A stretch of DNA of 64,000 bases from Lachnospiraceae bacterium MD335 (GTDB lineage: Bacteria > Bacillota > Clostridia > Lachnospirales > Lachnospiraceae), in NCBI GenBank assembly GCA_000403335.2, contig KE159630.1, forward strand, positions 185,172 through 249,171. The letters run 5' to 3'. Position 1 is the first letter of the stretch. Each line of letters opens with the position of its first letter. The notes under the pieces were generated by a model. That model did not search any database. It was not told where the DNA came from and was given only the letters and a program-made list of their open reading frames with translations. The translations under genes were made by a program, and so were the position numbers. Shown here piece after piece: positions 1 to 64,000 of the stretch.

Positions 1-2
1 TT

Positions 3-968
3 GGGACCTCCAACATGGTATCCTATGAGCGTTTTACATTGCGCGGTCCGGGAAGCGGTGTCGTAAAAGAAAATCTTTATGCATATTCGAGCGCCTTTGC
101 TTCTAACTTTATCAGCGATGACGGCGTTGGTGCACAGAAGAATCGCTTCTGTATCTTGTTTATTGATGGCGAGTATTGGGGAATCTACAGCCTTATGGAA
201 CCCAAAGGCAAAGAATATATTCACAATCGTACAGGAGCAGCAAAAAAAGATATTACGCTTGTAATCCCGTGGAAAAATATATCGGCAAAAGAGTTTGATG
301 AACTTTTTGAGGCGATTCGTGCGAGAGATTTTTATCAGGAAGCGGATTACGAATGGATTAAGACAGAGATTAACGTTGATAATTTTATAGAATTTGTGTT
401 TGCCGAGGCATTCTTTGGAAATACGGACGCTGTGAGCAACGGAGACCATAATCTGCATATATGGAAAGAAAAAGGCGGGTTGTGGAACTGGTATTTATTT
501 GATTTTGACTGCACAATGGTAGATAATGAGAATTATTTAAAAGAAATGTTAGAACTGGGGTTTGGAGACAGCGCTGCGGAAGAAAAGAAAAATTTTTCGG
601 CGTGGCTTTTTCAAAGACTTTGGCGGTGTGAGGCATTTCGCAATGATTTTACCACGTATGTGAGGCATAAGTGCAGCACGGTCTACACAAAAGAAAATGT
701 GACCGCTGCGTTTGAACAACATACGAAAGCATATGCAGCAGAAATGCAGGAAAATCTGCTTCGCTGTGAAATGGGCTATACGAAGCTGAAGCAGCTTAGC
801 TTTGCCGTAAGGGGAATCGATGCTGCATATCAGAATTTTACAATGGAGCAATGGAAGACAGTGGTAAATGATATTTATCGGTTTTTGTCAGGAAGAACTG
901 CGCGTGTATTGGAGTTTTTAGACGAGCTTGAGCAGGAAGGATACATGCTGCCGCAGTCGGAAGGGTAA
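3..968 (+). CDS. CotH-like kinase family protein, C-terminal part (5' end cut by window edge)
   Basis: The frame is open from base 3, so the true start lies before the window; the first internal ATG is at 15. Visible CotH-family features are the [17 protein letters not shown] stretch (family form NGEYWGLYxLxE) and the later [14 protein letters not shown] segment (family form KWKWxPWDLD), with Asp residues in the position of the metal-binding pair. CotH proteins are atypical protein kinases first known from spore coats; outside spore formers they occur in exopolysaccharide loci, where targets are mostly unknown. It stops just before the aminotransferase gene and is probably co-transcribed with it. 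A role in phosphorylating a surface protein or glycan enzyme is inference. No signal peptide can be judged because the N terminus is missing. Confidence 0.75.
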
Positions 969-978
969 GGGAATACAG

Positions 979-2070
979 ATGCAGATTAAATGCAATGTTT
1001 TAGACAGGCAGTTTCAGATGCACCAGGAGGAATATGAGGAAGCCGCGCTTCGCGTGCTGCGCTCTGGCTGGTATATTCTGGGAAAAGAAGTCGAACAGTT
1101 TGAGGAAGCGTTTGTTGTTTATACAGGCAGAAAATACTGTGTTGGATTAAATTCAGGGCTTGACGCACTGATCATGTCGGTTCGCGCGCTTGGAATCGGC
1201 GCGGGGGATGAAGTGATTGTACAGGCAAATACGTATATTGCAACAGTGCTTGGCATCACGGAAAATAAGGCAGTGCCTGTGTTTATAGAGCCGGATGAAT
1301 ATTTTAATATGGATGCGGAGCAGATAGAACAGGCAATTACGCCAAGAACAAAAGCAGTCATGGTGACACATCTCTATGGGCAGGCAAGCAATATGGAGCG
1401 GATTGCGCAGATTGCAGAGAAGCATCAGCTGGCACTTATTGAGGACTGCGCGCAGTCGCACGGCGCCTGTTTTGGCGGTAAAATGACGGGGAGCTTCGGC
1501 ATTTCGGGATGTTTTAGTTTTTATCCGACGAAAAATCTTGGCGCATTTGGCGACGCGGGTGCGGTGGTGACAGATGACAAAGCATTTGCGGATCAAATCA
1601 GAATGATGCGTAATTATGGCAGCCGTGTCAGGTACTATAACGAAATAGAGGGCTTAAATTCACGGCTTGACGAGATGCAGGCGGCGCTTCTTCGGGTAAA
1701 ATTAAAGTATATGGATGAACTGAATGATGAGCGCAAAAAGCTGGCGGCAGTCTATGACAGAGGGATTAAGAATGATAAAATCATACTTCCCAAAGTAAGA
1801 AACGGTGCGGACAGCATTTATCACCAGTATGTAATCCGTTGTAAGGGGCGCGAAAAGCTTCAGAAGTTTTTGCAGGAGAGGGACATTCAGACACAAATTC
1901 ATTACCCGATACCGCCTCATCTTGCGGACTGTTATCGGTATTTGGGGCATGAAAAGGGTGAATTTTTGCTGGCGGAGCAATATGCCAGGGAGGTTTTAAG
2001 CCTTCCGATTTATACGGGTATGACGGACGAAGAGCAGCAGTATGTGATTGCCGCGCTCAACGCGTTTTGA
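979..2070 (+). CDS. DegT/DnrJ/EryC1-family sugar aminotransferase (probable dTDP-3-oxo-6-deoxyhexose 3-aminotransferase)
   Basis: This is a 363-residue PLP-dependent aminotransferase of the DegT/DnrJ/EryC1/StrS fold, of normal length. The PLP lysine lies in [15 protein letters not shown] at about K185, and the EDCAQSHGA segment carries the PLP-ring Asp. The ATG at 979 is preferred over an upstream TTG because it lines up with family N termini and follows a weak purine-rich site (TAAGGG). A ketoisomerase of the FdtA/QdtA type follows 38 bases later and then an acetyltransferase, so the likely substrate is a dTDP-3-keto-6-deoxyhexose and the product a 3-amino sugar (Qui3N or Fuc3N type). The exact sugar cannot be read from sequence. 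FdtB and QdtB are the characterised analogues. Confidence 0.88.
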
Positions 2071-2108
2071 TAAAATAGTAACAATCAGGCAGCGAAACGG
2101 GAGGATAT

Positions 2109-2534
2109 ATGATAGAGGATTGCAAATTTATTGAGTTCCCGCAAAAAGGTGACGAGCGGGGACATCTTGTCATCATTGAGGGGAATCAGGATATACCGTT
2201 TGACATAAAGCGGGTGTTTTATATATACGGCTCGGATCGGGAGGTAATCCGTGGGCGTCACGCCAACTATAACTCGGAGTTTGTTCTAATAAACGTCTCA
2301 GGAACTTCTAAAGTAAAGGTGGACGATGGGACAAGTCAAAAAATATTTAACCTCGACCGGCCGCATGTGGGGATATATCTTCCGAAGCTTGTTTGGAAGG
2401 ATATGTATGACTTTTCGGAGGATTCGGTGCTTTTGTGCCTGTCCAGCGAGCATTATGACGCAGGCGAATATATCCGGGATTATGATCAGTATTTAACCGT
2501 GATGAAAGAGGAGAATCATGTTAAGACGCCTTGA
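2109..2534 (+). CDS. FdtA/QdtA-like dTDP-4-keto-6-deoxyglucose 3,4-ketoisomerase (cupin)
   Basis: This 141-residue single-domain cupin matches the WxcM/FdtA/QdtA family along its length: IKRVFYIYGS, the VIRGRHANYNSEFVLIN strand, KVKVDDG, VGIYLPKLVWKDMYDFS and SEHYDAGEYIRDYD. Family members move the keto group of dTDP-4-keto-6-deoxyglucose from C4 to C3 before transamination. In FdtA the first strand carries a His-Ala-His pair; here it reads His-Ala-Asn, so one of the two active-site histidines is replaced, a variant I recall in homologues from other polysaccharide loci. The gene overlaps the next by 17 bases, which suggests translational coupling. The start follows GGGAGG. Function is inferred from family and neighbours. 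Confidence 0.85.
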   Translation: MIEDCKFIEFPQKGDERGHLVIIEGNQDIPFDIKRVFYIYGSDREVIRGRHANYNSEFVLINVSGTSKVKVDDGTSQKIFNLDRPHVGIYLPKLVWKDMYDFSEDSVLLCLSSEHYDAGEYIRDYDQYLTVMKEENHVKTP

Positions 2535-3036
2535 AAAAAAAGATGCCCCCCTGATGCTGGAATGGATGCATGACTGCGAAATCAACTGCAATTTTCAGGC
2601 AGATTTTGCCGCTGCAACAATGGAAAGTGTGCTGGACTTTATTGATGAGAGCTTTAACGGCGACAACAGGAACTTTGCGTTTGTGGACGAAAATGACGAA
2701 TATTTGGGTACAATAAGCTTAAAGCGCATTTCATTCAAAAACGGGAATGCGGAGTATGCGGTTGTCACAAGAAAAAAGGCCCAGGGTACAGGAGCTGCCA
2801 TGCGTGCGACGCAGGAAATACTGCGGTATGCGTTTGAAGAGCTTGGGCTTCATAAGGTGTATTTAAACGTGCTTGAAGACAATGTGAGAGCGCAGAAATT
2901 GTATGAAAAGTGCGGATTTGTGTATGAGGGAAGCGCCGTTGACGCGGTAAAAATAAATGGAATGTACAAAACACTGAAATGGTATGGCATTATCAATCGT
3001 TTGAGCAGTTTTAAAAGTGAGGATGAACTTGAATAA
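2518..3036 (+). CDS. GNAT-family N-acetyltransferase (probable amino-sugar N-acetyltransferase)
   Basis: A 172-residue RimJ/RimL/PseH-like GNAT protein. The acetyl-CoA loop is degenerate but placed as expected (RKKAQGTGAAMRAT), followed by GLHKVYLNVLEDNVRAQKLYEKCGFVYEG, the typical C-terminal GNAT region. The ATG at 2518 sits after AAGAGGAG inside the end of the ketoisomerase gene. In known Qui3NAc and Fuc3NAc pathways the last step is done by a left-handed beta-helix acetyltransferase (QdtC, FdtC). Here a GNAT enzyme occupies that place, as PseH does in pseudaminic acid synthesis. That it acetylates the 3-amino group of the nucleotide sugar is inference from position. Confidence 0.82.
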   Translation: MLRRLEKKDAPLMLEWMHDCEINCNFQADFAAATMESVLDFIDESFNGDNRNFAFVDENDEYLGTISLKRISFKNGNAEYAVVTRKKAQGTGAAMRATQEILRYAFEELGLHKVYLNVLEDNVRAQKLYEKCGFVYEGSAVDAVKINGMYKTLKWYGIINRLSSFKSEDELE

Positions 3037-3853
3037 GTATATAAAAAAGATAAAAAATTTTCCGAAAAGAATATACCGCAGCATCGAGAGCAGGCGCTAC
3101 CGTGACGGGGCATATAAAAACAGCCTTTCGGTGCTGTCTCCGTGGCAGACGCTTGAGAAGCTTACGGAACGCGAGCGCTGTTTTTGCAGATTTGGCGACG
3201 GGGAGATTGCGCTGATACGGGGAGAGAGGATTGCTTTTCAGAAAGCGGACAGAGCGCTCGGTGCGCGTCTTTTGGAAATCCTTCAGTCACAGGAAGAACA
3301 ACTTCTCGTTGGAATTAATTATTTTTATTTGAATCCGGTGGAGGGTGTCAACGGGTTTACGCAGAATTTTTTAAACTGCCTCCAGATGCAGAGGAAATTC
3401 CTGATAAAAAATTGTAATAAGGAACGGGTGTACATTGATGCGGCAATCACGCAGATGTACCAAAACTATAATGAATATGACTTTGCCGGGCATTTCAGAA
3501 GACTTCAGGCGCTTTTTGCAGACAAAAAAATTACCCTGATTTGCGGGGAACGCGTTTTAAGCGATATTCAATACAATGCGCTTGACGTATGTGCGGATGT
3601 TGAATACATTTATGGTCCTGCAAAAGATGCGTATGATCAGTATGATACACTGCTTAAAAAGGCGCTTGCGGTTGATAACGGGCGGATTATCTGTGTGATA
3701 CTTGGTCCGGCGGCAAAGGTTTTGGTGTATGATTTATATAAAAATGGCAGGACGGCATGGGACATCGGTCATTATTTAAAGGATTATGACTCTTACATGA
3801 GGCAGCAGCCGCGCACAGATGCGGAAATTGAGGCATTCTTTCAGCCGGATTAA
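3029..3853 (+). CDS. GT-D fold (DUF1792-type) glycosyltransferase
   Basis: About 274 residues. The key sign is CRFGDGEIALIRGE near residue 55: the RxGDGE motif supplies the metal-binding Asp-x-Glu of the GT-D fold, first described for the DUF1792 enzyme that extends glycans on streptococcal serine-rich proteins. Later family segments are VGINYFY, ITLICGERVLSDIQYN and GRIICVILGPAAKVLVYDLYKNG. There is no membrane segment, so it should act in the cytoplasm on a nucleotide sugar and a lipid- or protein-linked acceptor. The start is uncertain: GTG 3017, ATG 3023 and TTG 3029 are in frame. TTG 3029 has the best spacing to GAGG (3019-3022), and translation would begin inside the end of the acetyltransferase gene. 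Confidence 0.85.
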   Translation: MNKYIKKIKNFPKRIYRSIESRRYRDGAYKNSLSVLSPWQTLEKLTERERCFCRFGDGEIALIRGERIAFQKADRALGARLLEILQSQEEQLLVGINYFYLNPVEGVNGFTQNFLNCLQMQRKFLIKNCNKERVYIDAAITQMYQNYNEYDFAGHFRRLQALFADKKITLICGERVLSDIQYNALDVCADVEYIYGPAKDAYDQYDTLLKKALAVDNGRIICVILGPAAKVLVYDLYKNGRTAWDIGHYLKDYDSYMRQQPRTDAEIEAFFQPD

Positions 3854-3874
3854 AATTTGGAGAAAAACGAAACA

Positions 3875-5626
3875 ATGTATAAAAAGATAAGCTATATTTT
3901 GGACGACGGGCAAAAAATAAAATTGGTGATTATGCTGTTTGTGATTTTGGTGGGAGCGCTCTTTGAACTTTTGGGGGTGTCTGCGATTATGCCTTTAATT
4001 TCCGTGGCGACAAATCCTGACTCGATAAATGAGACGTGGTATTTGCTGCTTATCAGGGATTTATTCGGATTTGATGAGGCGAAGCAGATTATTGTGTTCC
4101 TTGCACTTGCACTTGTGATTGTATACATTGCAAAAAACGCATATATCAGTGAGATGTATAATCTGCAATATCGTTTTATATTTAACAATCAGAGACGGCT
4201 TGCCGTAAAAATGATGAAGTCGTATATGCACCAAAACTATCTGTTTCATGTTTCCAGAAATGTTGCGGAGCTGCAAAGAAACGTTACGGAGGATGTAAAC
4301 GGGTTCTATACGGTGGTGCTCAATGCGATGCAGTTTATCGCGGAGGCGAGTGTGTGCGTGGTGCTTGCCGTATTTTTAATGCGTGTTGATGTGATGACGA
4401 CGCTGGTGGTTGCAGGACTTGTATTTGTATTTGCGCTTCTTGTCGGCGTAGTGTTTAAAAAGACACTTGTCAAAAAGGGGAAAGAGAACAGAAGTGTCAG
4501 CATCCGGCTGACGAAATGGGTGCTGCAGTCCTTTTCCGGTATCAAGGAAATTAAGGTTATGAACAAAGAAGACTTTTTCCTCAAAAATTATGAAAGTACT
4601 TACCGCAGGTTTACGGCGCTGCAAAGACAGCAGTCAATGCTGACGTTTGTGCCGCGGCCTGTAATGGAAACAGTCTGTATCAGCGGTCTGCTGCTCACAA
4701 TGGCAGTAAAGGTGTATGCGTTTGACACGGATTTAACGGCGTTTATTCCGGCGCTTTCGGCGTTTGCGATTGCGGCATTTCGTATGCTTCCGTCGTTTAA
4801 CCGGATTTCGGGCTTTATGAGTGCAATGATGTTCAACAGACCGGCGATTGATGTGCTCTACGATGATTTGACAGAGATTGAGAGGTTGGATAAAAAACGT
4901 GCAAAAGAAGAAAAACAGGGGAAGCCGTTAACGATCCAAAATGGTATTTCCATAAAAGACGTATCGTTTCGCTATCCGAAGGCGGACAAAAGAGTGCTTG
5001 AACATCTTGATTTAGAGATTGCAAATAATACGTCCGTAGCGCTGATTGGTGCGTCGGGCGCCGGAAAATCGACGCTTGCGGATGTGATACTGGGTGTTTT
5101 GGAACCGGAGAACGGCAGTATTCTTGTGGATGGAAGGGACATTCGCAGTGATATGGATGCATGGCATGCAAGCATAGGATATATACCGCAGGCAATCTAT
5201 CTGATGGACGATACCATTCGGGCAAACATTGCGTTTGGCGTGGAACAAAACGAAATCGACGAAAATATGCTGCAAAAAGCAGTGCGTGAGGCACAGCTTG
5301 AGGAGTTTGTAAAAAGCCTGCCGGACGGACTGGATACCGTGATTGGGGACCGGGGCGTCAAACTCTCGGGAGGGCAGCGCCAGCGCATCGGTATTGCACG
5401 CGCCTTATACGGAAATCCACAGGTATTGATTTTAGATGAGGCAACTTCGGCGCTTGACAACGATACGGAAAAGGAAGTTATGAATGCCATAGACAGTCTG
5501 CATGGCACGAGGACGCTGATTGTGATTGCCCACCGGCTTACTACGATAAAGAAGTGTGATCAGATTTATGAGGTCGGAAACGGGGGCGTTACGCTTAGAA
5601 GCAGGGAAGAAGTTTTTGGAGGATAA
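3875..5626 (+). CDS. ABC transporter, fused membrane and ATPase domains (PglK/MsbA-like lipid-linked sugar flippase)
   Basis: A 583-residue half-transporter. The N-terminal ~320 residues form a six-helix exporter domain and the rest an ATPase with Walker A GASGAGKS (about 392-399), signature LSGGQ (497-501), Walker B ending in D521-E522 and the switch His in AHRLTT. This domain order fits exporters such as MsbA and the lipid-linked oligosaccharide flippase PglK. It lies between a cytoplasmic glycosyltransferase and two extracellular phosphoglycerol transferases, so flipping a polyprenyl-linked repeat unit is the most likely job (inference). ATG 3875 is preferred over TTG 3857 because the GGAG at 3859-3862 would otherwise lie inside the coding region. 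Confidence 0.88.
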   Translation: MYKKISYILDDGQKIKLVIMLFVILVGALFELLGVSAIMPLISVATNPDSINETWYLLLIRDLFGFDEAKQIIVFLALALVIVYIAKNAYISEMYNLQYRFIFNNQRRLAVKMMKSYMHQNYLFHVSRNVAELQRNVTEDVNGFYTVVLNAMQFIAEASVCVVLAVFLMRVDVMTTLVVAGLVFVFALLVGVVFKKTLVKKGKENRSVSIRLTKWVLQSFSGIKEIKVMNKEDFFLKNYESTYRRFTALQRQQSMLTFVPRPVMETVCISGLLLTMAVKVYAFDTDLTAFIPALSAFAIAAFRMLPSFNRISGFMSAMMFNRPAIDVLYDDLTEIERLDKKRAKEEKQGKPLTIQNGISIKDVSFRYPKADKRVLEHLDLEIANNTSVALIGASGAGKSTLADVILGVLEPENGSILVDGRDIRSDMDAWHASIGYIPQAIYLMDDTIRANIAFGVEQNEIDENMLQKAVREAQLEEFVKSLPDGLDTVIGDRGVKLSGGQRQRIGIARALYGNPQVLILDEATSALDNDTEKEVMNAIDSLHGTRTLIVIAHRLTTIKKCDQIYEVGNGGVTLRSREEVFGG

Positions 5627-5628
5627 GG

Positions 5629-7179
5629 ATGAAAAAGTTTAAGACAGTCATAGTGCAGATCCTTGTATTTATATTGATTCTGCTTACATTCAGCATGGGT
5701 TGGTGTATTGACAACTTTGGAAATATTGGTTTAAGCGAAATTATTTTTACGCTGAATATGCCGCTAAAGGGAACGGCAAACTCCTATTTTCTCACCTATT
5801 TTCTATATGCGTTTTGTCCGGCAGCAGTATTATTTGGATTGGAGTTATTTGCGGCATTTCGCACACCCAAACATATGTATGGACTCCGGCTTTCGTTTCG
5901 GGATAAGATCTCTGAGATTCCGATACTGCCTTTTCGGCTTAATGGTGCGGTGTGGACGATTGTGATGCTTATATGGTTCGGTGAGATTGTCAGTATTGCA
6001 GACGATAATTTTGCAGTGTTTGATTATGTAAAAAGTCAGATGGACGCTTCGGAGTTTATCGAAAATGTATATGTAGATGCGGGAGAGACGAATATTACAT
6101 TCCCCCAGCAGAAGCGCAATTTGATCTGCATCTATGTAGAGTCGGCAGAGACTTCTTTTCAGGATAAAGGAAACGGAGGATTTCTTGATTACAACATTAT
6201 TCCTGAGATGACCGCGCTTGCGGCGGAGAATGTAAGCTTTTCCCATTCGGAACTGTTGGAGGGTGCGGCTGTGGCGCCTGCATGCGGCTGGACGATGGCG
6301 GGGCTTGTGGCACAGACATCCGGACTTCCGCTGAAGCTGTTTAAATATGAGGCGACAAACGGCGGTGTGGATAATTCGATGGGAAAATATGCCGCGTTTA
6401 TGCCGGGGGCGACTGCAATCGGGGAAATTCTTGAGCAGGAAGGCTATTACAACATCTTTATGGCGGGGTCTGATTTTACGTTTGGGGGCAGACGTGATTA
6501 TTTCACGCAGCATGGAAATTATGAAATTTGGGACTATAATACGGCGGCAGAGCTGGGGAAAATACCATCAGATTACAAGGAAGGCTGGGGCTTTGAGGAT
6601 GCAAAGATGTATGCGTTTGCAAAGGAAAAGCTGACAGAGCTTGCCGCAACGGGACAGCCCTTTAATTTTTCGCTGCTTACGGTGGATACGCATACGGGGG
6701 GCGGTTACTTGTGTGAATTGTGTCCGGATACCTATGACAGGCAGTATGCAAACGTGTGGGCATGTGCATCCAACCAGGTATATCAATTTGTAGAGTGGAT
6801 CAAACAGCAGGATTTTTATGAAAATACGGCAATCTGCATAACAGGTGACCATTGCAGTATGGAGGCTGGCTTTTTTGAAGAGCACGAATATTATGAACGG
6901 CATTCGGGTGAGACGCAGCGAAAGGTGTACAATGCTTTCATCAATGCCGCAGTGCAGCCTGTCAATATGAAAAACAGGAAATTTACGACAATGGACATCT
7001 ATCCGACTGTACTTGCTTCCATCGGAGCAAAGATAGACGGTGAAAGGCTTGGATTGGGGACCAACTTATTTTCCGATGTGCCTACGCTTGCGGAAGAATA
7101 CGGATATGAGCAGATGTTTGCCGAGTTAAATAAACGGTCGCGATTTTATGACAATACCATTTTGTATCCCGAAAAGTAA
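5629..7179 (+). CDS. LtaS/MdoB-like phosphoglycerol transferase, copy 1 (membrane sulfatase-fold)
   Basis: A 516-residue alkaline-phosphatase-superfamily enzyme. The N-terminal ~125 residues hold three or four membrane helices, fewer than the five of staphylococcal LtaS; the rest is an extracellular sulfatase-fold domain. The expected metal and catalytic residues are visible: E171 in IYVESAE, the likely nucleophile T222 in GWTMAGLVAQTSGLPLK, and D407-H408 in TGDHCS. The spacing around the Thr resembles E. coli MdoB/OpgB more than LtaS. Such enzymes take phosphoglycerol from phosphatidylglycerol and place it on a glycan or a growing polymer. It starts 2 bases after the ABC transporter stop. 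The acceptor is unknown; phosphoglycerol modification of the locus glycan is inference. Confidence 0.87.
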   Translation: MKKFKTVIVQILVFILILLTFSMGWCIDNFGNIGLSEIIFTLNMPLKGTANSYFLTYFLYAFCPAAVLFGLELFAAFRTPKHMYGLRLSFRDKISEIPILPFRLNGAVWTIVMLIWFGEIVSIADDNFAVFDYVKSQMDASEFIENVYVDAGETNITFPQQKRNLICIYVESAETSFQDKGNGGFLDYNIIPEMTALAAENVSFSHSELLEGAAVAPACGWTMAGLVAQTSGLPLKLFKYEATNGGVDNSMGKYAAFMPGATAIGEILEQEGYYNIFMAGSDFTFGGRRDYFTQHGNYEIWDYNTAAELGKIPSDYKEGWGFEDAKMYAFAKEKLTELAATGQPFNFSLLTVDTHTGGGYLCELCPDTYDRQYANVWACASNQVYQFVEWIKQQDFYENTAICITGDHCSMEAGFFEEHEYYERHSGETQRKVYNAFINAAVQPVNMKNRKFTTMDIYPTVLASIGAKIDGERLGLGTNLFSDVPTLAEEYGYEQMFAELNKRSRFYDNTILYPEK

Positions 7180-7198
7180 AAAGGAGGACTGATAAACA

Positions 7199-8746
7199 AT
7201 GAAAAGGCTTGCGGCTATGGTAAGACAGCTTTTGGTATTTTTTATGCTGCTTCTTTCGTTCAGCCTTGTATGGTGTATCAATAATTTTGGGAATATCGGA
7301 TTAAGTGAGATTGTGTTTACACTCAATATGCCGCTGAAAGGAACTGCGAATTCTTATTTTGTATCCTATTTTCTGCTGGCTTTTTTACCGGCGGCGGTTT
7401 TTTGGGGCATCGAACTGCTGTTAAAGTGTTTTCCCAAAAAGCGCACATATTCCCTGGCACTTTCGATTGGCAAGAGGACAATGGATATTGGAATACTGCC
7501 CATTAGACTTAATTGGATTGCCTGGCTGCTTGTAATGGCAATATGGCTTGGACAGATTATCGGCATTGCAGATGACAATTTTGAGCTGTACGCATATGTG
7601 CGGAGTCAGATTGAAGCTTCAGAACTGATTGAAAACGAGTATGTGGATGCGGCGAATGCAACGATTCACTTTCCAAACGAAAAACAAAATCTGATTTTTA
7701 TATTTATAGAGTCTGCGGAAACCTCCTTTATGGACAAGGCAAACGGCGGGCTTTTGGATGAAAATATTATTCCTGAATTGACGCAGCTTGCGAAAGAGAA
7801 CGTAAGTTTTTCCCATTCGGAGCTTTTGGAGGGTGCGGCTGTGGCGCCTGCGTGCGGCTGGACGATGGCAGGACTGATGGCACAGACATCAGGAATGCCG
7901 CTCAAACTGTTTAAGTACCAGGATAATACCGGAGGCGTTGATAATTCGATGAGCAAATATGCTTCCTTTATGCCCGGACTTACGTCTCTTGGTGAAATTC
8001 TTGAGAAACAAGGGTATCATAACTTTTTCCTTGCAGGGTCCGATTTTGCGTATGCGGGGAGGAAGGATTATTTTACACAGCATGGGAATTATGAGATATG
8101 GGACTATAACAGCGCTGTTGCAGAGGGAAGAATTCCTGATAATTATAAAGAAGGCTGGGGGTTTGAAGACGCAAGACTGTATGAATACGCGAAGGAAAAG
8201 CTGACGGCGCTTGCTGTGCAGGGAGAGCCTTTTAATTTTTCCATGCTTACGGTTGACACACATGCCGGCGGCGGTTATCTGTGTGAACTGTGCCCGGATA
8301 CTTACGGGGATCGATATGCGAATGTATGGGCGTGTGCGTCCCGTCAAGTATTTGATTTCGTGGAATGGATCAAACAGCAGGATTTTTATGAGAATACAAC
8401 CATCTGTATCACAGGCGACCATAGCAGCATGCAGACAGGTTTCTTTGAGGATTATGAGTACGACAAGCATGAGGGGGATACGGCAAGAAAGGTGTACAAT
8501 GTTTTTATTAATGCAAAGGCAAATCCGGTCAATCATAAAAACCGGCAGTTTACCACGCTTGATATGTTCCCGACAGTGCTTGCTAGCCTGGGAGCTCAGA
8601 TAGAAGGGGAACGGCTGGGCATCGGAACCAATTTATTCTCCGATGTGCCTACGCTTGCGGAGGAATACGGCTATGAGCAGCTGTTTGCAGAGCTTAATAA
8701 AAAGTCAAGATTCTATGACAACAATATTTTATATCCCAATAAATAA
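7199..8746 (+). CDS. LtaS/MdoB-like phosphoglycerol transferase, copy 2 (tandem paralogue)
   Basis: A 515-residue paralogue of the preceding gene, collinear over its whole length and strongly similar, with the same predicted nucleophile position (T222 in GWTMAGLMAQTSGMPLK), VESAETSF metal site and TGDH motif. Some stretches are almost identical at DNA level, such as around 6259-6300 and 7829-7870, and near both 3' ends, which suggests a recent duplication or gene conversion. The N-terminal helices and the 150 residues after them diverge more. It follows copy 1 by 19 bases with an AAGGAGG site. The two may act on different acceptors or as initiator and elongator, as with LtaP and LtaS in Listeria; that split is a guess. 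Confidence 0.87.
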   Translation: MKRLAAMVRQLLVFFMLLLSFSLVWCINNFGNIGLSEIVFTLNMPLKGTANSYFVSYFLLAFLPAAVFWGIELLLKCFPKKRTYSLALSIGKRTMDIGILPIRLNWIAWLLVMAIWLGQIIGIADDNFELYAYVRSQIEASELIENEYVDAANATIHFPNEKQNLIFIFIESAETSFMDKANGGLLDENIIPELTQLAKENVSFSHSELLEGAAVAPACGWTMAGLMAQTSGMPLKLFKYQDNTGGVDNSMSKYASFMPGLTSLGEILEKQGYHNFFLAGSDFAYAGRKDYFTQHGNYEIWDYNSAVAEGRIPDNYKEGWGFEDARLYEYAKEKLTALAVQGEPFNFSMLTVDTHAGGGYLCELCPDTYGDRYANVWACASRQVFDFVEWIKQQDFYENTTICITGDHSSMQTGFFEDYEYDKHEGDTARKVYNVFINAKANPVNHKNRQFTTLDMFPTVLASLGAQIEGERLGIGTNLFSDVPTLAEEYGYEQLFAELNKKSRFYDNNILYPNK

Positions 8747-8761
8747 AAGGAGAGGATTACG

Positions 8762-9082
8762 ATGTTTAATTATTTAATTATATTTGGCTGCGGAGCAATC
8801 ACCTATTTACTGGCGGAGAAGTGTTCAAATAAGACGTCGCCCAACTGGTACAGTGCGCTTATTACGTTTCTTATGTGTGCGATGCTTAATATGGTGACAA
8901 CCTATCTGATTCTTAGTCCGTTTGGAAGGATCACAAGAGTCGACACGGTTGACGGAATAACCGAAATCTCTTACGGAAGTTCGGCAATATTTTTAGCAAT
9001 TATCATAGCGCTGCTTTGGGGGATTGCGTTTGGATTTATCAAAAAAAATGTCGATATTAAGGCGCAGATCAACAAAAAATAG
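8762..9082 (+). CDS. small membrane protein of unknown function
   Basis: A 106-residue protein with three clear hydrophobic stretches (about residues 2-18, 29-52 and 76-95) and a Lys-rich cytoplasmic tail. I do not recognise a family. It has a good site (AAGGAGAGG) 16 bases after the second phosphoglycerol transferase and is followed closely by the GDPD gene, so it is almost surely translated and part of the same transcript. It could be an accessory subunit of one of the neighbouring membrane enzymes, but nothing in the sequence shows this. Confidence 0.7.
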   Translation: MFNYLIIFGCGAITYLLAEKCSNKTSPNWYSALITFLMCAMLNMVTTYLILSPFGRITRVDTVDGITEISYGSSAIFLAIIIALLWGIAFGFIKKNVDIKAQINKK

Positions 9083-9110
9083 CAATTGGTACAGGTCGGG
9101 AGAACTTAAA

Positions 9111-10202
9111 ATGAAGCGGAGAAATTCAGCAGTCGCAATTGTAGTAAGTGTACTTGTGATAATAATAGGGGGTATGACTGCCATAAACTGGCATTGGAAG
9201 GAGTCATGGAAGCTTTTTTGGTATGATTTGAGAAATGGCTTTTCTGGTTTTGGGTGGCTTTATCCCTCAGCGCTTGCAGCAGTGTTTGTGCTGGCTGCGT
9301 TATGGTCTTTTGTCGTATACTGGATTTTGGTTCGGAAAAAACGGTATCGGTATGTAGCTGTTTATAATTTTGTGTGCTTGTTTTTGCTGGCGTTGTGTAT
9401 TGTGTTCAATGTCAAAAATGCCGCGGCATCGCGGACAAAGTGTATTTGGGAACCGACAAAGACCATCGGACATTCCTTCGGCGTTGTGAACGGGGATACG
9501 TATACCGGATCATGGGAGGCATTTGAGGAGAATTATGCACGGGGACGAAGAGTTATGGAGGTTGATATTCTTTTGACCTCCGACAACAAATGTGTCCTGA
9601 AGCATGAGTGGGATGTGCCGGTGCAGGAAGGGATTTCAGAGGAAAACGTTCCGGATGAGGAAACCTTCCTGAATACAAAGCTGGACGGAAAATATACGCC
9701 GATGAGTTTTGAGCAGCTTTGCGGGCTTATGATAAAATATCCTGATCTGTGGGTAGTGACCGATACAAAATATACGCAGGAGGATGAGATACGCGAACAG
9801 TTTGAAATCATGACGGAAACAATAAAAAATACCGAGGGAGGGCATTCGGAAATACTGGACAGATTCATTGTACAGGTGTATAATGAACAAATGTACGAAT
9901 TTCTGCAAAGCCAATATGGTTTTAAAACGTATATTTTTACAATGTATAAACGGTTTTATACAAATGATACAGTCGGTATTTTCCGGGATGTGTGCAGGTA
10001 TTGTGTCAATCATGGGATAGAAGTGGTTATGCTAAAGCACCGCCGGTACGACAATTATAGTGAGGAAATTCAAAAGATAGCGGATGAATACGGGCTAAAG
10101 CTGTATATACATACCGTGAATGACCTTGATGCGGCTGAAGAACTCCTTGATGCCGGAGTTGCGGGCATTTGTACGGACGAGATATATGACAGCGATTTGT
10201 AA
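9111..10202 (+). CDS. membrane-anchored GDPD/PI-PLC-like phosphodiesterase
   Basis: A 363-residue protein. Three membrane helices (about residues 8-28, 45-72 and 80-102) precede an extracellular TIM-barrel of the glycerophosphodiester phosphodiesterase type: IGHSFG with the first catalytic His, GSWEAFEENYARGRRVMEVDILLTSD with the metal Glu and Asp, and VLKHEWD with the second His. The classic HRG reads HSFG and the ENT motif is replaced by TGS, so it belongs to a divergent branch close to the group annotated as PI-PLC/GDPD. ATG 9111 follows GGGAG with normal spacing. Placed just after two phosphoglycerol transferases, it could trim phosphoglycerol groups or recycle glycerophospholipid products (inference). 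Confidence 0.82.
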   Translation: MKRRNSAVAIVVSVLVIIIGGMTAINWHWKESWKLFWYDLRNGFSGFGWLYPSALAAVFVLAALWSFVVYWILVRKKRYRYVAVYNFVCLFLLALCIVFNVKNAAASRTKCIWEPTKTIGHSFGVVNGDTYTGSWEAFEENYARGRRVMEVDILLTSDNKCVLKHEWDVPVQEGISEENVPDEETFLNTKLDGKYTPMSFEQLCGLMIKYPDLWVVTDTKYTQEDEIREQFEIMTETIKNTEGGHSEILDRFIVQVYNEQMYEFLQSQYGFKTYIFTMYKRFYTNDTVGIFRDVCRYCVNHGIEVVMLKHRRYDNYSEEIQKIADEYGLKLYIHTVNDLDAAEELLDAGVAGICTDEIYDSDL

Positions 10203-10239
10203 ACTGAATTTATGATTTAAGAATAGAGAGGGATGGCGT

Positions 10240-11802
10240 TTGGACAGGGTAGATGATGTTTTAAAAAAAGCATATAAAAAAGTGAGCAGACGGTTCCGTA
10301 CAGCTTTTGCAGCCGCTATAATTGCAGGTCTTGTTGCGCATATGTATATGTTTACCAATAAACTGCCCAACTTCGATGACCTGATTGGAATCAATAGTTT
10401 TGGTGCGACTTTTCGAAACGGAAGGTGGTTTTTGTGGGTAGTTGGTGCGATTGCCTATCATTTGGATTTGGTATTCAGCCTTCCGTGGATAAACGGGCTT
10501 ATAACGCTTTTGTTATTGGGGGTGTCTGCCGGAATAATGGCCGACTTGTTCGGCATGAAGAGCAGAAGTGCAAACGCGCTGCTTGGAGCGGCGCTCGTTG
10601 TCTTTCCAAGTTGGACAGGGACATTTTTTTATATGTTTACGGCGCCGTACTATGCGCTCGCCGTTCTTTTGTCGGTTGTTTCGGTACGGCTTATGGTGCT
10701 CTGCAAAAAGGGACTTTTGCCTTCGGTTCTGTTACTTGCATGTTCGCTTGGCATCTATCAATCCTATCTGCCGTTTACCGCGACGTTTTATGTGGCGCTT
10801 TTAGTTCTCATGCTGTTTGAGGACAAGTATGGATATTGGGATATTTTAAAGAGAGCGTTATCGTATCTTTTTAATCTAATCCTTAGCGTGCTGCTCTACT
10901 TTGGATGTATGAAGCTCTCCCTAATGATTACCGGACAGGAGCTTACCACATACAAGGGAATCAGTTCAATGGGCAGAATGGAGCTTTCGCGGATACCTGA
11001 GATATTAAGGACCATCGGGGTGAATTTTTTCGGGATATTTTTAAACAACAATATGGAAATCAGCTATAATTACATTACAAAGGGAATGTATTTTACGCTG
11101 TTTGCAGTAAGTACCGCAGTTATCGTGCGGTTGTTTTTGCGGCTTCAAAAAAGAGGAGAAATGCTCAAGGCGATAGAGTCCGCGGTGCTGACTGCGGTGT
11201 ACGTCCTTGCGGTTAATTCTATTTATATTATGTGTGAGGACGGCATCTATTCCTTAATGTATTTTTCATATGTGTTCCTCCTTATCTTTCCGCTCACGCT
11301 TCTGGACCGGTGCCTGAAACAGCGAAAGGAGAAGCTTGCCGTCCTTGCGGAATATGTGATAACGTTTGCGGCTGCAGCCGGTATTTTGAGCTATTGCCAT
11401 TTTGCAAACGGTCAATATGTTAGTATGCAGCTAAGCTTCAATCAGGCGTTAAGCTATTACACGACAATGATTACACAAATAAAAGGCTTGGACGGGTACC
11501 ATGAGGATATGAAGGTGGTATTGAGCGGAGTTGACATTGTGGATAAAACATTATATCATAATGAAATCATGAACACGTTTTCTATGAGCGGGCGTGACGA
11601 CGCTTTGGCGGATGCGTACAGTAAACAAAATTTTATTCTGCATTACTGCGGATTTCAGGCAGAGCTGGCAGAGGTTTCTGACTTGTCTGTGCAGTCGCAG
11701 GAAGTATTAGAGCATATGCCTGCATATCCGAACGCGGGTTCGATACAGATTGTGGAAAATGTTGTTGTGGTGAAACTGTCGGATGAAATGACAGAGGATT
11801 AG
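10240..11802 (+). CDS. GtrII-like membrane glycosyltransferase, copy 1
   Basis: A 520-residue polytopic protein with around ten membrane helices and a soluble C-terminal tail of about 110 residues. The segment KLPNFDDLIGINSFGATFRNGRWF, just after the first helix, and WINGLITLLLLG resemble the Glucos_trans_II (GtrII) family, whose members move glucose from undecaprenyl-P-glucose onto a polysaccharide outside the membrane. The Asp pair in NFDD is the probable catalytic site. TTG 10240 is the start that fits AGAGGGA at 10227-10233. A second member of the family lies at 29094 next to a GtrB-like enzyme that would make the lipid-linked sugar donor. Confidence 0.8.
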   Translation: MDRVDDVLKKAYKKVSRRFRTAFAAAIIAGLVAHMYMFTNKLPNFDDLIGINSFGATFRNGRWFLWVVGAIAYHLDLVFSLPWINGLITLLLLGVSAGIMADLFGMKSRSANALLGAALVVFPSWTGTFFYMFTAPYYALAVLLSVVSVRLMVLCKKGLLPSVLLLACSLGIYQSYLPFTATFYVALLVLMLFEDKYGYWDILKRALSYLFNLILSVLLYFGCMKLSLMITGQELTTYKGISSMGRMELSRIPEILRTIGVNFFGIFLNNNMEISYNYITKGMYFTLFAVSTAVIVRLFLRLQKRGEMLKAIESAVLTAVYVLAVNSIYIMCEDGIYSLMYFSYVFLLIFPLTLLDRCLKQRKEKLAVLAEYVITFAAAAGILSYCHFANGQYVSMQLSFNQALSYYTTMITQIKGLDGYHEDMKVVLSGVDIVDKTLYHNEIMNTFSMSGRDDALADAYSKQNFILHYCGFQAELAEVSDLSVQSQEVLEHMPAYPNAGSIQIVENVVVVKLSDEMTED

Positions 11803-11809
11803 GGCAAAA

Positions 11810-12841
11810 ATGAAGCAGGATAAAAACGTCAACAGTATTGATTTATTTAAGCTGCTCATGGCGGCTGCCGTGGTGGCAATACACACCAACCCCATTGTGA
11901 GCTGGACGAATCAGGCAGCGATTAAAGCAGTTGTGATTGTGGAGGAGTGGGCAGTGCCGTTTTTCTTTACGGCATCGGGCTTCCTTTTGTTCCGTACAAT
12001 GGAGCAGCCTTATGAGACGCAGATAAAGCGGGTAGACCGCTATCTTGTCAAAATTGTAAAACTGTACTGTGCATGGACCCTGATTAGTCTGCCGCTTACG
12101 CTGTATGGCTATAGTATTTCCGGAAACAGTATCATTAGCTGTGTCTTATCATACGTGAAATATTTTCTGTTTGTGGGAAAGCTGTATAATTCATATCATT
12201 TATGGTATCTGTTATCCCTGATTTATGCGCTTGCCGCGATTCGGATTATGATAAAGAAGCGTTTGCAGGTTGGTATGATCGTCGGTATTTCCGCGGCTGT
12301 ATTTGTGTTTCGCGAATGGATGTCATTTTTGACAGGGCATGTGGATTTGTTGGGCGGGATTGGGCAAAAGGCAGTTTCGCTGTATCAATATGTATTTAAT
12401 AACGGCGGCATTTTTACAGGTTTGATATACGTATCAGTGGGAATGCTGATTGCAGACCGACACCTGCGCATTCATAAGCGGACAGGGATTATCGCAATTG
12501 CGGCGCTCAACGGTTTGAAGCTGTTGCTGGAATGGGGAACGGGATACGGCGCTGTCACGCAATTGATAATGCCTGTGGAGGCGTTGCTGCTTTTTATGAC
12601 ATTGTTAGATGTCCGGCTTTGTGAATCACCGATATGGGAAAAGTGCAGAAAAGCAAGTACCGTGATTTACTTGTCACACCTGATATTTTTCTCGGTTTAT
12701 ACGTTTCTTATTATTAGAAATCCCAATAAACTTGGGTTTGATTCTTTTATTGTGACACTGACACTGAGTGCGCTGAATGCGGTTATACTAGGCGCGGCAC
12801 AGCAAAAAGGCCGTTTTAGGCTGTTAAAACATATCATTTAG
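11810..12841 (+). CDS. acyltransferase family 3 membrane protein (probable O-acetyltransferase)
   Basis: A 343-residue integral membrane acyltransferase of the AT3/OafA type with about ten helices. Landmarks are SIDLFKLLMAAAVVAIHTNP, with the His thought to be catalytic in this family, and EEWAVPFFFTASGFLLFR, the conserved second-helix motif. The C-terminal half keeps YLSHLIFF. Family members transfer acetyl or other acyl groups from the cytoplasm to sugars or peptidoglycan outside. It starts 7 bases after the GtrII-like gene. O-acetylation of the locus glycan is the likely role; the acceptor is not known. Confidence 0.83.
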   Translation: MKQDKNVNSIDLFKLLMAAAVVAIHTNPIVSWTNQAAIKAVVIVEEWAVPFFFTASGFLLFRTMEQPYETQIKRVDRYLVKIVKLYCAWTLISLPLTLYGYSISGNSIISCVLSYVKYFLFVGKLYNSYHLWYLLSLIYALAAIRIMIKKRLQVGMIVGISAAVFVFREWMSFLTGHVDLLGGIGQKAVSLYQYVFNNGGIFTGLIYVSVGMLIADRHLRIHKRTGIIAIAALNGLKLLLEWGTGYGAVTQLIMPVEALLLFMTLLDVRLCESPIWEKCRKASTVIYLSHLIFFSVYTFLIIRNPNKLGFDSFIVTLTLSALNAVILGAAQQKGRFRLLKHII

Positions 12842-12864
12842 GGAGGATGCGCGCGGAGGCTGTC

Positions 12865-14775
12865 ATGAGAGTAAAAAAGTGGATGTTATGTCTTTTATCT
12901 GCATATGTTACGCTGCTTGGGCTAAAGACCGATTTATGCGCTCCGGGTTCGGAGCGGAGCATGATCGTGCAGCTTTTTGATGCCATGACGGGCTTTTCAG
13001 TACAGGATCTGATACTGTTTGCCGGCATTGTGTGTCTTTACAGCGCTTCTCTTTCCTATTTAAAGCGTACAGGCTTTCGGTTTCGGGATGTTGTGTGCAT
13101 TGCGGCGCCGGCTTTTTTGTTTGCCGGCTTTATGGTTTTAGGACAGGCATTTGCATATGATGGCAGTCTTAGGTGCGTGGTATCTGACGGTCTGCAAAGG
13201 ATTAAGGCGATGCTTGTGTTTCTTGGGTTTTTAATGATATTTGTAACCGCAATTGCGGTTCTTTATCAAGGACTGGGTGAACTTCAAGTATGCGGTCAGA
13301 GTACCAATACGGAGAAAAGCAGGTTAGGGTTTGGACAATATAAGAGATTTTTTTACAAACATACATTCGCGACAGCGTTTTTTACAATTTTTATTTTTTA
13401 CATTCCTTACATGCTCTTGTCATATCCGGCAATTCATATGGGAGATACGTGTAATCAGCTTGCACAGGGCTACAATTTTTTGGAGGGGACATCGGGTTAT
13501 CTGAAGCTGATTGATGAAAGTGTGCGGTTAAACGGTCATCATCCGATTCTGCATACCTTGTATCTGCATCTGTGCATGGTAATCGGAGATACCGTATTTG
13601 GTTCTTATAATATCGGAATCTTTTTGGTATCGGTGACGCAGATGCTTTGTATTGTGATGACGGTTGCCTATGCCTTGTCGGTTATGGTGAAGGCGGGGAT
13701 AAAGTTTGAAGCTGTATTTGTGACAATGCTGTATTATATGTTAACTCCAAGAATGCAAAACTATATGTTTCTGATTACAAAGGATGTTTTTACGGCATGT
13801 GCACTCTTGATTTTCGGAATATCCATATGGCAGCTTCAAAAAAAGGGGGAGGATAAGCGTTCTTATCTTTTGTTTACGGTATCGGGAATGTGCCTGACGC
13901 TATTTCGCAATGATGGTAAATATATTGTGCTTGTAAGTGTGTTGGCGTTGCTTTTATTTGTGAAAAAACGGCGTAAGAAGGCAGCTGTATGCGGCGTTTT
14001 GATAATGTTGGTGACGGTGTTGCTTTTTGGGGTGCTGATGCCGGCGTTTAAAATCACGCCCGCAAGCAGGCGGGAAGCACTTTCTCTGCCGTTTCAGCAG
14101 ACAGCGCGCTATATCCGTGATTATGAGCAGGAGGTTACGCAAGCGGAACAGGAAGCAATTTCCAAAGTGCTCCGATATGATGTGCTGGCAGAGAAGTATG
14201 TGCCTGAAAACGGAGATTTTGTCAAAGAGAACTTTAACGAAGAAGCCAGTGCAGCAGAGTTATCCGCGTATTTTAAGGTATGGTGGGGAATGCTAAAGAA
14301 GCATCCCGAAGTGTATCTTGAGGCGGCATTGAATAATTATTACAATTATTTTTATCCGGGCGGTGAGCTGGCGCAGGCGTATACGTATGAACAATCCGCG
14401 GTTTTTATGACATATGTAAATGATGCACTTGATGAAATCGGCATGTCAATCCATTATCCGCAGTGGAGCCATAAATATCAGCAGATGTATGAAACGCTGC
14501 GGGAAAAGGTCTTTGAGCTGCCGGTACTGTCTGTGTTCAAAAGTTCTGCATTGTATGTGTGGACGCTTATTTTGTGGTTTTTCTATTTGGTGAAAAATAA
14601 AAGAGCGAAGTTGGTGTTACCTGCAATTCCGTTGTTTTTGTCGCTTGGGGTAGCCTTGATTGCGTCGAGAAACGGAGAGTATTTCAGATACCTTTATGGA
14701 ATTGCATTTAGTCTGCCTGTGATTATGGCGCTTGGACAGGCAAGGATACAGGAGGCTGTTGATGATTCAGTTTAA
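12865..14775 (+). CDS. DUF6020-like membrane protein, copy 1
   Basis: A 636-residue polytopic protein with about twelve helices and a large extracellular loop (roughly residues 390-520). Motifs after the sixth helix, IHMGDTCNQLAQGYNF and then NGHHPILHTLYLHL, match in position those of the gene at 22304 (MSWDGGAQICCFFG and DHHPPLISYLYG), so the two are paralogues. I assign them to DUF6020, an uncharacterised family with a GT-C-like layout: an acidic residue after an early helix and a His pair in the next loop. ATG 12865 is chosen because GGAGG at 12855-12859 is well spaced; ATG 12847 directly abuts another GGGAGG. A role as polyprenyl-P-sugar-dependent glycosyltransferase is inference. Confidence 0.7.
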   Translation: MRVKKWMLCLLSAYVTLLGLKTDLCAPGSERSMIVQLFDAMTGFSVQDLILFAGIVCLYSASLSYLKRTGFRFRDVVCIAAPAFLFAGFMVLGQAFAYDGSLRCVVSDGLQRIKAMLVFLGFLMIFVTAIAVLYQGLGELQVCGQSTNTEKSRLGFGQYKRFFYKHTFATAFFTIFIFYIPYMLLSYPAIHMGDTCNQLAQGYNFLEGTSGYLKLIDESVRLNGHHPILHTLYLHLCMVIGDTVFGSYNIGIFLVSVTQMLCIVMTVAYALSVMVKAGIKFEAVFVTMLYYMLTPRMQNYMFLITKDVFTACALLIFGISIWQLQKKGEDKRSYLLFTVSGMCLTLFRNDGKYIVLVSVLALLLFVKKRRKKAAVCGVLIMLVTVLLFGVLMPAFKITPASRREALSLPFQQTARYIRDYEQEVTQAEQEAISKVLRYDVLAEKYVPENGDFVKENFNEEASAAELSAYFKVWWGMLKKHPEVYLEAALNNYYNYFYPGGELAQAYTYEQSAVFMTYVNDALDEIGMSIHYPQWSHKYQQMYETLREKVFELPVLSVFKSSALYVWTLILWFFYLVKNKRAKLVLPAIPLFLSLGVALIASRNGEYFRYLYGIAFSLPVIMALGQARIQEAVDDSV

Positions 14776-16147
14776 AAACGGTGATAAAAAAACAAGGCTG
14801 GTTTATGTTCTGATTACGGTGGTATACTTGGTATTTTTCTATGGGTATTTTTACTCGGATATTCTTATTACGACGAGCCACGGTATCAACTTTTGGGATG
14901 TTATCTTTAGCGGAGGACTGTTTGATTTTCATGCATTGTGCTGTTCTGATGTGGAAAATGCCGCATACACGATAACGACAATTTATGCAGGTTATGATTT
15001 TCCGATCTATGTTTTGTTTGGCATTTGGAATTTTCCGCTGTGGGTCATAAGAAAGCTGACAGGCGCAAATATTTGGGAGTCGGTGCTTGCCCTGATGTGG
15101 GCAAAATCGATTATTTTGGTTTTTATCGCCCTTACAGTCAGAGCGCTTTGGAAGCTTTGCGATACAATGGAGATGTCTGGGCAAAAATTGCTTGTGGCTT
15201 TGCTTTTTCTGACGTCTCCGATTATTGCCGGAAGCGCTGCTGTCAATTCGCAGTATGACGTTATCACGGCTTATTTTATGCTGGAGGCGCTCAATTGTTT
15301 TTTGAACGGAAAAAAGAAGGGTTTTGCGGGCAATATACTGCTTGCCACGCTGATTAAGCCGTTTGCGCTATTTATGTTTGTGCCGCTGATTCTCTATGCG
15401 GAAAAAAATGTAATCAAAATCGGGTTGTATACATTGTGTGTGCTGGCGCCGTATTTGGGGTTCAAGATAATCATACCGAATAATACGCAGCTTACAACCT
15501 TTGGAACGGTGCTTACGTTGTTTAAAAATAAAGTAAACATAAGTTCGATAGAGATTCCCGTGTTTTTTCTTGTGTCGTTTTTGTTTTGGATCATATGTTA
15601 TATGTACCAGATGCCGGATGATAAGAAGGAATTTTATAGGAAAAGCGTGCTTATTTCCTACCTGTCGCTTGCAATCTTTTTCCTGTTATGTGCAAGTAAC
15701 CCGTATTGGGTCATTATGCTGCTGCCGTTTCAATGTCTGCTGATTGGCGCGTATAAAAAGTATGCATTTTTGGGCGTGATTTTAGAAACGGCCGGTTCTA
15801 TTTGTCTGATAGGACATTATGTAATAGAACTCCCGTGGTGTTTTGACGTAAAGATTTTGCGAAGCTCTTTTTTTGCGAAATTGTTTGGACTGCGGGCGGA
15901 TACGACGGATAACGTACTGGATCTTGTCCATAATATCTCGGAAGGCTTGTACGATATGAGAGACAGGGGAAGCGGATTCCTGTTCGGATTGTTTTTTACG
16001 GCAAGTCTTGCGTTTATATGGCTGAACCTGACGCAGCACAACAATGTTGCGTTGGAGGAACGGGAAGTGCCGCGATATATGATGTGGATCAGGCTGCTGC
16101 TCTCACTTGGAGTATGTCTGATCCCGATGACTGCGTACATTTTGTAA
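14762..16147 (+). CDS. predicted GT-C-type membrane glycosyltransferase, copy 1
   Basis: A 461-residue protein with about eleven membrane helices. A paralogue follows directly; shared points are HGINFWD after helix 1, YDFPIYVLFGIWNFPLWV, NSQYD versus AGQLD, KPFALFMFVPL versus KQFPLFIFLPL, and the late CASNPYWVIMLLPF. The layout, an acidic residue in the first outside loop followed by many helices, is that of GT-C enzymes using polyprenyl-P sugars (mannosyltransferase-like). No precise family is recognised. ATG 14762 lies 6 bases after GGAGG and inside the end of the DUF6020-like gene, indicating coupling. Confidence 0.68.
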   Translation: MIQFKNGDKKTRLVYVLITVVYLVFFYGYFYSDILITTSHGINFWDVIFSGGLFDFHALCCSDVENAAYTITTIYAGYDFPIYVLFGIWNFPLWVIRKLTGANIWESVLALMWAKSIILVFIALTVRALWKLCDTMEMSGQKLLVALLFLTSPIIAGSAAVNSQYDVITAYFMLEALNCFLNGKKKGFAGNILLATLIKPFALFMFVPLILYAEKNVIKIGLYTLCVLAPYLGFKIIIPNNTQLTTFGTVLTLFKNKVNISSIEIPVFFLVSFLFWIICYMYQMPDDKKEFYRKSVLISYLSLAIFFLLCASNPYWVIMLLPFQCLLIGAYKKYAFLGVILETAGSICLIGHYVIELPWCFDVKILRSSFFAKLFGLRADTTDNVLDLVHNISEGLYDMRDRGSGFLFGLFFTASLAFIWLNLTQHNNVALEEREVPRYMMWIRLLLSLGVCLIPMTAYIL

Positions 16148-16171
16148 AAATACGGACTATGGAGGCTGAAT

Positions 16172-17599
16172 ATGGCAAGGATACGACAAGAATTTAAAAA
16201 TTGGTTTGTTTGTGCAAAAGCGCCGGGGATAGCGGATTATGTGCTCTTTTTCGGGCTGTTCCTGATTCCGTTTATCACGATTATGTACGGCGATACGAGG
16301 GCGTTTGTGCATTACGGGGTAAATTTTTGGAAATGCATTACGCAGGGCGGCGGTCTTCATAACTTTTATGAGTATGGCAATGACATGCTGGCGTTTTACA
16401 GGGAAAACGGGATTGGCGGAGCGTACGAGGTCATTTATGACTTTCCGGTTTATATCGTGCTTGGCATATGGGGGTTTCCGCTGTGGATTGTATGCAGTAA
16501 ATTTGGTATAGAGGAAACATCTGATATGTGGACAATGTTGTATTCCAAATCGGTATACATTGCGGCGCTCCTCATCGTGGTGTATCTGATTTATAAAGTA
16601 TGCAGAAATATTGGCGTGGATGACGCTATGGCAAAATGGGCAGGATTTTTATTTTTGTCATCGGAGATGGTATTTGTGCAGATTGGCATTGCAGGGCAGT
16701 TGGATGTGTTTGGAATGCCGTTTACGCTGCTGGCAATATACTCTTTTCAGAATAAAAACAGATGGCGGTTTCTGCTGTTTTTTTCAATTGCCGTGAGTTT
16801 TAAGCAGTTTCCGCTGTTTATCTTTCTTCCGCTTGTCATGCTGATTGAAAAAAATGCCTTAAAAATAGCGCTCGACACGGTTATTGTGTTTGCAGTTACG
16901 ATTCTTTCCGGTCTGCCTTTTCCGAAAGGAACGGAGGCGATGCAGGTAAAGGATGAGGTGCGCGGACATTTTATGCAGGCATTTTTGGGCGTGAAGGCGC
17001 CGCTGCACAACAGCGCGGTTCCAATTATTGTGCTTTTGATAGGCGGAATCTGTGTTTTTTGCTACTTAAAGAATCTCAGGGACGATATGGAACGCGAGCA
17101 GTATTCCGTCTTTATCCCTGCTCTGTCAATGTTTGTACTGTTTATCTCGTTTGACAGCAATCCATATTGGTTTATTCATCTTGCGCCGTTTTTGGCAATC
17201 CTTGCTGCATACAATTCAAGTCGTTTTCATCAGCTAATGCTGTTTGAGACGGTTGGAATGCTGTGTTTGGCGCTTAGCCAGTTTGGCGCAAATTATTGGG
17301 TGTACGAGAGCTATTGGGCAAAAGGAATGATTTTGGAGAAGCTGTTTGGTTATCCGGAAAATCTGATTACATTGGAGCGCTTTGGCGCAGGCGTAGGGTT
17401 GGATGAATATTACGGGGTGCTTTTTGCAGGGTTTGTGCTTTGCATTGGAACCTGCCTTGCCATTAGCTTACCGGGGAAAATGAAAAAAGGTGCAAATGTT
17501 ATCGTGAGACCTTACTCGGCGCTCAGACTGGTTTTGAATGCCGGCGTTTCATGGATACCTGCATTTTTGTTTGTGATTTCGCACTATATATCGCTTTAA
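16172..17599 (+). CDS. predicted GT-C-type membrane glycosyltransferase, copy 2
   Basis: A 475-residue paralogue of the preceding gene with the same helix pattern and motifs: HYGVNFWKC, YDFPVYIVLGIWGFPLWIV, AGQLDVFGMPFTL, KQFPLFIFLPLVML and DSNPYWFIHLAPF. It begins 24 bases after copy 1 with a GGAGG site. Tandem copies suggest two related but distinct transfer steps on the same glycan. Function is inferred only from fold and context; the NPYWxIxLxPF signature near residue 330 would be a good handle for defining the family. Confidence 0.68.
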   Translation: MARIRQEFKNWFVCAKAPGIADYVLFFGLFLIPFITIMYGDTRAFVHYGVNFWKCITQGGGLHNFYEYGNDMLAFYRENGIGGAYEVIYDFPVYIVLGIWGFPLWIVCSKFGIEETSDMWTMLYSKSVYIAALLIVVYLIYKVCRNIGVDDAMAKWAGFLFLSSEMVFVQIGIAGQLDVFGMPFTLLAIYSFQNKNRWRFLLFFSIAVSFKQFPLFIFLPLVMLIEKNALKIALDTVIVFAVTILSGLPFPKGTEAMQVKDEVRGHFMQAFLGVKAPLHNSAVPIIVLLIGGICVFCYLKNLRDDMEREQYSVFIPALSMFVLFISFDSNPYWFIHLAPFLAILAAYNSSRFHQLMLFETVGMLCLALSQFGANYWVYESYWAKGMILEKLFGYPENLITLERFGAGVGLDEYYGVLFAGFVLCIGTCLAISLPGKMKKGANVIVRPYSALRLVLNAGVSWIPAFLFVISHYISL

Positions 17600-17650
17600 A
17601 AGGATACTCGTAAAGAAACGGTTTAAGAAAGAGAAAAACGGAGGATGCGT

Positions 17651-19459
17651 ATGCAGGCGGTAATTTTGGCAGCCGGAATGGGAAAACGGTTAAAGGAGCT
17701 GACAAGTGAGGCAACAAAATGTATGGTGAAGGTTAACGGCGTCGCCATAATCGACAGGATGCTGGGATATTTGGACAAGCTTGGACTCTCAAGGATTGTT
17801 GTTGTGGTGGGCTATGAGGGGGAAAAACTCAGGGCGTATATTGATGCCCTTGCAGTATCCACGCCGATCACATATGTTGACAATGATATATACTACAAGA
17901 CAAACAATATCTATTCCCTGTATCTTGCAAAGGACTATCTTTTGGAGGAAGATACGCTGCTGCTTGAGTCCGATTTGGTATTTGAGGAGGCGGTCTTAAA
18001 AAAGATTGCGGAACATCCGTATCCGAGCCTTGTGCTGGTGGATAAGTTTGAAAGCTGGATGGACGGGACGGTTGTGACGCTTGATGAGCACGATGGTATC
18101 AAGGCGTTTGTGACAAAACGTGAGTTCGATTTTAATAAAACAGATGCATATTATAAAACCGTGAACATTTATAAATTCAGCAGAACATTTTCACAGCTTT
18201 ACTATGTGCCGTTTTTGGAGATTTATTGTAAGGCGATGGGCACAAATGAGTATTATGAGCAGGTTTTAAAGGTTATTACGTTTATGGAAGACCCTCAGAT
18301 TAAAGCGGTTAAGCTTACCGGTGAGAAATGGTATGAAATCGACGATGTGCAGGACCTGGACATTGCGGAAACGATCTTTTTGGAGGGAGAAGAAAAACTT
18401 GCGCGTTTTGAGAAACGCTATGGCGGATACTGGCGTTATCCAAAGCTTTTGGATTACTGTTATCTTGTTAATCCTTTTTTCCCGTGTAAGAGGCTGATTG
18501 CAGAAATGCAGTCGGCGTTTCAGACACTTCTTTGCCAATATCCTTCCGGAATGCAGATCAATTCTTTGGTGGCTGCAAAAAATTTCGGATTAAAGCAGGA
18601 CCAGGTTATTGCAGGCAATGGAGCCGCAGAGTTAATTAAGAGTCTTATGGGAAAACTTGACGGGCGCATAGGGGTGCTTCACCCCTCGTTCGAGGAGTAT
18701 GCAAATAGAAAGACAAGCGATGCGCTTGTCGCGTTTATTCCAAATAATAGGGATTATTCCTATACTGCCGATGATTTAATGCACTTCTATTCGGATAAGG
18801 ATATTCAGTCTCTGCTTGTTATAAATCCCGATAATCCTTCGGGAAATTATATCGGAAGAGCAGACTTGCTTCGGCTGGCGGAGTGGGCAGGGGCACGCGG
18901 CATAAAGCTTGTGGTTGATGAGTCATTTGTGGACTTTGCGGATGTGCAGGAAGACAAAACGCTCCTGGAACAGGAGATTTTAATGCAAAATCCACATTTG
19001 TTTGTGGTCAAAAGCATTTCAAAATCCTACGGCGTGCCGGGGCTGCGTCTTGGAATAGCGGCGTCAGGAGACAGGGATTTGATTGCTGATATGAAGAAGG
19101 ATGTGGCAATTTGGAATATTAATTCGTTTGCAGAGTTTTATATGCAGATTTATGAGAAGTACCGGTCAGAATACCAAAAGGCGCTCTTAAAATTTTATGA
19201 TGTGAGGCGCAATTTTGTAGGAGAACTGACAAAGATACGGTTTTTGCGCGTGATTCCTTCGCAGGCAAATTATGTAATGTGCGAGGTGCTTGAACCTTAC
19301 ACAAGCAGGGAGCTTGCGGTAAAACTGCTTGAGAACAATATTTTAATTAAGGACCTCTCAAAGAAAGCAGGATTTGATCAAAAACAGTATGTGCGTATCG
19401 CTGTTCGGGATGATGCGGACAATGAGAAACTGATTGCTGCACTGAAAGGGCTTGCATAG
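17651..19459 (+). CDS. bifunctional protein: LicC-like CTP cytidylyltransferase fused to CobD/HisC-like PLP enzyme
   Basis: A 602-residue fusion. Residues 1-245 are a nucleotidyltransferase close to LicC (phosphocholine cytidylyltransferase): LAAGMGKRLKELT, KCMVKVNG, YYKTNNIYSLYLAKD, LLLESDLVF and the closing WYEIDDVQDLDIAE. Residues ~260-602 are a fold-type I PLP enzyme with NPDNPSGNYI, VVDESFVDFAD, the PLP lysine at about K458 (KSISKSYGVPGLRLG) and SQANYVMCEV, the set seen in histidinol-phosphate aminotransferase and threonine-phosphate decarboxylase CobD. The PLP part may make an amino-alcohol phosphate by decarboxylation or transamination and pass it to the cytidylyltransferase to form a CDP-activated group. 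The substrate is not readable; phosphoethanolamine, aminopropanol-P or aminoethylphosphonate are candidates. ATG 17651 fits GGAGG best. Confidence 0.85.
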   Translation: MQAVILAAGMGKRLKELTSEATKCMVKVNGVAIIDRMLGYLDKLGLSRIVVVVGYEGEKLRAYIDALAVSTPITYVDNDIYYKTNNIYSLYLAKDYLLEEDTLLLESDLVFEEAVLKKIAEHPYPSLVLVDKFESWMDGTVVTLDEHDGIKAFVTKREFDFNKTDAYYKTVNIYKFSRTFSQLYYVPFLEIYCKAMGTNEYYEQVLKVITFMEDPQIKAVKLTGEKWYEIDDVQDLDIAETIFLEGEEKLARFEKRYGGYWRYPKLLDYCYLVNPFFPCKRLIAEMQSAFQTLLCQYPSGMQINSLVAAKNFGLKQDQVIAGNGAAELIKSLMGKLDGRIGVLHPSFEEYANRKTSDALVAFIPNNRDYSYTADDLMHFYSDKDIQSLLVINPDNPSGNYIGRADLLRLAEWAGARGIKLVVDESFVDFADVQEDKTLLEQEILMQNPHLFVVKSISKSYGVPGLRLGIAASGDRDLIADMKKDVAIWNINSFAEFYMQIYEKYRSEYQKALLKFYDVRRNFVGELTKIRFLRVIPSQANYVMCEVLEPYTSRELAVKLLENNILIKDLSKKAGFDQKQYVRIAVRDDADNEKLIAALKGLA

Positions 19460-19478
19460 GTTAATAGGAGAAAAGCGG

Positions 19479-21380
19479 ATGGAAGTTATATACAATGTCT
19501 TTGAGGCGGCTATGAATGGCTGTTATGCGCTTTGCAATAATTATGGAGCGGCAATTGTGCTTTTTACACTGCTTAGCAAGATTGTGCTGCTGCCAGTATC
19601 CGTATGGGTACAGAAAAATTCAATTAAAATGGTAAAGATGCAGCCGGAAATCAATTCAATTATGATAAAGTATTATGGTGATAAGGATGCCATAGGGGAA
19701 GAGCAGGCAATGGTTTATAAGCGGGAAAAATACCATCCGACGGCATCAATTTTTCCGCTGGTGATACAGCTTGTGCTGCTGATGTGCGTAATTGAAGTTA
19801 TCAAAAGAGGAATCGATAATCCGCTGATTGACATGCGGTTTGCAGGAACGGATTTAAGCCTTGTGCCAAGTGTTGAGGGGATTGGTCTGATATGGTCTCC
19901 AATTATCGCGGGAGTTTCTGCATGGCTTTTGTGCGTGGCGCAAAACGCAGGCAATGTGCTCCAAGCCGAGCAGTCAAAGCTCAATAAATATGGTCTTATG
20001 GCATTTTCTGTAGGATTGTCCCTTTATTTGGGCTGGTTTGTTTCTGTGGGAGTAGCGCTTTATTGGACTGCCAGCAATCTTTTGGCTATTGTGCAGCTGT
20101 ATCTGTTAAATTGGGCGGTTAACCCTAAAAAGTATGTGGATTATGAAGCGCTTGAGAAAAGCAAGGAGGAGCTTGCGCGTTTGGGAACTGTAGGCGGGGA
20201 AAAACGCAGGCGTTTCAATGACCCAAAAACCAAAAGGGAGCGGCAGGATTATAAAAGGTTTTTCTCAGTGGTGAATAAGCATCTTGTGTTCTACTCCGAG
20301 AGCAGTGGATTTTACAAGTATTATAAAGGAATGATAGAATATCTGCTGGAGAATACCAATTTGGTAATCCATTATATTACAAGTGATTTCGAAGATGCGG
20401 TTTTTGAACTTGCCAAGGAGCAGACGCGGATAAGACCATATTATATCGGTGAAAAAAAGCTGATTACGCTTATGATGAAGCTGGAGGCGGACATCATGGT
20501 GATGACGATGCCCGACCTTGAGACCTATCACATCAAGCGAAGTTATGTAGACAGGAAGATTGAGTATGTATATATACCGCATGGTATGGACAGCCTGAAT
20601 CTCACCATGCGGACCGGTTCTATGGATCACTATGATACCGTGTTTTGTGTAGGAAAGCACCAAAAGGAAGAAATCGAAAAGACAGAGGCAGTATACGGAC
20701 TTCCCCCAAAAAAGCTTGTGGAGTGGGGGTATTCCTTACTTGACGAGATGCGTGCGGATTATGCGCGGTTAGAACCATCTGCCTGTGATAAAAAGCGTAT
20801 TTTAATTGCGCCCTCATGGCAGGAGGACAATATTGTTGACAGTTGTCTTGAAAAAATACTTGATAATTTAAAAGGACAGGGGTATTATGTAACGGTACGC
20901 CCGCATCCTCAGCATGTGCGCCATAGAGCGGAGCTGATGGAGCAGTTAAAAAAGCGCTATGAACAGGATGCGGATATTGAGATACAGACAGATTTTTCTT
21001 CGAACGCTGTGGTGTTTGAGGCGGATCTTATGATTACAGACTGGTCGGGCATCGCTTATGAGTATGCATATACCACGAGAAAACCCGTATTGTTTGTTAA
21101 TACACCCATGAAGGTGATGAATCCGGAATATCAGAAAATTGATACGGTACCGCTTAATATTCTCCTTCGTGATGAGATCGGATGTTCGGTTGATTTGGAC
21201 CGGCTTGATCAAATTTCAGAGTCTGTGCGATTGCTGCTTGAGAACAGCGGAGCGTATTATGAAAAGATTGGGCGCTTTGTGGAGGAGTACGTATATCATA
21301 ACGGTACGAGCGCACAAGTGGGAGCAAAATATCTTGTTTCGCAGATACAGAAGAAAATTGAGGAGAAGAAGAAAGGATGA
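19479..21380 (+). CDS. YidC/Oxa1 insertase domain fused to TagB/TagF-like CDP-alcohol phosphotransferase
   Basis: A 633-residue fusion. Residues ~18-225 read as a YidC/Oxa1/Alb3 core: GAAIVLFTLLSKIVLLPVSV, then KMVKMQPEINSIMIKYYGDK, YHPTASIFPLVIQLVLL and three more helices. The lead helix pattern and the KMxxxQPE coil are typical of YidC. After a charged linker, residues ~262-620 are a CDP-glycerol glycerophosphotransferase-type GT-B domain with VYIPHGMDSLNL (H368), APSWQEDN, YVTVRPHPQH and LMITDWSGIAYEYAY (D521). TagF-type enzymes transfer phospho-alcohol from a CDP donor to a lipid-linked acceptor. The upstream gene would supply the CDP donor. The YidC part may serve as a membrane anchor or acceptor groove rather than an insertase (inference). 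ATG 19479 follows AGGAG by 8 bases. Confidence 0.87.
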   Translation: MEVIYNVFEAAMNGCYALCNNYGAAIVLFTLLSKIVLLPVSVWVQKNSIKMVKMQPEINSIMIKYYGDKDAIGEEQAMVYKREKYHPTASIFPLVIQLVLLMCVIEVIKRGIDNPLIDMRFAGTDLSLVPSVEGIGLIWSPIIAGVSAWLLCVAQNAGNVLQAEQSKLNKYGLMAFSVGLSLYLGWFVSVGVALYWTASNLLAIVQLYLLNWAVNPKKYVDYEALEKSKEELARLGTVGGEKRRRFNDPKTKRERQDYKRFFSVVNKHLVFYSESSGFYKYYKGMIEYLLENTNLVIHYITSDFEDAVFELAKEQTRIRPYYIGEKKLITLMMKLEADIMVMTMPDLETYHIKRSYVDRKIEYVYIPHGMDSLNLTMRTGSMDHYDTVFCVGKHQKEEIEKTEAVYGLPPKKLVEWGYSLLDEMRADYARLEPSACDKKRILIAPSWQEDNIVDSCLEKILDNLKGQGYYVTVRPHPQHVRHRAELMEQLKKRYEQDADIEIQTDFSSNAVVFEADLMITDWSGIAYEYAYTTRKPVLFVNTPMKVMNPEYQKIDTVPLNILLRDEIGCSVDLDRLDQISESVRLLLENSGAYYEKIGRFVEEYVYHNGTSAQVGAKYLVSQIQKKIEEKKKG

Positions 21381-21394
21381 AAAGGAGAACGATT

Positions 21395-21655
21395 ATGAAA
21401 AAAGGAATTTTAAAGGTATTTGGTGTGGGGTATTTATGCATATGCGGAATGCTTTTGTTCGGCGAAAATTCACAGGCATATATTGACCCTTCCGTGGCAA
21501 CCTATGCGATACAGGCAGTGGCGGGGATTGTGATTGCAATCGGCGCTGTTGCGGGAATTTATTTTCGAAGGGCTAAGAAAAAGTTAAATGATACGCTTGG
21601 GATTGATGAAAATAAAAATAAAGAAGTTGAATCGGATGATATTACAATAAAATAG
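21395..21655 (+). CDS. small secreted or membrane protein of the AYIDPS type
   Basis: An 86-residue protein. It has an apparent signal peptide (residues 1-22, ending NSQA), then YIDPSVATYAIQAVAGIVIAI, a membrane helix, FRRAKKK and an acidic tail. Short proteins with an AYIDP(S/G) motif right after signal cleavage and a single helix recur beside bacterial surface-glycan genes, but I know of no assigned role. ATG 21395 lies 7 bases after AAAGGAG and 14 bases after the YidC-TagF gene. As last gene before the terminator, it probably works with the two fusion proteins, perhaps as a small subunit (inference). Confidence 0.75.
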   Translation: MKKGILKVFGVGYLCICGMLLFGENSQAYIDPSVATYAIQAVAGIVIAIGAVAGIYFRRAKKKLNDTLGIDENKNKEVESDDITIK

Positions 21656-21668
21656 CGTGTGTAATTTA

Positions 21669-21700
21669 AAAAGCAGTCTAATTTATAAGGGACTGCTTTT
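21669..21700. terminator. bidirectional hairpin terminator between convergent genes
   Basis: A perfect 10-bp inverted repeat, AAAAGCAGTC (21669-21678) and GACTGCTTTT (21691-21700), with a 12-base loop. It has A-rich and T-rich outer ends, so it can end transcription in both directions. It overlaps the stop codon of the minus-strand signal peptidase gene and closes the run of + strand genes that reaches back to the left edge. Confidence 0.85.
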
Positions 21701-22172
21701 CACATTGCGGGGGACGGTTTGGAATTAGGCGTCCTACGATATAACTGCGGTCGATACACCCGATTTCCTCATATCTGCTGTCTCTGCTCTGTGCAGGATT
21801 ATCGCCCATCACAAAAAAATGGTCCGCGCTTATGGTAAGCGTGTCACGGGCAATGCCGCCATAGGATACAGGATCACAGACATAAGGGCTTGGATTATCG
21901 TTTACCTGTACGATCCCGTTTGTAATTTGAATGGCATCGCCGGGACCTGCGATGATGCGTTTTACCATAGTACTGTTTTGTGAAGGGCAGTAAAATACAA
22001 TAACGTCTCCGCATTGAAAATCTGCGGCACGCCGGTCAATTAAGGTAAACTGCATATTTTTATAAGTCGGGTACATGGACGCTCCCTGAATCAGATTAAG
22101 CTGATAGTAGTTTTTGGAAATATACAGGGTGAGGATCAGTACCAAAAGTATAAGAATCAATTTTTTCCGCAT
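21678..22172 (-). CDS. lepB: signal peptidase I (S26 family)
   Basis: A 164-residue type I signal peptidase and the only minus-strand gene supported. One N-terminal membrane helix (residues 4-19) precedes the catalytic Ser in QGASMYPT (S32), the general-base Lys in TMVKRIIAGPGD (K71) and box E, FFVMGDNPAQSRDSRYEEIG. Length and layout fit the short Gram-positive SipS-type enzymes. It cleaves signal peptides outside the membrane. It has its own probable promoter in the divergent spacer, so it need not follow the polysaccharide genes. A dedicated role for proteins of this locus, which include several with signal peptides, is possible but unproven. Confidence 0.92.
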   Translation of the reverse strand: MRKKLILILLVLILTLYISKNYYQLNLIQGASMYPTYKNMQFTLIDRRAADFQCGDVIVFYCPSQNSTMVKRIIAGPGDAIQITNGIVQVNDNPSPYVCDPVSYGGIARDTLTISADHFFVMGDNPAQSRDSRYEEIGCIDRSYIVGRLIPNRPPQCEKQSLIN

Positions 22173-22219
22173 ATTAATACCTGATTGTTGTTGTGTGAAT
22201 GAATATATTTAATAATTAC

Positions 22220-22228
22220 ATAATAGCA
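22220..22228 (-). promoter_or_regulatory. extended -10 promoter for the signal peptidase gene
   Basis: On the minus strand the spacer reads TGCTATTAT, an extended -10 box (TGN plus TATTAT); the -35 region is weak. Transcription would start about 40 bases before the signal peptidase ATG. Confidence 0.45.
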
Positions 22229-22246
22229 TATGTGGAGAAATTGTAG

Positions 22247-22252
22247 TATAAT
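22247..22252 (+). promoter_or_regulatory. possible -10 box for the operon starting at 22304
   Basis: A perfect TATAAT lies 51 bases before the ATG of the DUF6020-like gene, in the AT-rich divergent spacer. No good -35 box stands 16-18 bases before it, so it is either activator dependent or spurious. Some promoter is needed here because the terminator at 21669 isolates the downstream genes. Confidence 0.4.
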
Positions 22253-22303
22253 AAATTGGGAAATTTTGACAAAGATAATTAATTCCTTTGGAATGGGGTT
22301 CAT

Positions 22304-24142
22304 ATGAAAAAGCTGATATATGAGCTGCTCGCTTTGGCGGCAGCGATGCTTACCACGGTGGCGCTTTTTGCGGATGTGGAATCGACCGGAAATCTGTCAA
22401 TGGCATTAAACGGCGACGGCATTCCGCAGCTGATAGCATTTGCGGCAATGTTGTCCGTATACCGAAAATGGATTGTGAAAAAAGCGTTCATACAGCGGAC
22501 AAGCCAGCGTGATAAAATCTGCGGTGCAGTTATCGCACTGATGTTCACTGCCTTTATGATAATTGGAAAAGCGCAGATTGCGGAGCCGGACTTAAAATAT
22601 GAGTTGTTTGCTGTTTTGCTGTTTTTTGGATATATGCCTTTGTTTTATCTGGCGGCAGTGTTTTTGATGCAAACAATTGATACGCATTCTAAAACGCAGA
22701 CAGCTGCAAAATCAGGGAGCGTTACAGAATGGCTTTTTGAAAAGCATGTGACGGCAGGTGTGATGCTTGTGGTCTTTTTGTGCCGTCTGCCGTATCTTTT
22801 GGCATTTTACCCATGCTCAATGTCGTGGGACGGCGGTGCGCAGATTTGCTGTTTTTTCGGGACGGAACCGTTTACGGACCATCATCCGCCGCTGATTAGT
22901 TATCTGTACGGTGCGATTGCATGGTATTCGCAGGAGTGGGGCATTCCCAATATGGGAATGTTTGTGATTCCCATGATGCAGACCCTGCTCTCGGCATTTG
23001 CGGCAGCGCAGGTGTGTGTGCTTTATAAACGCCTTAGAACGCCTTACTGGATGCGGTGGGGAAGTCTTGCGTACTATGCGGCATTTACGGTTTGGTGTAT
23101 TTTTGACTGTACGGTGATTAAGGATACGCTCTATTATCCGCTGACGCTTTTATTTACCTTGCAGCTTATCGCCTGTGTGACGGATAGTGAAGTGTTTTGG
23201 CGCAAAAAGAGCAATCTTGTTTGGATGATAATCTATGCCGTGCTGATGATGCAGACAAGAAATAACGGCGTGTTTGTGGTGCTGTTTGCCGTTCCGTTTG
23301 CGCTGTATTTTGTGAAGGGAAAGCGGGCGCTTTTGCTTGCGGGAGCATGTGTGATGCTGCTTGCCAATATTGCGCTCAACAATATGCTGTATCCGGCGCT
23401 TGGCGTGACGCGTCTTGATACAAAGGAGGATACGTACTGTATTATGTTTCAGCAGACGGCAAAATATGGTCAGGATTATCCGGGGGATGTGACGGACGAA
23501 GAGCGGGAGCTTTTAAATACGATTTTTGATTATGACGAGATGGTGAAGGTGTATAATCCGCAGCTTGCGGACTGGGTGAAAAACTGTTTAAAGCTTTCGG
23601 AGTACCATTCTGCAGATCACACCAACAAAGAGTTTTCTGCGGTAAAAAGAGACTATTTTAAAGTATGGTTTGCACAGTTTTTGCGGCATCCTATGTCTTA
23701 TGTCAAGACGTTTCTCGAATGTTCCTACGGCTATTACTATCCGGAGGCAAAGCCGTATAAGGAGGGAACGGGTTTTTATGAGAGCGAGCGCAATATGCTG
23801 ACAAGCGGTATGCATGCTTACAGACAGGTGAAGCAATTGCAGCCTGCGCGGTTTTTGCTCCGGCAGGTGAGCAAGGCAGAATACCTGCCGGGAATCGGAC
23901 TTTTGTATCGCTGCGGCTTTTACACATGGTGCGTGGTATTTGCGGGGATGTATTTGATTGCAAAGCGAAGATACGCGCTGCTGGCAGCAGTGATTGTGCC
24001 GGCGGTGAATATTTTGGTATGTCTGATTTCTCCGGTGAATACCTGTATTCGGTATGCGATGCCCACAATGTGTATGGTGCCCGTCCTATTTGGAATGCTA
24101 TGGAGTAAAGATAAGGGAGGACTGGAAAACGATGGAACGTAA
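22304..24142 (+). CDS. DUF6020-like membrane protein, copy 2
   Basis: A 612-residue polytopic protein, paralogous to the one at 12865. It has about eleven helices; MSWDGGAQICCFFG (near residue 180) and DHHPPLISYLYGAIAW follow, then RNNGVFVVLF and an extracellular loop (about residues 375-530) with FQQTAKYGQDYPG. The matching FQQTARYIRDYEQ in copy 1 confirms the relationship. DUF6020 is uncharacterised; the layout suggests a GT-C membrane glycosyltransferase. It is the first gene after the divergent spacer and starts a new transcript. Confidence 0.72.
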   Translation: MKKLIYELLALAAAMLTTVALFADVESTGNLSMALNGDGIPQLIAFAAMLSVYRKWIVKKAFIQRTSQRDKICGAVIALMFTAFMIIGKAQIAEPDLKYELFAVLLFFGYMPLFYLAAVFLMQTIDTHSKTQTAAKSGSVTEWLFEKHVTAGVMLVVFLCRLPYLLAFYPCSMSWDGGAQICCFFGTEPFTDHHPPLISYLYGAIAWYSQEWGIPNMGMFVIPMMQTLLSAFAAAQVCVLYKRLRTPYWMRWGSLAYYAAFTVWCIFDCTVIKDTLYYPLTLLFTLQLIACVTDSEVFWRKKSNLVWMIIYAVLMMQTRNNGVFVVLFAVPFALYFVKGKRALLLAGACVMLLANIALNNMLYPALGVTRLDTKEDTYCIMFQQTAKYGQDYPGDVTDEERELLNTIFDYDEMVKVYNPQLADWVKNCLKLSEYHSADHTNKEFSAVKRDYFKVWFAQFLRHPMSYVKTFLECSYGYYYPEAKPYKEGTGFYESERNMLTSGMHAYRQVKQLQPARFLLRQVSKAEYLPGIGLLYRCGFYTWCVVFAGMYLIAKRRYALLAAVIVPAVNILVCLISPVNTCIRYAMPTMCMVPVLFGMLWSKDKGGLENDGT

Positions 24143-26249
24143 TATGGTGATTATCCTGCTGTTTTTTGCCCTGCTCGCGTTTCTATCGACCGGAATATGG
24201 ATAGTTGTCGAGAAAAAGGCGGACAGATGCAGTTCTGCCATGCAGTGGGTAAGGACAGGCATTTTCTTTTTTCACGGCTTTTATTTTGCGGCATCTGCCG
24301 TGAAGTATTTGATTGGAAATTGGGAAGATACGCTGTTAGAGAGCTTTTGGGACATGGGAATACACACGTTTGTACATTACGGTGCGCCGCTTGCAGCGGC
24401 GGCGGTGCTTTTTCCGGTGGCTGTCAGTCTTGTTTTTCGGGGCAAATGTGTTCAATTTATTACTCTGCTGAACCAATATGTGTTCTTTGGCGTATTTTTG
24501 CTTTTGCTTAGCAACGGAAAAATAAATAATAAAACCTTTACGTGGTTTTACGCGGCAGGAATCGTCCTTTCGGTCTTGTTTGCTGTCTTTTATAAAAAAG
24601 ACACGACCTTTGCAAACGGCAGGGAGTGCAGAAAAAATGTGCTCGGATTTTTGCCTGTGATTGGCAGCTGGATTGTGATGAACGGGATTTTTCTCCCCAA
24701 TGAGCTGTATTTAACCAATATGGATGAATTTAAAAATGCTTACGCCGGTTTTTTTGGCTCCTTGTTGTTAGGAGCAATTGTTTTAGGGGGCATTGCTGTG
24801 ATTCTTGCAGCGGCAGTTCTGACTGTGCGGTCATTTCATCTTTTTAAACTGCTGCTTTTTGGCATTGTGCTCATGAATTATCTGCAATATATTCTTCTGA
24901 ACGGAAAACTTGATCTGTTAGACGGGAATGAGCAGAAATGGTCTGCGGCATCAATGGCGGTAAATCTAGGGTTGTGGATTGCGATAATTGCAGCTGTTAT
25001 AGCGCTTGGTATAAAGAAGGGAAGGATAATCAGGGTTTATAACGGAATCTGTCTGTATATTATTCTGATACAGCTGGTAACGCTTGGCGTGATGTGTTTG
25101 ACGACTGAGCTGGATAATGCTTCTTACAGGGCGGGGCTTACGGATGAATATTCACTGGAGTTGTCGGGCGGAAACAATATTCTTGTTTTTATTCTTGATA
25201 ATTTTGACAATCGGTGGTTTCAAGAGTTAAAGGCTGAGGATCCGGAGTTTGTTGCACCCTTAAATGACTTTTGCTTTTATGACAATGCAACTTCCCAATT
25301 TGCACATACCAGTACGGCAATTCCATATTTGCTTACGGGAGTTGCGTGGAGTGAGGAGATGGGAGAGCTGTATGGACGTACTGCATATGAGAATAGTGAT
25401 TTTTTGCATGATCTCAGGGAGTGCGGATTTGATGTCGGGATATATACGCATGGAGGGTATCTGACAGAGAAAGAATATGGAGATATTTCAAACTATAGCG
25501 AAGAGATTAAGAGAACGAGCAATGTTTTCAATACCATTTCGACTATGTGGAAATGTTCGATGTATAAAACGCTGCCGTTTGCATTAAAAGATTCATACAT
25601 GTATTATACGGATGAAATCAATGGAATGACGCAGGCGCAGGGGCAGTGGGATATTGACAATGATTTTCCGTTTTATGAAAGTCTGATTGGCGAAGGGTTA
25701 TCCGTAAACGACGCATATGAAAATGCTTTTCGGTTTTATCATATGAGAGGAGCGCATGCGCCCTATTATATGTCGGCTGATTTGAAATTTGACAAATCGG
25801 GAAGAGAGGTTAGCAGAGAGGAACAGGAACGAGGCTGTCTGCGCATTGTGTATGAATATTTGGAACAGTTAAAGGCACTTGATTTGTATGATTCGGCGAC
25901 GATTATCATAACAGCCGACCACGGAAACGGTGTGTCTTATACGAGTGGAGAACAGAGGCCGGAAACGGTTTCCATGCCTGTTTTGCTTGTGAAGGAAGCA
26001 TATCAGACGAGTGATGAGATGCAGGTTCTTCATGCGCCTGTCACGCAAGGGGAAATTCTGCCGACCATCATAAGAGCTGCGGGCGGAGACAGTGCGGCAT
26101 ATGGCGCATGCCTCGACGAAATTCCTATAGATGCGAAACGGGAACGGTCGTATGTGTCCATTTATAAAAATTACATCATACAATATACGATAAACGGTGA
26201 CGCGAATGATATAAACAGTTGGAAGACGAAGAAAGCGGACTTTAAATAA
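24132..26249 (+). CDS. polytopic membrane sulfatase/phosphoglycerol-transferase-like protein
   Basis: A 705-residue protein. About ten membrane helices fill the first 340 residues; an alkaline-phosphatase-superfamily domain follows. It starts with NILVFILDNFD, which carries the metal Asp, then AHTSTAIPYLLTG with the candidate nucleophile Thr393-Ser394-Thr395, and ITADHGNGV (D596, H597). The many helices and the SxAIPxLLTG motif set it apart from the LtaS/MdoB-like pair at 5629-8746, so it may use another donor such as phosphatidylethanolamine, or act as a hydrolase. ATG 24132 follows AAGGGAGG and overlaps the previous gene by 11 bases. Addition of a phospho-substituent to the glycan is inference. 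Confidence 0.8.
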   Translation: MERNMVIILLFFALLAFLSTGIWIVVEKKADRCSSAMQWVRTGIFFFHGFYFAASAVKYLIGNWEDTLLESFWDMGIHTFVHYGAPLAAAAVLFPVAVSLVFRGKCVQFITLLNQYVFFGVFLLLLSNGKINNKTFTWFYAAGIVLSVLFAVFYKKDTTFANGRECRKNVLGFLPVIGSWIVMNGIFLPNELYLTNMDEFKNAYAGFFGSLLLGAIVLGGIAVILAAAVLTVRSFHLFKLLLFGIVLMNYLQYILLNGKLDLLDGNEQKWSAASMAVNLGLWIAIIAAVIALGIKKGRIIRVYNGICLYIILIQLVTLGVMCLTTELDNASYRAGLTDEYSLELSGGNNILVFILDNFDNRWFQELKAEDPEFVAPLNDFCFYDNATSQFAHTSTAIPYLLTGVAWSEEMGELYGRTAYENSDFLHDLRECGFDVGIYTHGGYLTEKEYGDISNYSEEIKRTSNVFNTISTMWKCSMYKTLPFALKDSYMYYTDEINGMTQAQGQWDIDNDFPFYESLIGEGLSVNDAYENAFRFYHMRGAHAPYYMSADLKFDKSGREVSREEQERGCLRIVYEYLEQLKALDLYDSATIIITADHGNGVSYTSGEQRPETVSMPVLLVKEAYQTSDEMQVLHAPVTQGEILPTIIRAAGGDSAAYGACLDEIPIDAKRERSYVSIYKNYIIQYTINGDANDINSWKTKKADFK

Positions 26250-26306
26250 GAATCCGCGAATAGGTTAAACGGGCACAAAGTCGCAGACTGGGAAGGGAAT
26301 GTGGTT

Positions 26307-27977
26307 GTGAATATGAAATATCGTGATGATAAAAATAAATCCAATACAAATACTTTATATGCAGCCGCTATGCTTATCGGCGCGTTCTGCTTTCTTGCAG
26401 TTTACGGTTTTCGTGTCCTGAACCCGCTTTATGACGATTGGCTTTTAAACAGGGGAGATTTGACGCAGCATTATTTGGGCTGGTGTTTTTTCCGCGAAGG
26501 CGCCTGGCGGTTTCCGTTTGGTCTGACGGACAGGTTAGCGTATCCTGACTGCAGTTCGGTAATCTTTACGGATTCAATACCGCTTTTTGCCGTGTTTTTT
26601 AAGCTGCTGTCGCCTGTTTTGCCGCAGACGTTTCAGTATTTCGGATGGTGGGGTCTTGCTTGTTTTATGCTTCAGGGGCTGTTTGCGGCGAAGATTTTGC
26701 GGGAGCTTGGGGTAGGAAAGCTGCAAACGCTTATCAGCAGCGTCTTTTTTATCCTGTCTCCTGTCGTGATTGAGAAAATGTTCCGCCATACGGCGCTTGG
26801 CGGGCACTGGATTATCCTTGCGGCGATTTATCTGTTTGTACGCCATCGAAAAATCTATACGGATGTGAAACGGACGGCGCTGTACTGGGGACTTGTCGGT
26901 GCGTATATCGGTTCGGTCCATATGTATCTGCTGCCGATGTGCGGTGCGTTTCTGTGCGGTTTTGTGCTTTGCAGTCTGTTAAAAAAGGCACGGCTGAAAA
27001 CGAAAATAAGCTACCTGCTGCCCGGTGCGGCATTTGGGCTGGGACTGTTTGTCTGTACGTATGTGCTCGGCGGTTTTTCCACGCGGGCGGATGCGGGAAG
27101 CAATGATTTGGGAGAATTCAGTTTTAATTTAAACGGCTTTTTCAATGCGAAGGGTTACTCACGCTTTTTTCCGGCGCTTTCGACGTACCGCGACGGGCAG
27201 TATGAGGGCTTTGCGTATTTAGGGCTTGGCGTGTATTTGCTGCTTGCGGCGGCGCTTGTCTATGTCGTGCGTTTGGCTTTAAAGCGTGTGCGGTTTGCAC
27301 AGCGCAAGGATAAGGCGGATTTTATTTTGTATGGAACGGTAGTTATTCTGATGTCTGTCGGGCTGATTCTGTTTGCGGCGTCTCCGGAGGTGACGTTTGG
27401 CGATAAGCTTTTGTTTGTGCTGACGGACAGCAGTACGCTGACACACTATTGGGGGATGTTCCGCTCGTCGGGCAGGATTGTGTGGCCGGTATGCTATCTG
27501 ATCATGATTGGTGCGGTTGTCTGCTGTGACAGGTTGATTTCTCAAAAGCGCATAGCGGCGGCAGTGCTTGCAGTGTGTGTATGCGTACAAATGTTTGACA
27601 TCAGCGGGAAGCTTATAGCGCAGCACAAGACCTTTGCGGGTGCGGTGACATACGAATCACCGCTCAAAAGTGATGTTTGGACGCGGCTTTCAAAAAGCGG
27701 CGCGTTTTCGCATATCGTTTGGGTATCGCATAATATTGACAACAATGGTATAATGCATATAGCAAAGTTTGCCTACGACAATGGGCTGACAATGAACAAC
27801 TATTATTTTGCGCGCGGCATCAATGTCAATGAGAATACGGAAAAAAGCCTTGCGCGTAAGGACGCGGACTGTATCTTCATCTTCCGGCGCGACGAGACGC
27901 AGAACATTGCAGAGTACGGACTGCATCTTTACGAGGCGGATGAATACATTGTCGCAACGGTGAATGAGATTGACTAA
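26307..27977 (+). CDS. DUF6311-like membrane protein (predicted GT-C glycosyltransferase)
   Basis: About 556 residues, with about eleven helices and a soluble C-terminal domain of ~130 residues. The first outside loop reads RGDLTQHYLGWCFFREGAWRF, followed by SSVIFTDSIPLFAVFFKLL. I recognise this as DUF6311, a family found in polysaccharide loci and thought to be GT-C-like, with the Asp of RGDLTQH as likely catalytic residue. GTG 26301, GTG 26307 and ATG 26313 are possible starts; GTG 26307 best fits AAGGGA (26293-26298). It is 57 bases after the sulfatase-like gene. The activity has not been shown to my knowledge. Confidence 0.75.
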   Translation: MNMKYRDDKNKSNTNTLYAAAMLIGAFCFLAVYGFRVLNPLYDDWLLNRGDLTQHYLGWCFFREGAWRFPFGLTDRLAYPDCSSVIFTDSIPLFAVFFKLLSPVLPQTFQYFGWWGLACFMLQGLFAAKILRELGVGKLQTLISSVFFILSPVVIEKMFRHTALGGHWIILAAIYLFVRHRKIYTDVKRTALYWGLVGAYIGSVHMYLLPMCGAFLCGFVLCSLLKKARLKTKISYLLPGAAFGLGLFVCTYVLGGFSTRADAGSNDLGEFSFNLNGFFNAKGYSRFFPALSTYRDGQYEGFAYLGLGVYLLLAAALVYVVRLALKRVRFAQRKDKADFILYGTVVILMSVGLILFAASPEVTFGDKLLFVLTDSSTLTHYWGMFRSSGRIVWPVCYLIMIGAVVCCDRLISQKRIAAAVLAVCVCVQMFDISGKLIAQHKTFAGAVTYESPLKSDVWTRLSKSGAFSHIVWVSHNIDNNGIMHIAKFAYDNGLTMNNYYFARGINVNENTEKSLARKDADCIFIFRRDETQNIAEYGLHLYEADEYIVATVNEID

Positions 27978-27997
27978 AAGGTCATATGGAGGAGCAG

Positions 27998-29104
27998 ATG
28001 AAACTTGTAATCGACTGTTTTAAGCAGGTAAAGGGAGCCGGAAAGAGCATCGGCATATACAATCTTGCGCGTCATCTCGTGTGGGAGCTTGCGGGAAAGC
28101 AAAATGCAAAGCAATCCGGTCAAAACGAGATTATTGTGTTGGGAAATTCCTACAATCGGAAGGATTTTGACGTTGCGGGCGTAACGTTTATCGAAATCAA
28201 AAAAAATCCGCTCAGTAAGCTTACCTGTATCAAATGGGAGCTTTTTGACGTGTCCCTGCTTGCAAAAAAGCTGGGAGCGGACAAGGTGCTTTTTCCGCGC
28301 GGATATGCGTCGATGCTGCATTTGACGAAGGAATACGTGATTATCCACGACATGATACCGTTTTATTACCATGAGCATTTCAAAGGCTATTTTAACCGTT
28401 TGGAAAATTTTTATATTATGCGGCGGCTCAAAGCGTCTGCCAGACATGCGGACAAGGTGATTACCATATCGGAGGCGTCGAAGCGCGATATTATGAAATA
28501 TGCGCATGCGGACGAAAAACGGATTACAGTGATTCATAATGGTTATACTCCAATCAAAAAGGAGGTTTATGCTGCGGGTGGGGAGGATTACATCATAGCG
28601 GTCACTTCAAAGCTTCCGCACAAAAACGCTGAGGGAATTGCAAAGGCGTATATGCATTACCGTAAAATTGCGCAGCATCCGCTGCCGCTTGTCGTAATCG
28701 GGACAAACGGTGTGCAGCTTGAGGGCATTGACAGGGAGCTGCAAGGTATTACATGGATTGGATATGTGGAACGCGACGAGGAGCTTCACAGGCTGCTGCA
28801 CAACGCCAAGGCGTTTTTATTCCTTTCGGTTGCGGAAGGGTTTGGGTTTCCGCCGATTGAGGCGATGCAGTTGGAGACGCCGGTGGTGTGTTCAAACATG
28901 AGTTCGCTTCCGGAGGTGGCCGGGGACGCGGCGCTTTTGGTGAATCCACATGATGTGCAGGAGGTGGCACAGGCGCTCATCAGGGTCACAACGGATAGTG
29001 CGTATGCAAAGACGCTTGTGGAAAAGGGATTGCGCAACGCGGAACGTTTTAATTGGGATAAGACGGGAGACAAATACAGAGAGGTGCTGTTTGATGAAGT
29101 TTGA
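27998..29104 (+). CDS. GT4-family glycosyltransferase
   Basis: A 368-residue GT-B enzyme. The N-terminal domain has KGAGKSIGIYNLARHL and YVIIHDMIPFYY; the C-terminal donor domain has VTSKLPHKNAEGIAKAY, the EGFGFPPIEAM motif with the nucleotide-sugar-binding Glu, and SSLPEVAGDAALLVNPHD. This pattern is typical of GT4 enzymes such as mannosyl- and rhamnosyltransferases. It is cytoplasmic or weakly membrane-bound and uses a nucleotide sugar. ATG 27998 follows GGAGG by 5 bases; its end overlaps the next gene. The sugar transferred cannot be predicted. Confidence 0.9.
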   Translation: MKLVIDCFKQVKGAGKSIGIYNLARHLVWELAGKQNAKQSGQNEIIVLGNSYNRKDFDVAGVTFIEIKKNPLSKLTCIKWELFDVSLLAKKLGADKVLFPRGYASMLHLTKEYVIIHDMIPFYYHEHFKGYFNRLENFYIMRRLKASARHADKVITISEASKRDIMKYAHADEKRITVIHNGYTPIKKEVYAAGGEDYIIAVTSKLPHKNAEGIAKAYMHYRKIAQHPLPLVVIGTNGVQLEGIDRELQGITWIGYVERDEELHRLLHNAKAFLFLSVAEGFGFPPIEAMQLETPVVCSNMSSLPEVAGDAALLVNPHDVQEVAQALIRVTTDSAYAKTLVEKGLRNAERFNWDKTGDKYREVLFDEV

Positions 29105-30668
29105 TATTTTGGCGGTTTTGTATAAAAAAATCCCGAAGCACACGAAAATCTGCCTTTTAACAGGACTGATTGCGGGCTGGGTGACGCATTTTTATATGCT
29201 GACACATAAGCTTGTAAATTGGGATGATGCGAACAATATGAGCGCGTACGGAAGCGGCGACTATCTCGGGCGTTGGTTTTTGAAATACATTCATCCGCTT
29301 GGGAGCGAGCACAGCATTCCGGCGGTGCACGGCGTGCTGTTTATACTGCTGGTTGCGGTTTCGGCGTGCCTTATTCTTGAGATTGTGGGAATTAAGAGTA
29401 CAACGGGGGCGGTTCTCGTTCCGGTAGCGCTGATGACCTTTCCGAGCATGGCAAGCACGATGACGTTTATGTTTATGGCGCATACGTCAGGTCTGGGGAT
29501 TTTCATGGTCGCTCTTGCGGTGTATCTGCTGCGCAGGTACCGGTACGGCAGTATTGCGTGCGGTGCGCTGCTGATCTGCGTGCTTGGCACGTATCAAAGT
29601 TATATCAGCTTTGCGATTACGCTGATGCTTATGGGCATGATTCATGATTTAATCAATAACGACAAGACGTTTCGCGAGGTTTTTCAGGAAGGCATTCTCT
29701 GTGTGATTGTGCTTGGGGTGAGTGTGGCGCTGTATATGTGGCTGTCGCATGTGATTTATCCAAACCTTGACAATGAAACATACGGCGGCGTGGGGAATAT
29801 GGGACAGATTGCGCCTGCGCAGATGCCTGTACTGATTGCGCGCTGCTATAAGCGGTTTTTGGAATTTTTCCTATGGAAGCCTTTCGCATTTATGACCGGC
29901 ACAAAGCAGGCGGCAAATATTGCAGTCTGTGTGCTTGCGGTGGTTTTGTTCATAACACTCGTTATAAAAAAGAAGCTGTATCAGGATATTTTAAAGCTTG
30001 TGCTTTTAATTGTGGTGTGCGGTTTTGTGCCTCTTGCGGCGGCGTTTGTTTATTTTATGGCGCCTGAGGTTGACTATTCGATGCTGATGCTTTATGCGTA
30101 TGTATTGATTGATGTCCTTGTGCTTGCACTTTTGGAGTATTGCCTAAAGGAGTGGGGAAGTGCGCTCCGCGTGGAGAAAATCAAAAAATACATGTGTTAT
30201 TTATTGGCGGCGGCAACTGTTGCCGCAGTTGCGTTAAGCTGTTATACGGATTACCTGCTGACGAACAAGGCATATCTGCGGACGGATTTGGCGTCACAGC
30301 GGGTTGCGTCGTACTTTAACCGCGTGATTGCCTTTGCGGAGACAACAGAGGGCTTTGAGGCGGGGGACGCGCTTACGATACTCGGCGAGTTTTATTATAA
30401 AGACAATCCCTGCAGTGTTGAGATTGATGTGCTGGATTCGGAGGATTTGCGCTCTTTGGATGGCGTGGCATTGGAAAACGGTCTGATTACGTCAGGCGTG
30501 CGGGACAATTTTATCAAGATTTTTGTAGGCTATGAAACAGCGCTGTTAAGCGACGGCGAGAAAAAGGCGATTATGGAGACGCGGGATTATCAGGAAATGA
30601 GCGTTTACCCGTCGGAGGGCAGCGTGAAGAAGATTAACGGCGTATGGGTCGTAAAGCTGTGCGAATAA
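29094..30668 (+). CDS. GtrII-like membrane glycosyltransferase, copy 2
   Basis: A 524-residue polytopic protein of the Glucos_trans_II type, paralogous to the gene at 10240. HKLVNWDDANNMSAYGSGDYLGRWFL matches NKLPNFDDLIGINSFG...NGRWFL of copy 1 in place and character, with the acidic pair in the first outside loop. About ten helices precede an extracellular tail of ~110 residues. The next gene is GtrB-like, so this pair, with a flippase, forms a likely Gtr-type three-component system that attaches a side-chain sugar outside the membrane. It overlaps the GT4 gene by 11 bases. Confidence 0.8.
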   Translation: MKFDILAVLYKKIPKHTKICLLTGLIAGWVTHFYMLTHKLVNWDDANNMSAYGSGDYLGRWFLKYIHPLGSEHSIPAVHGVLFILLVAVSACLILEIVGIKSTTGAVLVPVALMTFPSMASTMTFMFMAHTSGLGIFMVALAVYLLRRYRYGSIACGALLICVLGTYQSYISFAITLMLMGMIHDLINNDKTFREVFQEGILCVIVLGVSVALYMWLSHVIYPNLDNETYGGVGNMGQIAPAQMPVLIARCYKRFLEFFLWKPFAFMTGTKQAANIAVCVLAVVLFITLVIKKKLYQDILKLVLLIVVCGFVPLAAAFVYFMAPEVDYSMLMLYAYVLIDVLVLALLEYCLKEWGSALRVEKIKKYMCYLLAAATVAAVALSCYTDYLLTNKAYLRTDLASQRVASYFNRVIAFAETTEGFEAGDALTILGEFYYKDNPCSVEIDVLDSEDLRSLDGVALENGLITSGVRDNFIKIFVGYETALLSDGEKKAIMETRDYQEMSVYPSEGSVKKINGVWVVKLCE

Positions 30669-30744
30669 ATTTTGTTGTCATTTGGGACGGGATTGTATTA
30701 TGATAGAAGGAGAGCAAAAGATTACCGGCAGAAGGGGTGGAACA

Positions 30745-31740
30745 GTGGAAGAAAACAGAAAAAAAGGGATACTTTACATTGTAGTGCCCTGTTATAATGA
30801 GGAGGAGGCGCTTTTGACCTCGGCAAAGTCCCTTTTGGACAAGCTGGGTGCACTTAGGGAGAGCGGGATTGTTTCGGAGAAAAGCCGTATCGTTTTTGTG
30901 GATGACGGTTCAAGAGACAAAACGTGGGAGCTGATTACGCAGCTGTATCATGAGCATTGGGAGATAACGGGGCTGCGGTTTGCCCACAACAGAGGTCATC
31001 AGAACGCAATTCTTGCAGGCATGCTGTACGCGAAGGATTACTGTGATTACACGATTACCATTGATGCGGATTTACAGCAGGATATTAATGCGCTTTCATT
31101 GTTTATAGAGGAATATGAGAGCGGGAGCGAGGTCGTTTTCGGAGTCCGCAATTCGAGAAATACGGACGGCTTTTTTAAGCGGCTTTCCGCGACGGTGTTT
31201 TATAAAGTAATGCGGTTTATGGGCGCGAATATTTATGAAAATTCTGCGGATTACCGTCTTATGAGTGCGAAGGCGCTTGATGCGCTTTCAGAGTACGGTG
31301 AGGTTAACTTATTTCTCAGGGGGATTATACCGGATATTGGACTGAAGTCCTCTGTCGTGCATTTTGATGTGTTTCCAAGAATGCAGGGAGAGTCGAAGTA
31401 TTCGCTGTCAAAGATGATGACTTTGGCGGCGGACGGCGTTACGTCTTTTAGCATTAAGCCGATCCGGATGGTGTTCGGCATGGGCATTTTGGCGCTGCTT
31501 GTGGGAGTTGGCATGGTTATCCACATTGTGTACGAACATTATTTCGGATATACGATTGACGGCTGGTCATCCATTCTGATGTCTATTTGGGTGCTTGGCG
31601 GGGCAGTTCTGCTGTCGCTTGGCATTATCGGGGAATATGTGGGGCGAAACTATTTGGAAACAAAACGCAGGCCGCGGTATTATTTTTGGGATGTGCTTTC
31701 GCACGATAATACGCAATCAGGAGGAGGAGAAAACTTATGA
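30745..31740 (+). CDS. GtrB/DPM1-like polyprenyl-phosphate glycosyltransferase (GT2)
   Basis: About 331 residues: a GT-A domain followed by two C-terminal membrane helices. Motifs are YIVVPCYNEEEALL, FVDDGSRDKTW, NRGHQNAILAGM and the DADLQQD metal site, then YEHYF between the helices and GRNYLETKRRPRYYF at the end. Family members (GtrB, DPM1) make undecaprenyl-P-hexose from a nucleotide sugar on the cytoplasmic side. The best start is GTG 30745, 7 bases after AAGGGG; ATG 30700 and TTG 30682 would add residues with no counterpart in homologues. It would supply the donor for the GtrII- and GT-C-type proteins nearby. Confidence 0.9.
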   Translation: MEENRKKGILYIVVPCYNEEEALLTSAKSLLDKLGALRESGIVSEKSRIVFVDDGSRDKTWELITQLYHEHWEITGLRFAHNRGHQNAILAGMLYAKDYCDYTITIDADLQQDINALSLFIEEYESGSEVVFGVRNSRNTDGFFKRLSATVFYKVMRFMGANIYENSADYRLMSAKALDALSEYGEVNLFLRGIIPDIGLKSSVVHFDVFPRMQGESKYSLSKMMTLAADGVTSFSIKPIRMVFGMGILALLVGVGMVIHIVYEHYFGYTIDGWSSILMSIWVLGGAVLLSLGIIGEYVGRNYLETKRRPRYYFWDVLSHDNTQSGGGENL

Positions 31741-32534
31741 TCGCATTGGCAGGATACACGGGATTTGTAGGCAGCAATATTTATGTGCGTGCCAGTAACC
31801 GTATAGACGGCATCTTTAATACACAAAATATAGAAAAGGCATACGGCTTGGAACCGGATGTGCTGATTTTTGCAGGACTCAAGCCTGACAGAAGGCTTGC
31901 GGAGCGGGCGCCGTACCAGCATTTGGAGATGGTGCTTGCAGCGCAGGAGACGATTAAAAAGATTAATCCGTATAAGCTTGTGCTGATTTCGAGTACGGAA
32001 GTATACAAAAATCCGGTCGGCGTGGACGAGGAAAACTCGGTGTTTGCGGTCGGAAGCGATAAAGTCGATAAAAAGGAAGTTCTGCCGTACAACTTAAACC
32101 GCTATTATTTTGAGGAATGGGCACGTAAAAATTATCCGAATGCGTTGATTTTACGGCTTGCGACGCCGTATGGGCTTAATTTCAAGCATAATCGGATTAA
32201 AAAGTTTGCCGATGAGCGCGCGATGCAGGAGATTGACAGTGCGGGCACGTATCAGTTTTACCCGCTCAGCCGCATTTGGGAGGATATTCAGACGGCGCTT
32301 GCAGAACAACTGACGCTTGTGAACTTTACATCGGAGCCGATAACGGCAGGAGAGCTATATCGCTGTCTGACTGGAAAAGAGCTTCCTTTGAAGACGGCAA
32401 AAGATACCATAAAGAAGAAGCTGGAAACGCATGATGTAATGTCGGTGCATGCTCCAAAATTTGGCGGCAGCGGGAATTACATATGCACGAAAAGTGAGAT
32501 ATTGGGAAGCATCGGGCAGTTTGCCGATCTGTAA
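31737..32534 (+). CDS. NAD(P)-dependent epimerase/dehydratase-family protein (SDR)
   Basis: A 265-residue extended-type SDR, shorter than the usual 300-330. The N-terminal GYTGFVGSN gives the nucleotide-binding GxxGxxG, LISSTEVY supplies the catalytic Ser/Thr, and the Tyr motif reads YNLNR: the usual Lys of YxxxK is an Arg. Such YxxxR forms occur among uncharacterised sugar-nucleotide reductases and epimerases in capsule loci. It shares an ATGA overlap with the GtrB-like gene. It does not resemble RfbD. A role in making the nucleotide sugar used by the GtrB-like enzyme is a reasonable guess. Confidence 0.8.
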   Translation: MIALAGYTGFVGSNIYVRASNRIDGIFNTQNIEKAYGLEPDVLIFAGLKPDRRLAERAPYQHLEMVLAAQETIKKINPYKLVLISSTEVYKNPVGVDEENSVFAVGSDKVDKKEVLPYNLNRYYFEEWARKNYPNALILRLATPYGLNFKHNRIKKFADERAMQEIDSAGTYQFYPLSRIWEDIQTALAEQLTLVNFTSEPITAGELYRCLTGKELPLKTAKDTIKKKLETHDVMSVHAPKFGGSGNYICTKSEILGSIGQFADL

Positions 32535-32585
32535 CCGGATTTGTACAGGCAGGAGGCAGACTGAGAAAAGGACACGGTTTTAGCA

Positions 32586-34010
32586 ATGGAAAATGTCAGA
32601 AGAAAAAACAAAATGATAGAGATATACAGCGTTTTAATCATGGACCTGTTCTGTGTGCTTGTTTCCTATGCCTGCTCCGTGTATATCCGGTTTCACATTA
32701 TTCACGCAGAGCGGTATCCGAGGGATTTTCACATTACCGTGGGCGCCTATATCATAGTGCTCTGCCTTTTGTACAGTCTGTTTTTGGATGCGAACAGCAA
32801 TTTTTTCTATCGGGGGTGGCTGCGCGAGCTCTATTATACGGTGCGCTATACGCTGATTCTCGTCGTAGGGCTTGTGGTTGTGCTTTACCTCACGCAGCAG
32901 GCGTATGCTTTTTCCCGGTTAATCTACGGTATCTTTTTGGTATTGAACATCCTGATTACGTATGCGGCGCATATGGCGTTTAAGAAGGCGATGTGGAAAT
33001 ACTACAGAAAAAGTGAGAGCAGTACGAAAATGCTGGTGGTAACGCTTGACATTACGGCGGACGAAGTGATTGACAGTCTGATGAAGGGGAAGGAATGGTA
33101 CTATGACATCACGGCGGCGGCGGTTTACGATGCCGACAGGGTGGGAAGCAGCATTCAAAGCGTGCCGGTGGTGGCGTCGAAGGAACGGCTTTACGAGGTT
33201 GTTGTGCAGATGCTTGTGGATGAGGTGTTTATCTGTCTGCCCGGCGTGCCGACGCTTGAGATCCGCGATATGATACAGCGTTTTGAGGAGATGGGGCTGG
33301 TATGCCATTACAATGTGGATATTTTCAGCCGCTCCAATCCAAACACGTACGTACAGAAGATGGCGGGGTACAGCGTCATTTCGTTTGCATTAAAGACGAT
33401 GGATTCGAGAAGGCTTTTGGTAAAGCGTCTGATTGATATTTTGGGAGCGGCGGCAGGACTTGTCATAACGGGTGTTATTACTCCGTTTGTGGCGCTTGCG
33501 ATTAAGCTGGACTCGCCGGGACCCGTGTTTTTTTCGCAGACGCGGGTAGGGAAAAACGGCAGACGTTTTCAAATATGGAAATTCCGTTCCATGTATATTG
33601 ACGCGGAGGTGCGCAAAAAAGAACTGGAGGAAAAGAACGAGGTGAAAGGGCTGATGTTCAAAATGGAGGATGATCCGCGGATTACACGGGTGGGGAAATT
33701 TATCCGAAAGACGAGCATCGACGAGACACCGCAGTTTTTAAACATACTGGTGGGCGATATGAGCCTTGTGGGGACGCGTCCGCCTACGGAGGATGAGTTT
33801 GAGAAGTACAACGGCTATTACAGGAGGCGCATGAGCATTACGCCGGGGCTGACCGGCATGTGGCAGGTGAGCGGCAGAAGCGACATCCGCGATTTTGAGG
33901 AGATTGTGAAGCTTGATTTGGAATATATCGACAACTGGTCTTTGGGGCTTGACATCAAAATCCTGTTTATGACCGTGTTTGCAGTGCTTGGCAGAAAGGG
34001 TTCAAAGTGA
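32586..34010 (+). CDS. polyprenyl-phosphate sugar-1-phosphate transferase (WcaJ/WbaP-like initiating enzyme), copy 1
   Basis: A 474-residue initiating glycosyltransferase. Four N-terminal membrane helices and a Rossmann-like CoA-binding-type segment (about residues 135-250) precede the C-terminal bacterial sugar transferase domain from about residue 280: the membrane re-entrant helix, KLDSPGPVFFSQTRVGKNG, FQIWKFRSM, TSIDETPQFLNIL, GDMSLVGTRPP and TPGLTGMWQVSGRS. It moves a sugar-1-phosphate from a UDP sugar to undecaprenyl phosphate. The next gene is a TagA-like enzyme, so the likely product is a lipid-linked GlcNAc- or hexose-type acceptor. A second enzyme of the same kind begins at the right edge. 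Confidence 0.92.
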   Translation: MENVRRKNKMIEIYSVLIMDLFCVLVSYACSVYIRFHIIHAERYPRDFHITVGAYIIVLCLLYSLFLDANSNFFYRGWLRELYYTVRYTLILVVGLVVVLYLTQQAYAFSRLIYGIFLVLNILITYAAHMAFKKAMWKYYRKSESSTKMLVVTLDITADEVIDSLMKGKEWYYDITAAAVYDADRVGSSIQSVPVVASKERLYEVVVQMLVDEVFICLPGVPTLEIRDMIQRFEEMGLVCHYNVDIFSRSNPNTYVQKMAGYSVISFALKTMDSRRLLVKRLIDILGAAAGLVITGVITPFVALAIKLDSPGPVFFSQTRVGKNGRRFQIWKFRSMYIDAEVRKKELEEKNEVKGLMFKMEDDPRITRVGKFIRKTSIDETPQFLNILVGDMSLVGTRPPTEDEFEKYNGYYRRRMSITPGLTGMWQVSGRSDIRDFEEIVKLDLEYIDNWSLGLDIKILFMTVFAVLGRKGSK

Positions 34011-34762
34011 TGGAGGAATTGCAGTATTGTGAGATTTTAGGGACGCGGATTACCGTCACGGATATGGAACGGACGCTTCGTTTTCTGAACAGTCATTTGG
34101 AGGAGCTTCGGGGTGATTATATCTGTGTGTCAAATGTCCATACGACCGTGATGGCGTATGAGGACGCGGATTACCAAAGGATACAAAACGGCGGCGCAAT
34201 GGCGCTTCCCGACGGCGCGCCGCTTTCGGTATACAGCAGAAAACACGGTTTTGCGGATGCCCGGCGCGTCACGGGACCGGATTTGATGGTGGAGCTGTTG
34301 AAACTATCCAAGGATACGGGGTACCGGCACTTTTTTTACGGTGCGACGCAGGAGACGCTTGAGGCAATGCGGCGTGTGATTGAAAAGGAGTATTCTGGTG
34401 CGTGCATTGCGGGAATGTATGCGCCGCCGTTTCGTCCGCTTGGTCCGGAAGAAGATGAGGCAGTGATAAGCCTTATCAACCAGGCAGAACCGGATTTTAT
34501 ATGGGTAGGGCTTGGCGCGCCAAAGCAGGAGCAGTGGATGGCTGCGCATAAGGGACGGCTTTGCGGTGTGTCCGTTGGCGTGGGTGCGGGGTTTCATTAT
34601 CTTGCGGGCGATATTAAGAGAGCGCCGAAGATAATGCAAAAGCTTTGCCTTGAGTGGCTTTACCGCCTTTTGCAGGACCCGAGGCGGCTTTGGAAGCGGT
34701 ATGTCACGACAAATTTAAAGTTTATGGGATATATTCGAAAAGAGGTAAAAAATGGTAGATAA
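34010..34762 (+). CDS. WecG/TagA/CpsF-family glycosyltransferase (GT26)
   Basis: A 250-residue GT26 enzyme of normal length. Family marks are ILGTRITVTDMERTL, VSNVHTTVMAYED, the LPDGAPL motif with the catalytic Asp, RVTGPDLM, HFFYGATQETLEAM, PDFIWVGLGAPKQEQWM and GVGAGFHYLAGDIKRAP. TagA adds ManNAc to GlcNAc-PP-undecaprenol in wall teichoic acid synthesis, WecG adds ManNAcA in enterobacterial common antigen. GTG 34007 and ATG 34010 are both possible, each overlapping the end of the initiating transferase gene. Pairing with that gene supports the second step of repeat-unit assembly. Confidence 0.92.
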   Translation: MEELQYCEILGTRITVTDMERTLRFLNSHLEELRGDYICVSNVHTTVMAYEDADYQRIQNGGAMALPDGAPLSVYSRKHGFADARRVTGPDLMVELLKLSKDTGYRHFFYGATQETLEAMRRVIEKEYSGACIAGMYAPPFRPLGPEEDEAVISLINQAEPDFIWVGLGAPKQEQWMAAHKGRLCGVSVGVGAGFHYLAGDIKRAPKIMQKLCLEWLYRLLQDPRRLWKRYVTTNLKFMGYIRKEVKNGR

Positions 34763-35669
34763 GGTAACGTGGTATCATGCGGACGATTTTGGCGTCAGTT
34801 TGGAGCAGTCCGAGAAAATCCTGTCCTGTTATCAGGAGGGCGCCTTAAATAGCATCAGCATTCTTCCGAATGTTCCGGATTTGGATGGCGCGCTTGCGCT
34901 TTTGGACAGGATTGACGCTAAGGGTGTCATACGGCGTGTGCTGCACTTGAATTTTGTTGAGGGAAAGCCGCTTGCAGGAGCCAATAAGGTACCGCTTTTG
35001 GCGGATAAGGAAGGATACTTTGATAAGTCGTTTATCCGTTTTCTCCTTTGGAACTATACGGCGTGCGGGCGTAGGCGCGCGAAGCTCAAAGCGCAGATTC
35101 GGGAAGAAATTCGGGCGCAGCTTCGTGCCGTGACGGCGGAGCATGATTTTCGCATTACGGCAGTTGACTCACACCAGCACTACCATATGATACCGATGAT
35201 TTTTGACTGTCTGCTTGCGGTTTTAGACGAGGAGGAGTTTGCACAGCTTAAAATCCGGCAGATTCGGATACCGACAGACCCGATAAAACCTGTGCTTGCA
35301 GGAAAAAAGCCGAAAGGAGTTCCGGTGGTCAATCTTGTAAAATGGCTGATCCTCAAGACTTCATCGGGGAGAAACAGGAAACTTTTACAGCAAAAGGGGA
35401 TTGAAGTTCCGGTATTTTTTGGTATATTTTATACTTGTGAGATGAAATGGGAGATTGTGAAGACGCTGTTTCCGGCATATAAGAAGTGCGCAAACGCGAA
35501 AGGAACTTCACTCGAACTGATGTTTCACCCCGGAAATCTCACGGCGGATTATGAGCTTTTGGATAAAAGACGAGGAGAGCTGCGGGAATTTTATATGTCG
35601 GACAACCGTTTTTTTGAGGCGGAATGTTTAAAAATGCTGAAAAGTCAATGTGCCCGTCCGACGCATTAG
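34752..35669 (+). CDS. ChbG/YdjC-family carbohydrate deacetylase
   Basis: A 305-residue YdjC-fold protein. HADDFG at residues 9-14 carries the metal ligands, HLNFVEGKPL is the second motif, DSHQHYHMIP the third, and ELMFHPGN the C-terminal His. Characterised members remove acetyl groups from chito-oligosaccharides or diacetylchitobiose. No signal peptide is seen, so it acts in the cytoplasm, perhaps on a lipid-linked or nucleotide-linked N-acetylated sugar. It overlaps the TagA-like gene by 11 bases, which places it in the same assembly unit; deacetylation of the nascent repeat unit is inference. Confidence 0.87.
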   Translation: MVDKVTWYHADDFGVSLEQSEKILSCYQEGALNSISILPNVPDLDGALALLDRIDAKGVIRRVLHLNFVEGKPLAGANKVPLLADKEGYFDKSFIRFLLWNYTACGRRRAKLKAQIREEIRAQLRAVTAEHDFRITAVDSHQHYHMIPMIFDCLLAVLDEEEFAQLKIRQIRIPTDPIKPVLAGKKPKGVPVVNLVKWLILKTSSGRNRKLLQQKGIEVPVFFGIFYTCEMKWEIVKTLFPAYKKCANAKGTSLELMFHPGNLTADYELLDKRRGELREFYMSDNRFFEAECLKMLKSQCARPTH

Positions 35670-35699
35670 ATTGACAGCAAAGTAAAGAGGAGTAATATT

Positions 35700-36863
35700 A
35701 TGAAAAAAAGATCAGTAACAGCAGTAATTACGGTGTTTGCGATGGCGCTGTCTCTTTCGGCATGTGCAGAGCGTGCGCAGGAAGATGAAAATGTGATTGT
35801 GCGGGAGAGTGAACCTGCATCGTTTGCCGGCTGTGCGGCGAACTGCGGCTGTGGGTGCAGTAACTGTTTTTGTGACGGGGAGGCGGGGACTGCGGCGCCG
35901 GAAACAAGTGCGGCAGCGTCAACGCAGACAGTGCCGGAAACACAGACGGCATCTGCAACGGAAACGCAGACGCAGACACAGACACCGCCAAGCGAGACAC
36001 AGGAAACAAACGAGACGGAAGGCGGAATGGTAGTGGAGCTTACCGAGGGTGAGCTTGCGGCAAGACGCGAGCAGCAGGCGAATTTGGCAAAAGCAAGGGA
36101 GTCTCTTTACAAAGCCGGGGATTCGCTTGATAAAACAACTAAAATCAACCAGCTGGATAAGCAGATTCTTGCAAACAATGCCTATGATTTCAGTGATAAG
36201 ACCGTCGTGTTTATCGGCGACAGCATTACGGAGGGCATTACAAGCTCCGTGGACCAAAACGGAAATTATATCAGTTACGTTACATACGTAAATTCGTATC
36301 TCCATTTTGGCAATGTGCTCAATCACGGCATGGGCGGCAGAATGTTTGCGCAGTACGGCGGCGACGAGCTTTCGCTTGCCATGAATTTTGAAAATGTGAC
36401 GAACATCAATTCGGATATTATTGTAGTGTTTGCAGGCGTAAACGATTACCTGTGTACCCCGCCGAACAAGCATTTCGGAAGCGTCACCGATACGATGACG
36501 ACCGGAAATTTCTGCGGTGCGGTGCGCTATTTTATGAAGCAGCTGAAGGAGTATTACGGAGACAGGGAGATTTTCTTTGTCACTATGTATGATATTAACA
36601 AAAAGCCTGACTGTACGTATGTGGACTTCAACGGACAGCCGACGCTTGCCGACTTTATGGAGGCGGAGCGCAAGCTGGCAAAGGAGTTTGGCTTCCATAT
36701 TATTGATTTGCAGGGGACAGGCTTTATGGACTGCTCTACCAAAGAAGCGTCCGACTATTACCTGCGCGACGGGCTTCACCCTAAGGACAGCGGAAGCATT
36801 GCCTTAGGAGAGCATATCGCTGCCGAGCTGTCGCTTTATTTCGGACAAAAGGAAGGAAATTAA
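35700..36863 (+). CDS. SGNH/GDSL-hydrolase lipoprotein with Cys-rich and Thr/Gln-rich N-terminal region
   Basis: A 387-residue lipoprotein. The signal peptide ends in a lipobox (LSAC, lipidated C22). Residues 45-58 hold six cysteines in the order C-x3-C-x-C-x-C-x2-C-x-C. A Thr/Glu/Gln-rich linker follows (about 65-110). The hydrolase domain starts near 165 with FIGDSITEG (S175), and includes HGMGGRMF, FAGVNDY and DGLHPKD (D357, H360), the four SGNH blocks. SGNH enzymes in glycan loci act as O-acetyl esterases or acetyltransferases. Being anchored outside the membrane, it probably edits acyl groups on the exported glycan, opposing or helping the AT3 protein at 11810 (inference). The dense Cys cluster is unusual. 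Confidence 0.88.
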   Translation: MKKRSVTAVITVFAMALSLSACAERAQEDENVIVRESEPASFAGCAANCGCGCSNCFCDGEAGTAAPETSAAASTQTVPETQTASATETQTQTQTPPSETQETNETEGGMVVELTEGELAARREQQANLAKARESLYKAGDSLDKTTKINQLDKQILANNAYDFSDKTVVFIGDSITEGITSSVDQNGNYISYVTYVNSYLHFGNVLNHGMGGRMFAQYGGDELSLAMNFENVTNINSDIIVVFAGVNDYLCTPPNKHFGSVTDTMTTGNFCGAVRYFMKQLKEYYGDREIFFVTMYDINKKPDCTYVDFNGQPTLADFMEAERKLAKEFGFHIIDLQGTGFMDCSTKEASDYYLRDGLHPKDSGSIALGEHIAAELSLYFGQKEGN

Positions 36864-36888
36864 TGGAGAGATAATTAGGAGAGTGACA

Positions 36889-37956
36889 GTGGAAATATTA
36901 CAATGGTGCATTTTGCTTGCGCTTGTGCTTTTGCTTCCGTTTTTTTTGGGAATGATACCGGTAAAATATATGAACAGCTTACAAAGAACACCCGCGATGA
37001 CGTATGTCTGCGGGTGGTTTGTGAGCTTTTTTGTATTTGAGCTGACAGCGGTGCCGTTTATTTTGCTGGAGAAGCGTTTTACATCGTTTGTTATTGCTTA
37101 TTCGGCGGTAATTTTCGCACTTTTTGCGTATGGGGTTTGGACGTCAAAATCGGTTTGGGCGGATTTTGCAAAAAACATCAAGGGGGCTTTCCGGCAGCAG
37201 CCGCTGCTTGTAAAAGCCGGATGGCTGCTGGCTTATGCGCTGATTGGAGTGCAGCTTTATATTGCCGTGTTTTACGAGTATTACGACGGCGATGACGCAT
37301 ACTATATTGCAACCTCCGTGCTTACGGATACCTTTGACACGATGTATCTTCGGGATGCGTACACGGGCTACAGTTATTCTTTGGACGCAAGACATGCCCT
37401 TTCGCCGACTCCGATTTATCAGGCATGGCTTTCAAGGCTGAGCGGCATCCACCCTGCGGTGATTGCCCACAGCGTGCTCTCGGCGGTTTGGCTGGTGTTT
37501 ATGTACGGCATTTACGGGCAGATTGGCAATCGGCTTTTGCCGATTACAAAAAGTGCGGGAAGGGCAAAAAGCAACTTCCGTCCTGTGTTTTTGATTTTGA
37601 CTGCCGTGTGGTTTGCGTTCGGAAACATTTCGCTGTACACGTCGGAAACCTTTGCGATGACAAGGACGTGGCAGGGCAAGGGAATGATGGCGGGTATGAT
37701 ACTGCCGGCGCTCTTTTTATGCCTGCTTTCTTTGGCGCGGGACAGAGTCAGTCCCGGCGTGTGGATGCTCTATGAGTGTGTGCTGGTATCGGCGGTGTTT
37801 GCAACGAGCGTTTCTTTTATGCTTGTGCCTACGATTGTGGGCGCGGCGGCGGCGCTGATTGGATGGAAAAAGAAGAGCGTACGCGCGGCAGCAGGGATTT
37901 TTGCCTGCTGTGTGCCGTGCCTGCTGCTTGCCGTATGTTATCTTGTTGTGAAGTGA
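36889..37956 (+). CDS. DUF6077-like membrane protein, N-terminal half of a split gene
   Basis: A 355-residue polytopic protein with about nine helices. The first large outside loop has EYYDGDDAYYIATSVLTDT, which I associate with DUF6077, an uncharacterised GT-C-like family of roughly 550-650 residues. This protein stops after its last helix, and the next gene supplies further helices plus a soluble tail, so the two together look like one full-length family member. GTG 36889 is chosen because AGGAG lies 7 bases before it; GTG 36883 is too close. Function is inferred as a membrane sugar transferase. Confidence 0.68.
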   Translation: MEILQWCILLALVLLLPFFLGMIPVKYMNSLQRTPAMTYVCGWFVSFFVFELTAVPFILLEKRFTSFVIAYSAVIFALFAYGVWTSKSVWADFAKNIKGAFRQQPLLVKAGWLLAYALIGVQLYIAVFYEYYDGDDAYYIATSVLTDTFDTMYLRDAYTGYSYSLDARHALSPTPIYQAWLSRLSGIHPAVIAHSVLSAVWLVFMYGIYGQIGNRLLPITKSAGRAKSNFRPVFLILTAVWFAFGNISLYTSETFAMTRTWQGKGMMAGMILPALFLCLLSLARDRVSPGVWMLYECVLVSAVFATSVSFMLVPTIVGAAAALIGWKKKSVRAAAGIFACCVPCLLLAVCYLVVK

Positions 37957-37981
37957 TTGAAAAAGAGTAGGAGGGTATAAG

Positions 37982-38824
37982 ATGCTTTCTGCACTGTGGA
38001 CGGCTGCGGGAACCGTGCTTGAGGATATTGTACTGTATAATAATAAAAGCTTTCTTGTACCGCTCTTTTTGATTGCGCTTTTGTTTTTGTGGGTGACGGA
38101 GAGGTCAAAAAGGCTGCGGGTGGTGCTTGTGTATCTCGTGACGGCGCTGGGGGTGGTGTTTGTGTGCCCGCTGTATGCGTGGATTGGAATGCGCATCGAT
38201 GCGGAGATTTACTACCGCGTGCTTTGGGCGCTGCCGATGGGAATCGCGGTGTGTTACAGCGCGGTCAAGGTGATGATGCGGTTTCATCATTTTGTCGGCA
38301 GGGGGCTTGTGTTTGTGCTTGCGATTCTTGTAATCTGTATTAACGGGGATTTGGTCTACACAAAAACACTGCACTTTAAGTCGGTAAATGCTTATCACAT
38401 GCCGCAGCAGGTGATTGATGTGGCGGAGGCGCTGAAGCTTGAAAATTACAGACCGATTGCAGTGCTTCCGGCGGAGCTTCTTCCGTTTTTCCGGCAGTAT
38501 ACGGCGGATGTGTATACACCGTACGGAAGAAATATTTTGGAGCCTGCGTGGAGTTTTTCAAACGAGCTGTATGACGCGATGGAGGGGGACAAAACGTATG
38601 ATGCCGTAGAAATCGCGCGTTGTGCAAGGCAGGAGCACTGTGCATTTGTGGTGCTCTCCTGCATGAAGCAGATATACGGCGGTATGGAGGAGCAGAATTA
38701 TTTTCTGTTTGACTTTGTTCAGGGATACTATATTTATATGGATTACAACTATTACGATGTGTACAAGGAGCAGGGGCTTTTGGATGCCGACGTGATTGCG
38801 GTCGGCGAGGCAAAACGCAATTGA
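37982..38824 (+). CDS. membrane protein, probable C-terminal half of the DUF6077-like pair
   Basis: A 280-residue protein with four helices in the first ~120 residues (the last includes VFVLAILVICINGDLVY) and a soluble tail with no recognised motif apart from AVLPAELLPFFRQY. The pattern MRIDAEIYYRVLWALPMGI is typical of late segments of large GT-C-like proteins. It has its own strong AGGAGGG site 25 bases after the preceding stop and lies in a different frame, so the two halves are translated separately. Whether they form one enzyme is inference. Confidence 0.65.
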   Translation: MLSALWTAAGTVLEDIVLYNNKSFLVPLFLIALLFLWVTERSKRLRVVLVYLVTALGVVFVCPLYAWIGMRIDAEIYYRVLWALPMGIAVCYSAVKVMMRFHHFVGRGLVFVLAILVICINGDLVYTKTLHFKSVNAYHMPQQVIDVAEALKLENYRPIAVLPAELLPFFRQYTADVYTPYGRNILEPAWSFSNELYDAMEGDKTYDAVEIARCARQEHCAFVVLSCMKQIYGGMEEQNYFLFDFVQGYYIYMDYNYYDVYKEQGLLDADVIAVGEAKRN

Positions 38825-38841
38825 GAATGGAGGCATCTTTT

Positions 38842-39210
38842 ATGGGAACAAAGATAAAAAACATTATCCTGCTGCAGGGAGTGGTCGTTATTTATACGCT
38901 CTCGGGGATTATGTCAAAAAACGCGTCGGCAAACGGAGCCTATCCTGTTAAATTTTTGACGTTTTTTGCACTGGAATTTCTGCTGCTTGCCGTCTATGCG
39001 GTGCTGTGGCAGCAGATGATCAAACGGTTTGAGCTTTCCGTGGCGTATGCAAACCGTTCTATGGCAGTATTGTGGTCCATGCTTTGGGCAGTGCTGTTTT
39101 TCCATGACGAGATTACGGTAAAAAATATAATAGGCGTCGTGCTGGTAACGGCGGGAACCGTGATTATCAATACGGACGTGCAGTCCGAAGAAGGGGAGGG
39201 GCGGCAATGA
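38842..39210 (+). CDS. SMR/EamA-like small transporter subunit 1 (ArnE-like)
   Basis: A 122-residue protein with four membrane helices, of the size and style of small-multidrug-resistance or ArnE/ArnF proteins; HDEITVKNIIGVVLVTAGTVIIN at the end matches the SMR C-terminal helix. ATG 38842 follows GGAGG by 8 bases. Its gene overlaps the next by four bases (ATGA), and the two together resemble heterodimeric flippase pairs. ArnE/ArnF carry undecaprenyl-P-aminoarabinose across the membrane. By analogy this pair may flip a polyprenyl-P-sugar for the GT-C enzymes of the locus. Confidence 0.78.
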   Translation: MGTKIKNIILLQGVVVIYTLSGIMSKNASANGAYPVKFLTFFALEFLLLAVYAVLWQQMIKRFELSVAYANRSMAVLWSMLWAVLFFHDEITVKNIIGVVLVTAGTVIINTDVQSEEGEGRQ

Positions 39211-39545
39211 TAAATCCGTTTATACTGTGCATGTTTGTGTCCGTGAGCATCGCTTCCGTGTCACAGATTTTGCTGAAAAAAAGTGCGATGAAAACATATG
39301 CGAACGTTGTGCGTGAGTATGTCAACCCGTATGTGATTGGCGGTTACGGACTTTTATTTGCCTCCATGCTGCTGACAATTTTCGCCTACAGCGGGATGGA
39401 ATACAAGAACGGTCCGGTGCTTGAGTCTTTTGGAAATGTGCTGGTGCTGGCGCTTGGCTGTATTTTTTTGAAGGAGCGGCTTACGATTCGCAAGCTCCTT
39501 GGTGTGGGGTGTATTATGGCAGGCATGGCAGTATTTTACATGTAG
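39207..39545 (+). CDS. SMR/EamA-like small transporter subunit 2 (ArnF-like)
   Basis: A 112-residue four-helix protein, partner of the preceding gene. SIASVSQILLKKSAMK holds the first-helix Gln-x-x-x-Lys pattern common in this family, and FLKERLTIRKLLGVGCIMAGM is the usual SMR/EamA ending. It is coupled by an ATGA overlap to subunit 1. The pair closes the transcript: the next gene has its own promoter five codons after this stop. Confidence 0.8.
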   Translation: MINPFILCMFVSVSIASVSQILLKKSAMKTYANVVREYVNPYVIGGYGLLFASMLLTIFAYSGMEYKNGPVLESFGNVLVLALGCIFLKERLTIRKLLGVGCIMAGMAVFYM

Positions 39546-39561
39546 AAAATAACATAAGTAG

Positions 39562-39590
39562 TTGCCACAATGTTTAAAATTTGGTATTAT
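39562..39590 (+). promoter_or_regulatory. sigma-A promoter for the GH25/rfb region
   Basis: TTGCCA (39562-39567) and TATTAT (39585-39590) are separated by exactly 17 bases, and the -10 is extended by TGG just before it. Transcription would start near 39597, about 70 bases before the ATG at 39668. This is the strongest promoter match in the left two thirds of the window. Confidence 0.72.
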
Positions 39591-39667
39591 TGTTGCGTAA
39601 TGATTAAAATTATTACGAAAATATTAAATTTAAACGAGAAGGAGGATGTCGGAAAGACAATATCAGG

Positions 39668-42600
39668 ATGAAAAATAAAAGAACATTTGGACTGTATGGT
39701 ACGAATAAGAGAAAAACAGCCGGTAAGAGAAAAAAGTATCAGGCTGATGATTATACAGAGGAGTCCTATGATGTATATGGGCAGGAAGATTACGGTTATG
39801 ATGAAAGCGATGACATTGAGGAGTATGATGACGAGGACGAATACATAGTTGGTTATGACGATGGGCAGGAGTATTATGAGGACGAATATGAAGCACAGGA
39901 GGATATGGAAGCTAATGCGCAGGAATATTCGGACTATTATGAGGAGGAGTTTGAAGAGGAGTATTATGAGGAGGAGTCCGAAGAGGAGTATTATGAGGAG
40001 GAGTCTGAAGAGGAGTATTATGAGGAAGAGCCTGCTGACGAATATGAATATGAGTCTTCTGATACTTCCGAATATTATGCGCAGGACTATGCAGAGGATA
40101 CGGAAAGCTATTACGAAGAGGATGGCGCGTACTATGAGGATGACGGCGAATATTATGAATCGGAAGAGTACGGTGACGAGTACGAGGCGTATGAGGATTA
40201 TGACGAGGACAGCTTTGACACGGCGTACGGCGGTGTAGACAATCGATATGATGCGTCTTATGACGATGGATATGACAGGGAATATGAGGAGGACCGCGAT
40301 GTTGTTTTTGGCACGGACTTTTCGGGAAAACTGCAGTCTCTCATTCGCAATTTGAAAAAACATGCGACAGATATGACGCCGCTTGATGCAGTGATTGCGA
40401 CGACAGGCGTTGTGGTTGTTGCAGCGGTTCTCGTGCTGATGAGCATGTTCTTTTCGAACAAGCGTGTAAACGAGCATGTACAGGCAATCGCGCCGATTGG
40501 TACAGAGCTTGCAGGTATCGGAGTTGTTGGAGACCGCGGTCTTTCGTCCATCACGGACGCGGCGCTTCTTGGCGGCTTTGGAAGCGAGGCGGAGAGCAGC
40601 TCGGAAATTATGTCGGAAACGGGCGTTGCAGGCGGTAAGGTCAGCGTCAGCTTTGTTTCGGTGGAAAAGGATTTAAAGATACGGTTTACGGACGTAAACA
40701 GTGGAGAGCTGATTACCGGCACAAAATTTGAGGTGAAGCTTGTCAATACATCGAGTAAAAAGGAGTTAGTCCTGACTGACGACGATATGGACGGCATTAT
40801 TTATGCCGAAAATATTAAGGCAGGCGTTTTTGATGCAGTCATAACCTCGACAGACAAGTATCAGTTTCCTACAGTGGCACAGCAGGTTACGGTAAAGGAT
40901 AAGGTCGAGTATGTCGTGATCAACGTGCAGGACGAGGTCAAGAGCGAGAAGCAGGTCAATGTGGCGGCGGAGGATACCCAAAAGCAGGATGCGGTCACGG
41001 AAGAGGTAAAGCTTACGGATACCGTGGAATGGGTAGAATCGACTAAAACGCCGATTGGCGGTACGGAAAGTTATCTTCCCATTGAGAAGAATACGATACC
41101 CGACCCGTCCAAGGTTTCCAGGGCGGCGGCAAGAATGCTGTTTGATACAATCAATGTTACGCTTGATAAGTCAAGTCTGTCCCTAAAGGTGGGGGCAACG
41201 GCGAACCTTACGGGCACTTCCTTTAACGATAATACGCAGGGAAATACAGAATATAAGTATACAACGGAATGGAAGTCGTCGGATGAGTCGGTGGCGACGG
41301 TAAACGGCGGCGCCGTGACGGCAAAGTCCGAGGGTACGGCGACGATTACCTACACGGTTACCCGCAAAACCATCACGACAACGTATGAGCCGGAGCAGCC
41401 AATTGAAGAAACGGTTCAGATCGACCTTGATGAGTATGCGGGACTTTCGGCAGCAGAGAAGGAAAAGTGTACGCCGATTAAGGATGACGCGGATCAGGTT
41501 ATTGCTTACGAGTACAAAAAAACGATTGAACCTGAGAAAAAGACGAGTGAGACAACAGATACGGCGAGCGCTTCCTGTGCGGTCACTGTTGAGGCGGCAA
41601 AACTGTCTTCCGCAAAGCTGGAGCTTTCGGCAGACAAGACAAGCTGCAGCGTCAACGGGACAATAACGGTAAAACCGTCAAAGCTTACGTATACAAAGGA
41701 TGATAACAGCACGGAAACCATTACGCAGAACTTTCCTGCCGTTACGTGGTCGAGCAGCGATAAGGCGGTAGCGGAGGTGAATGGCGACGGCGTTGTAACC
41801 GGAAAAAAGGCGGGAGCTGCCGTCATTACGGGGCAGATTAAGGGAATTAAGGGTGCGAATGGCAAGGAGCTTGACATCAAGGCACAGATAAATATAACCG
41901 TAAATGCCGACAATACGCTTACGGTGGCGCTTGACCGGACGGACGGCGTGTATATTGGAGTTGGCGGTACGACAACGCTTACGGCGACGGTAGGAGGTTA
42001 TCTTAATGATGCGGGCGTCACATGGGAAACCTCTGACAAGAAGGTGGCGACTGTCAACGAAAAGGGCGTGGTAACCGGCGTGTCGGCAGGCAGCGCGGTG
42101 ATTACGGCTGTCACAAAGGAAAAGGACGGCAAAGGAAATCCGGCAAAGGCTTCCTGCACGGTGACGGTCAATTCCAATGCATCGGGTGATACCGTTACAA
42201 AGTTAAAGGATGCGAACGGAAATCAAATTTATCTGAAAAACAGCGACGGCAGCTATAAAGAAGCGGTTCATGCGGATTATTACACGTCTACGGAATTTTA
42301 TATTAAAACTGCGGCACAATATAAATATACGGGCTGGCAGACCATAGACGGAAAGACATACTATTTTGATAAGAACGGAACTCCGGTGACGGGTGCACAG
42401 GTCATTCAGGGCGTGACGTACAACTTTGGTTCCGACGGGGCAATTGCCACGACCGTAAACGGTTCGAAATTCGGAATTGACGTGTCAAGGCATAACGGCG
42501 AGATCAACTGGAATGCGGTGAAGGCTTCGGGCGTTGATTATGTCATTATCCGCTGCGGTTACAGAGGTTCCGCGACGGGCGCGCTCATTCAGGATCAGAA

Positions 42601-43060
42601 TTTTACGAAGAATATCAAGGGTGCGACGGCAGCAGGATTAAAAGTCGGAATCTACGTATTCTCGCAGGCAGTAAACGAGGTGGAGGCAGTCAAAGAGGCG
42701 TCGCTTGCTGTCGCATGTGCCAAAGGATATAATCTTACGTATCCAATCTTTATTGACACGGAATCGAGCGGCGGAAGAGCTGACCGGATTGATAAGGCGA
42801 CGCGTACGGCTGTGGTCAATGCGTTCTGCCAAACGGTGGTAAACTCAGGTTACAAAGCAGGAATTTACGCATCAAAGACATGGTTTGAGGATAAACTCAG
42901 CATGGGCGCAATCAGCGGAAGCTATCGTATATGGCTTGCACAGTACGCGGCGGCGCCGACTTACAAGGGAAAATACGATATGTGGCAGTATTCGAGCAAG
43001 GGTAAAATCAGCGGAATTAAAGGAAATGTTGATTTGAATCTGAGCTATATGGGATATTAG
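39668..43060 (+). CDS. membrane-anchored GH25 muramidase with acidic cytoplasmic tail and Big_2 domains
   Basis: An 1130-residue wall protein. Residues 1-~215 are extremely rich in Glu, Asp and Tyr, with a triplicated nine-residue unit; one membrane helix follows (about 238-262), so the acidic part stays inside. Outside are a Cna/SpaA-like segment (about 325-420), three bacterial Ig-like (Big_2) domains (about 495-835), one aromatic wall-binding-type repeat (YTGWQTIDGKTYYFDKNG) and a GH25 lysozyme domain from ~936: [40 protein letters not shown] and GNVDLNLSY. GH25 enzymes cut the MurNAc-GlcNAc bond of peptidoglycan. ATG 39668 has only GGAAAG near it; AAGGAGG stands 22 bases upstream, an odd spacing. 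It may open the wall for glycan export or attachment. Confidence 0.9.
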   Translation: MKNKRTFGLYGTNKRKTAGKRKKYQADDYTEESYDVYGQEDYGYDESDDIEEYDDEDEYIVGYDDGQEYYEDEYEAQEDMEANAQEYSDYYEEEFEEEYYEEESEEEYYEEESEEEYYEEEPADEYEYESSDTSEYYAQDYAEDTESYYEEDGAYYEDDGEYYESEEYGDEYEAYEDYDEDSFDTAYGGVDNRYDASYDDGYDREYEEDRDVVFGTDFSGKLQSLIRNLKKHATDMTPLDAVIATTGVVVVAAVLVLMSMFFSNKRVNEHVQAIAPIGTELAGIGVVGDRGLSSITDAALLGGFGSEAESSSEIMSETGVAGGKVSVSFVSVEKDLKIRFTDVNSGELITGTKFEVKLVNTSSKKELVLTDDDMDGIIYAENIKAGVFDAVITSTDKYQFPTVAQQVTVKDKVEYVVINVQDEVKSEKQVNVAAEDTQKQDAVTEEVKLTDTVEWVESTKTPIGGTESYLPIEKNTIPDPSKVSRAAARMLFDTINVTLDKSSLSLKVGATANLTGTSFNDNTQGNTEYKYTTEWKSSDESVATVNGGAVTAKSEGTATITYTVTRKTITTTYEPEQPIEETVQIDLDEYAGLSAAEKEKCTPIKDDADQVIAYEYKKTIEPEKKTSETTDTASASCAVTVEAAKLSSAKLELSADKTSCSVNGTITVKPSKLTYTKDDNSTETITQNFPAVTWSSSDKAVAEVNGDGVVTGKKAGAAVITGQIKGIKGANGKELDIKAQINITVNADNTLTVALDRTDGVYIGVGGTTTLTATVGGYLNDAGVTWETSDKKVATVNEKGVVTGVSAGSAVITAVTKEKDGKGNPAKASCTVTVNSNASGDTVTKLKDANGNQIYLKNSDGSYKEAVHADYYTSTEFYIKTAAQYKYTGWQTIDGKTYYFDKNGTPVTGAQVIQGVTYNFGSDGAIATTVNGSKFGIDVSRHNGEINWNAVKASGVDYVIIRCGYRGSATGALIQDQNFTKNIKGATAAGLKVGIYVFSQAVNEVEAVKEASLAVACAKGYNLTYPIFIDTESSGGRADRIDKATRTAVVNAFCQTVVNSGYKAGIYASKTWFEDKLSMGAISGSYRIWLAQYAAAPTYKGKYDMWQYSSKGKISGIKGNVDLNLSYMGY
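39941..40021 (+). repeat. three 27-bp tandem repeats coding an acidic Tyr-rich nonapeptide
   Basis: Three units of 27 bases (39941-39967, 39968-39994, 39995-40021) differ at one to three bases and encode Glu-rich nonapeptides ending in Tyr-Tyr; a partial fourth unit follows. The repeat sits in the cytoplasmic tail of the large GH25 protein. In-frame length makes expansion and contraction without frameshift possible. Confidence 0.9.
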
Positions 43061-43071
43061 TTCAGCCATGC

Positions 43072-43231
43072 AGAAAATGTTGTGGAATATGACTGTGTGA
43101 GCTTGCTCACAAAAGGAATAGTACACAGCATTTTCTATAGGACGGATGCCCGACATGAATAATTTGCCGCAAATTACGTAAATTTTATAAAAAAGAAATA
43201 AATTATGGCAAATTATGAATGGCGTGGCGCC
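43072..43231 (+). ncRNA. structured element A, copy 1 (candidate conserved RNA motif)
   Basis: Three helices can be drawn. An outer stem pairs AGAAAATGTTGTG (43072-43084) with CACAGCATTTTCT (43124-43136), with one G-U. Inside it, TGTGAG and CTCACA (43096-43111) close a CUUG tetraloop. After a linker CGGATGCCCGACATGA, ATAATTTGCC (43159-43168) pairs with GGCAAATTAT (43207-43216), extended outward by ATGCC and GGCGT. A second copy at 46869 has the same linker and same stem positions but different paired bases. Both copies directly follow a GH25 gene. Role unknown; no known riboswitch class is recognised. Confidence 0.6.
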
Positions 43232-43290
43232 ATATTTACTTGCAATATTTGCCAATATAGGATAAAATTAGGCGAGACAGCAAAACATTA

Positions 43291-43366
43291 AGAAACGCTA
43301 AGGCAGCAAAAGACGCTGCCTAAGCGTTTCTAAATATTTGGAAAAACGCGAAGGACAGCGTTTTTC
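43291..43366 (+). promoter_or_regulatory. element B, copy 1: two-hairpin attenuator-like leader of rfbB
   Basis: Hairpin 1: AGAAACGCT (43291-43299) with AGCGTTTCT (43323-43331), an A-A mismatch, then AGGCAGC with GCTGCCT, loop AAAAGAC. Hairpin 2: GAAAAACGC (43341-43349) with GCGTTTTTC (43358-43366), with a T-rich 3' arm like a terminator. GCGTTT in the 3' arm of hairpin 1 could instead pair with AAACGC in the 5' arm of hairpin 2, so the two structures can exclude each other. A second copy precedes rfbA. Confidence 0.55.
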
Positions 43367-43435
43367 ATGAATAATTGGGTTGCCTGTTATGGAATTATTA
43401 TTAAAAATGTAGATTATTTTGGAGGTATTCATTTC

Positions 43436-44515
43436 ATGAGAACTTATTTGGTAACAGGCGGTGCAGGATTTATCGGCTCAAACTATATTCACTATATGTT
43501 TCAAAAATATGACAATGAAATCCGCATCATCAATGTAGATGCGCTTACGTATGCGGGCAACCTTGAGAATTTAAAAGGCGTGGAGTCAAGAGAAAACTAT
43601 ACCTTTGTAAAGGCGGACATCACGGACAAGGATGCAATTGCAAAAATTTTTGAAGAAAACGATATAGACAGGGTCGTTCATTTTGCAGCGGAGAGCCATG
43701 TTGACAGAAGCATCAGAAATCCCGAGGTTTTTGTACAAACAAATGTTCTCGGAACGGCGGTTATGTTAAACTGTGCAAAGGCTGCATGGGAAAACGAGGA
43801 CGGCACGTTCAAGGAAGGAAAAAAATTCCTGCATGTTTCAACCGATGAAGTATACGGCTCGCTTGAAAACGACGGGGAGTATTTTTATGAGACAACTCCT
43901 TATGCACCGCACAGCCCGTATTCGGCAAGCAAGGCGTCATCGGACATGCTTGTGAGATCGTATATGGATACCTATCATTTTCCAGCGAATATTACAAACT
44001 GTTCCAATAACTACGGACCTTACCAGTTCCCTGAAAAATTAATTCCATTGATCATCAACAATGCATTACAGGGAAAGAAGCTCCCGGTTTACGGAGACGG
44101 CAAGAACGTGCGTGACTGGCTTTACGTGGAGGATCACGCAAAGGCGATTGACATGGTTCAGGAGCAGGGCAGGCTGTTTGAGACTTATAACATCGGCGGA
44201 CACAACGAAAAACAGAATATTGAGATTATCAACATTATTATCGAAACGCTTCAGGAGCAGCTTTCTGATGATGACCCGAGAAAAGCGCTTGTTTCAAAGG
44301 ATTTAATCACGTATGTCGCGGACAGAAAAGGACATGACAGACGTTATGCCATTGCGCCCGACAAAATCAAGGCGGAGATTGGCTGGGAGCCGGAAACGAT
44401 GTTTAAGGACGGCATTAAGCAGACAATCCAGTGGTATTTCGAGCACGAGGACTGGATGAAAAATGTCACAAGCGGCGATTATCAGAAGTATTACGAAGAG
44501 ATGTATCAGTCATAA
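43436..44515 (+). CDS. rfbB: dTDP-glucose 4,6-dehydratase
   Basis: A 359-residue extended SDR of typical RfbB/RmlB length. It has GGAGFIGSNY for NAD binding, the active-site TDEVYGSL with the Asp-Glu pair, YSASKAS (YxxxK) and NNYGPYQFPEKLIPL. It converts dTDP-glucose to dTDP-4-keto-6-deoxyglucose, the branch point for dTDP-rhamnose (with RfbC, RfbD) and for the 3-amino sugars made by the genes at 979-3036. ATG 43436 follows GGAGG by 10 bases. It is flanked on both sides by hairpin elements, which suggests separate control of each rfb gene. Confidence 0.97.
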   Translation: MRTYLVTGGAGFIGSNYIHYMFQKYDNEIRIINVDALTYAGNLENLKGVESRENYTFVKADITDKDAIAKIFEENDIDRVVHFAAESHVDRSIRNPEVFVQTNVLGTAVMLNCAKAAWENEDGTFKEGKKFLHVSTDEVYGSLENDGEYFYETTPYAPHSPYSASKASSDMLVRSYMDTYHFPANITNCSNNYGPYQFPEKLIPLIINNALQGKKLPVYGDGKNVRDWLYVEDHAKAIDMVQEQGRLFETYNIGGHNEKQNIEIINIIIETLQEQLSDDDPRKALVSKDLITYVADRKGHDRRYAIAPDKIKAEIGWEPETMFKDGIKQTIQWYFEHEDWMKNVTSGDYQKYYEEMYQS

Positions 44516-44521
44516 AAAGAA

Positions 44522-44555
44522 CAGAAAGAATGTCAAAGGCAGACATTCTTTTCTG
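44522..44555 (+). terminator. hairpin terminator after rfbB
   Basis: AAAGAATGTC (44525-44534) pairs with GACATTCTTT (44542-44551), and the stem can extend to CAGA and TCTG with one bulge; the loop is 7 bases. It begins 7 bases after the rfbB stop and ends in a T-rich arm. Confidence 0.65.
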
Positions 44556-44563
44556 CGTTCACA

Positions 44564-44663
44564 GCACGAAGAGAATTTCTAAGTATGCAAAAGACGCAGA
44601 CTAAGAAATTCTAAAGCTTCGTGCGAAAGAACGAAAAACAAACAGGTTTGCTTTTCGTTCTTT
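44564..44663 (+). promoter_or_regulatory. element B, copy 2: two-hairpin attenuator-like leader of rfbA
   Basis: Hairpin 1: GCACGAAG (44564-44571) with CTTCGTGC (44617-44624), AGAATTTCT (44572-44580) with AGAAATTCT (44604-44612), then AGTATGC with GCAGACT (one mismatch) around the same AAAAGAC loop as copy 1. Hairpin 2: a perfect 12-bp stem, AAAGAACGAAAA (44626-44637) and TTTTCGTTCTTT (44652-44663), followed by six T residues at 44668-44673. TTCGT in hairpin 1 can also pair with ACGAA in hairpin 2. The rfbA start is 35 bases downstream. Confidence 0.58.
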
Positions 44664-44697
44664 ATAGTTTTTTGAAGAAATGGGAGGTTTTGAAACC

Positions 44698-45567
44698 ATG
44701 AAAGGAATTATTTTAGCAGGCGGTTCCGGCACGCGGCTTTATCCGCTCACAAAGGCGATCTCAAAGCAGATTATGCCGGTATACGACAAACCGATGATTT
44801 ACTATCCGCTTTCAACCTTAATGCTTGCGGGTATCCGGGATATTTTAATCATTTCCACACCAAGAGATCTGCCTGTTTTTGAGGAACTGTTCGGAACAGG
44901 GGAGCAGCTTGGGTTAAATATGCAGTATGCGGTACAGGAGCAGCCCCGCGGACTTGCCGACGCGTTTATTATCGGCGCGGAGTTTATCGGCAAAGATTCG
45001 GTTGCGCTTGTGCTTGGCGACAATATTTTCTACGGGCAGAGCTTTTCTAAACTGCTGCAGCGCGTGGCGGCAAAGGAGAGCGGCGCGACAATCTTTGGAT
45101 ATTATGTGCGTGACCCAAGAGAATACGGCGTGGTGGAGTTTGACGAGAACGGAAAGGCGATTTCGATTGAGGAAAAGCCCGCGAAGCCAAAGAGCAACTA
45201 TGCGGTTCCGGGACTTTATTTTTATGACAATGACGTGGTGGAGATTGCAAAAAACGTAAAACCTTCTGCGCGCGGTGAAATCGAGATTACAAGCATTAAC
45301 AACGAATATCTGCGGCGCGGTACGCTGTCCGTTGAGACAATGGGGCGCGGGTTTGCATGGCTTGATACGGGAAATCACGATTCGCTGCTTGACGCGTCCG
45401 ATTTTGTGTGCGCGTTCCAAAAGCGTCAGGGCTTATATATTTCCTGCATTGAGGAGATTGCCTACAAGAGAGGTTTTATCACAAAGGAGCAGCTGTTAAA
45501 GCTTGCTGAGCCGCTTATGAAGACAGAATACGGAAACTATTTGGCAGAGGTTGCAAATGGACTCTAA
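44698..45567 (+). CDS. rfbA: glucose-1-phosphate thymidylyltransferase
   Basis: A 289-residue RmlA/RfbA enzyme of the short, standard length. It has [19 protein letters not shown] for nucleotide binding, the [10 protein letters not shown] substrate motif, [10 protein letters not shown] with the metal Asp, and [16 protein letters not shown]. It joins glucose-1-phosphate and dTTP to give dTDP-glucose, the input for RfbB. ATG 44698 is used; an upstream ATG at 44680 would include the GGGAGG site. Its 3' end overlaps the second GH25 gene by 11 bases. Confidence 0.97.
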
Positions 45568-46876
45568 AGCAAAACGGATTGCCATTTTCATTGTGCTGTG
45601 TTCGATGGTTGCCGTGATGGCGGCAGTCGTGGCAGTCAACTATCAGGCGCTAATGGAAAAGGGCAATGGCAGGAACGATAAAAATAGCGGTGCGGCGGAT
45701 GCGTCATCGCCTAAAATCGAGGAGGACGGCAAGGTCAGCGGTGCGGATTTGTCGGCGTTTTTAAGGGATGATACTTTTTTCGACAAGGACGTTCCACAAA
45801 ATACGGAGAATGAAACGCAGACGGACGAGAACGGAAATCCGGTTCAGGCGCTTACGCTGCTTGCAAGCTCTGTAGAGCGCGATATTCGTGTGAAGATCGT
45901 GGACGATAAGGGCGATGTGGTAATCGGGCAGGAATTTACGGTGACGGTGGAAGACACGGGCGCGTATGTCGATGAGGATAGGGACGGTGTTATCCGCATT
46001 TCGGATATTAAGCCGGGCGAGTATCAGGTGTCGTTAAATGCGGCGCAAGGGTACGATGTGCCTGCCAATCCGGTTAAAGTGCGGGTGAAGTCGATTGTAT
46101 CCTATACGGTGATTGATGACATTGAATTTTTCGTGCATTCCGAGGACGAGGTTGACGTGGCGAAGGATGATACGGAGAATGACGAGCTTGACAGCATGGA
46201 CGAGGATGACACGCAGTACACGGCGCTGCTTGACATTGAGGAGGAGCGCGAGAACGCGGTGCAGCTTGGCATTGACGTGTCGAAGTGGAACAAGGAAATC
46301 GACTGGGACATCGTGAAGGCGGAGGGCGTGGATTTTGCCATTATCCGCTGCGGTTACCGCGGTTCGACATCCGGCTGGCTGGTGGAGGACCCGTATTTCT
46401 ATAAGAACCTTGAGGGCGCAAAAAAGGCGGGCATCAAGGTCGGCGTATACTTCTTTACACAGGCGGTCGACTTGGTTGAGGCGGTGGAAGAAGCGAGTAT
46501 GGTAGTTACACTTTTAGGCGATACGAAGCTTGACTATCCTGTGTTTATAGATACAGAGGGAGCGGGCGGAAACGGACGGGCAGACAACCTTGATCCGGGG
46601 ACGCGCACGGCGGTTGTCAATGCGTTCTGCAAGACGATTGAAAATGCCAAAATGACGGCGGGCGTATACGCAAGCAGGAACTGGTATCTGAACAATTTAA
46701 ACCGCGATGAGTTAAACGACCAAAAAGTGTGGCTTGCCGAGTACCGGCAGACACCGGAGTATGACGGACATTACGACATGTGGCAGTATACCTCAAGCGG
46801 CTCGGTTGCGGGCATTGAGGGACGCGTGGATTTGAACATAAGCTATTTGGGTAACAGTTTAGACATGCAAAATTGA
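45557..46876 (+). CDS. membrane-anchored GH25 muramidase, second copy
   Basis: A 439-residue protein with an N-terminal membrane helix (about residues 8-30), a low-complexity stretch, a Cna/SpaA-like segment (about 110-200) with the [19 protein letters not shown] start seen in the larger GH25 protein, an acidic linker, and a C-terminal GH25 domain from ~240: [43 protein letters not shown] and [11 protein letters not shown]. It lacks the acidic cytoplasmic tail and Big_2 domains of the first. ATG 45557 follows AGAGG and lies inside the end of rfbA, so the muramidase is translationally tied to a dTDP-sugar gene. A role in making room in the wall is inference. Confidence 0.93.
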
Positions 46877-47026
46877 ATGTACAAAATGCTGTTGGGAGCT
46901 TGCTCACGTAAGGCAGTTTGCACATTCGATTTTATAGGGCGGACGCCCAACATGAAATAAGTTGTCGGAAATAGCCTAAATTATTCGTCAAATTGTACAA
47001 TTCGACAACTTATGAATGGGCATGGC
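46869..47026 (+). ncRNA. structured element A, copy 2 (candidate conserved RNA motif)
   Basis: The outer stem pairs AAAATTGAATGT (46869-46880) with ACATTCGATTTT (46922-46933, one G-U). GAG and CTC close the same CUUG tetraloop (46896-46905). The linker CGGACGCCCAACATGA is nearly that of copy 1. The second stem pairs ATAAGTTGTCG (46957-46967) with CGACAACTTAT (47003-47013), extended by GCCCA and TGGGC. The stems differ in sequence from copy 1 but keep pairing, which argues for a selected RNA fold. It starts inside the end of the second GH25 gene and lies before rfbC. Confidence 0.6.
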
Positions 47027-47080
47027 TGATTTGTTACCTGTTAGGAATTGATTAAAGAATCGGAAAGGAATATTGTAAAA

Positions 47081-47647
47081 ATGGGAAAGATTACAGTAGA
47101 GGAATGCGTTGCGGACGGTTTGGTGATTGAGGGCTTAAAGGTGATTACGCCCCAGGTTTTTGGAGATAACAGGGGTTATTTTATGGAGACCTACAACTAC
47201 AACGACTTTAAGGCGGCAGGAATTGATCAGGTGTTTGTGCAGGATAACCAGTCGGCATCAAAGAAAGGCGTGCTGCGCGGGCTTCATTTTCAGAAGGAAT
47301 TTCCGCAGGACAAGCTGGTGCGTGTAGTGCGCGGCGAGGTGTTTGACGTGGCGGTGGATTTGCGTGAAGGCTCTAAAACGTTTGGAAAATGGTACGGTGT
47401 GCGGTTGTCGGAGGAGAACAAAAAGCAGTTCTTTATTCCGAAAAACTTTGCGCATGGCTTTTTGGTGCTGTCAGAGTATGCGGAGTTTTGCTATAAGTGC
47501 ACGGACTTTTATCACCCGAACGATGAGGGCGGACTTTTGTGGAGTGATCCCGAGATTGGCGTGGAATGGGGCATTCCCGAAGGTATGGAGCTGATTTTAT
47601 CCGAAAAAGACCAAAAGTGGGGAACGATAAAGGATTTTAAGGGATGA
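47081..47647 (+). CDS. rfbC: dTDP-4-dehydrorhamnose 3,5-epimerase
   Basis: A 188-residue RmlC-type cupin of normal length. It shows FGDNRGYFMETYN, QDNQSASKKGVLRGLHFQ with the catalytic His, VRVVRGEVFDVAVDLR, FFIPKNFAHGFLVLS and CTDFYHPNDEGGLLW with the active-site Tyr. It epimerises dTDP-4-keto-6-deoxyglucose at C3 and C5 on the way to dTDP-L-rhamnose. The final reductase RfbD is not in this window. ATG 47081 is preceded by GGAAAGG at longer spacing. The stop overlaps the Wzm-like gene, tying the sugar supply to export. Confidence 0.96.
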   Translation: MGKITVEECVADGLVIEGLKVITPQVFGDNRGYFMETYNYNDFKAAGIDQVFVQDNQSASKKGVLRGLHFQKEFPQDKLVRVVRGEVFDVAVDLREGSKTFGKWYGVRLSEENKKQFFIPKNFAHGFLVLSEYAEFCYKCTDFYHPNDEGGLLWSDPEIGVEWGIPEGMELILSEKDQKWGTIKDFKG

Positions 47648-48471
47648 TGAAAAAGCTGTTTATGCTTCCGGCGGAGCTTTGGCAGTCGAGAAGGCTTATT
47701 TGGAAACTTGCAAAAAATGATTTTAAAAACCGGTACGCAGGCTCGTATCTTGGGCGCGTTTGGGCATTTACGCAGCCTGTCGTCACGGTTTTGCTTTATT
47801 GGTTCGTGTTCGGGCATATCATGATGGCGGACAAAAAAGAGATTCTGACTGCGGGGGTGGAGGCGCCGTATGTGCTTTGGCTTACCGCAGGTTTGGTACC
47901 GTGGTTTTACTTCAGCGAGGCAATCAATAATGGAACGACATCTTTGATGGAGTACAGCTATCTTGTAAAAAAGGTGGTCTTTAAGATTAGCATTATTCCG
48001 ATTGTCAAGCTGATTGCAGCATTGTTTACGCACATTTTTTTTGTGTGCTTTATGCTGCTGCTGTATTTTGTCTATGGTTACAGACCGGAGGTTTATTTAA
48101 TTCAGCTTTTATATTATACCTTCTGTATGTTTGTGCTTGTGCTTGCGTTAAGCTACAGCACGTGTGCGATTGTCATTTTTTTCAGGGATTTGCTTCAGAT
48201 TATCAATATTGCGCTGCAGGTGGGGATGTGGGCGACGCCGATTTTGTGGAATATTTCCTATCTTGACGGTAATCCGCTGCTGCAGAAAATATTGAAATGC
48301 AATCCGGTTTTTTATATCGTAAACGGTTACCGCAATGCCATGTTCGGACAGACGTGGTTTTGGGAGGAGCCGGGTGCGGCAATTGGTTTTTGGGTATTTA
48401 CGGCGGCGCTGTTTTTTGTCGGAGCGCATATATTCCGCAGGCTGAAGGTGCATTTTGCGGATGTATTATAA
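47644..48471 (+). CDS. ABC-2 type polysaccharide exporter, membrane subunit (Wzm/TagG-like)
   Basis: A 275-residue six-helix permease. NDFKNRYAGSYLGRVWAFTQP is the cytoplasmic entry motif of the family, followed by APYVLWLTAGLVPWFYFSEAI, FFRDLLQIINIALQVGMWATPILW and NPVFYIVNGYRN. It matches Wzm, TagG and RfbA-type O-antigen permeases in length and order. With the ATPase that follows it exports a complete lipid-linked glycan chain. It overlaps rfbC by four bases. The ATG pair at 47644 and 47647 leaves the exact start open. Confidence 0.92.
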   Translation: MMKKLFMLPAELWQSRRLIWKLAKNDFKNRYAGSYLGRVWAFTQPVVTVLLYWFVFGHIMMADKKEILTAGVEAPYVLWLTAGLVPWFYFSEAINNGTTSLMEYSYLVKKVVFKISIIPIVKLIAALFTHIFFVCFMLLLYFVYGYRPEVYLIQLLYYTFCMFVLVLALSYSTCAIVIFFRDLLQIINIALQVGMWATPILWNISYLDGNPLLQKILKCNPVFYIVNGYRNAMFGQTWFWEEPGAAIGFWVFTAALFFVGAHIFRRLKVHFADVL

Positions 48472-48510
48472 ACGTGTGATAGAATTGGATTAGAGGGAAA
48501 GAATAAAGGA

Positions 48511-49809
48511 ATGGGAGAAATTGCGATTGCAGCCGAGAAGGTCTGCAAAGTATATAAGCTTTATGATAAGCCAAAAGACCGGATGTTTGAAGCTTTGGGG
48601 CTGACGAAAAAGAAGAAATACACGGAGCATTTTGCGCTGTCTGACGTAAGCTTCAACGTAAAGCAGGGCGAGTGCGTCGGGATTATCGGGACAAACGGCT
48701 CTGGAAAATCGACAATCTTAAAAATAATAACAGGTGTTCTCAATCCGACAAGCGGAACCGTGAAGGTGGACGGCAGGATTTCCGCGCTGTTGGAGCTTGG
48801 CGCGGGTTTTAACCAGGAATATTCGGGCATGGAGAATATTTATTTAAACGGCACGATGAACGGCTTTACGGAGCAGGAGATTGATGCAAGAATGCAGGAT
48901 ATTCTTGATTTTGCGGATATTGGAGATTATGTGTATCAGCCTGTCAAAACGTATTCGAGCGGGATGTTTGTGCGTCTTGCGTTTTCGGTGGCGATTAACA
49001 TTGACCCTGAGATTTTGATTGTGGACGAGGCGCTTTCCGTGGGGGACGTGTTCTTTCAGGCGAAGTGTTATCATAAATTTGAAGAATTTAAGAAGATGGG
49101 TAAGACCATCATGATTGTGAGTCACGATTTGAGCAGCATTGCGAAATACTGTGACAGGGTGATTCTGTTAAATCAGGGCATTAAGCTTGGCGAGGGTGCG
49201 CCAAAGGAAATGATTGACGATTTTAAACGTGTTCTTGTGGGACAGTATGAGCTGCCTGCGTCAAAGTCGGAACAGAGTCTGTTAAATGATGCGGATGTGC
49301 AGGAAGCGGTGGAGAAGGATATTGCGTCAAAGAAAAAATCCAAAGACGCGGTGAACACACTGGAATATGGTACGCAGGAGGCGGAAATTGAAGAATTTTA
49401 TATTTTAGATGACCGCGGTATCCGTACCAATGCGGTGATTAAGGGTGCACAGTTCAGTATCCATATGCGGGTTCGTTTCAACAATGATTTACCTGCACCG
49501 ATTTTTGCGTTTTCGATAAAGACGGCGAAGGGCACGGAGATTACGGGCACGAATACGATGTTTGAGAAGGCGTTTTTGGAGCCTGTCAAGGCGGGGGCGG
49601 TTAAGGAAGTCTGTTTTACGCAGAAGATGTCGCTGCAGGGCGGCTCTTACCTGATTTCATTCGGCGTTACAGGCTATAACGGAAATGACTTTCAGGTTTA
49701 TCACAGACTGTATGACGCGCTTGACGTGACGGTGATTTCGGATAAGGATACGGTTGGCTACTATGATATGGACTCAAAGGTGACAGTGACGGACGCGAAA
49801 ATGGAATAA
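48511..49809 (+). CDS. ABC polysaccharide exporter ATPase with Wzt-type carbohydrate-binding domain
   Basis: A 432-residue ATPase. Walker A is GTNGSGKS (60-67), the signature reads YSSGMFVRLAFS as usual in Wzt/TagH proteins, and Walker B ends in D172-E173 (ILIVDEALSVGD). After a linker with many charged residues, residues ~285-425 form a beta-sandwich of the Wzt C-terminal type (EIEEFYILDDRGI, SIHMRVRFNN, FGVTGYNG). In Gram-negative O antigens this domain recognises the modified chain end before export. Its presence here, just before a WbdD-like gene, suggests length-controlled export. The start is ATG 48511 with a weak site. Confidence 0.92.
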   Translation: MGEIAIAAEKVCKVYKLYDKPKDRMFEALGLTKKKKYTEHFALSDVSFNVKQGECVGIIGTNGSGKSTILKIITGVLNPTSGTVKVDGRISALLELGAGFNQEYSGMENIYLNGTMNGFTEQEIDARMQDILDFADIGDYVYQPVKTYSSGMFVRLAFSVAINIDPEILIVDEALSVGDVFFQAKCYHKFEEFKKMGKTIMIVSHDLSSIAKYCDRVILLNQGIKLGEGAPKEMIDDFKRVLVGQYELPASKSEQSLLNDADVQEAVEKDIASKKKSKDAVNTLEYGTQEAEIEEFYILDDRGIRTNAVIKGAQFSIHMRVRFNNDLPAPIFAFSIKTAKGTEITGTNTMFEKAFLEPVKAGAVKEVCFTQKMSLQGGSYLISFGVTGYNGNDFQVYHRLYDALDVTVISDKDTVGYYDMDSKVTVTDAKME

Positions 49810-49859
49810 ACTGTAATTCGCGCATTGCGGTCACAAAGCCTGCAGGCTGGGAAAGGAGC

Positions 49860-51971
49860 ATGGTTATTCATATGACAAAATGCGAACAGGTGGGCAGTGT
49901 AATGCTGGATTTGACATATTATCCCGGCGAGGATTTATATTCGGACGGAGCAATTGAGGACGAGCTGCTTGCGATTGTGCAAAACAATCCGCCTTCGGCA
50001 TATTCGCAGATAATTGCCGAAAAGAAGAGCTGGCCTGTTTTTTATCATTTGTCACCGTTTCGCACCAACATTATTGACTGGCTTCCATTCAAAAAAACGG
50101 ATAAGGTGCTCGAAATCGGTTCGGGCTGCGGTGCGATTACGGGCGCGCTTGCAAGACGCGCGGGAAGCGTTACCTGCATTGATTTGTCGAAAAAGCGCAG
50201 TTTGGTGAACGCACACAGACACAAAGAGTATGACAATATCACGATAAAGGTCGGCAATTTTCAGGACATTGAGCCGCATTTGGACGCGGATTTTGACTAT
50301 GTGCTGCTGATTGGCGTGTTTGAGTACGGGCAGGCGTATATCGGCGGGGATACGCCGTATGAGGATTTTATGCGCATCTGTAACCGTCATCGGAAAGAGG
50401 ACGGCAGATTAATTATTGCAATCGAAAATAAGTTCGGATTAAAATATTGGGCGGGCTGCCGTGAGGATCATTTAGGCACTTATTTTTCAGGACTTGAGGG
50501 GTATCATGAGGGCGGTTCGGCAAGGACTTTTACAAGGCATGGGTTGGAGCAGATTTTGGAGCGCGTCGGAATTGATGCGTATTCATTTTATTATCCCTAT
50601 CCCGATTATAAATTTATGACGACGGTTTATTCTGACCGCCGTCTGCCGAAAAAAGGCGAACTTTCCAACAATCTGAGAAACTTTGACCGCGAGCGGGTAC
50701 TTTTATTTGATGAAAAACAGGTGTTTGACGAAATTATAGCAGAGAAGGAATTTCCGCTTTTTTCCAATTCGTATCTTCTCGTCGTGGGCGGTGCGCCGGA
50801 TGTGATTTATGCGAAATTTTCAAACGACAGGGCACCAAAGTGGGCGATTCGTACGAGTATGGCGGCGTGCGCACCGGATTGCATTCAGGTAGAGAAAATT
50901 CCCGATACTGCGGCGGCATATGAGCATATGGAGCACACGCGCAGGGCGTATGCGCTTTTGGCAAAGCGGTATGAAGGGACGAAAATAGAGATCAACAGGT
51001 GCAGCGAAAAGGACGGCAATGCCAAAAACGGTCTTGTGTTTGAGTACTGTAAGGGCTTGACATTGGAAGCAATGCTTGATATGTGTTTGGACAGGGCAGA
51101 TGTGGAAGGGTTTAAGGCGCTTGTCGCCGAATATATGGAATGGCTGCGCTATGGCGAGGTCTGCGACGGGGAAGAGGCAGTCTCCAATATCGATTTCATT
51201 TTCCCGAATATCCTTGTGGAGGGGGATAAGTGGCATGTGATTGACTACGAATGGACGTTTGAGAAATATGTTCCCGCAAAGGAGATTGCGTTTCGGGCGT
51301 TCTATGATTATATACTTGGCGGCGCGCGCAGAAAGGCGTGCAGGGAGCTTTTATTTCAGGAGATTTTGGGGTTTTCTGAGGAAGAGATTACCGCGGCAGT
51401 GCAAAAGGAGCAGGAGTTTCAGCGTCTTATCAGCGGGGATCATGTGTCGGTGGACGCAATGCGCGAGCTGATTGGCAACCGTGCGTATGAGCTGGACGGA
51501 ATGCTCAGTCATTGTCATTATGCAGACGAGCGGCTCGTTGCGCAGCTTTATTTTGATTACGGAGAGGGCTTTAGCGAGGCGCATTCGGTGAAGCTTAGGG
51601 ACTGCTTTTTCGCGCAGAAGGATTTGCGGATTGCGTATGACATTCCCAAGGACGCGGTGCGGGTGCGGATTGACCCGTGTTCGTACATGTGTACGGTAAG
51701 CATCCGGAGTATTATGGTAAATGACAGCCTTTATGTGGGTGAGGATATGGAGACGAACGGCGTTTGGCATTCCTGCGGAAGTCTTGTGTTTGCCAGCGAA
51801 GATCCCAATATTGCAATCCATGTATCCGGCGGGGGGCGTCTGCATGCGGATATGGAGGTTATGGAGCTGCCCGAGGTACTTGCAAAGAAACTTGCGCAAG
51901 ATGCTTCAGAGCAGAATATTATGGATAAAACAAAGCATTTTATAAAGCAAAGACTAAAGGGGAAAAATTAG
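49860..51971 (+). CDS. WbdD-like fusion: SAM methyltransferase plus kinase-like domain
   Basis: A 703-residue protein. Residues ~60-290 form a class I methyltransferase with LEIGSGCGAITGALA (84-98), VTCIDLSKKR and VLLIGVFEYGQ. Residues ~330-520 look like an aminoglycoside-kinase-type fold: NIDFIFPNILVEGDKWHVIDYEWTF holds the catalytic-loop Asn and the metal Asp (about D462), though the loop Asp is displaced. The end (about 590-680) is a beta-rich accessory domain. In E. coli O9a, WbdD methylates and phosphorylates the chain end to stop growth, and Wzt reads the mark. Position right after the Wzt-like gene supports the same job (inference). ATG 49872 is an alternative start; AAGGAG is very close to 49860. 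Confidence 0.75.
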   Translation: MVIHMTKCEQVGSVMLDLTYYPGEDLYSDGAIEDELLAIVQNNPPSAYSQIIAEKKSWPVFYHLSPFRTNIIDWLPFKKTDKVLEIGSGCGAITGALARRAGSVTCIDLSKKRSLVNAHRHKEYDNITIKVGNFQDIEPHLDADFDYVLLIGVFEYGQAYIGGDTPYEDFMRICNRHRKEDGRLIIAIENKFGLKYWAGCREDHLGTYFSGLEGYHEGGSARTFTRHGLEQILERVGIDAYSFYYPYPDYKFMTTVYSDRRLPKKGELSNNLRNFDRERVLLFDEKQVFDEIIAEKEFPLFSNSYLLVVGGAPDVIYAKFSNDRAPKWAIRTSMAACAPDCIQVEKIPDTAAAYEHMEHTRRAYALLAKRYEGTKIEINRCSEKDGNAKNGLVFEYCKGLTLEAMLDMCLDRADVEGFKALVAEYMEWLRYGEVCDGEEAVSNIDFIFPNILVEGDKWHVIDYEWTFEKYVPAKEIAFRAFYDYILGGARRKACRELLFQEILGFSEEEITAAVQKEQEFQRLISGDHVSVDAMRELIGNRAYELDGMLSHCHYADERLVAQLYFDYGEGFSEAHSVKLRDCFFAQKDLRIAYDIPKDAVRVRIDPCSYMCTVSIRSIMVNDSLYVGEDMETNGVWHSCGSLVFASEDPNIAIHVSGGGRLHADMEVMELPEVLAKKLAQDASEQNIMDKTKHFIKQRLKGKN

Positions 51972-51982
51972 GGAAAAAATTC

Positions 51983-54070
51983 ATGATTGGTAAGATAAAG
52001 GGCATTTTACAGGAAAAACTATATCAAAAATGCAAGGCGGAATATGACGAAGCGCTGCGTTATCAGACGGACCCGTATCTATTGTGGATTAAGGAAAATG
52101 AGCAGACGGCGGATGAAGGGCAGGAGTCGTCGTATCCTGCCCTTGGCGTTGTCTATATGGAAAACTGCGCAGAAGGCTTTTCGCTTGCGGACTGCGACAA
52201 GGAGATTTTGCTTTTTGTGTCGGAACGCGGGCGTATTGCGGTCGGTGCGTTTCGGGAGATTTTGCACTATTTTGATACCCACAAGGACGTGAATGTGGTG
52301 TATGCCGACGAGGATGTATGGCAGCTTTGCGAAGATGACAGCCCTCAGAACGCGGACGATGCGGATGCACACCGCATTTTTCCGTGGACAAAACCGATGT
52401 GGTCGCCTGATACGCTGTTTTCGTTCTTTTATTTCGGTAATATTTTTGCGGTCAGGCGGTCTGCATTTTTGGATATTGCATGGCTTGGGGAGGATGACTA
52501 CAGGAAGAATATCTATGACTTTATCCTCAAGGCGACTGAGGACAAAAAGCGTGCAGGGCATATTGAGAAGGTATTGTTCCATGCGTACCGTAAAGGGGAG
52601 AGCCGCGCGGCAATTGAAAAGGAACTGCTGCATTCCACGGATTTTATCGGTGCGGGCAGGCAGTATGACGGCATCAAAGAGGCAGCGATGGCGCGGCGCG
52701 GTCTGAACGGGGAGCTGATTACGGAGGAAACGACAGGGATTTCCTATCCGGTTTACCGGCTTCGCGGGGAACCGTTAATCAGCATTGTGATTCCGTCCAA
52801 AGACAATGAGGACGCCTTAAAACAGTGTATCCGCTCGATTTATGCGCATACGGCGTACCGGAATTTTGAAATGATTGTGGTGGATAACGGCAGTACGGAG
52901 CAGGTGCGCATGGGGCTTGAGAATTTCAGGCAGGAGTGCCCGTTTACGTATTTATATATTCCGATGGATTTTAATTTTTCCAAAATGTGTAATCTCGGAG
53001 TACAGGAGGCAAAGGGCGAGTATGTCCTTTTGCTGAACGACGATATGGAGGCTGTGGAGGACAGTTGGCTGCTGCGGTTGGCAGGGCAGGCGTCGTTAGA
53101 GCATGTGGGCGCGGTTGGCGCGAAGCTTTTATATCCGAATACTTCCCTCATTCAGCATGCGGGGATTGCAAATACGGTTTCCGGTCCGGGTCATAAGCTC
53201 AAGAAGCTTGACGACAGTGTTTCGTACTATTACGGCAGAAATCGTTTTATCTATGATTTGATTGGCGTGACGGCGGCGTGCCTTATGATCCGCAGGGAGC
53301 GCTATTTGGAGCTCGGCGGTCTGTTTGAGGGGCTTGCCGTGGCATATAATGATGTGGATTTTTGTTTCCGGCTCTGCGAAAAAGGGCTTTACAATGTACA
53401 GCGAAACGATGTGACGCTCTATCATCATGAGTCGCTCAGCCGCGGGGACGATATGCAGGACAAAAACAAGTTAAAGCGTCTGATGGCGGAGAAGGATGTT
53501 TTGTATCAACGGCACAGACAGTTTTACAGGCAGGACCCGTTTATCGGAACGCTGATGAACGACGGAGAGCCGAAGTACGGATGCCGCTGGCTGGAGGGGT
53601 ATGAGCTTGTCAATCTCTCCGACTGTGACGATAAGCTGCTGCAGGGGAAAAGGCTTCCCGACGCCGCCACGATGAACAACGCCATTATGGTCGTGGTGGA
53701 GGACTGCGGAAAGGAACAGTTTGTGAAAGCCTTAACAAAGGGCGGTAAGCAAAAGAAAGCCTACTATTTAATCAAAGGCTGGGCATACATTCCGGGTGTG
53801 GATAACGCGCGCTATACGTTCAAAATACTTTTGGTAAACGGTGAAGGACGCGTTTGGGAGCTGCCGGTGCAGAAACGCTACAGAAAAGACGTGGCGGCAA
53901 TTTTGCCCGATGAGGTGAATGTGGAGCTTACGGGCTTTTGCAGTTGGATTTTTGAGGGCACGCTCGCTCCGGGGACGTATCAGCTTTGGATAACCGCAAA
54001 GGACGGCTGCTCAAGACAGCGGCTGTACCGGGATATGGAGCGGGAGCTGGTGATTGAAGAGGAATTGTAA
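51983..54070 (+). CDS. large GT2 glycosyltransferase with degenerate N-terminal half, copy 1
   Basis: A 695-residue protein. An active-looking GT2 domain occupies about residues 263-530: LISIVIPSKDNEDALKQCI, IVVDNGSTE, NFSKMCNLGVQEAKGEYVLLLNDDME (DxD-type metal site), QHAGIANT and AYNDVDFCFRLCEKG. Residues ~60-240 resemble the second half of another GT2 domain (VVYADEDVW, WSPDTLFSFFYFGNIFAVRRS), but the VPxYN start is missing and the metal-binding acidic motif is lost. The last ~120 residues are beta-rich, with YLIKGWAYIPG. Such proteins are common in rhamnan and teichoic-like loci. It forms a tandem pair with the next gene. The donor may be dTDP-rhamnose (inference). Confidence 0.85.
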   Translation: MIGKIKGILQEKLYQKCKAEYDEALRYQTDPYLLWIKENEQTADEGQESSYPALGVVYMENCAEGFSLADCDKEILLFVSERGRIAVGAFREILHYFDTHKDVNVVYADEDVWQLCEDDSPQNADDADAHRIFPWTKPMWSPDTLFSFFYFGNIFAVRRSAFLDIAWLGEDDYRKNIYDFILKATEDKKRAGHIEKVLFHAYRKGESRAAIEKELLHSTDFIGAGRQYDGIKEAAMARRGLNGELITEETTGISYPVYRLRGEPLISIVIPSKDNEDALKQCIRSIYAHTAYRNFEMIVVDNGSTEQVRMGLENFRQECPFTYLYIPMDFNFSKMCNLGVQEAKGEYVLLLNDDMEAVEDSWLLRLAGQASLEHVGAVGAKLLYPNTSLIQHAGIANTVSGPGHKLKKLDDSVSYYYGRNRFIYDLIGVTAACLMIRRERYLELGGLFEGLAVAYNDVDFCFRLCEKGLYNVQRNDVTLYHHESLSRGDDMQDKNKLKRLMAEKDVLYQRHRQFYRQDPFIGTLMNDGEPKYGCRWLEGYELVNLSDCDDKLLQGKRLPDAATMNNAIMVVVEDCGKEQFVKALTKGGKQKKAYYLIKGWAYIPGVDNARYTFKILLVNGEGRVWELPVQKRYRKDVAAILPDEVNVELTGFCSWIFEGTLAPGTYQLWITAKDGCSRQRLYRDMERELVIEEEL

Positions 54071-56149
54071 ATGGACTATCAAAAAGAAGACTATCAAAAA
54101 GAACTTTTTGCCCAATCCACGCCGTATTTACAGTGGCTCAGAGCGCATGAGCCTGTAGCAGGCAGTGACAAAAACGATACGGGGAAACCGCTTGACGTGT
54201 TTCCCTTTTCTTCGTGTGAGGACAGTGTAGATGATATTTTGGGCGGTCCCGCTAATAAGGAGCGGATTTACCTGTTTGCGGGTAAGGACGGCGTGATACG
54301 GGAGGATGCATGTGCGCGGATTGTACAGGTATTTTCGCAGCAGGAGCAGGCAATGCTTGTTTATGCGGACGAGGACTATTACGGGACGCTTGCCGAATTA
54401 TATGGGATAGAAGAACAAGAGTTTGGAGATAAAATAACATCAGCATTCCGTGAGCCTGCAAACGGTCTGTACCGGGGAGAACCGTGGTTTAAACCGGACT
54501 TTTCGCCGGACACGCTGGAAGCCTTTTTTTACATTGGAAATCTATTTGCCGTACGCGGGCAGGCGATTGCGGAGATAACAGATACATTTGGCACGGAACT
54601 TTCGCTCTGCAAACTTGTGCGGGCGCTTTCCCATAAGGCGCTGGAACGAGGGGGCGGTAAGCATGGAGCGGACTTTTTTGTGCATATTCCCGAAGCGCTA
54701 TATACCAATAACAGGCTTTCTGGGAAGGATACGCTTGACGGTTTTGTGCCGGACGCGTTTGCAAATCAGGATACCGTACGCATCGGCGGGAAAAGGGCAA
54801 GTCTTGGCAAATTATCCGTTATCATCCCGTCAAAGGATAACCCCAAACTGCTCAGGCGGTGTGTCGAAACGTTTGTTTCGTGTGCAAAAGATATTGACTA
54901 TGAGTTAATTGTTGTGGATAACGGAAGCTCTGACGAGAACAGGATGTGTATAAAATCTTTTTTGGAGGAGTACGGCGCAACGTATCTGTACGAACAGGCC
55001 AAATTTAACTTTTCTAAAATGTGCAATCTCGGTGCAAAGGCGGCAGACGGCGATTTTCTGCTGTTTTTAAACGACGACATGGAAGTCGCCAAAGCGCAGC
55101 AGGACGGGCAGTGGCTCCATAACATGATGCGTTATGCCGCAATGGAGCATGTGGGTGCAGTCGGAATAAAACTCCGCTACCCTGACGGCAATCTAATCCA
55201 GCACGCAGGCATCACAAACATGGGAATCGGTCCCGCACACAAGCTTGGCGGTATGCCCGATGACGGCAGTCTGTATCATGGGCACAACCTCGCCGATTAC
55301 AATATGCTTGCCGTGACGGCGGCGTGTATGATGGTTTCCCGCGACAAGTTTGTGCGCGCAGGTTTTTTTGACGAGGAGCTTGCCGTGGCGTATAATGATG
55401 TGGAGCTGTGTTTTCGGCTGTACCGGATGGGACTCTACAATGTGCAGGTAAACAGCGCGTTTTTAATCCACCATGAATCGGTCAGCCGCGGGGCGGATAC
55501 CGCGCCCGAAAAAAGAGAGCGGCTGTTACGGGAAAGGCGCAGGCTGTACGAAAAACATGCGTGGGCAATGACGAAAACAGGGGGATATGACCCGTTTTAC
55601 AGTCCGAATCTTGTACAGTGGGAAAAAGATGCGGCGTACCATGTGAATTATTTGTATGCGTGCGAAAAACCGAAGCCGTTAAAACCGCTTACGGAGGAAG
55701 GAAAAAGAACGCTTTTAAAGTGGTTTATGCAGGACAACATACGGCAGCATTTGGAACGAATGAATGTTCGACTTGCGGACGGCTACAGGAAGCTGACAGG
55801 CGAGAACCGTCAACTGTTTCACATCGACCAAATTGTGCAGGAGGACGGCACCGTGACGGTTACGGGCTGGCATGTTCTGCGGGGAAAGGATAATGCAGGG
55901 CTTACGAAAACGCTTTTGATTTTTGGTCCGGCGTGGAAAAAATATGAGGCAGAGTCAGCCCCAAAGCTGCGCCGCGACGTGGAGGCGCTTTTTGCACAGG
56001 ACCGCCGTACGAAAAACACGGCGCTTTCGGGCATCTGTCTGAAATTTGACGCCGATAAGCTTCCAAAAGGACCATATTCCATCGGAATTGTTGTGGAGCG
56101 CGGGGGCAGAAGACGGTTTGTGCATTTGAAAGCGTCGTTTGAAATATAA
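54071..56149 (+). CDS. large GT2 glycosyltransferase with degenerate N-terminal half, copy 2
   Basis: A 692-residue paralogue beginning one base after the preceding stop. The working GT2 domain (about residues 247-520) has KLSVIIPSKDNPKLLRRCV, IVVDNGSSDEN, NFSKMCNLGAKAADGDFLLFLNDDME, QHAGITNMGIGPAHKLGG and AYNDVELCFRLYRMG. The N-terminal part again holds only the later portion of a GT2 fold (LVYADEDYYG, WFKPDFSPDTLEAFFYIGNLFAVRG) without the nucleotide-binding start. A beta-rich C-terminal domain has VTGWHVLRGKDN. The two copies probably add the same or similar sugar at different positions. Confidence 0.85.
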   Translation: MDYQKEDYQKELFAQSTPYLQWLRAHEPVAGSDKNDTGKPLDVFPFSSCEDSVDDILGGPANKERIYLFAGKDGVIREDACARIVQVFSQQEQAMLVYADEDYYGTLAELYGIEEQEFGDKITSAFREPANGLYRGEPWFKPDFSPDTLEAFFYIGNLFAVRGQAIAEITDTFGTELSLCKLVRALSHKALERGGGKHGADFFVHIPEALYTNNRLSGKDTLDGFVPDAFANQDTVRIGGKRASLGKLSVIIPSKDNPKLLRRCVETFVSCAKDIDYELIVVDNGSSDENRMCIKSFLEEYGATYLYEQAKFNFSKMCNLGAKAADGDFLLFLNDDMEVAKAQQDGQWLHNMMRYAAMEHVGAVGIKLRYPDGNLIQHAGITNMGIGPAHKLGGMPDDGSLYHGHNLADYNMLAVTAACMMVSRDKFVRAGFFDEELAVAYNDVELCFRLYRMGLYNVQVNSAFLIHHESVSRGADTAPEKRERLLRERRRLYEKHAWAMTKTGGYDPFYSPNLVQWEKDAAYHVNYLYACEKPKPLKPLTEEGKRTLLKWFMQDNIRQHLERMNVRLADGYRKLTGENRQLFHIDQIVQEDGTVTVTGWHVLRGKDNAGLTKTLLIFGPAWKKYEAESAPKLRRDVEALFAQDRRTKNTALSGICLKFDADKLPKGPYSIGIVVERGGRRRFVHLKASFEI

Positions 56150-56204
56150 AAATCATCAGACTTTTGGGGAAACGCAGATAGAAGAACAGAAATGGAGAAT
56201 TATA

Positions 56205-58187
56205 ATGGAAAACGGGAACGAACACATTGACTATAAACAGGCATATGAGCAGGAAAAAGCGCGCGCCGCGTCTTTGGCGGGCAGGCTTGCCGACGCTAAG
56301 AACGAGGCGGACAACCTGCAATTCCAGCTTGACCGCATTAAAAACAATCCGATGTGGAAAGCGTCAAAGCCGCTGCGCCAGGTGATGCACTGGGGACTGC
56401 GCAACTACAGAAGACTGCGCAATTTAGGCGGTCCGCGCGGCATTGCGAGAAAACTGAAGCAGAAAAAAATTGAGGCGCAGGCAAAAAAGCTTCATGGTAC
56501 GGCGAGCTTTCCTTCGGCTGATGAGGCAAAACGGCAGCAGGAAACAAAATTTGACCGCATGGTAAAAATCAGCATTCTTGTGCCGCTCTACAACACGCCG
56601 CAGACCTTTTTAAACGAAATGATTGCATCTGTCCTTGCCCAAACCTACCAAAACTGGGAACTTTGTCTTGCGGACGGCTCCGACCGCGACCATGACGATG
56701 TGGAGGCGCGCTGTAAAGAATACGTCCAAAAGGACAGCCGCATCCGCTACAAACGCCTTGAAAAAAACGAGGGTATTTCAGGAAATACAAACAGGTGTTA
56801 TGAAATGGCGACAGGCGAATACATCGGGCTTTTTGACCATGACGACGTGCTGCACCCCTCTGTTTTGTACGAGTATGTCAAGGTCATCAACGAGCAGGAT
56901 GCGGACTATATTTACTGCGACGAAACCACCTTTAAGGGCGACAGCATTGACAATATGATTACCCTGCATTTTAAGCCGGATTTTGCGCCTGACAACCTTA
57001 GGGCAAACAATTACATCTGTCATTTCAGCGTGTTTTCGCGCAAGCTTTTGGAGGGGACGGAGCTGTTTCGCAGCGGTTTTGACGGCAGTCAGGACCATGA
57101 CATGATTTTGCGTCTGACCGCGAATGCCAAAAACGTGGTTCATGTGCCAAAGCTTTTATATTACTGGCGTTCCCACAAGGCGAGCGTGGCAAGCGACATC
57201 AGCGCAAAGCCTTATGCGATTGCGGCGGCAAAGGGCGCGGTGGCGGCGCATCTGCAAAGCTGCGGTTTTCAGAATTTCGAAATCAAAAGCACAAGGGCGT
57301 TTGATACCATTTTTGAGATTAAATACGAAATTGCGCGCGAGGACAAGATTTCGATTTTAATTCCGAATAAAGACCATATAGACGATTTAAGACGCTGCAT
57401 TGATTCGATTAAGGAGCACAGTACCTACGAAAACTATGAGATTATCGTAATTGAGAATAACAGCGCGGACAAGGCGACGTTCGACTATTATAAAACACTG
57501 GAAGAACAGGGCAAAATAACAGTTGTTACGTATGAGGGTGACTTTAACTATTCCTGCATCAACAATTTCGGCGCACGCTTTGCAACAGGAGAATATCTGC
57601 TGCTATTAAATAACGACACGCAGGTCATCACCATGAACTGGCTGGAGGCGATGCTGATGTATGCACAGCGTCCCGATGTGGGCGCAGTTGGCGCAAAGCT
57701 TTACTATGGCGACAGGACAATCCAGCACGCAGGCGTGGTCATAGGCTTGGGGGCGCACCGGACAGCGGGGCATACGCACTATAAAATCAACTATGATAAT
57801 TTGGGATACATGGGAAAGCTTTGCTATGCCCAAAACGTGTCGGCTGTCACCGGAGCATGCCTGATGGTGAAAAAGAGCCTTTACGACGCGCTTGGCGGAC
57901 TGGACGAGCAGTTCAAAATCGCGTTAAATGACGTGGATTTCTGCCTGCGCCTTCGGGAACAGGGGTATTTAAACGTGTTCACGCCGTTTGCACAGCTTTA
58001 TCATTTTGAGTCGGCATCGCGCGGGATTGACGTGGAAAACGAGGCGAAGGCAAAGCGGTATGAGGAGGAATCCGCGCTGTTTCGCGGGCGCTGGAAGGCG
58101 CTTCTTGAAAAAGGCGACCCGTACTACAACCCCAATTTTTCCCTTGACCACAGCGATTATTCGCTGCGCGTGGAAAAAAATGTATGA
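56205..58187 (+). CDS. dual-domain GT2 glycosyltransferase with N-terminal coiled coil
   Basis: A 660-residue protein. A coiled coil (about residues 8-50) ends in FQLDRIKNNPMWKASKPLR, a motif seen at the front of many surface-glycan glycosyltransferases. Two full GT-A domains follow: the first (about 118-370) with KISILVPLYNTPQTF, LADGSDRDHDD, GLFDHDDVLHPSV and DGSQDHDMILR; the second (about 383-625) with KISILIPNKDHIDDL, IENNSADKATF, LLLNNDTQV and ALNDVDFCLRLREQG. Both keep DxD-type sites, so it may add two sugars in turn. ATG 56205 follows GGAG by 7 bases. A promoter and leader for the next gene come after it. Confidence 0.9.
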   Translation: MENGNEHIDYKQAYEQEKARAASLAGRLADAKNEADNLQFQLDRIKNNPMWKASKPLRQVMHWGLRNYRRLRNLGGPRGIARKLKQKKIEAQAKKLHGTASFPSADEAKRQQETKFDRMVKISILVPLYNTPQTFLNEMIASVLAQTYQNWELCLADGSDRDHDDVEARCKEYVQKDSRIRYKRLEKNEGISGNTNRCYEMATGEYIGLFDHDDVLHPSVLYEYVKVINEQDADYIYCDETTFKGDSIDNMITLHFKPDFAPDNLRANNYICHFSVFSRKLLEGTELFRSGFDGSQDHDMILRLTANAKNVVHVPKLLYYWRSHKASVASDISAKPYAIAAAKGAVAAHLQSCGFQNFEIKSTRAFDTIFEIKYEIAREDKISILIPNKDHIDDLRRCIDSIKEHSTYENYEIIVIENNSADKATFDYYKTLEEQGKITVVTYEGDFNYSCINNFGARFATGEYLLLLNNDTQVITMNWLEAMLMYAQRPDVGAVGAKLYYGDRTIQHAGVVIGLGAHRTAGHTHYKINYDNLGYMGKLCYAQNVSAVTGACLMVKKSLYDALGGLDEQFKIALNDVDFCLRLREQGYLNVFTPFAQLYHFESASRGIDVENEAKAKRYEEESALFRGRWKALLEKGDPYYNPNFSLDHSDYSLRVEKNV

Positions 58188-58202
58188 AACCTTGTGATTT
58201 CC

Positions 58203-58231
58203 TTGAAAAATTTCCATTTTTTTGGTTTAAT
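58203..58231 (+). promoter_or_regulatory. sigma-A promoter for the phosphoglucomutase gene
   Basis: TTGAAA (58203-58208) and TTTAAT (58226-58231) are 17 bases apart, each one base off consensus, and TGG just before the -10 makes it an extended -10 promoter. Transcription should begin near 58238, leaving a leader of about 185 bases before the mutase ATG. Confidence 0.7.
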
Positions 58232-58239
58232 AGAATTAT

Positions 58240-58380
58240 GGTAAATGTTCAGTACAGCACTGCGCACTTGCTGCGAAGTGCGTAAGAACATGTAAATTAT
58301 TTTATGCATCAAGCCTCAACAAAGTGGATTTGCATGGCTTGATGCTCGTAACGATAAAGGTACTGAATAGTTACGAATTA
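58240..58380 (+). promoter_or_regulatory. structured 5' leader of the phosphoglucomutase gene
   Basis: Several stems fit. TTCAGTAC (58248-58255) pairs with GTACTGAA (58360-58367) and encloses CGCACTT/AAGTGCG with a 6-base loop (58263-58282) and a perfect 10-bp hairpin, GCATCAAGCC (58306-58315) with GGCTTGATGC (58336-58345). TCGTAAC (58346-58352) can pair with GTTACGA (58370-58376), which competes with the long-range stem. The structure starts about 10 bases after the predicted transcription start. It matches no riboswitch class I know. The ribosome site GGAGGG is further down, so control could be at transcription or translation. Confidence 0.5.
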
Positions 58381-58426
58381 TGTAAAATATTACCGCATAC
58401 GAATACAAGAATGGAGGGTTTACAAA

Positions 58427-60154
58427 ATGAGTTTCATGGACGAATTTAACTTTTGGCTGAAGGACGACTATTTTGACCAGGCGACAAAGGACGAGCTTTT
58501 GGCGATTAAGGACAACGAGACCGAAATCGAGGAGCGCTTCTACAAAGAACTGGAGTTTGGTACAGGCGGTTTACGCGGCATTATCGGCGCAGGTACAAAC
58601 AGAATGAACATCTACACCGTGCGCAAGGCGACACAGGGACTTGCAAACTACATCATCAAGCAGGGCGGTGCGGAAAAAGGCGTTGCGATTGCGTATGATT
58701 CCAGACGCATGAGTCCCGAATTTGCAGATGAGACGGCACGCTGTCTTGCGGCAAACGGCATTAAGGCGTATGTATTTGATTCGTTAAGACCCACACCGGA
58801 GCTTTCTTTTGCACTGCGCAAGCTTGGCTGTATCGCAGGCGTAGTCGTTACGGCAAGCCACAATCCGCCCGAGTACAACGGCTATAAGGCATACTGGGAA
58901 GACGGCGCACAGGTAACACCCCCGCATGATACCGGAATTATCGGCGAAGTAAGAGCCATCACGGATTATCATAACGTAAAGACCATGCCGAAGGAAGAGG
59001 CAATGGCAAAGGGGCTTTACGAGGTGATCGGCAAGGAAATTGACGATGCGTACATGGCAGAGCTGAAAAAGCAGAGCATTCACCCTGAAATCATTAAGGA
59101 AGTGTCAAAGGACATTAAGATTGTATACACACCGTTCCACGGCACGGGAAATATCCCGGTAAGACGCGTTTTGGAAGAGCTTGGCTTTGAGAACGTTTAC
59201 GTTGTTCCCGAGCAGGAGCTGCCAGACCCTGATTTTACGACACTCGATTACCCGAATCCCGAAGACCCGAAGGCTTTTACGCTTGCATTAAAGCTTGCGA
59301 AGGAAAAGGGTGCGGACATCGTTATGGCGACAGATCCCGACGCGGACCGTCTTGGCGTCTATGCGCTTGATACAAAGAGCGGCGAGTACGTTCCGTTTAC
59401 CGGAAACATGTCCGGTATGCTGATTGCCGAGTACATTTTGCGCGAGAGAAGAGCGACAAACACTATGCCCGAAAATCCGGCGCTTGTCACCACAATCGTT
59501 ACGACAAACATGACAAAGCCGATTACGGAGGCTTACAATGTCAAATTAATCGAAGTGCTCACAGGCTTTAAGTATATCGGCGAGCAGATTAAACTTTTTG
59601 AGCAGACCGGTTCCAACAACTATGCATTCGGTCTTGAGGAGAGCTACGGCTGTCTTGTCGGCACGCACGCAAGGGATAAGGACGCGATTGTTGCGGTGAT
59701 GATGCTTGCGGAGGTTGCCTCATGGTGCAAGAAGAACAACATGACGCTTTGGGACATGATGATTGACGTATACGAGAAGTATGGCTATTATAAAGAAACC
59801 CAGTATTCGATTACGATGAAGGGCATCGACGGCGCAAAGGAGATTGCGGCTTTGATGGACAAATTCAGAAACAATCCGCCCAAGGAGTTCGGCGAGCTGA
59901 AGGTTACGCAGTTCAGGGATTACGCAAACGATGTTGTTGTCAACATGGAGACAGGCGAAAAGGGAACGACAGGGCTTCCCAAGTCGAATGTGCTTTACTT
60001 TGATTTGACAAACGACTCATGGTGCTGCGCAAGACCGTCCGGCACGGAGCCGAAGATTAAATTCTACATGGGCGTTAAGGGCACAAGCCTTGAGGATGCA
60101 CAGAAGAAGAGCGAGAATTTGACCAATGCGGTCAAAGCCGTGATTGAAAGCTAA
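58427..60154 (+). CDS. phosphoglucomutase/phosphomannomutase (alpha-PGM family)
   Basis: A 575-residue phosphohexomutase of PgcA-like length. The phosphoserine lies in VVTASHNPPEYNGYK (S144), the metal loop is DPDADRLG (D303, D305, D307), the sugar-binding loop is FGLEESYGCL, and the phosphate-binding end is RPSGTEPKIKFYMG. It interconverts glucose-6-P and glucose-1-P, feeding RfbA and UDP-glucose synthesis. It has its own promoter and structured leader and is closed by a strong terminator, so it is a single-gene unit inside the locus. Start ATG 58427 follows GGAGGG. Confidence 0.95.
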   Translation: MSFMDEFNFWLKDDYFDQATKDELLAIKDNETEIEERFYKELEFGTGGLRGIIGAGTNRMNIYTVRKATQGLANYIIKQGGAEKGVAIAYDSRRMSPEFADETARCLAANGIKAYVFDSLRPTPELSFALRKLGCIAGVVVTASHNPPEYNGYKAYWEDGAQVTPPHDTGIIGEVRAITDYHNVKTMPKEEAMAKGLYEVIGKEIDDAYMAELKKQSIHPEIIKEVSKDIKIVYTPFHGTGNIPVRRVLEELGFENVYVVPEQELPDPDFTTLDYPNPEDPKAFTLALKLAKEKGADIVMATDPDADRLGVYALDTKSGEYVPFTGNMSGMLIAEYILRERRATNTMPENPALVTTIVTTNMTKPITEAYNVKLIEVLTGFKYIGEQIKLFEQTGSNNYAFGLEESYGCLVGTHARDKDAIVAVMMLAEVASWCKKNNMTLWDMMIDVYEKYGYYKETQYSITMKGIDGAKEIAALMDKFRNNPPKEFGELKVTQFRDYANDVVVNMETGEKGTTGLPKSNVLYFDLTNDSWCCARPSGTEPKIKFYMGVKGTSLEDAQKKSENLTNAVKAVIES

Positions 60155-60170
60155 ATAAAAAGGAAATGAA

Positions 60171-60215
60171 AGGATAACCAAAAAGCTGCCTCAAAAGCGG
60201 CTTTTTGGTTATCCT
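60171..60215 (+). terminator. strong hairpin terminator after phosphoglucomutase
   Basis: AGGATAACCAAAAAGC (60171-60186) pairs with GCTTTTTGGTTATCCT (60200-60215), and the stem continues inward with one T-G pair to a 7-base loop. The stem is about 19 bp, with a run of T in the 3' arm. It starts 17 bases after the mutase stop. Confidence 0.88.
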
Positions 60216-60287
60216 ATATTACGTAAACCCGTAATCGGAAACATGGCGCAAGGGACATGCCTTGTTGATTTGGGACAAAGGAGTATT

Positions 60288-60734
60288 ATGAAAAAATTAT
60301 GGGAACAGATTATGAAATTCGGTTTTGTGGGAGTTGTGTGCTTTCTGATTGATTTTGCCATATCCACAGGATTATTCCATCTGCTGGGCAATGTGACGTC
60401 CAAAAATATGGCGACGGCAGCCGGCGGTTTTTTTGGATTTACCATATCGGTTATCATCAATTATATTCTCAGCATGAAATTTGTGTTTGAGCGCAAGGAG
60501 GATTTGAGCAGAAGAAAAGAGTTCGTGATTTTTCTGATTCTTAGTTTAATCGGATTAGGACTCAATGAAGTTATTCTGCTTGCGTGCAGGGCAGTTTATG
60601 AGGCAAGCGTTGTTTTGATGAACATTTTTGGCGACACCTACTGGTTTGCAGTGTCAAAAATTGTCGCGACGGCAATTGTAATGGTTTATAATTTTATCAG
60701 CAGGAAGATATTTTTGGAAAAGAAATCAGCATGA
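60288..60734 (+). CDS. GtrA-family membrane protein (probable polyprenyl-P-sugar flippase)
   Basis: A 148-residue four-helix protein. MKFGFVGVVCFLIDFAISTGLFHLL is the typical GtrA start with Gly-rich helix 1, then GFFGFTISVIINYILSMKFVFER with the conserved Asn-Tyr and Phe-Phe region, and VYNFISRKIFLEK at the end. GtrA proteins are thought to flip undecaprenyl-P-glucose for Gtr-type glucosylation. The window has two GtrII-like proteins and a GtrB-like enzyme about 30 kb upstream, which could complete such a system. ATG 60288 follows AAAGGAG. A promoter was not found between the terminator and this gene. Confidence 0.9.
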   Translation: MKKLWEQIMKFGFVGVVCFLIDFAISTGLFHLLGNVTSKNMATAAGGFFGFTISVIINYILSMKFVFERKEDLSRRKEFVIFLILSLIGLGLNEVILLACRAVYEASVVLMNIFGDTYWFAVSKIVATAIVMVYNFISRKIFLEKKSA

Positions 60735-60750
60735 AAAGAATTTCATCCAA

Positions 60751-60777
60751 AAAGAACGCCAAGTGCGGGCATTCTTT
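60751..60777 (+). terminator. possible weak terminator after gtrA-like gene
   Basis: AAAGAACGCC (60751-60760) and GGCATTCTTT (60768-60777) pair with one C-A mismatch around a 7-base loop; the 3' arm is T-rich. It lies 17 bases after the stop of the GtrA-like gene. Confidence 0.45.
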
Positions 60778-60817
60778 CAAGAACTTGACACAATCGAAAT
60801 ATTGAGGTATTGAATAA

Positions 60818-62212
60818 ATGAGTTTGGCACAAAATATAAAGAAGACAATAAATTATTGCAGAAAAAACGGTTACAGCGAGGCATTTTTTGCCGCTTGGGA
60901 GCGTGTAACGGCAAAATACTACAGAAATTATACGTATCAAAGACCGGATGCAAATGAGCTTGCGCGCCAAAGAAGCGACCAAAGCATAACGGATATAAGG
61001 TTTTCTATTTTAGTACCTGCCTTTGAGACGCGCACGGAATATATGACGGCGCTGATTGAGAGCTGTTTGGAACAGACTTATGAAAATTGGGAGCTGATTA
61101 TCGCCGATGGCAGCAAAAGCGATGTGGTTAAAAAAGCCGTTGCAGGTTACGCGGATTCGCGTATCCGATATGAGCGGCTTCCCGAAAACAGCGGTATTGC
61201 AGGAAATACAGGCAGGGCAATTGAGCTGGCGCAGGGGGACTACTGCGGGCTTTTGGATCATGACGATATGATTACGCCGGATGCGCTGTATGAAATGGCA
61301 CATGCCATTAAAAAGAAAAATGATGAAAATAAGCCGATACTGGTGTATTCGGATGAAGATAAATGCGATTCGTCGGGGGCAAGATTTTATGACCCGCATT
61401 TGAAGCTGGACTTTAATTTGGACTTGATTTTGACAAACAACTATATGTGCCATTTTACGGTGGTGGAAACGGCAACGCTCAAGAAATTGGGCATCCGCAA
61501 AGAGTATGACGGTTCGCAGGATTACGATTTGGTGCTGCGCGTCGTCAGTACGCTGCTGTTAAGAGAACGGGAGAATACGGGTGCGCAGCGTGTGGAGAAA
61601 AAGATTGCGCATGTGCCGAAAGTGCTGTATCACTGGCGTTGTCATGAAAATTCAACGGCGGACAATCCGCAGAGTAAGATGTATGCTTACGAGGCAGGAA
61701 AGAAGGCATTGATTGACTTTGTAGACCGCATGGGCTGGAAGGGCGATGTGCGCCACAATAAGCATTTGGGCTTTTACCGGATTGAGTATCGCAACAACGT
61801 GCTTACACACAGACCGGACCTTGCGGCAGTCGGCGGACTGACTGTATACCATGGAAAGGTGGCGGGCGGCACTTACAAGGGACAGCCGATTGTCTATGCA
61901 GGCTATATGAACCGCATGGATTTGTATCAGAATACACGGCTTTTGGATATTCGCAATATGGCGGTCAACAAGGCATATCAGACGATTTACGAGGAAGTGA
62001 CAAAGCATCCGTATCAAAGTACGCTGTATTCGGATGAAAAGGAGCTTCCCCAGTGGCTCAGGGATCTTGACAGAACCGCAGAAGGACGCGCGCAGATTGC
62101 GCTTTTGAGCGGTACGCTCAGCCGCAGGCTGCTTCAGAAAGGCGGACGGCTTTTGTTAGACCCTGTATGCGTCCGCGGCGTAAAAGGAAGGGCGGACAAT
62201 TTTCATAAGTAG
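60818..62212 (+). CDS. GT2 glycosyltransferase with degenerate C-terminal half
   Basis: A 464-residue protein. The N-terminal GT-A domain (about residues 58-300) has FSILVPAFETRTEYM, LIIADGSKSDVV, GLLDHDDMITPDAL, LVYSDEDKCDS and YDGSQDYDLVLRV, all as in the first domain of the GT2 protein at 56205. The rest (about 305-464) aligns in order with the second domain of that protein but has lost the nucleotide-binding start and the DxD-type site. It thus mirrors the two genes at 51983-56149, which lost the first half. ATG 60818 follows GAGG by 10 bases. Confidence 0.85.
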   Translation: MSLAQNIKKTINYCRKNGYSEAFFAAWERVTAKYYRNYTYQRPDANELARQRSDQSITDIRFSILVPAFETRTEYMTALIESCLEQTYENWELIIADGSKSDVVKKAVAGYADSRIRYERLPENSGIAGNTGRAIELAQGDYCGLLDHDDMITPDALYEMAHAIKKKNDENKPILVYSDEDKCDSSGARFYDPHLKLDFNLDLILTNNYMCHFTVVETATLKKLGIRKEYDGSQDYDLVLRVVSTLLLRERENTGAQRVEKKIAHVPKVLYHWRCHENSTADNPQSKMYAYEAGKKALIDFVDRMGWKGDVRHNKHLGFYRIEYRNNVLTHRPDLAAVGGLTVYHGKVAGGTYKGQPIVYAGYMNRMDLYQNTRLLDIRNMAVNKAYQTIYEEVTKHPYQSTLYSDEKELPQWLRDLDRTAEGRAQIALLSGTLSRRLLQKGGRLLLDPVCVRGVKGRADNFHK

Positions 62213-62239
62213 CGTAAAACCGGCAGAAAGGAATGGGCG

Positions 62240-63220
62240 ATGGCAAAATCGACGATTGTGATACCCAACTACAATGGAATAAAATATATCGAAACATGTC
62301 TTGACAGCATTTATCAGGGCACGGTCACGGACGTGGCGGTCATCGTCGTGGACAATGCTTCGACGGACGGCAGCCTCGCGCTTGTCGAGGAAAAATTTCC
62401 GCAGGTGCGCGTTATCAAAAACAGTGAGAACACGGGATTTAGCGTTGCTGTAAATCAAGGCATTGCGGCAAGCGTTACCCCTTATGTCATCCTTTTAAAT
62501 AACGACACGAGAGTGGATAAAACGTTTGTTCGAGAACTTGAGAGAGCGCTTGACAACGACCGGGACCATAAAATCTTCTCGGCGTCGGCACGGCTGATTT
62601 CGCTGTACGACAAAGATAAGACAGATGATGCCGGGGATTTTTACTGTGCGCTTGGCTGGGCATTTGCAAGAGGAAAAGGGAAAAATCCGGTTCTTTATAA
62701 GAAGGATTGCGAAATTTTTGCGGCATGTGCGGGCGCGGCAATTTACAGACGGTCGCTTTTATCCGATGAGCAGGTGGGGCTTTTTGACAAAGAGCACTTT
62801 GCCTACTTAGAGGACATCGACATCGGATACCGCGCAAAAATTTACGGATACCGCAACCGGTTTGCCGCAAATGCCGTCGTGTATCATGCAGGCAGCGCCA
62901 CAAGCGGTTCAAGGTATAATGAATTTAAGACGAAGCTTGCCGCAAGAAACAGTGTCTATCTGATTTATAAAAATATGCCCTTTTTGCAGATTTTAATCAA
63001 CCTGCCGTTTCTTGCTGCGGGTTTTTTTATAAAGACTATGTTTTTTATAAAAAAGGGCTTAGGCAAAGCGTATGTGTCGGGGCTTGCAAACGGTGTGCGG
63101 CTGTCATTCAGCCCCGAAGGAAGAGCGCATAAGCAGAAATTTTGCGCTAAACGACTCGCAAATTATTGTAAGATCCAGTTGGAATTATGGCTGAATTTGG
63201 TAAAGCTGATACAGGGATAA
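62240..63220 (+). CDS. GT2 glycosyltransferase (rhamnosyltransferase-like)
   Basis: A 326-residue single-domain GT2 enzyme. It begins STIVIPNYNGIKYIETCL, then VDNASTDGS, NTGFSVAVNQGI, ILLNNDTRVDKTF with the metal site, FAACAGAAIYRRSLL and FAYLEDIDIGYRAKIYGYR, the usual WbbL/RfbF-like set. A hydrophobic stretch (about 253-275) near the C terminus, typical of these enzymes, may bind the membrane. It is 27 bases after the preceding GT2 gene. Use of dTDP-rhamnose is plausible given rfbABC but not shown. Confidence 0.88.
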   Translation: MAKSTIVIPNYNGIKYIETCLDSIYQGTVTDVAVIVVDNASTDGSLALVEEKFPQVRVIKNSENTGFSVAVNQGIAASVTPYVILLNNDTRVDKTFVRELERALDNDRDHKIFSASARLISLYDKDKTDDAGDFYCALGWAFARGKGKNPVLYKKDCEIFAACAGAAIYRRSLLSDEQVGLFDKEHFAYLEDIDIGYRAKIYGYRNRFAANAVVYHAGSATSGSRYNEFKTKLAARNSVYLIYKNMPFLQILINLPFLAAGFFIKTMFFIKKGLGKAYVSGLANGVRLSFSPEGRAHKQKFCAKRLANYCKIQLELWLNLVKLIQG

Positions 63221-63224
63221 AGTC

Positions 63225-63250
63225 GTTACTGGAACGGAGTGAACAGTAAC
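63225..63250 (+). terminator. hairpin after the last GT2 gene, possible terminator
   Basis: GTTACTG (63225-63231) pairs with CAGTAAC (63244-63250) around a 12-base loop, 4 bases after the stop codon. The following sequence is A-rich rather than T-rich, so it may stabilise the 3' end or act mainly on the opposite strand. Confidence 0.4.
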
Positions 63251-63361
63251 ATAAAATAAAAATCTTCGACACAATGATACAAAATTGTTGTACTTTTTGC
63301 GCGAATAATGTAAAATAAAAAAAGCGCAATAAAATAAGAAATTCACAATCCTGATTTGAAG

Positions 63362-63400
63362 CCTTTTATAATATGGAAAAGAAAAGGGAATTATAAAAGG
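63362..63400. repeat. perfect 11-bp inverted repeat over a -10-like box
   Basis: CCTTTTATAAT (63362-63372) and ATTATAAAAGG (63390-63400) are exact reverse complements with 17 bases between. TATAAT at 63367-63372 occurs in the left arm on the + strand and its mirror in the right arm on the other strand. TTCACA (63342-63347) could be a -35 box at a long 19-base spacing. It lies just ahead of the truncated initiating transferase gene and may be an operator or a leader hairpin. Confidence 0.55.
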
Positions 63401-63423
63401 CAGGGGGAGTTAGGGTGAGATAA

Positions 63424-64000
63424 TTGATAAGAGATAATCAGAAATATTTCAACAGACTGCTCGTACTGCTCGACGCGCTGGTTGTCGCAGCCACATACTG
63501 GCTGGCATGGTTTTTGTGGATTAATGTCTATGTTAAGGTAAACAATCCGGAGACAGGCATTCTTCCTATGGAAATATACGTTACGGCGTTTGCGGCGATT
63601 GTACCGGGCTATCTGATTTTGTATAATGTATTTGACATGTACTCGTCGAAGCGCACTTCAAGGACGATGTACGAAGTGTTTAACATTATAAAGGCGAACA
63701 CGGTGGGACTTGTAGCCGTTATGGTGGTGCTTTTTGCGATTAACATCCCCGATTTTTCACGAGGAATGGTGGGTGTATTCTACGGTTTCAATATTGTCGC
63801 CGAGTCGATGATGCGAAAGGGCGTTCGGATTGTGCTGCGTTATGTCCGCAGAAAAGGATACAATCTCAAGCATATGCTCTTAGTCGGATATTCCAGGGCG
63901 GCGGAGGAATACATCGGCAAAATCAAGGCAAATCCCGAGTGGGGCTATGAAGTGTGCGGCATTCTTGATGACCGCGTACCGGTGGGAGCCGTTTATAAGG
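63424..64000 (+). CDS. polyprenyl-phosphate glycosylphosphotransferase, copy 2 (3' end cut by window edge)
   Basis: The frame runs open to the last base. The 192 visible codons begin at TTG 63424 (after AGGGTGAG) and show four membrane helices, the first from LLVLLDALVVAATYWLAWFLW, the PGYLILYNVFDMY loop, then MLLVGYSRAAEEYI and GYEVCGILDD. This is the N-terminal membrane and Rossmann-like part of WcaJ/Bac_transf-type initiating enzymes, as in the full-length protein at 32586; the catalytic domain lies beyond the window. It implies a second initiating enzyme and perhaps a second glycan at this locus. Confidence 0.82.
   Translation, partial: MIRDNQKYFNRLLVLLDALVVAATYWLAWFLWINVYVKVNNPETGILPMEIYVTAFAAIVPGYLILYNVFDMYSSKRTSRTMYEVFNIIKANTVGLVAVMVVLFAINIPDFSRGMVGVFYGFNIVAESMMRKGVRIVLRYVRRKGYNLKHMLLVGYSRAAEEYIGKIKANPEWGYEVCGILDDRVPVGAVYK

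Follow-up and report, generated by a model that had tools for sequence, protein, structure and literature searches.

Gut bacteria appear, from comparison of their sequences, to carry a membrane machine that may place small amino-alcohol phosphates or phosphonates on surface sugars, and the supply of these groups may be interchangeable. Its components resemble a teichoic-acid transferase, a protein insertase and a lipoteichoic-acid synthase. The genes concerned lie in a window of 64,000 nucleotides from Lachnospiraceae bacterium MD335. We think it probable that together they form a system in the membrane by which a small amino alcohol, linked through phosphate or phosphonate, is attached to a surface glycan, and in which gene 1 would make CDP-ethanolamine, gene 2 would perform the transfer, its YidC domain would provide for crossing of the membrane, an LtaS-type enzyme would carry out the outer step, and the supplier could be swapped. 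The features of the window are as follows.

17651..19459, + strand: gene 1, 602 amino acids, ATG at 17651 and stop at 19459; fusion of a cytidylyltransferase and a PLP enzyme
19479..21380, + strand: gene 2, 633 amino acids, ATG at 19479 and stop at 21380; fusion of YidC-type and TagF-type domains
21395..21655, + strand: gene 3, 86 amino acids, containing AYIDPS; small YIDPS membrane protein
21669..21700, + strand: terminator-like hairpin after gene 3 (folding against shuffles, z -4.8)
24054..26249, + strand: LtaS-type (alkaline-phosphatase superfamily) membrane transferase, 731 amino acids from the first start codon

The initial annotation had described three genes in a row, comprising the two fusions and the AYIDPS protein, with gaps of 14-19 bases. 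Open reading frames, Pfam and the sequence itself bear this out, with 19 bases between genes 1 and 2 and 14 between genes 2 and 3. The unit was also said to end at a terminator, and a stable hairpin is indeed found 3' of gene 3. It has 11 pairs, a 10-base loop and UUUU at the end of its 3' arm, and the bases downstream are not a U run. Folding of 55 nt gave -17 kcal/mol, and 0 of 200 shuffles were equally stable. A terminator consensus scan allowing loops of 3-8 bases did not list this hairpin. The same three-gene order is present in G196 (L033), the second genome of the genus in our sample, where genes 1, 2 and 3 are 71, 79 and 85% identical to those of the window; the arrangement is therefore not the product of chance or an assembly artefact. 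The LtaS-type transferase had been left out of the unit in that annotation.

Two samples were analysed. The first comprised 200 genomes of the window's family, with the window's own genome as G000. The second came from a scan of named genomes that gave 449 gene 2 relatives, the best 80 loci of which were studied. The samples overlap (L065 = G196, L068 = G086, L078 = G135 and L122 = G051), and L059 is 99% identical to the window. Many of the source genomes are MAGs, and genome-wide copy numbers for long queries are lower bounds, since no more than six candidates per genome were scored.

Residues 1-245 of gene 1 form a cytidylyltransferase of the LicC/PntC type, and residues from about 255 to 602 a PLP enzyme like CobD and SMUL_1544. 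The first part matches NTP_transf_3 (PF12804; E 3.8e-10, 40.6 bits against a cut-off of 27) and, among PDB sequences, LicC 1jyk (4.4e-14) and PntC 6pd1 (4.7e-12). The second matches Aminotran_1_2 (PF00155; E 7.2e-28), and its best PDB sequence match is SMUL_1544 6oux (2.4e-39). The model of the PLP domain has the HisC/CobD fold, with CobD as the top structural match, tied with a HisC-annotated protein. Against TIGR01140, the equivalog for the CobD threonine-phosphate decarboxylase, gene 1 scores 169.5 bits, below the cut-off of 290.55. The accessible text of PMC4585668 presents SMUL_1544 as a distant CobD relative that might make ethanolamine phosphate.

The pocket Glu of the cytidylyltransferase fits a two-carbon amine. 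In T. denticola PntC, Glu104 and Glu196 have been placed near the AEP amine, with Asp in LicC (PMC6697681, in the sections available). E106 of gene 1 aligns with Glu104, the LicC counterpart being D105. This position is Glu in 18 of 18 rows of alignment A3, in 21 of 21 gene 1 rows and also in 10 LicCs that sit with phosphonate genes; it is Asp in class-V LicCs, and neither Glu nor Asp in three choline-kinase fusions. The second pocket position, E203, aligns with LicC D192 provided that the 20-residue offset in chain numbering that applies to D105 holds here too, and is one column off from PntC E196, so that it is less sure than E106. Ethanolamine is favored over aminopropanol on two grounds: an alternative supplier yields the phosphonate analogue with two carbons, and gene 1 has retained the Glu with which PntC contacts the AEP amine. 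On homology, pocket residues and gene context, gene 1 would thus make CDP-ethanolamine from phosphoserine: the PLP domain would decarboxylate O-phosphoserine to phosphoethanolamine, and the N-terminal domain of the same polypeptide would join this to CMP.

The PLP domain might instead be an aminotransferase that converts a keto or aldehyde phosphate into, for example, serinol phosphate, giving a different CDP-amino alcohol as donor. The HisC/CobD fold is consistent with this, as is the fusion of PntC with an AEP transaminase in T. denticola (PMC6697681, in the same sections). In G200, moreover, gene 1 is the immediate neighbor of PepM and the surroundings gave no match to AEP transaminase, so that a different role of the PLP domain is conceivable. 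Yet the best sequence match and the tied top structural match are SMUL_1544 and CobD respectively, a search of G000 found no PepM, and the pocket Glu fits a two-carbon amine. We regard the aminotransferase as unlikely.

Gene 2 has a YidC/Oxa1-type domain in residues 1-222 and a TagF-type GT-B domain from about 265 to 630. Both lie above the Pfam cut-offs (60KD_IMP, PF02096, 6e-29; Glyphos_transf, PF04464, 5.4e-12), and the models show the YidC/Oxa1 and GT-B folds. The catalytic histidines of TagF are H444 and H584. Gene 2 has invariant H368 and H476 in HG and RPHP motifs, the comparison with TagF being by motif only, and a PDB sequence search with the TagF part returned only a weak match to TarL. 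The hydrophilic groove of YidC/Oxa1 contains an Arg with a functional role; the corresponding position in gene 2 is Lys34, and is Lys in at least 90% of 50 rows. Gene 2 was rejected as the housekeeping YidC, for G000 has another, separate YidC. Gene context supports gene 2 as a membrane transferase that uses a CDP-amino alcohol.

Gene 3 has no Pfam or NCBIfam match up to E 0.01. Its own profile (E<1e-10) matches all eight of the genomes with gene 2 and 0 of the 192 without (Fisher 1.8e-14); in G135 gene 3 is on another contig than gene 2. Eight further genomes gave weak matches (E 2e-4 to 0.009), which were counted as chance, seven of the eight lying in frames of 119-1038 amino acids. Among the best 80 of the 449 gene 2 loci the profile matches 78, the weakest at 1.6e-17, leaving L078 (= G135) and L136, which is on a cut contig. 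An earlier count of 13 of the 80 loci lacking a YIDPS protein was rejected on this profile search. In 11 of the 80 loci (12 frames) gene 3 forms the N-terminal part of an LtaS-type protein. We propose gene 3 as the partner of gene 2.

By hydropathy gene 3 looks like a short membrane protein with its N-terminus out and its C-terminus in, which is the kind of client expected for YidC. Gene 2 could accordingly be chiefly a specialised insertase for gene 3, with the TagF domain a passenger using the insertase as an anchor, and the one-to-one occurrence of the two genes would agree with that. Such a role leaves the supplier genes and the LtaS-type enzyme unexplained, however, and it sits poorly with the separate YidC in G000 and the replacement of the groove Arg by Lys. 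It is very improbable in our estimation.

The LtaS-type transferase has a closer link to gene 2 than gene 1 has. The copy at 24054-26249 groups by blastp with sulfatase-type genes that adjoin gene 2 in other loci. Among the best 80 of the 449 loci, clustering places 67 members of the family within 6.5 kb of gene 2 in 51 loci; in 28 the gene is the immediate upstream neighbor of gene 2 on that gene's strand, and in 8 the immediate downstream one. A profile of the family matches 58 of these 80 loci; for the 46 whose flanks are full, the figure is 35. Across the 200 genomes it matches (E<=1e-20) seven of the eight with gene 2 and one of the 192 others (Fisher 2.8e-11). The gene 2 genome without a match is G051, where gene 2 is at a contig edge, and the single exception among the 192 is G052, which has an unfused TagF relative beside a YidC-sulfatase protein. 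Against one gene 2 match per genome, G135 has 5 LtaS-type matches and G190 at least 6, as lower bounds.

The window copy keeps the Thr nucleophile and the metal-ligand positions of the superfamily, as Thr, HxxGxHxP and DHG; in the alignment of the family the Thr and two His are present in 68 of 68 rows and DHG in 99%. Against Pfam Sulfatase (PF00884) it scores 0.0018, with 18.1 bits against a cut-off of 25, whereas the family members L081 (36.2), L079 (28.9) and L071 (33.2) exceed that cut-off. Among solved structures, the family profile comes closest to LtaS 4uoo and 2w5q. Although a TxxS[IV]P motif recalls EptA, the label EptA-like was rejected; the solved proteins nearest to the profile are LTA synthases, and its matches at E<=1 did not include EptA. 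NCBIfam gave no equivalog for the sulfatase part in seven proteins of or near the family.

Gene fusions join the same parts in other combinations. In L071, L079, L080 and L113, among the best 80 loci, sulfatase, YidC and TagF form one long protein with a sequence cluster of its own, and Pfam confirmed this order in the three of the four that were examined. A YidC-sulfatase fusion occurs in G049, with both parts recognised by Pfam, and in G052, with YidC recognised by Pfam and the sulfatase part by blastp and profile. Fusions among the sulfatase, YidC, TagF and YIDPS parts indicate that these are tied into one process. The membrane core of gene 2, gene 3 and the LtaS-type enzyme is largely constant across lineages.

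The supply side is more variable. Gene 2 was found in 8 of the 200 genomes, gene 1 in 22 (a count that takes in the copy in G065, ended at residue 506 by a contig end, and leaves out a weak 24% match in G104) and both in 3, where they are near neighbors. By the co-occurrence test that the initial annotation itself put forward the two fusions are often apart, since they occur together in only 3 of the 8 gene 2 genomes and 3 of the 22 gene 1 genomes. A three-gene operon as a conserved unit was therefore rejected; the part of the proposal that survives is gene 1 as supplier and gene 2 as membrane user, judged by context. Gene 1 is present in 3/8 genomes with gene 2 and 19/192 without (p 0.045), and the corresponding figures for gene 1 or PepM are 7/8 and 33/192 (p 5.6e-5). 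PepM was not found in the three genomes with both fusions, and is present in four of the five other gene 2 genomes. G051 has neither gene 1 nor PepM; blastp identifies a LicC-like gene near its gene 2, where a class V aminotransferase is also present.

The phosphonate counterpart of phosphoethanolamine is AEP. In G135 and G190, where the gene 2 relatives are 63 and 49% identical, gene 2 is adjoined by a LicC-like gene and by PEP mutase, phosphonopyruvate decarboxylase and AEP transaminase, each of the last three scoring over its NCBIfam cut-off. Among the best 80 of the 449 loci, with supplier families assigned from representatives, gene 1 occurs in 21, always on the strand of gene 2 and no more than 1.75 kb away from it, and a partial gene 1 in one more. 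Phosphonate genes occur in 12, of which 7 have all four of PepM, Ppd, AEP transaminase and LicC. A class V aminotransferase, its LicC or both are found in 6; a LicC-choline kinase fusion in 3; a class I aminotransferase with a CTP_transf-GFO protein in 4; and LicC alone in 5. No supplier was found in 28, the kinase, aminotransferase and CTP_transf-GFO classes being sought within 6.5 kb and the others over the whole locus. Flanks of 6 kb or more on either side were available for 46 loci, and 11 of these are without a supplier; gene 1 or PepM is located elsewhere in six of those genomes, and neither was found in five. Short gene 1 contigs include L037, L044, L050 and L053. In G154 (L049) gene 1 falls outside the picked ORFs, and its neighbors were left out of the neighbor reading. 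In G022 a gene 1 remnant lies beside gene 2, and a phosphonate locus with an iron alcohol dehydrogenase is on another contig.

A quick tree of gene 2, with four triple-fusion rows cut to their last 640 residues and 22 of its 78 inner branches open, gives at least 7 changes between gene 1 and phosphonate, and the window's nearest relatives include both kinds. Roseburia inulinivorans DSM 16841 (L131), which we take to be a cultured strain, carries the phosphonate version of the gene 2 locus and is the starred sister of another Roseburia (L132) with gene 1. A shuffle control of the tree shows only clustering of the labels.

The consumers are exchanged as well. LicD was sought in 27 genomes. Of the 19 genomes with gene 1 but without gene 2, 10 have it no further than 5 kb from gene 1 (the match in G123 being weak and partial); of the 3 that have both genes, none does. 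In G049 an unfused TagF relative and the YidC-sulfatase fusion come after gene 1. G004 has an unfused TagF relative too, here inside an AEP operon, with AEP transaminase, PepM, LicC and Ppd around it on one strand. That gene 2, LicD or an unfused TagF relative is found close to relatives of gene 1 argues for gene 1 as supplier and gene 2 as user, as does the presence of CMP-aminoethylphosphonate or CDP-choline-type pathways beside gene 2 relatives that lack gene 1. Gene context thus supports gene 1 as a supplier of a CDP-amino alcohol. It is one exchangeable supplier, the others being the AEP pathway with a PntC/LicC-type enzyme and the LicC-choline kinase. Taken with the swaps to LicD and unfused TagF, this indicates that donors and consumers are both exchanged around one chemical idea.

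For the steps that follow the supply of the donor, we suggest that the cytosolic GT-B domain of gene 2 would move phosphoethanolamine to an acceptor at the inner leaflet of the membrane. The transferred phosphoethanolamine or AEP has no free alcohol, so this should be a single capping transfer and not a TagF-like polymerisation. The charged lipid might then cross the membrane with the help of the YidC domain, and outside the LtaS-type enzyme, paired or fused with the YIDPS protein, might pass the head group from the lipid to a surface glycan; these last two steps are the least certain. A CDP donor is out of reach for an enzyme on the outer face, and LtaS-type enzymes draw on the head groups of lipids, so that a charged lipid is the simplest bridge. 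E. coli YidC scrambles lipids in vitro, according to the part of a preprint available (PMC10491306), so the YidC domain could provide the lipid crossing.

Alternatively gene 2 might transfer phosphoethanolamine or AEP directly from the CDP or CMP donor to a lipid-linked glycan at the cytosolic face, in the manner of LicD or TagF. The YidC domain would then be no more than an anchor, and the LtaS-type enzyme would serve some other purpose, for instance the addition of glycerol phosphate to that polymer. The TagF-type domain would suit this, as would the LTA synthases found as nearest solved relatives of the LtaS-type profile and the LicD genes near gene 1 in those 10 of 19 genomes, LicD acting on glycans in the portion of PMC10434233 available. 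But direct transfer does not explain the near absence of the LtaS-type gene from genomes lacking gene 2 (1/192), the fusion of YidC to one partner or to both, or that of the YIDPS partner to the LtaS-type enzyme. We consider it rather doubtful. The initial annotation had expected a phosphodiester-linked amino alcohol on a surface polymer, and direct transfer is one of the two acceptor schemes that the evidence allows.

More tentatively, the passage of a charged lipid might define a new class of envelope machine. A TagF domain would charge a lipid with an aminoalkyl phosphate or phosphonate, YidC would serve for lipid passage and not as an insertase, and the LtaS-type enzyme with its YIDPS subunit would deliver to glycans. 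The plug-in supplier would be a phosphoserine decarboxylase-cytidylyltransferase, the AEP pathway or a choline kinase-LicC.

We know of no GT-B enzyme that uses CMP-AEP, and gene 2 is a candidate for this in gut Firmicutes. A single machine would offer a testable exchange of phosphate and phosphonate. The system would also give a YidC domain a function other than insertion, and a partner to gene 3, a conserved small protein that lacks annotation; it suggests, besides, a phosphoethanolamine route in genomes where no phosphatidylserine decarboxylase was found. The latter enzyme was not found in the searched genomes G000, G196, G086, G135, G051 and G049, and is present in three of the four PepM-carrying genomes with gene 2. 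No description of such a system turned up in the open-licence literature, where keyword searches gave no lead on the YidC-TagF fusion, on a phosphoserine-decarboxylase/CDP-ethanolamine route or on AEP in Lachnospiraceae. In the portion available, a review of gut glycans mentions AEP only in the Bacteroides capsule. Rice et al. characterised CMP-AEP synthesis and noted LicD-like phosphotransferases nearby (PMC6697681, as far as its available sections go).

The gene 1 product resembles the Lic-1 system (LicA/LicC for CDP-choline, and LicD) in having a LicC-type cytidylyltransferase to make a CDP-amino alcohol for a surface glycan, and its relatives are often near LicD. It differs in its fused decarboxylase-like PLP domain, where Lic-1 has a separate choline kinase, and the window has a YidC-TagF fusion, a YIDPS protein and an LtaS-type enzyme, with LicD not nearby. 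A survey of phosphorylcholine genes, in its available text, assigns a CDP donor, LicD and glycans to Lic-1 and a proposed lipid donor and proteins to PptA, with currently no evidence of the two coexisting within bacterial species (PMC10434233). The present system looks like a joining of the Lic-1 and PptA types. The Pnt pathway (Ppm/Ppd/AEPT/PntC; T. denticola PntC-AEPT 6pd1) shares the cytidylyltransferase-PLP layout and the pocket Glu of gene 1, and is itself found beside gene 2 relatives. Gene 1 has a class I CobD-like PLP domain, however, in contrast to the class V AEP transaminase of Pnt, and would give a phosphate ester in a genome where no PepM was found, as against a C-P bond.

Unlike the TagF/TarL teichoic-acid polymerases, gene 2 has an N-terminal YidC domain and its expected donors cannot polymerise; unlike YidC/Oxa1 insertases, it is fused to a transferase, is a second copy in the genome, has the groove Arg changed to Lys and has a dedicated small partner. 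LtaS and EptA/PptA are outer-face transferases with a lipid head group as donor. Like them, the LtaS-type enzyme of the window is a membrane enzyme of the alkaline-phosphatase superfamily with a conserved Thr, but it is paired with a dedicated CDP-dependent inner transferase. GtrB/GtrA/GtrII use separate parts for inner lipid charging, flipping and outer transfer. The proposed system would likewise split charging, flipping and outer transfer among its parts, but with an amino-alcohol phosphate as head group where Gtr has a sugar.

Gene 1, the cytidylyltransferase-PLP enzyme fusion, has relatives in other settings. One in genome G200 immediately adjoins PEP mutase, with the phosphonopyruvate decarboxylase gene further along. 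In G022 a remnant of the gene 1 N-terminus, apparently broken, adjoins gene 2 (the YidC-TagF fusion) and gene 3 (the small YIDPS protein).

L144:9537-12694 (G200), gene 1 relative and PEP mutase
L054:9465-9896 (G022), gene 1 N-terminal remnant

Other enzymes also lie close to gene 2. At three loci a LicC-type domain is joined to a choline/ethanolamine kinase within a single polypeptide (Pfam domains read on L073). In L094 and its relatives L092, L096 and L101, the neighbours of gene 2 are a class I aminotransferase and, after it, a CTP_transf_like-GFO_IDH_MocA fusion (Pfam run on L094). L056, L072 and L122 pair a class V aminotransferase with a LicC-like enzyme in whose pocket IDGD replaces ESD; a search for PEP mutase in G051, the source of L056 and L122, found none. 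This pair perhaps makes another CDP-amino alcohol.

L073:7964-9778, L098:188-2011 and L135:5763-7520, LicC-type-kinase fusion
L094:12102-14499, class I aminotransferase and CTP_transf_like-GFO_IDH_MocA fusion
L056:5751-8125, class V aminotransferase and LicC-like enzyme

At L042 and L141 unfused TagF relatives adjoin a fusion of a YidC domain to a sulfatase-type transferase. The window holds two more Pfam Sulfatase genes upstream, absent from the LtaS-type profile matches in its genome at E<=1e-20. A signal peptidase gene opposes gene 3, and a relative is close to gene 2 in 26 of the 80 loci studied (the best 80 of 449 gene 2 relatives).

L042:11840-14626 and L141:8414-10777, YidC-sulfatase-type fusion
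Window 5629-8743, two Sulfatase genes
Window 21678-22172, signal peptidase gene on the minus strand

Fourteen of these best 80 loci are labelled Candidatus Saccharibacteria (L087, L090, L092, L094-L096, L100, L101, L103, L105, L110, L114, L121 and L125), and five of the fourteen have gene 1 (L095, L100, L103, L110 and L114), which suggests gene exchange between Firmicutes and the very small Saccharibacteria.
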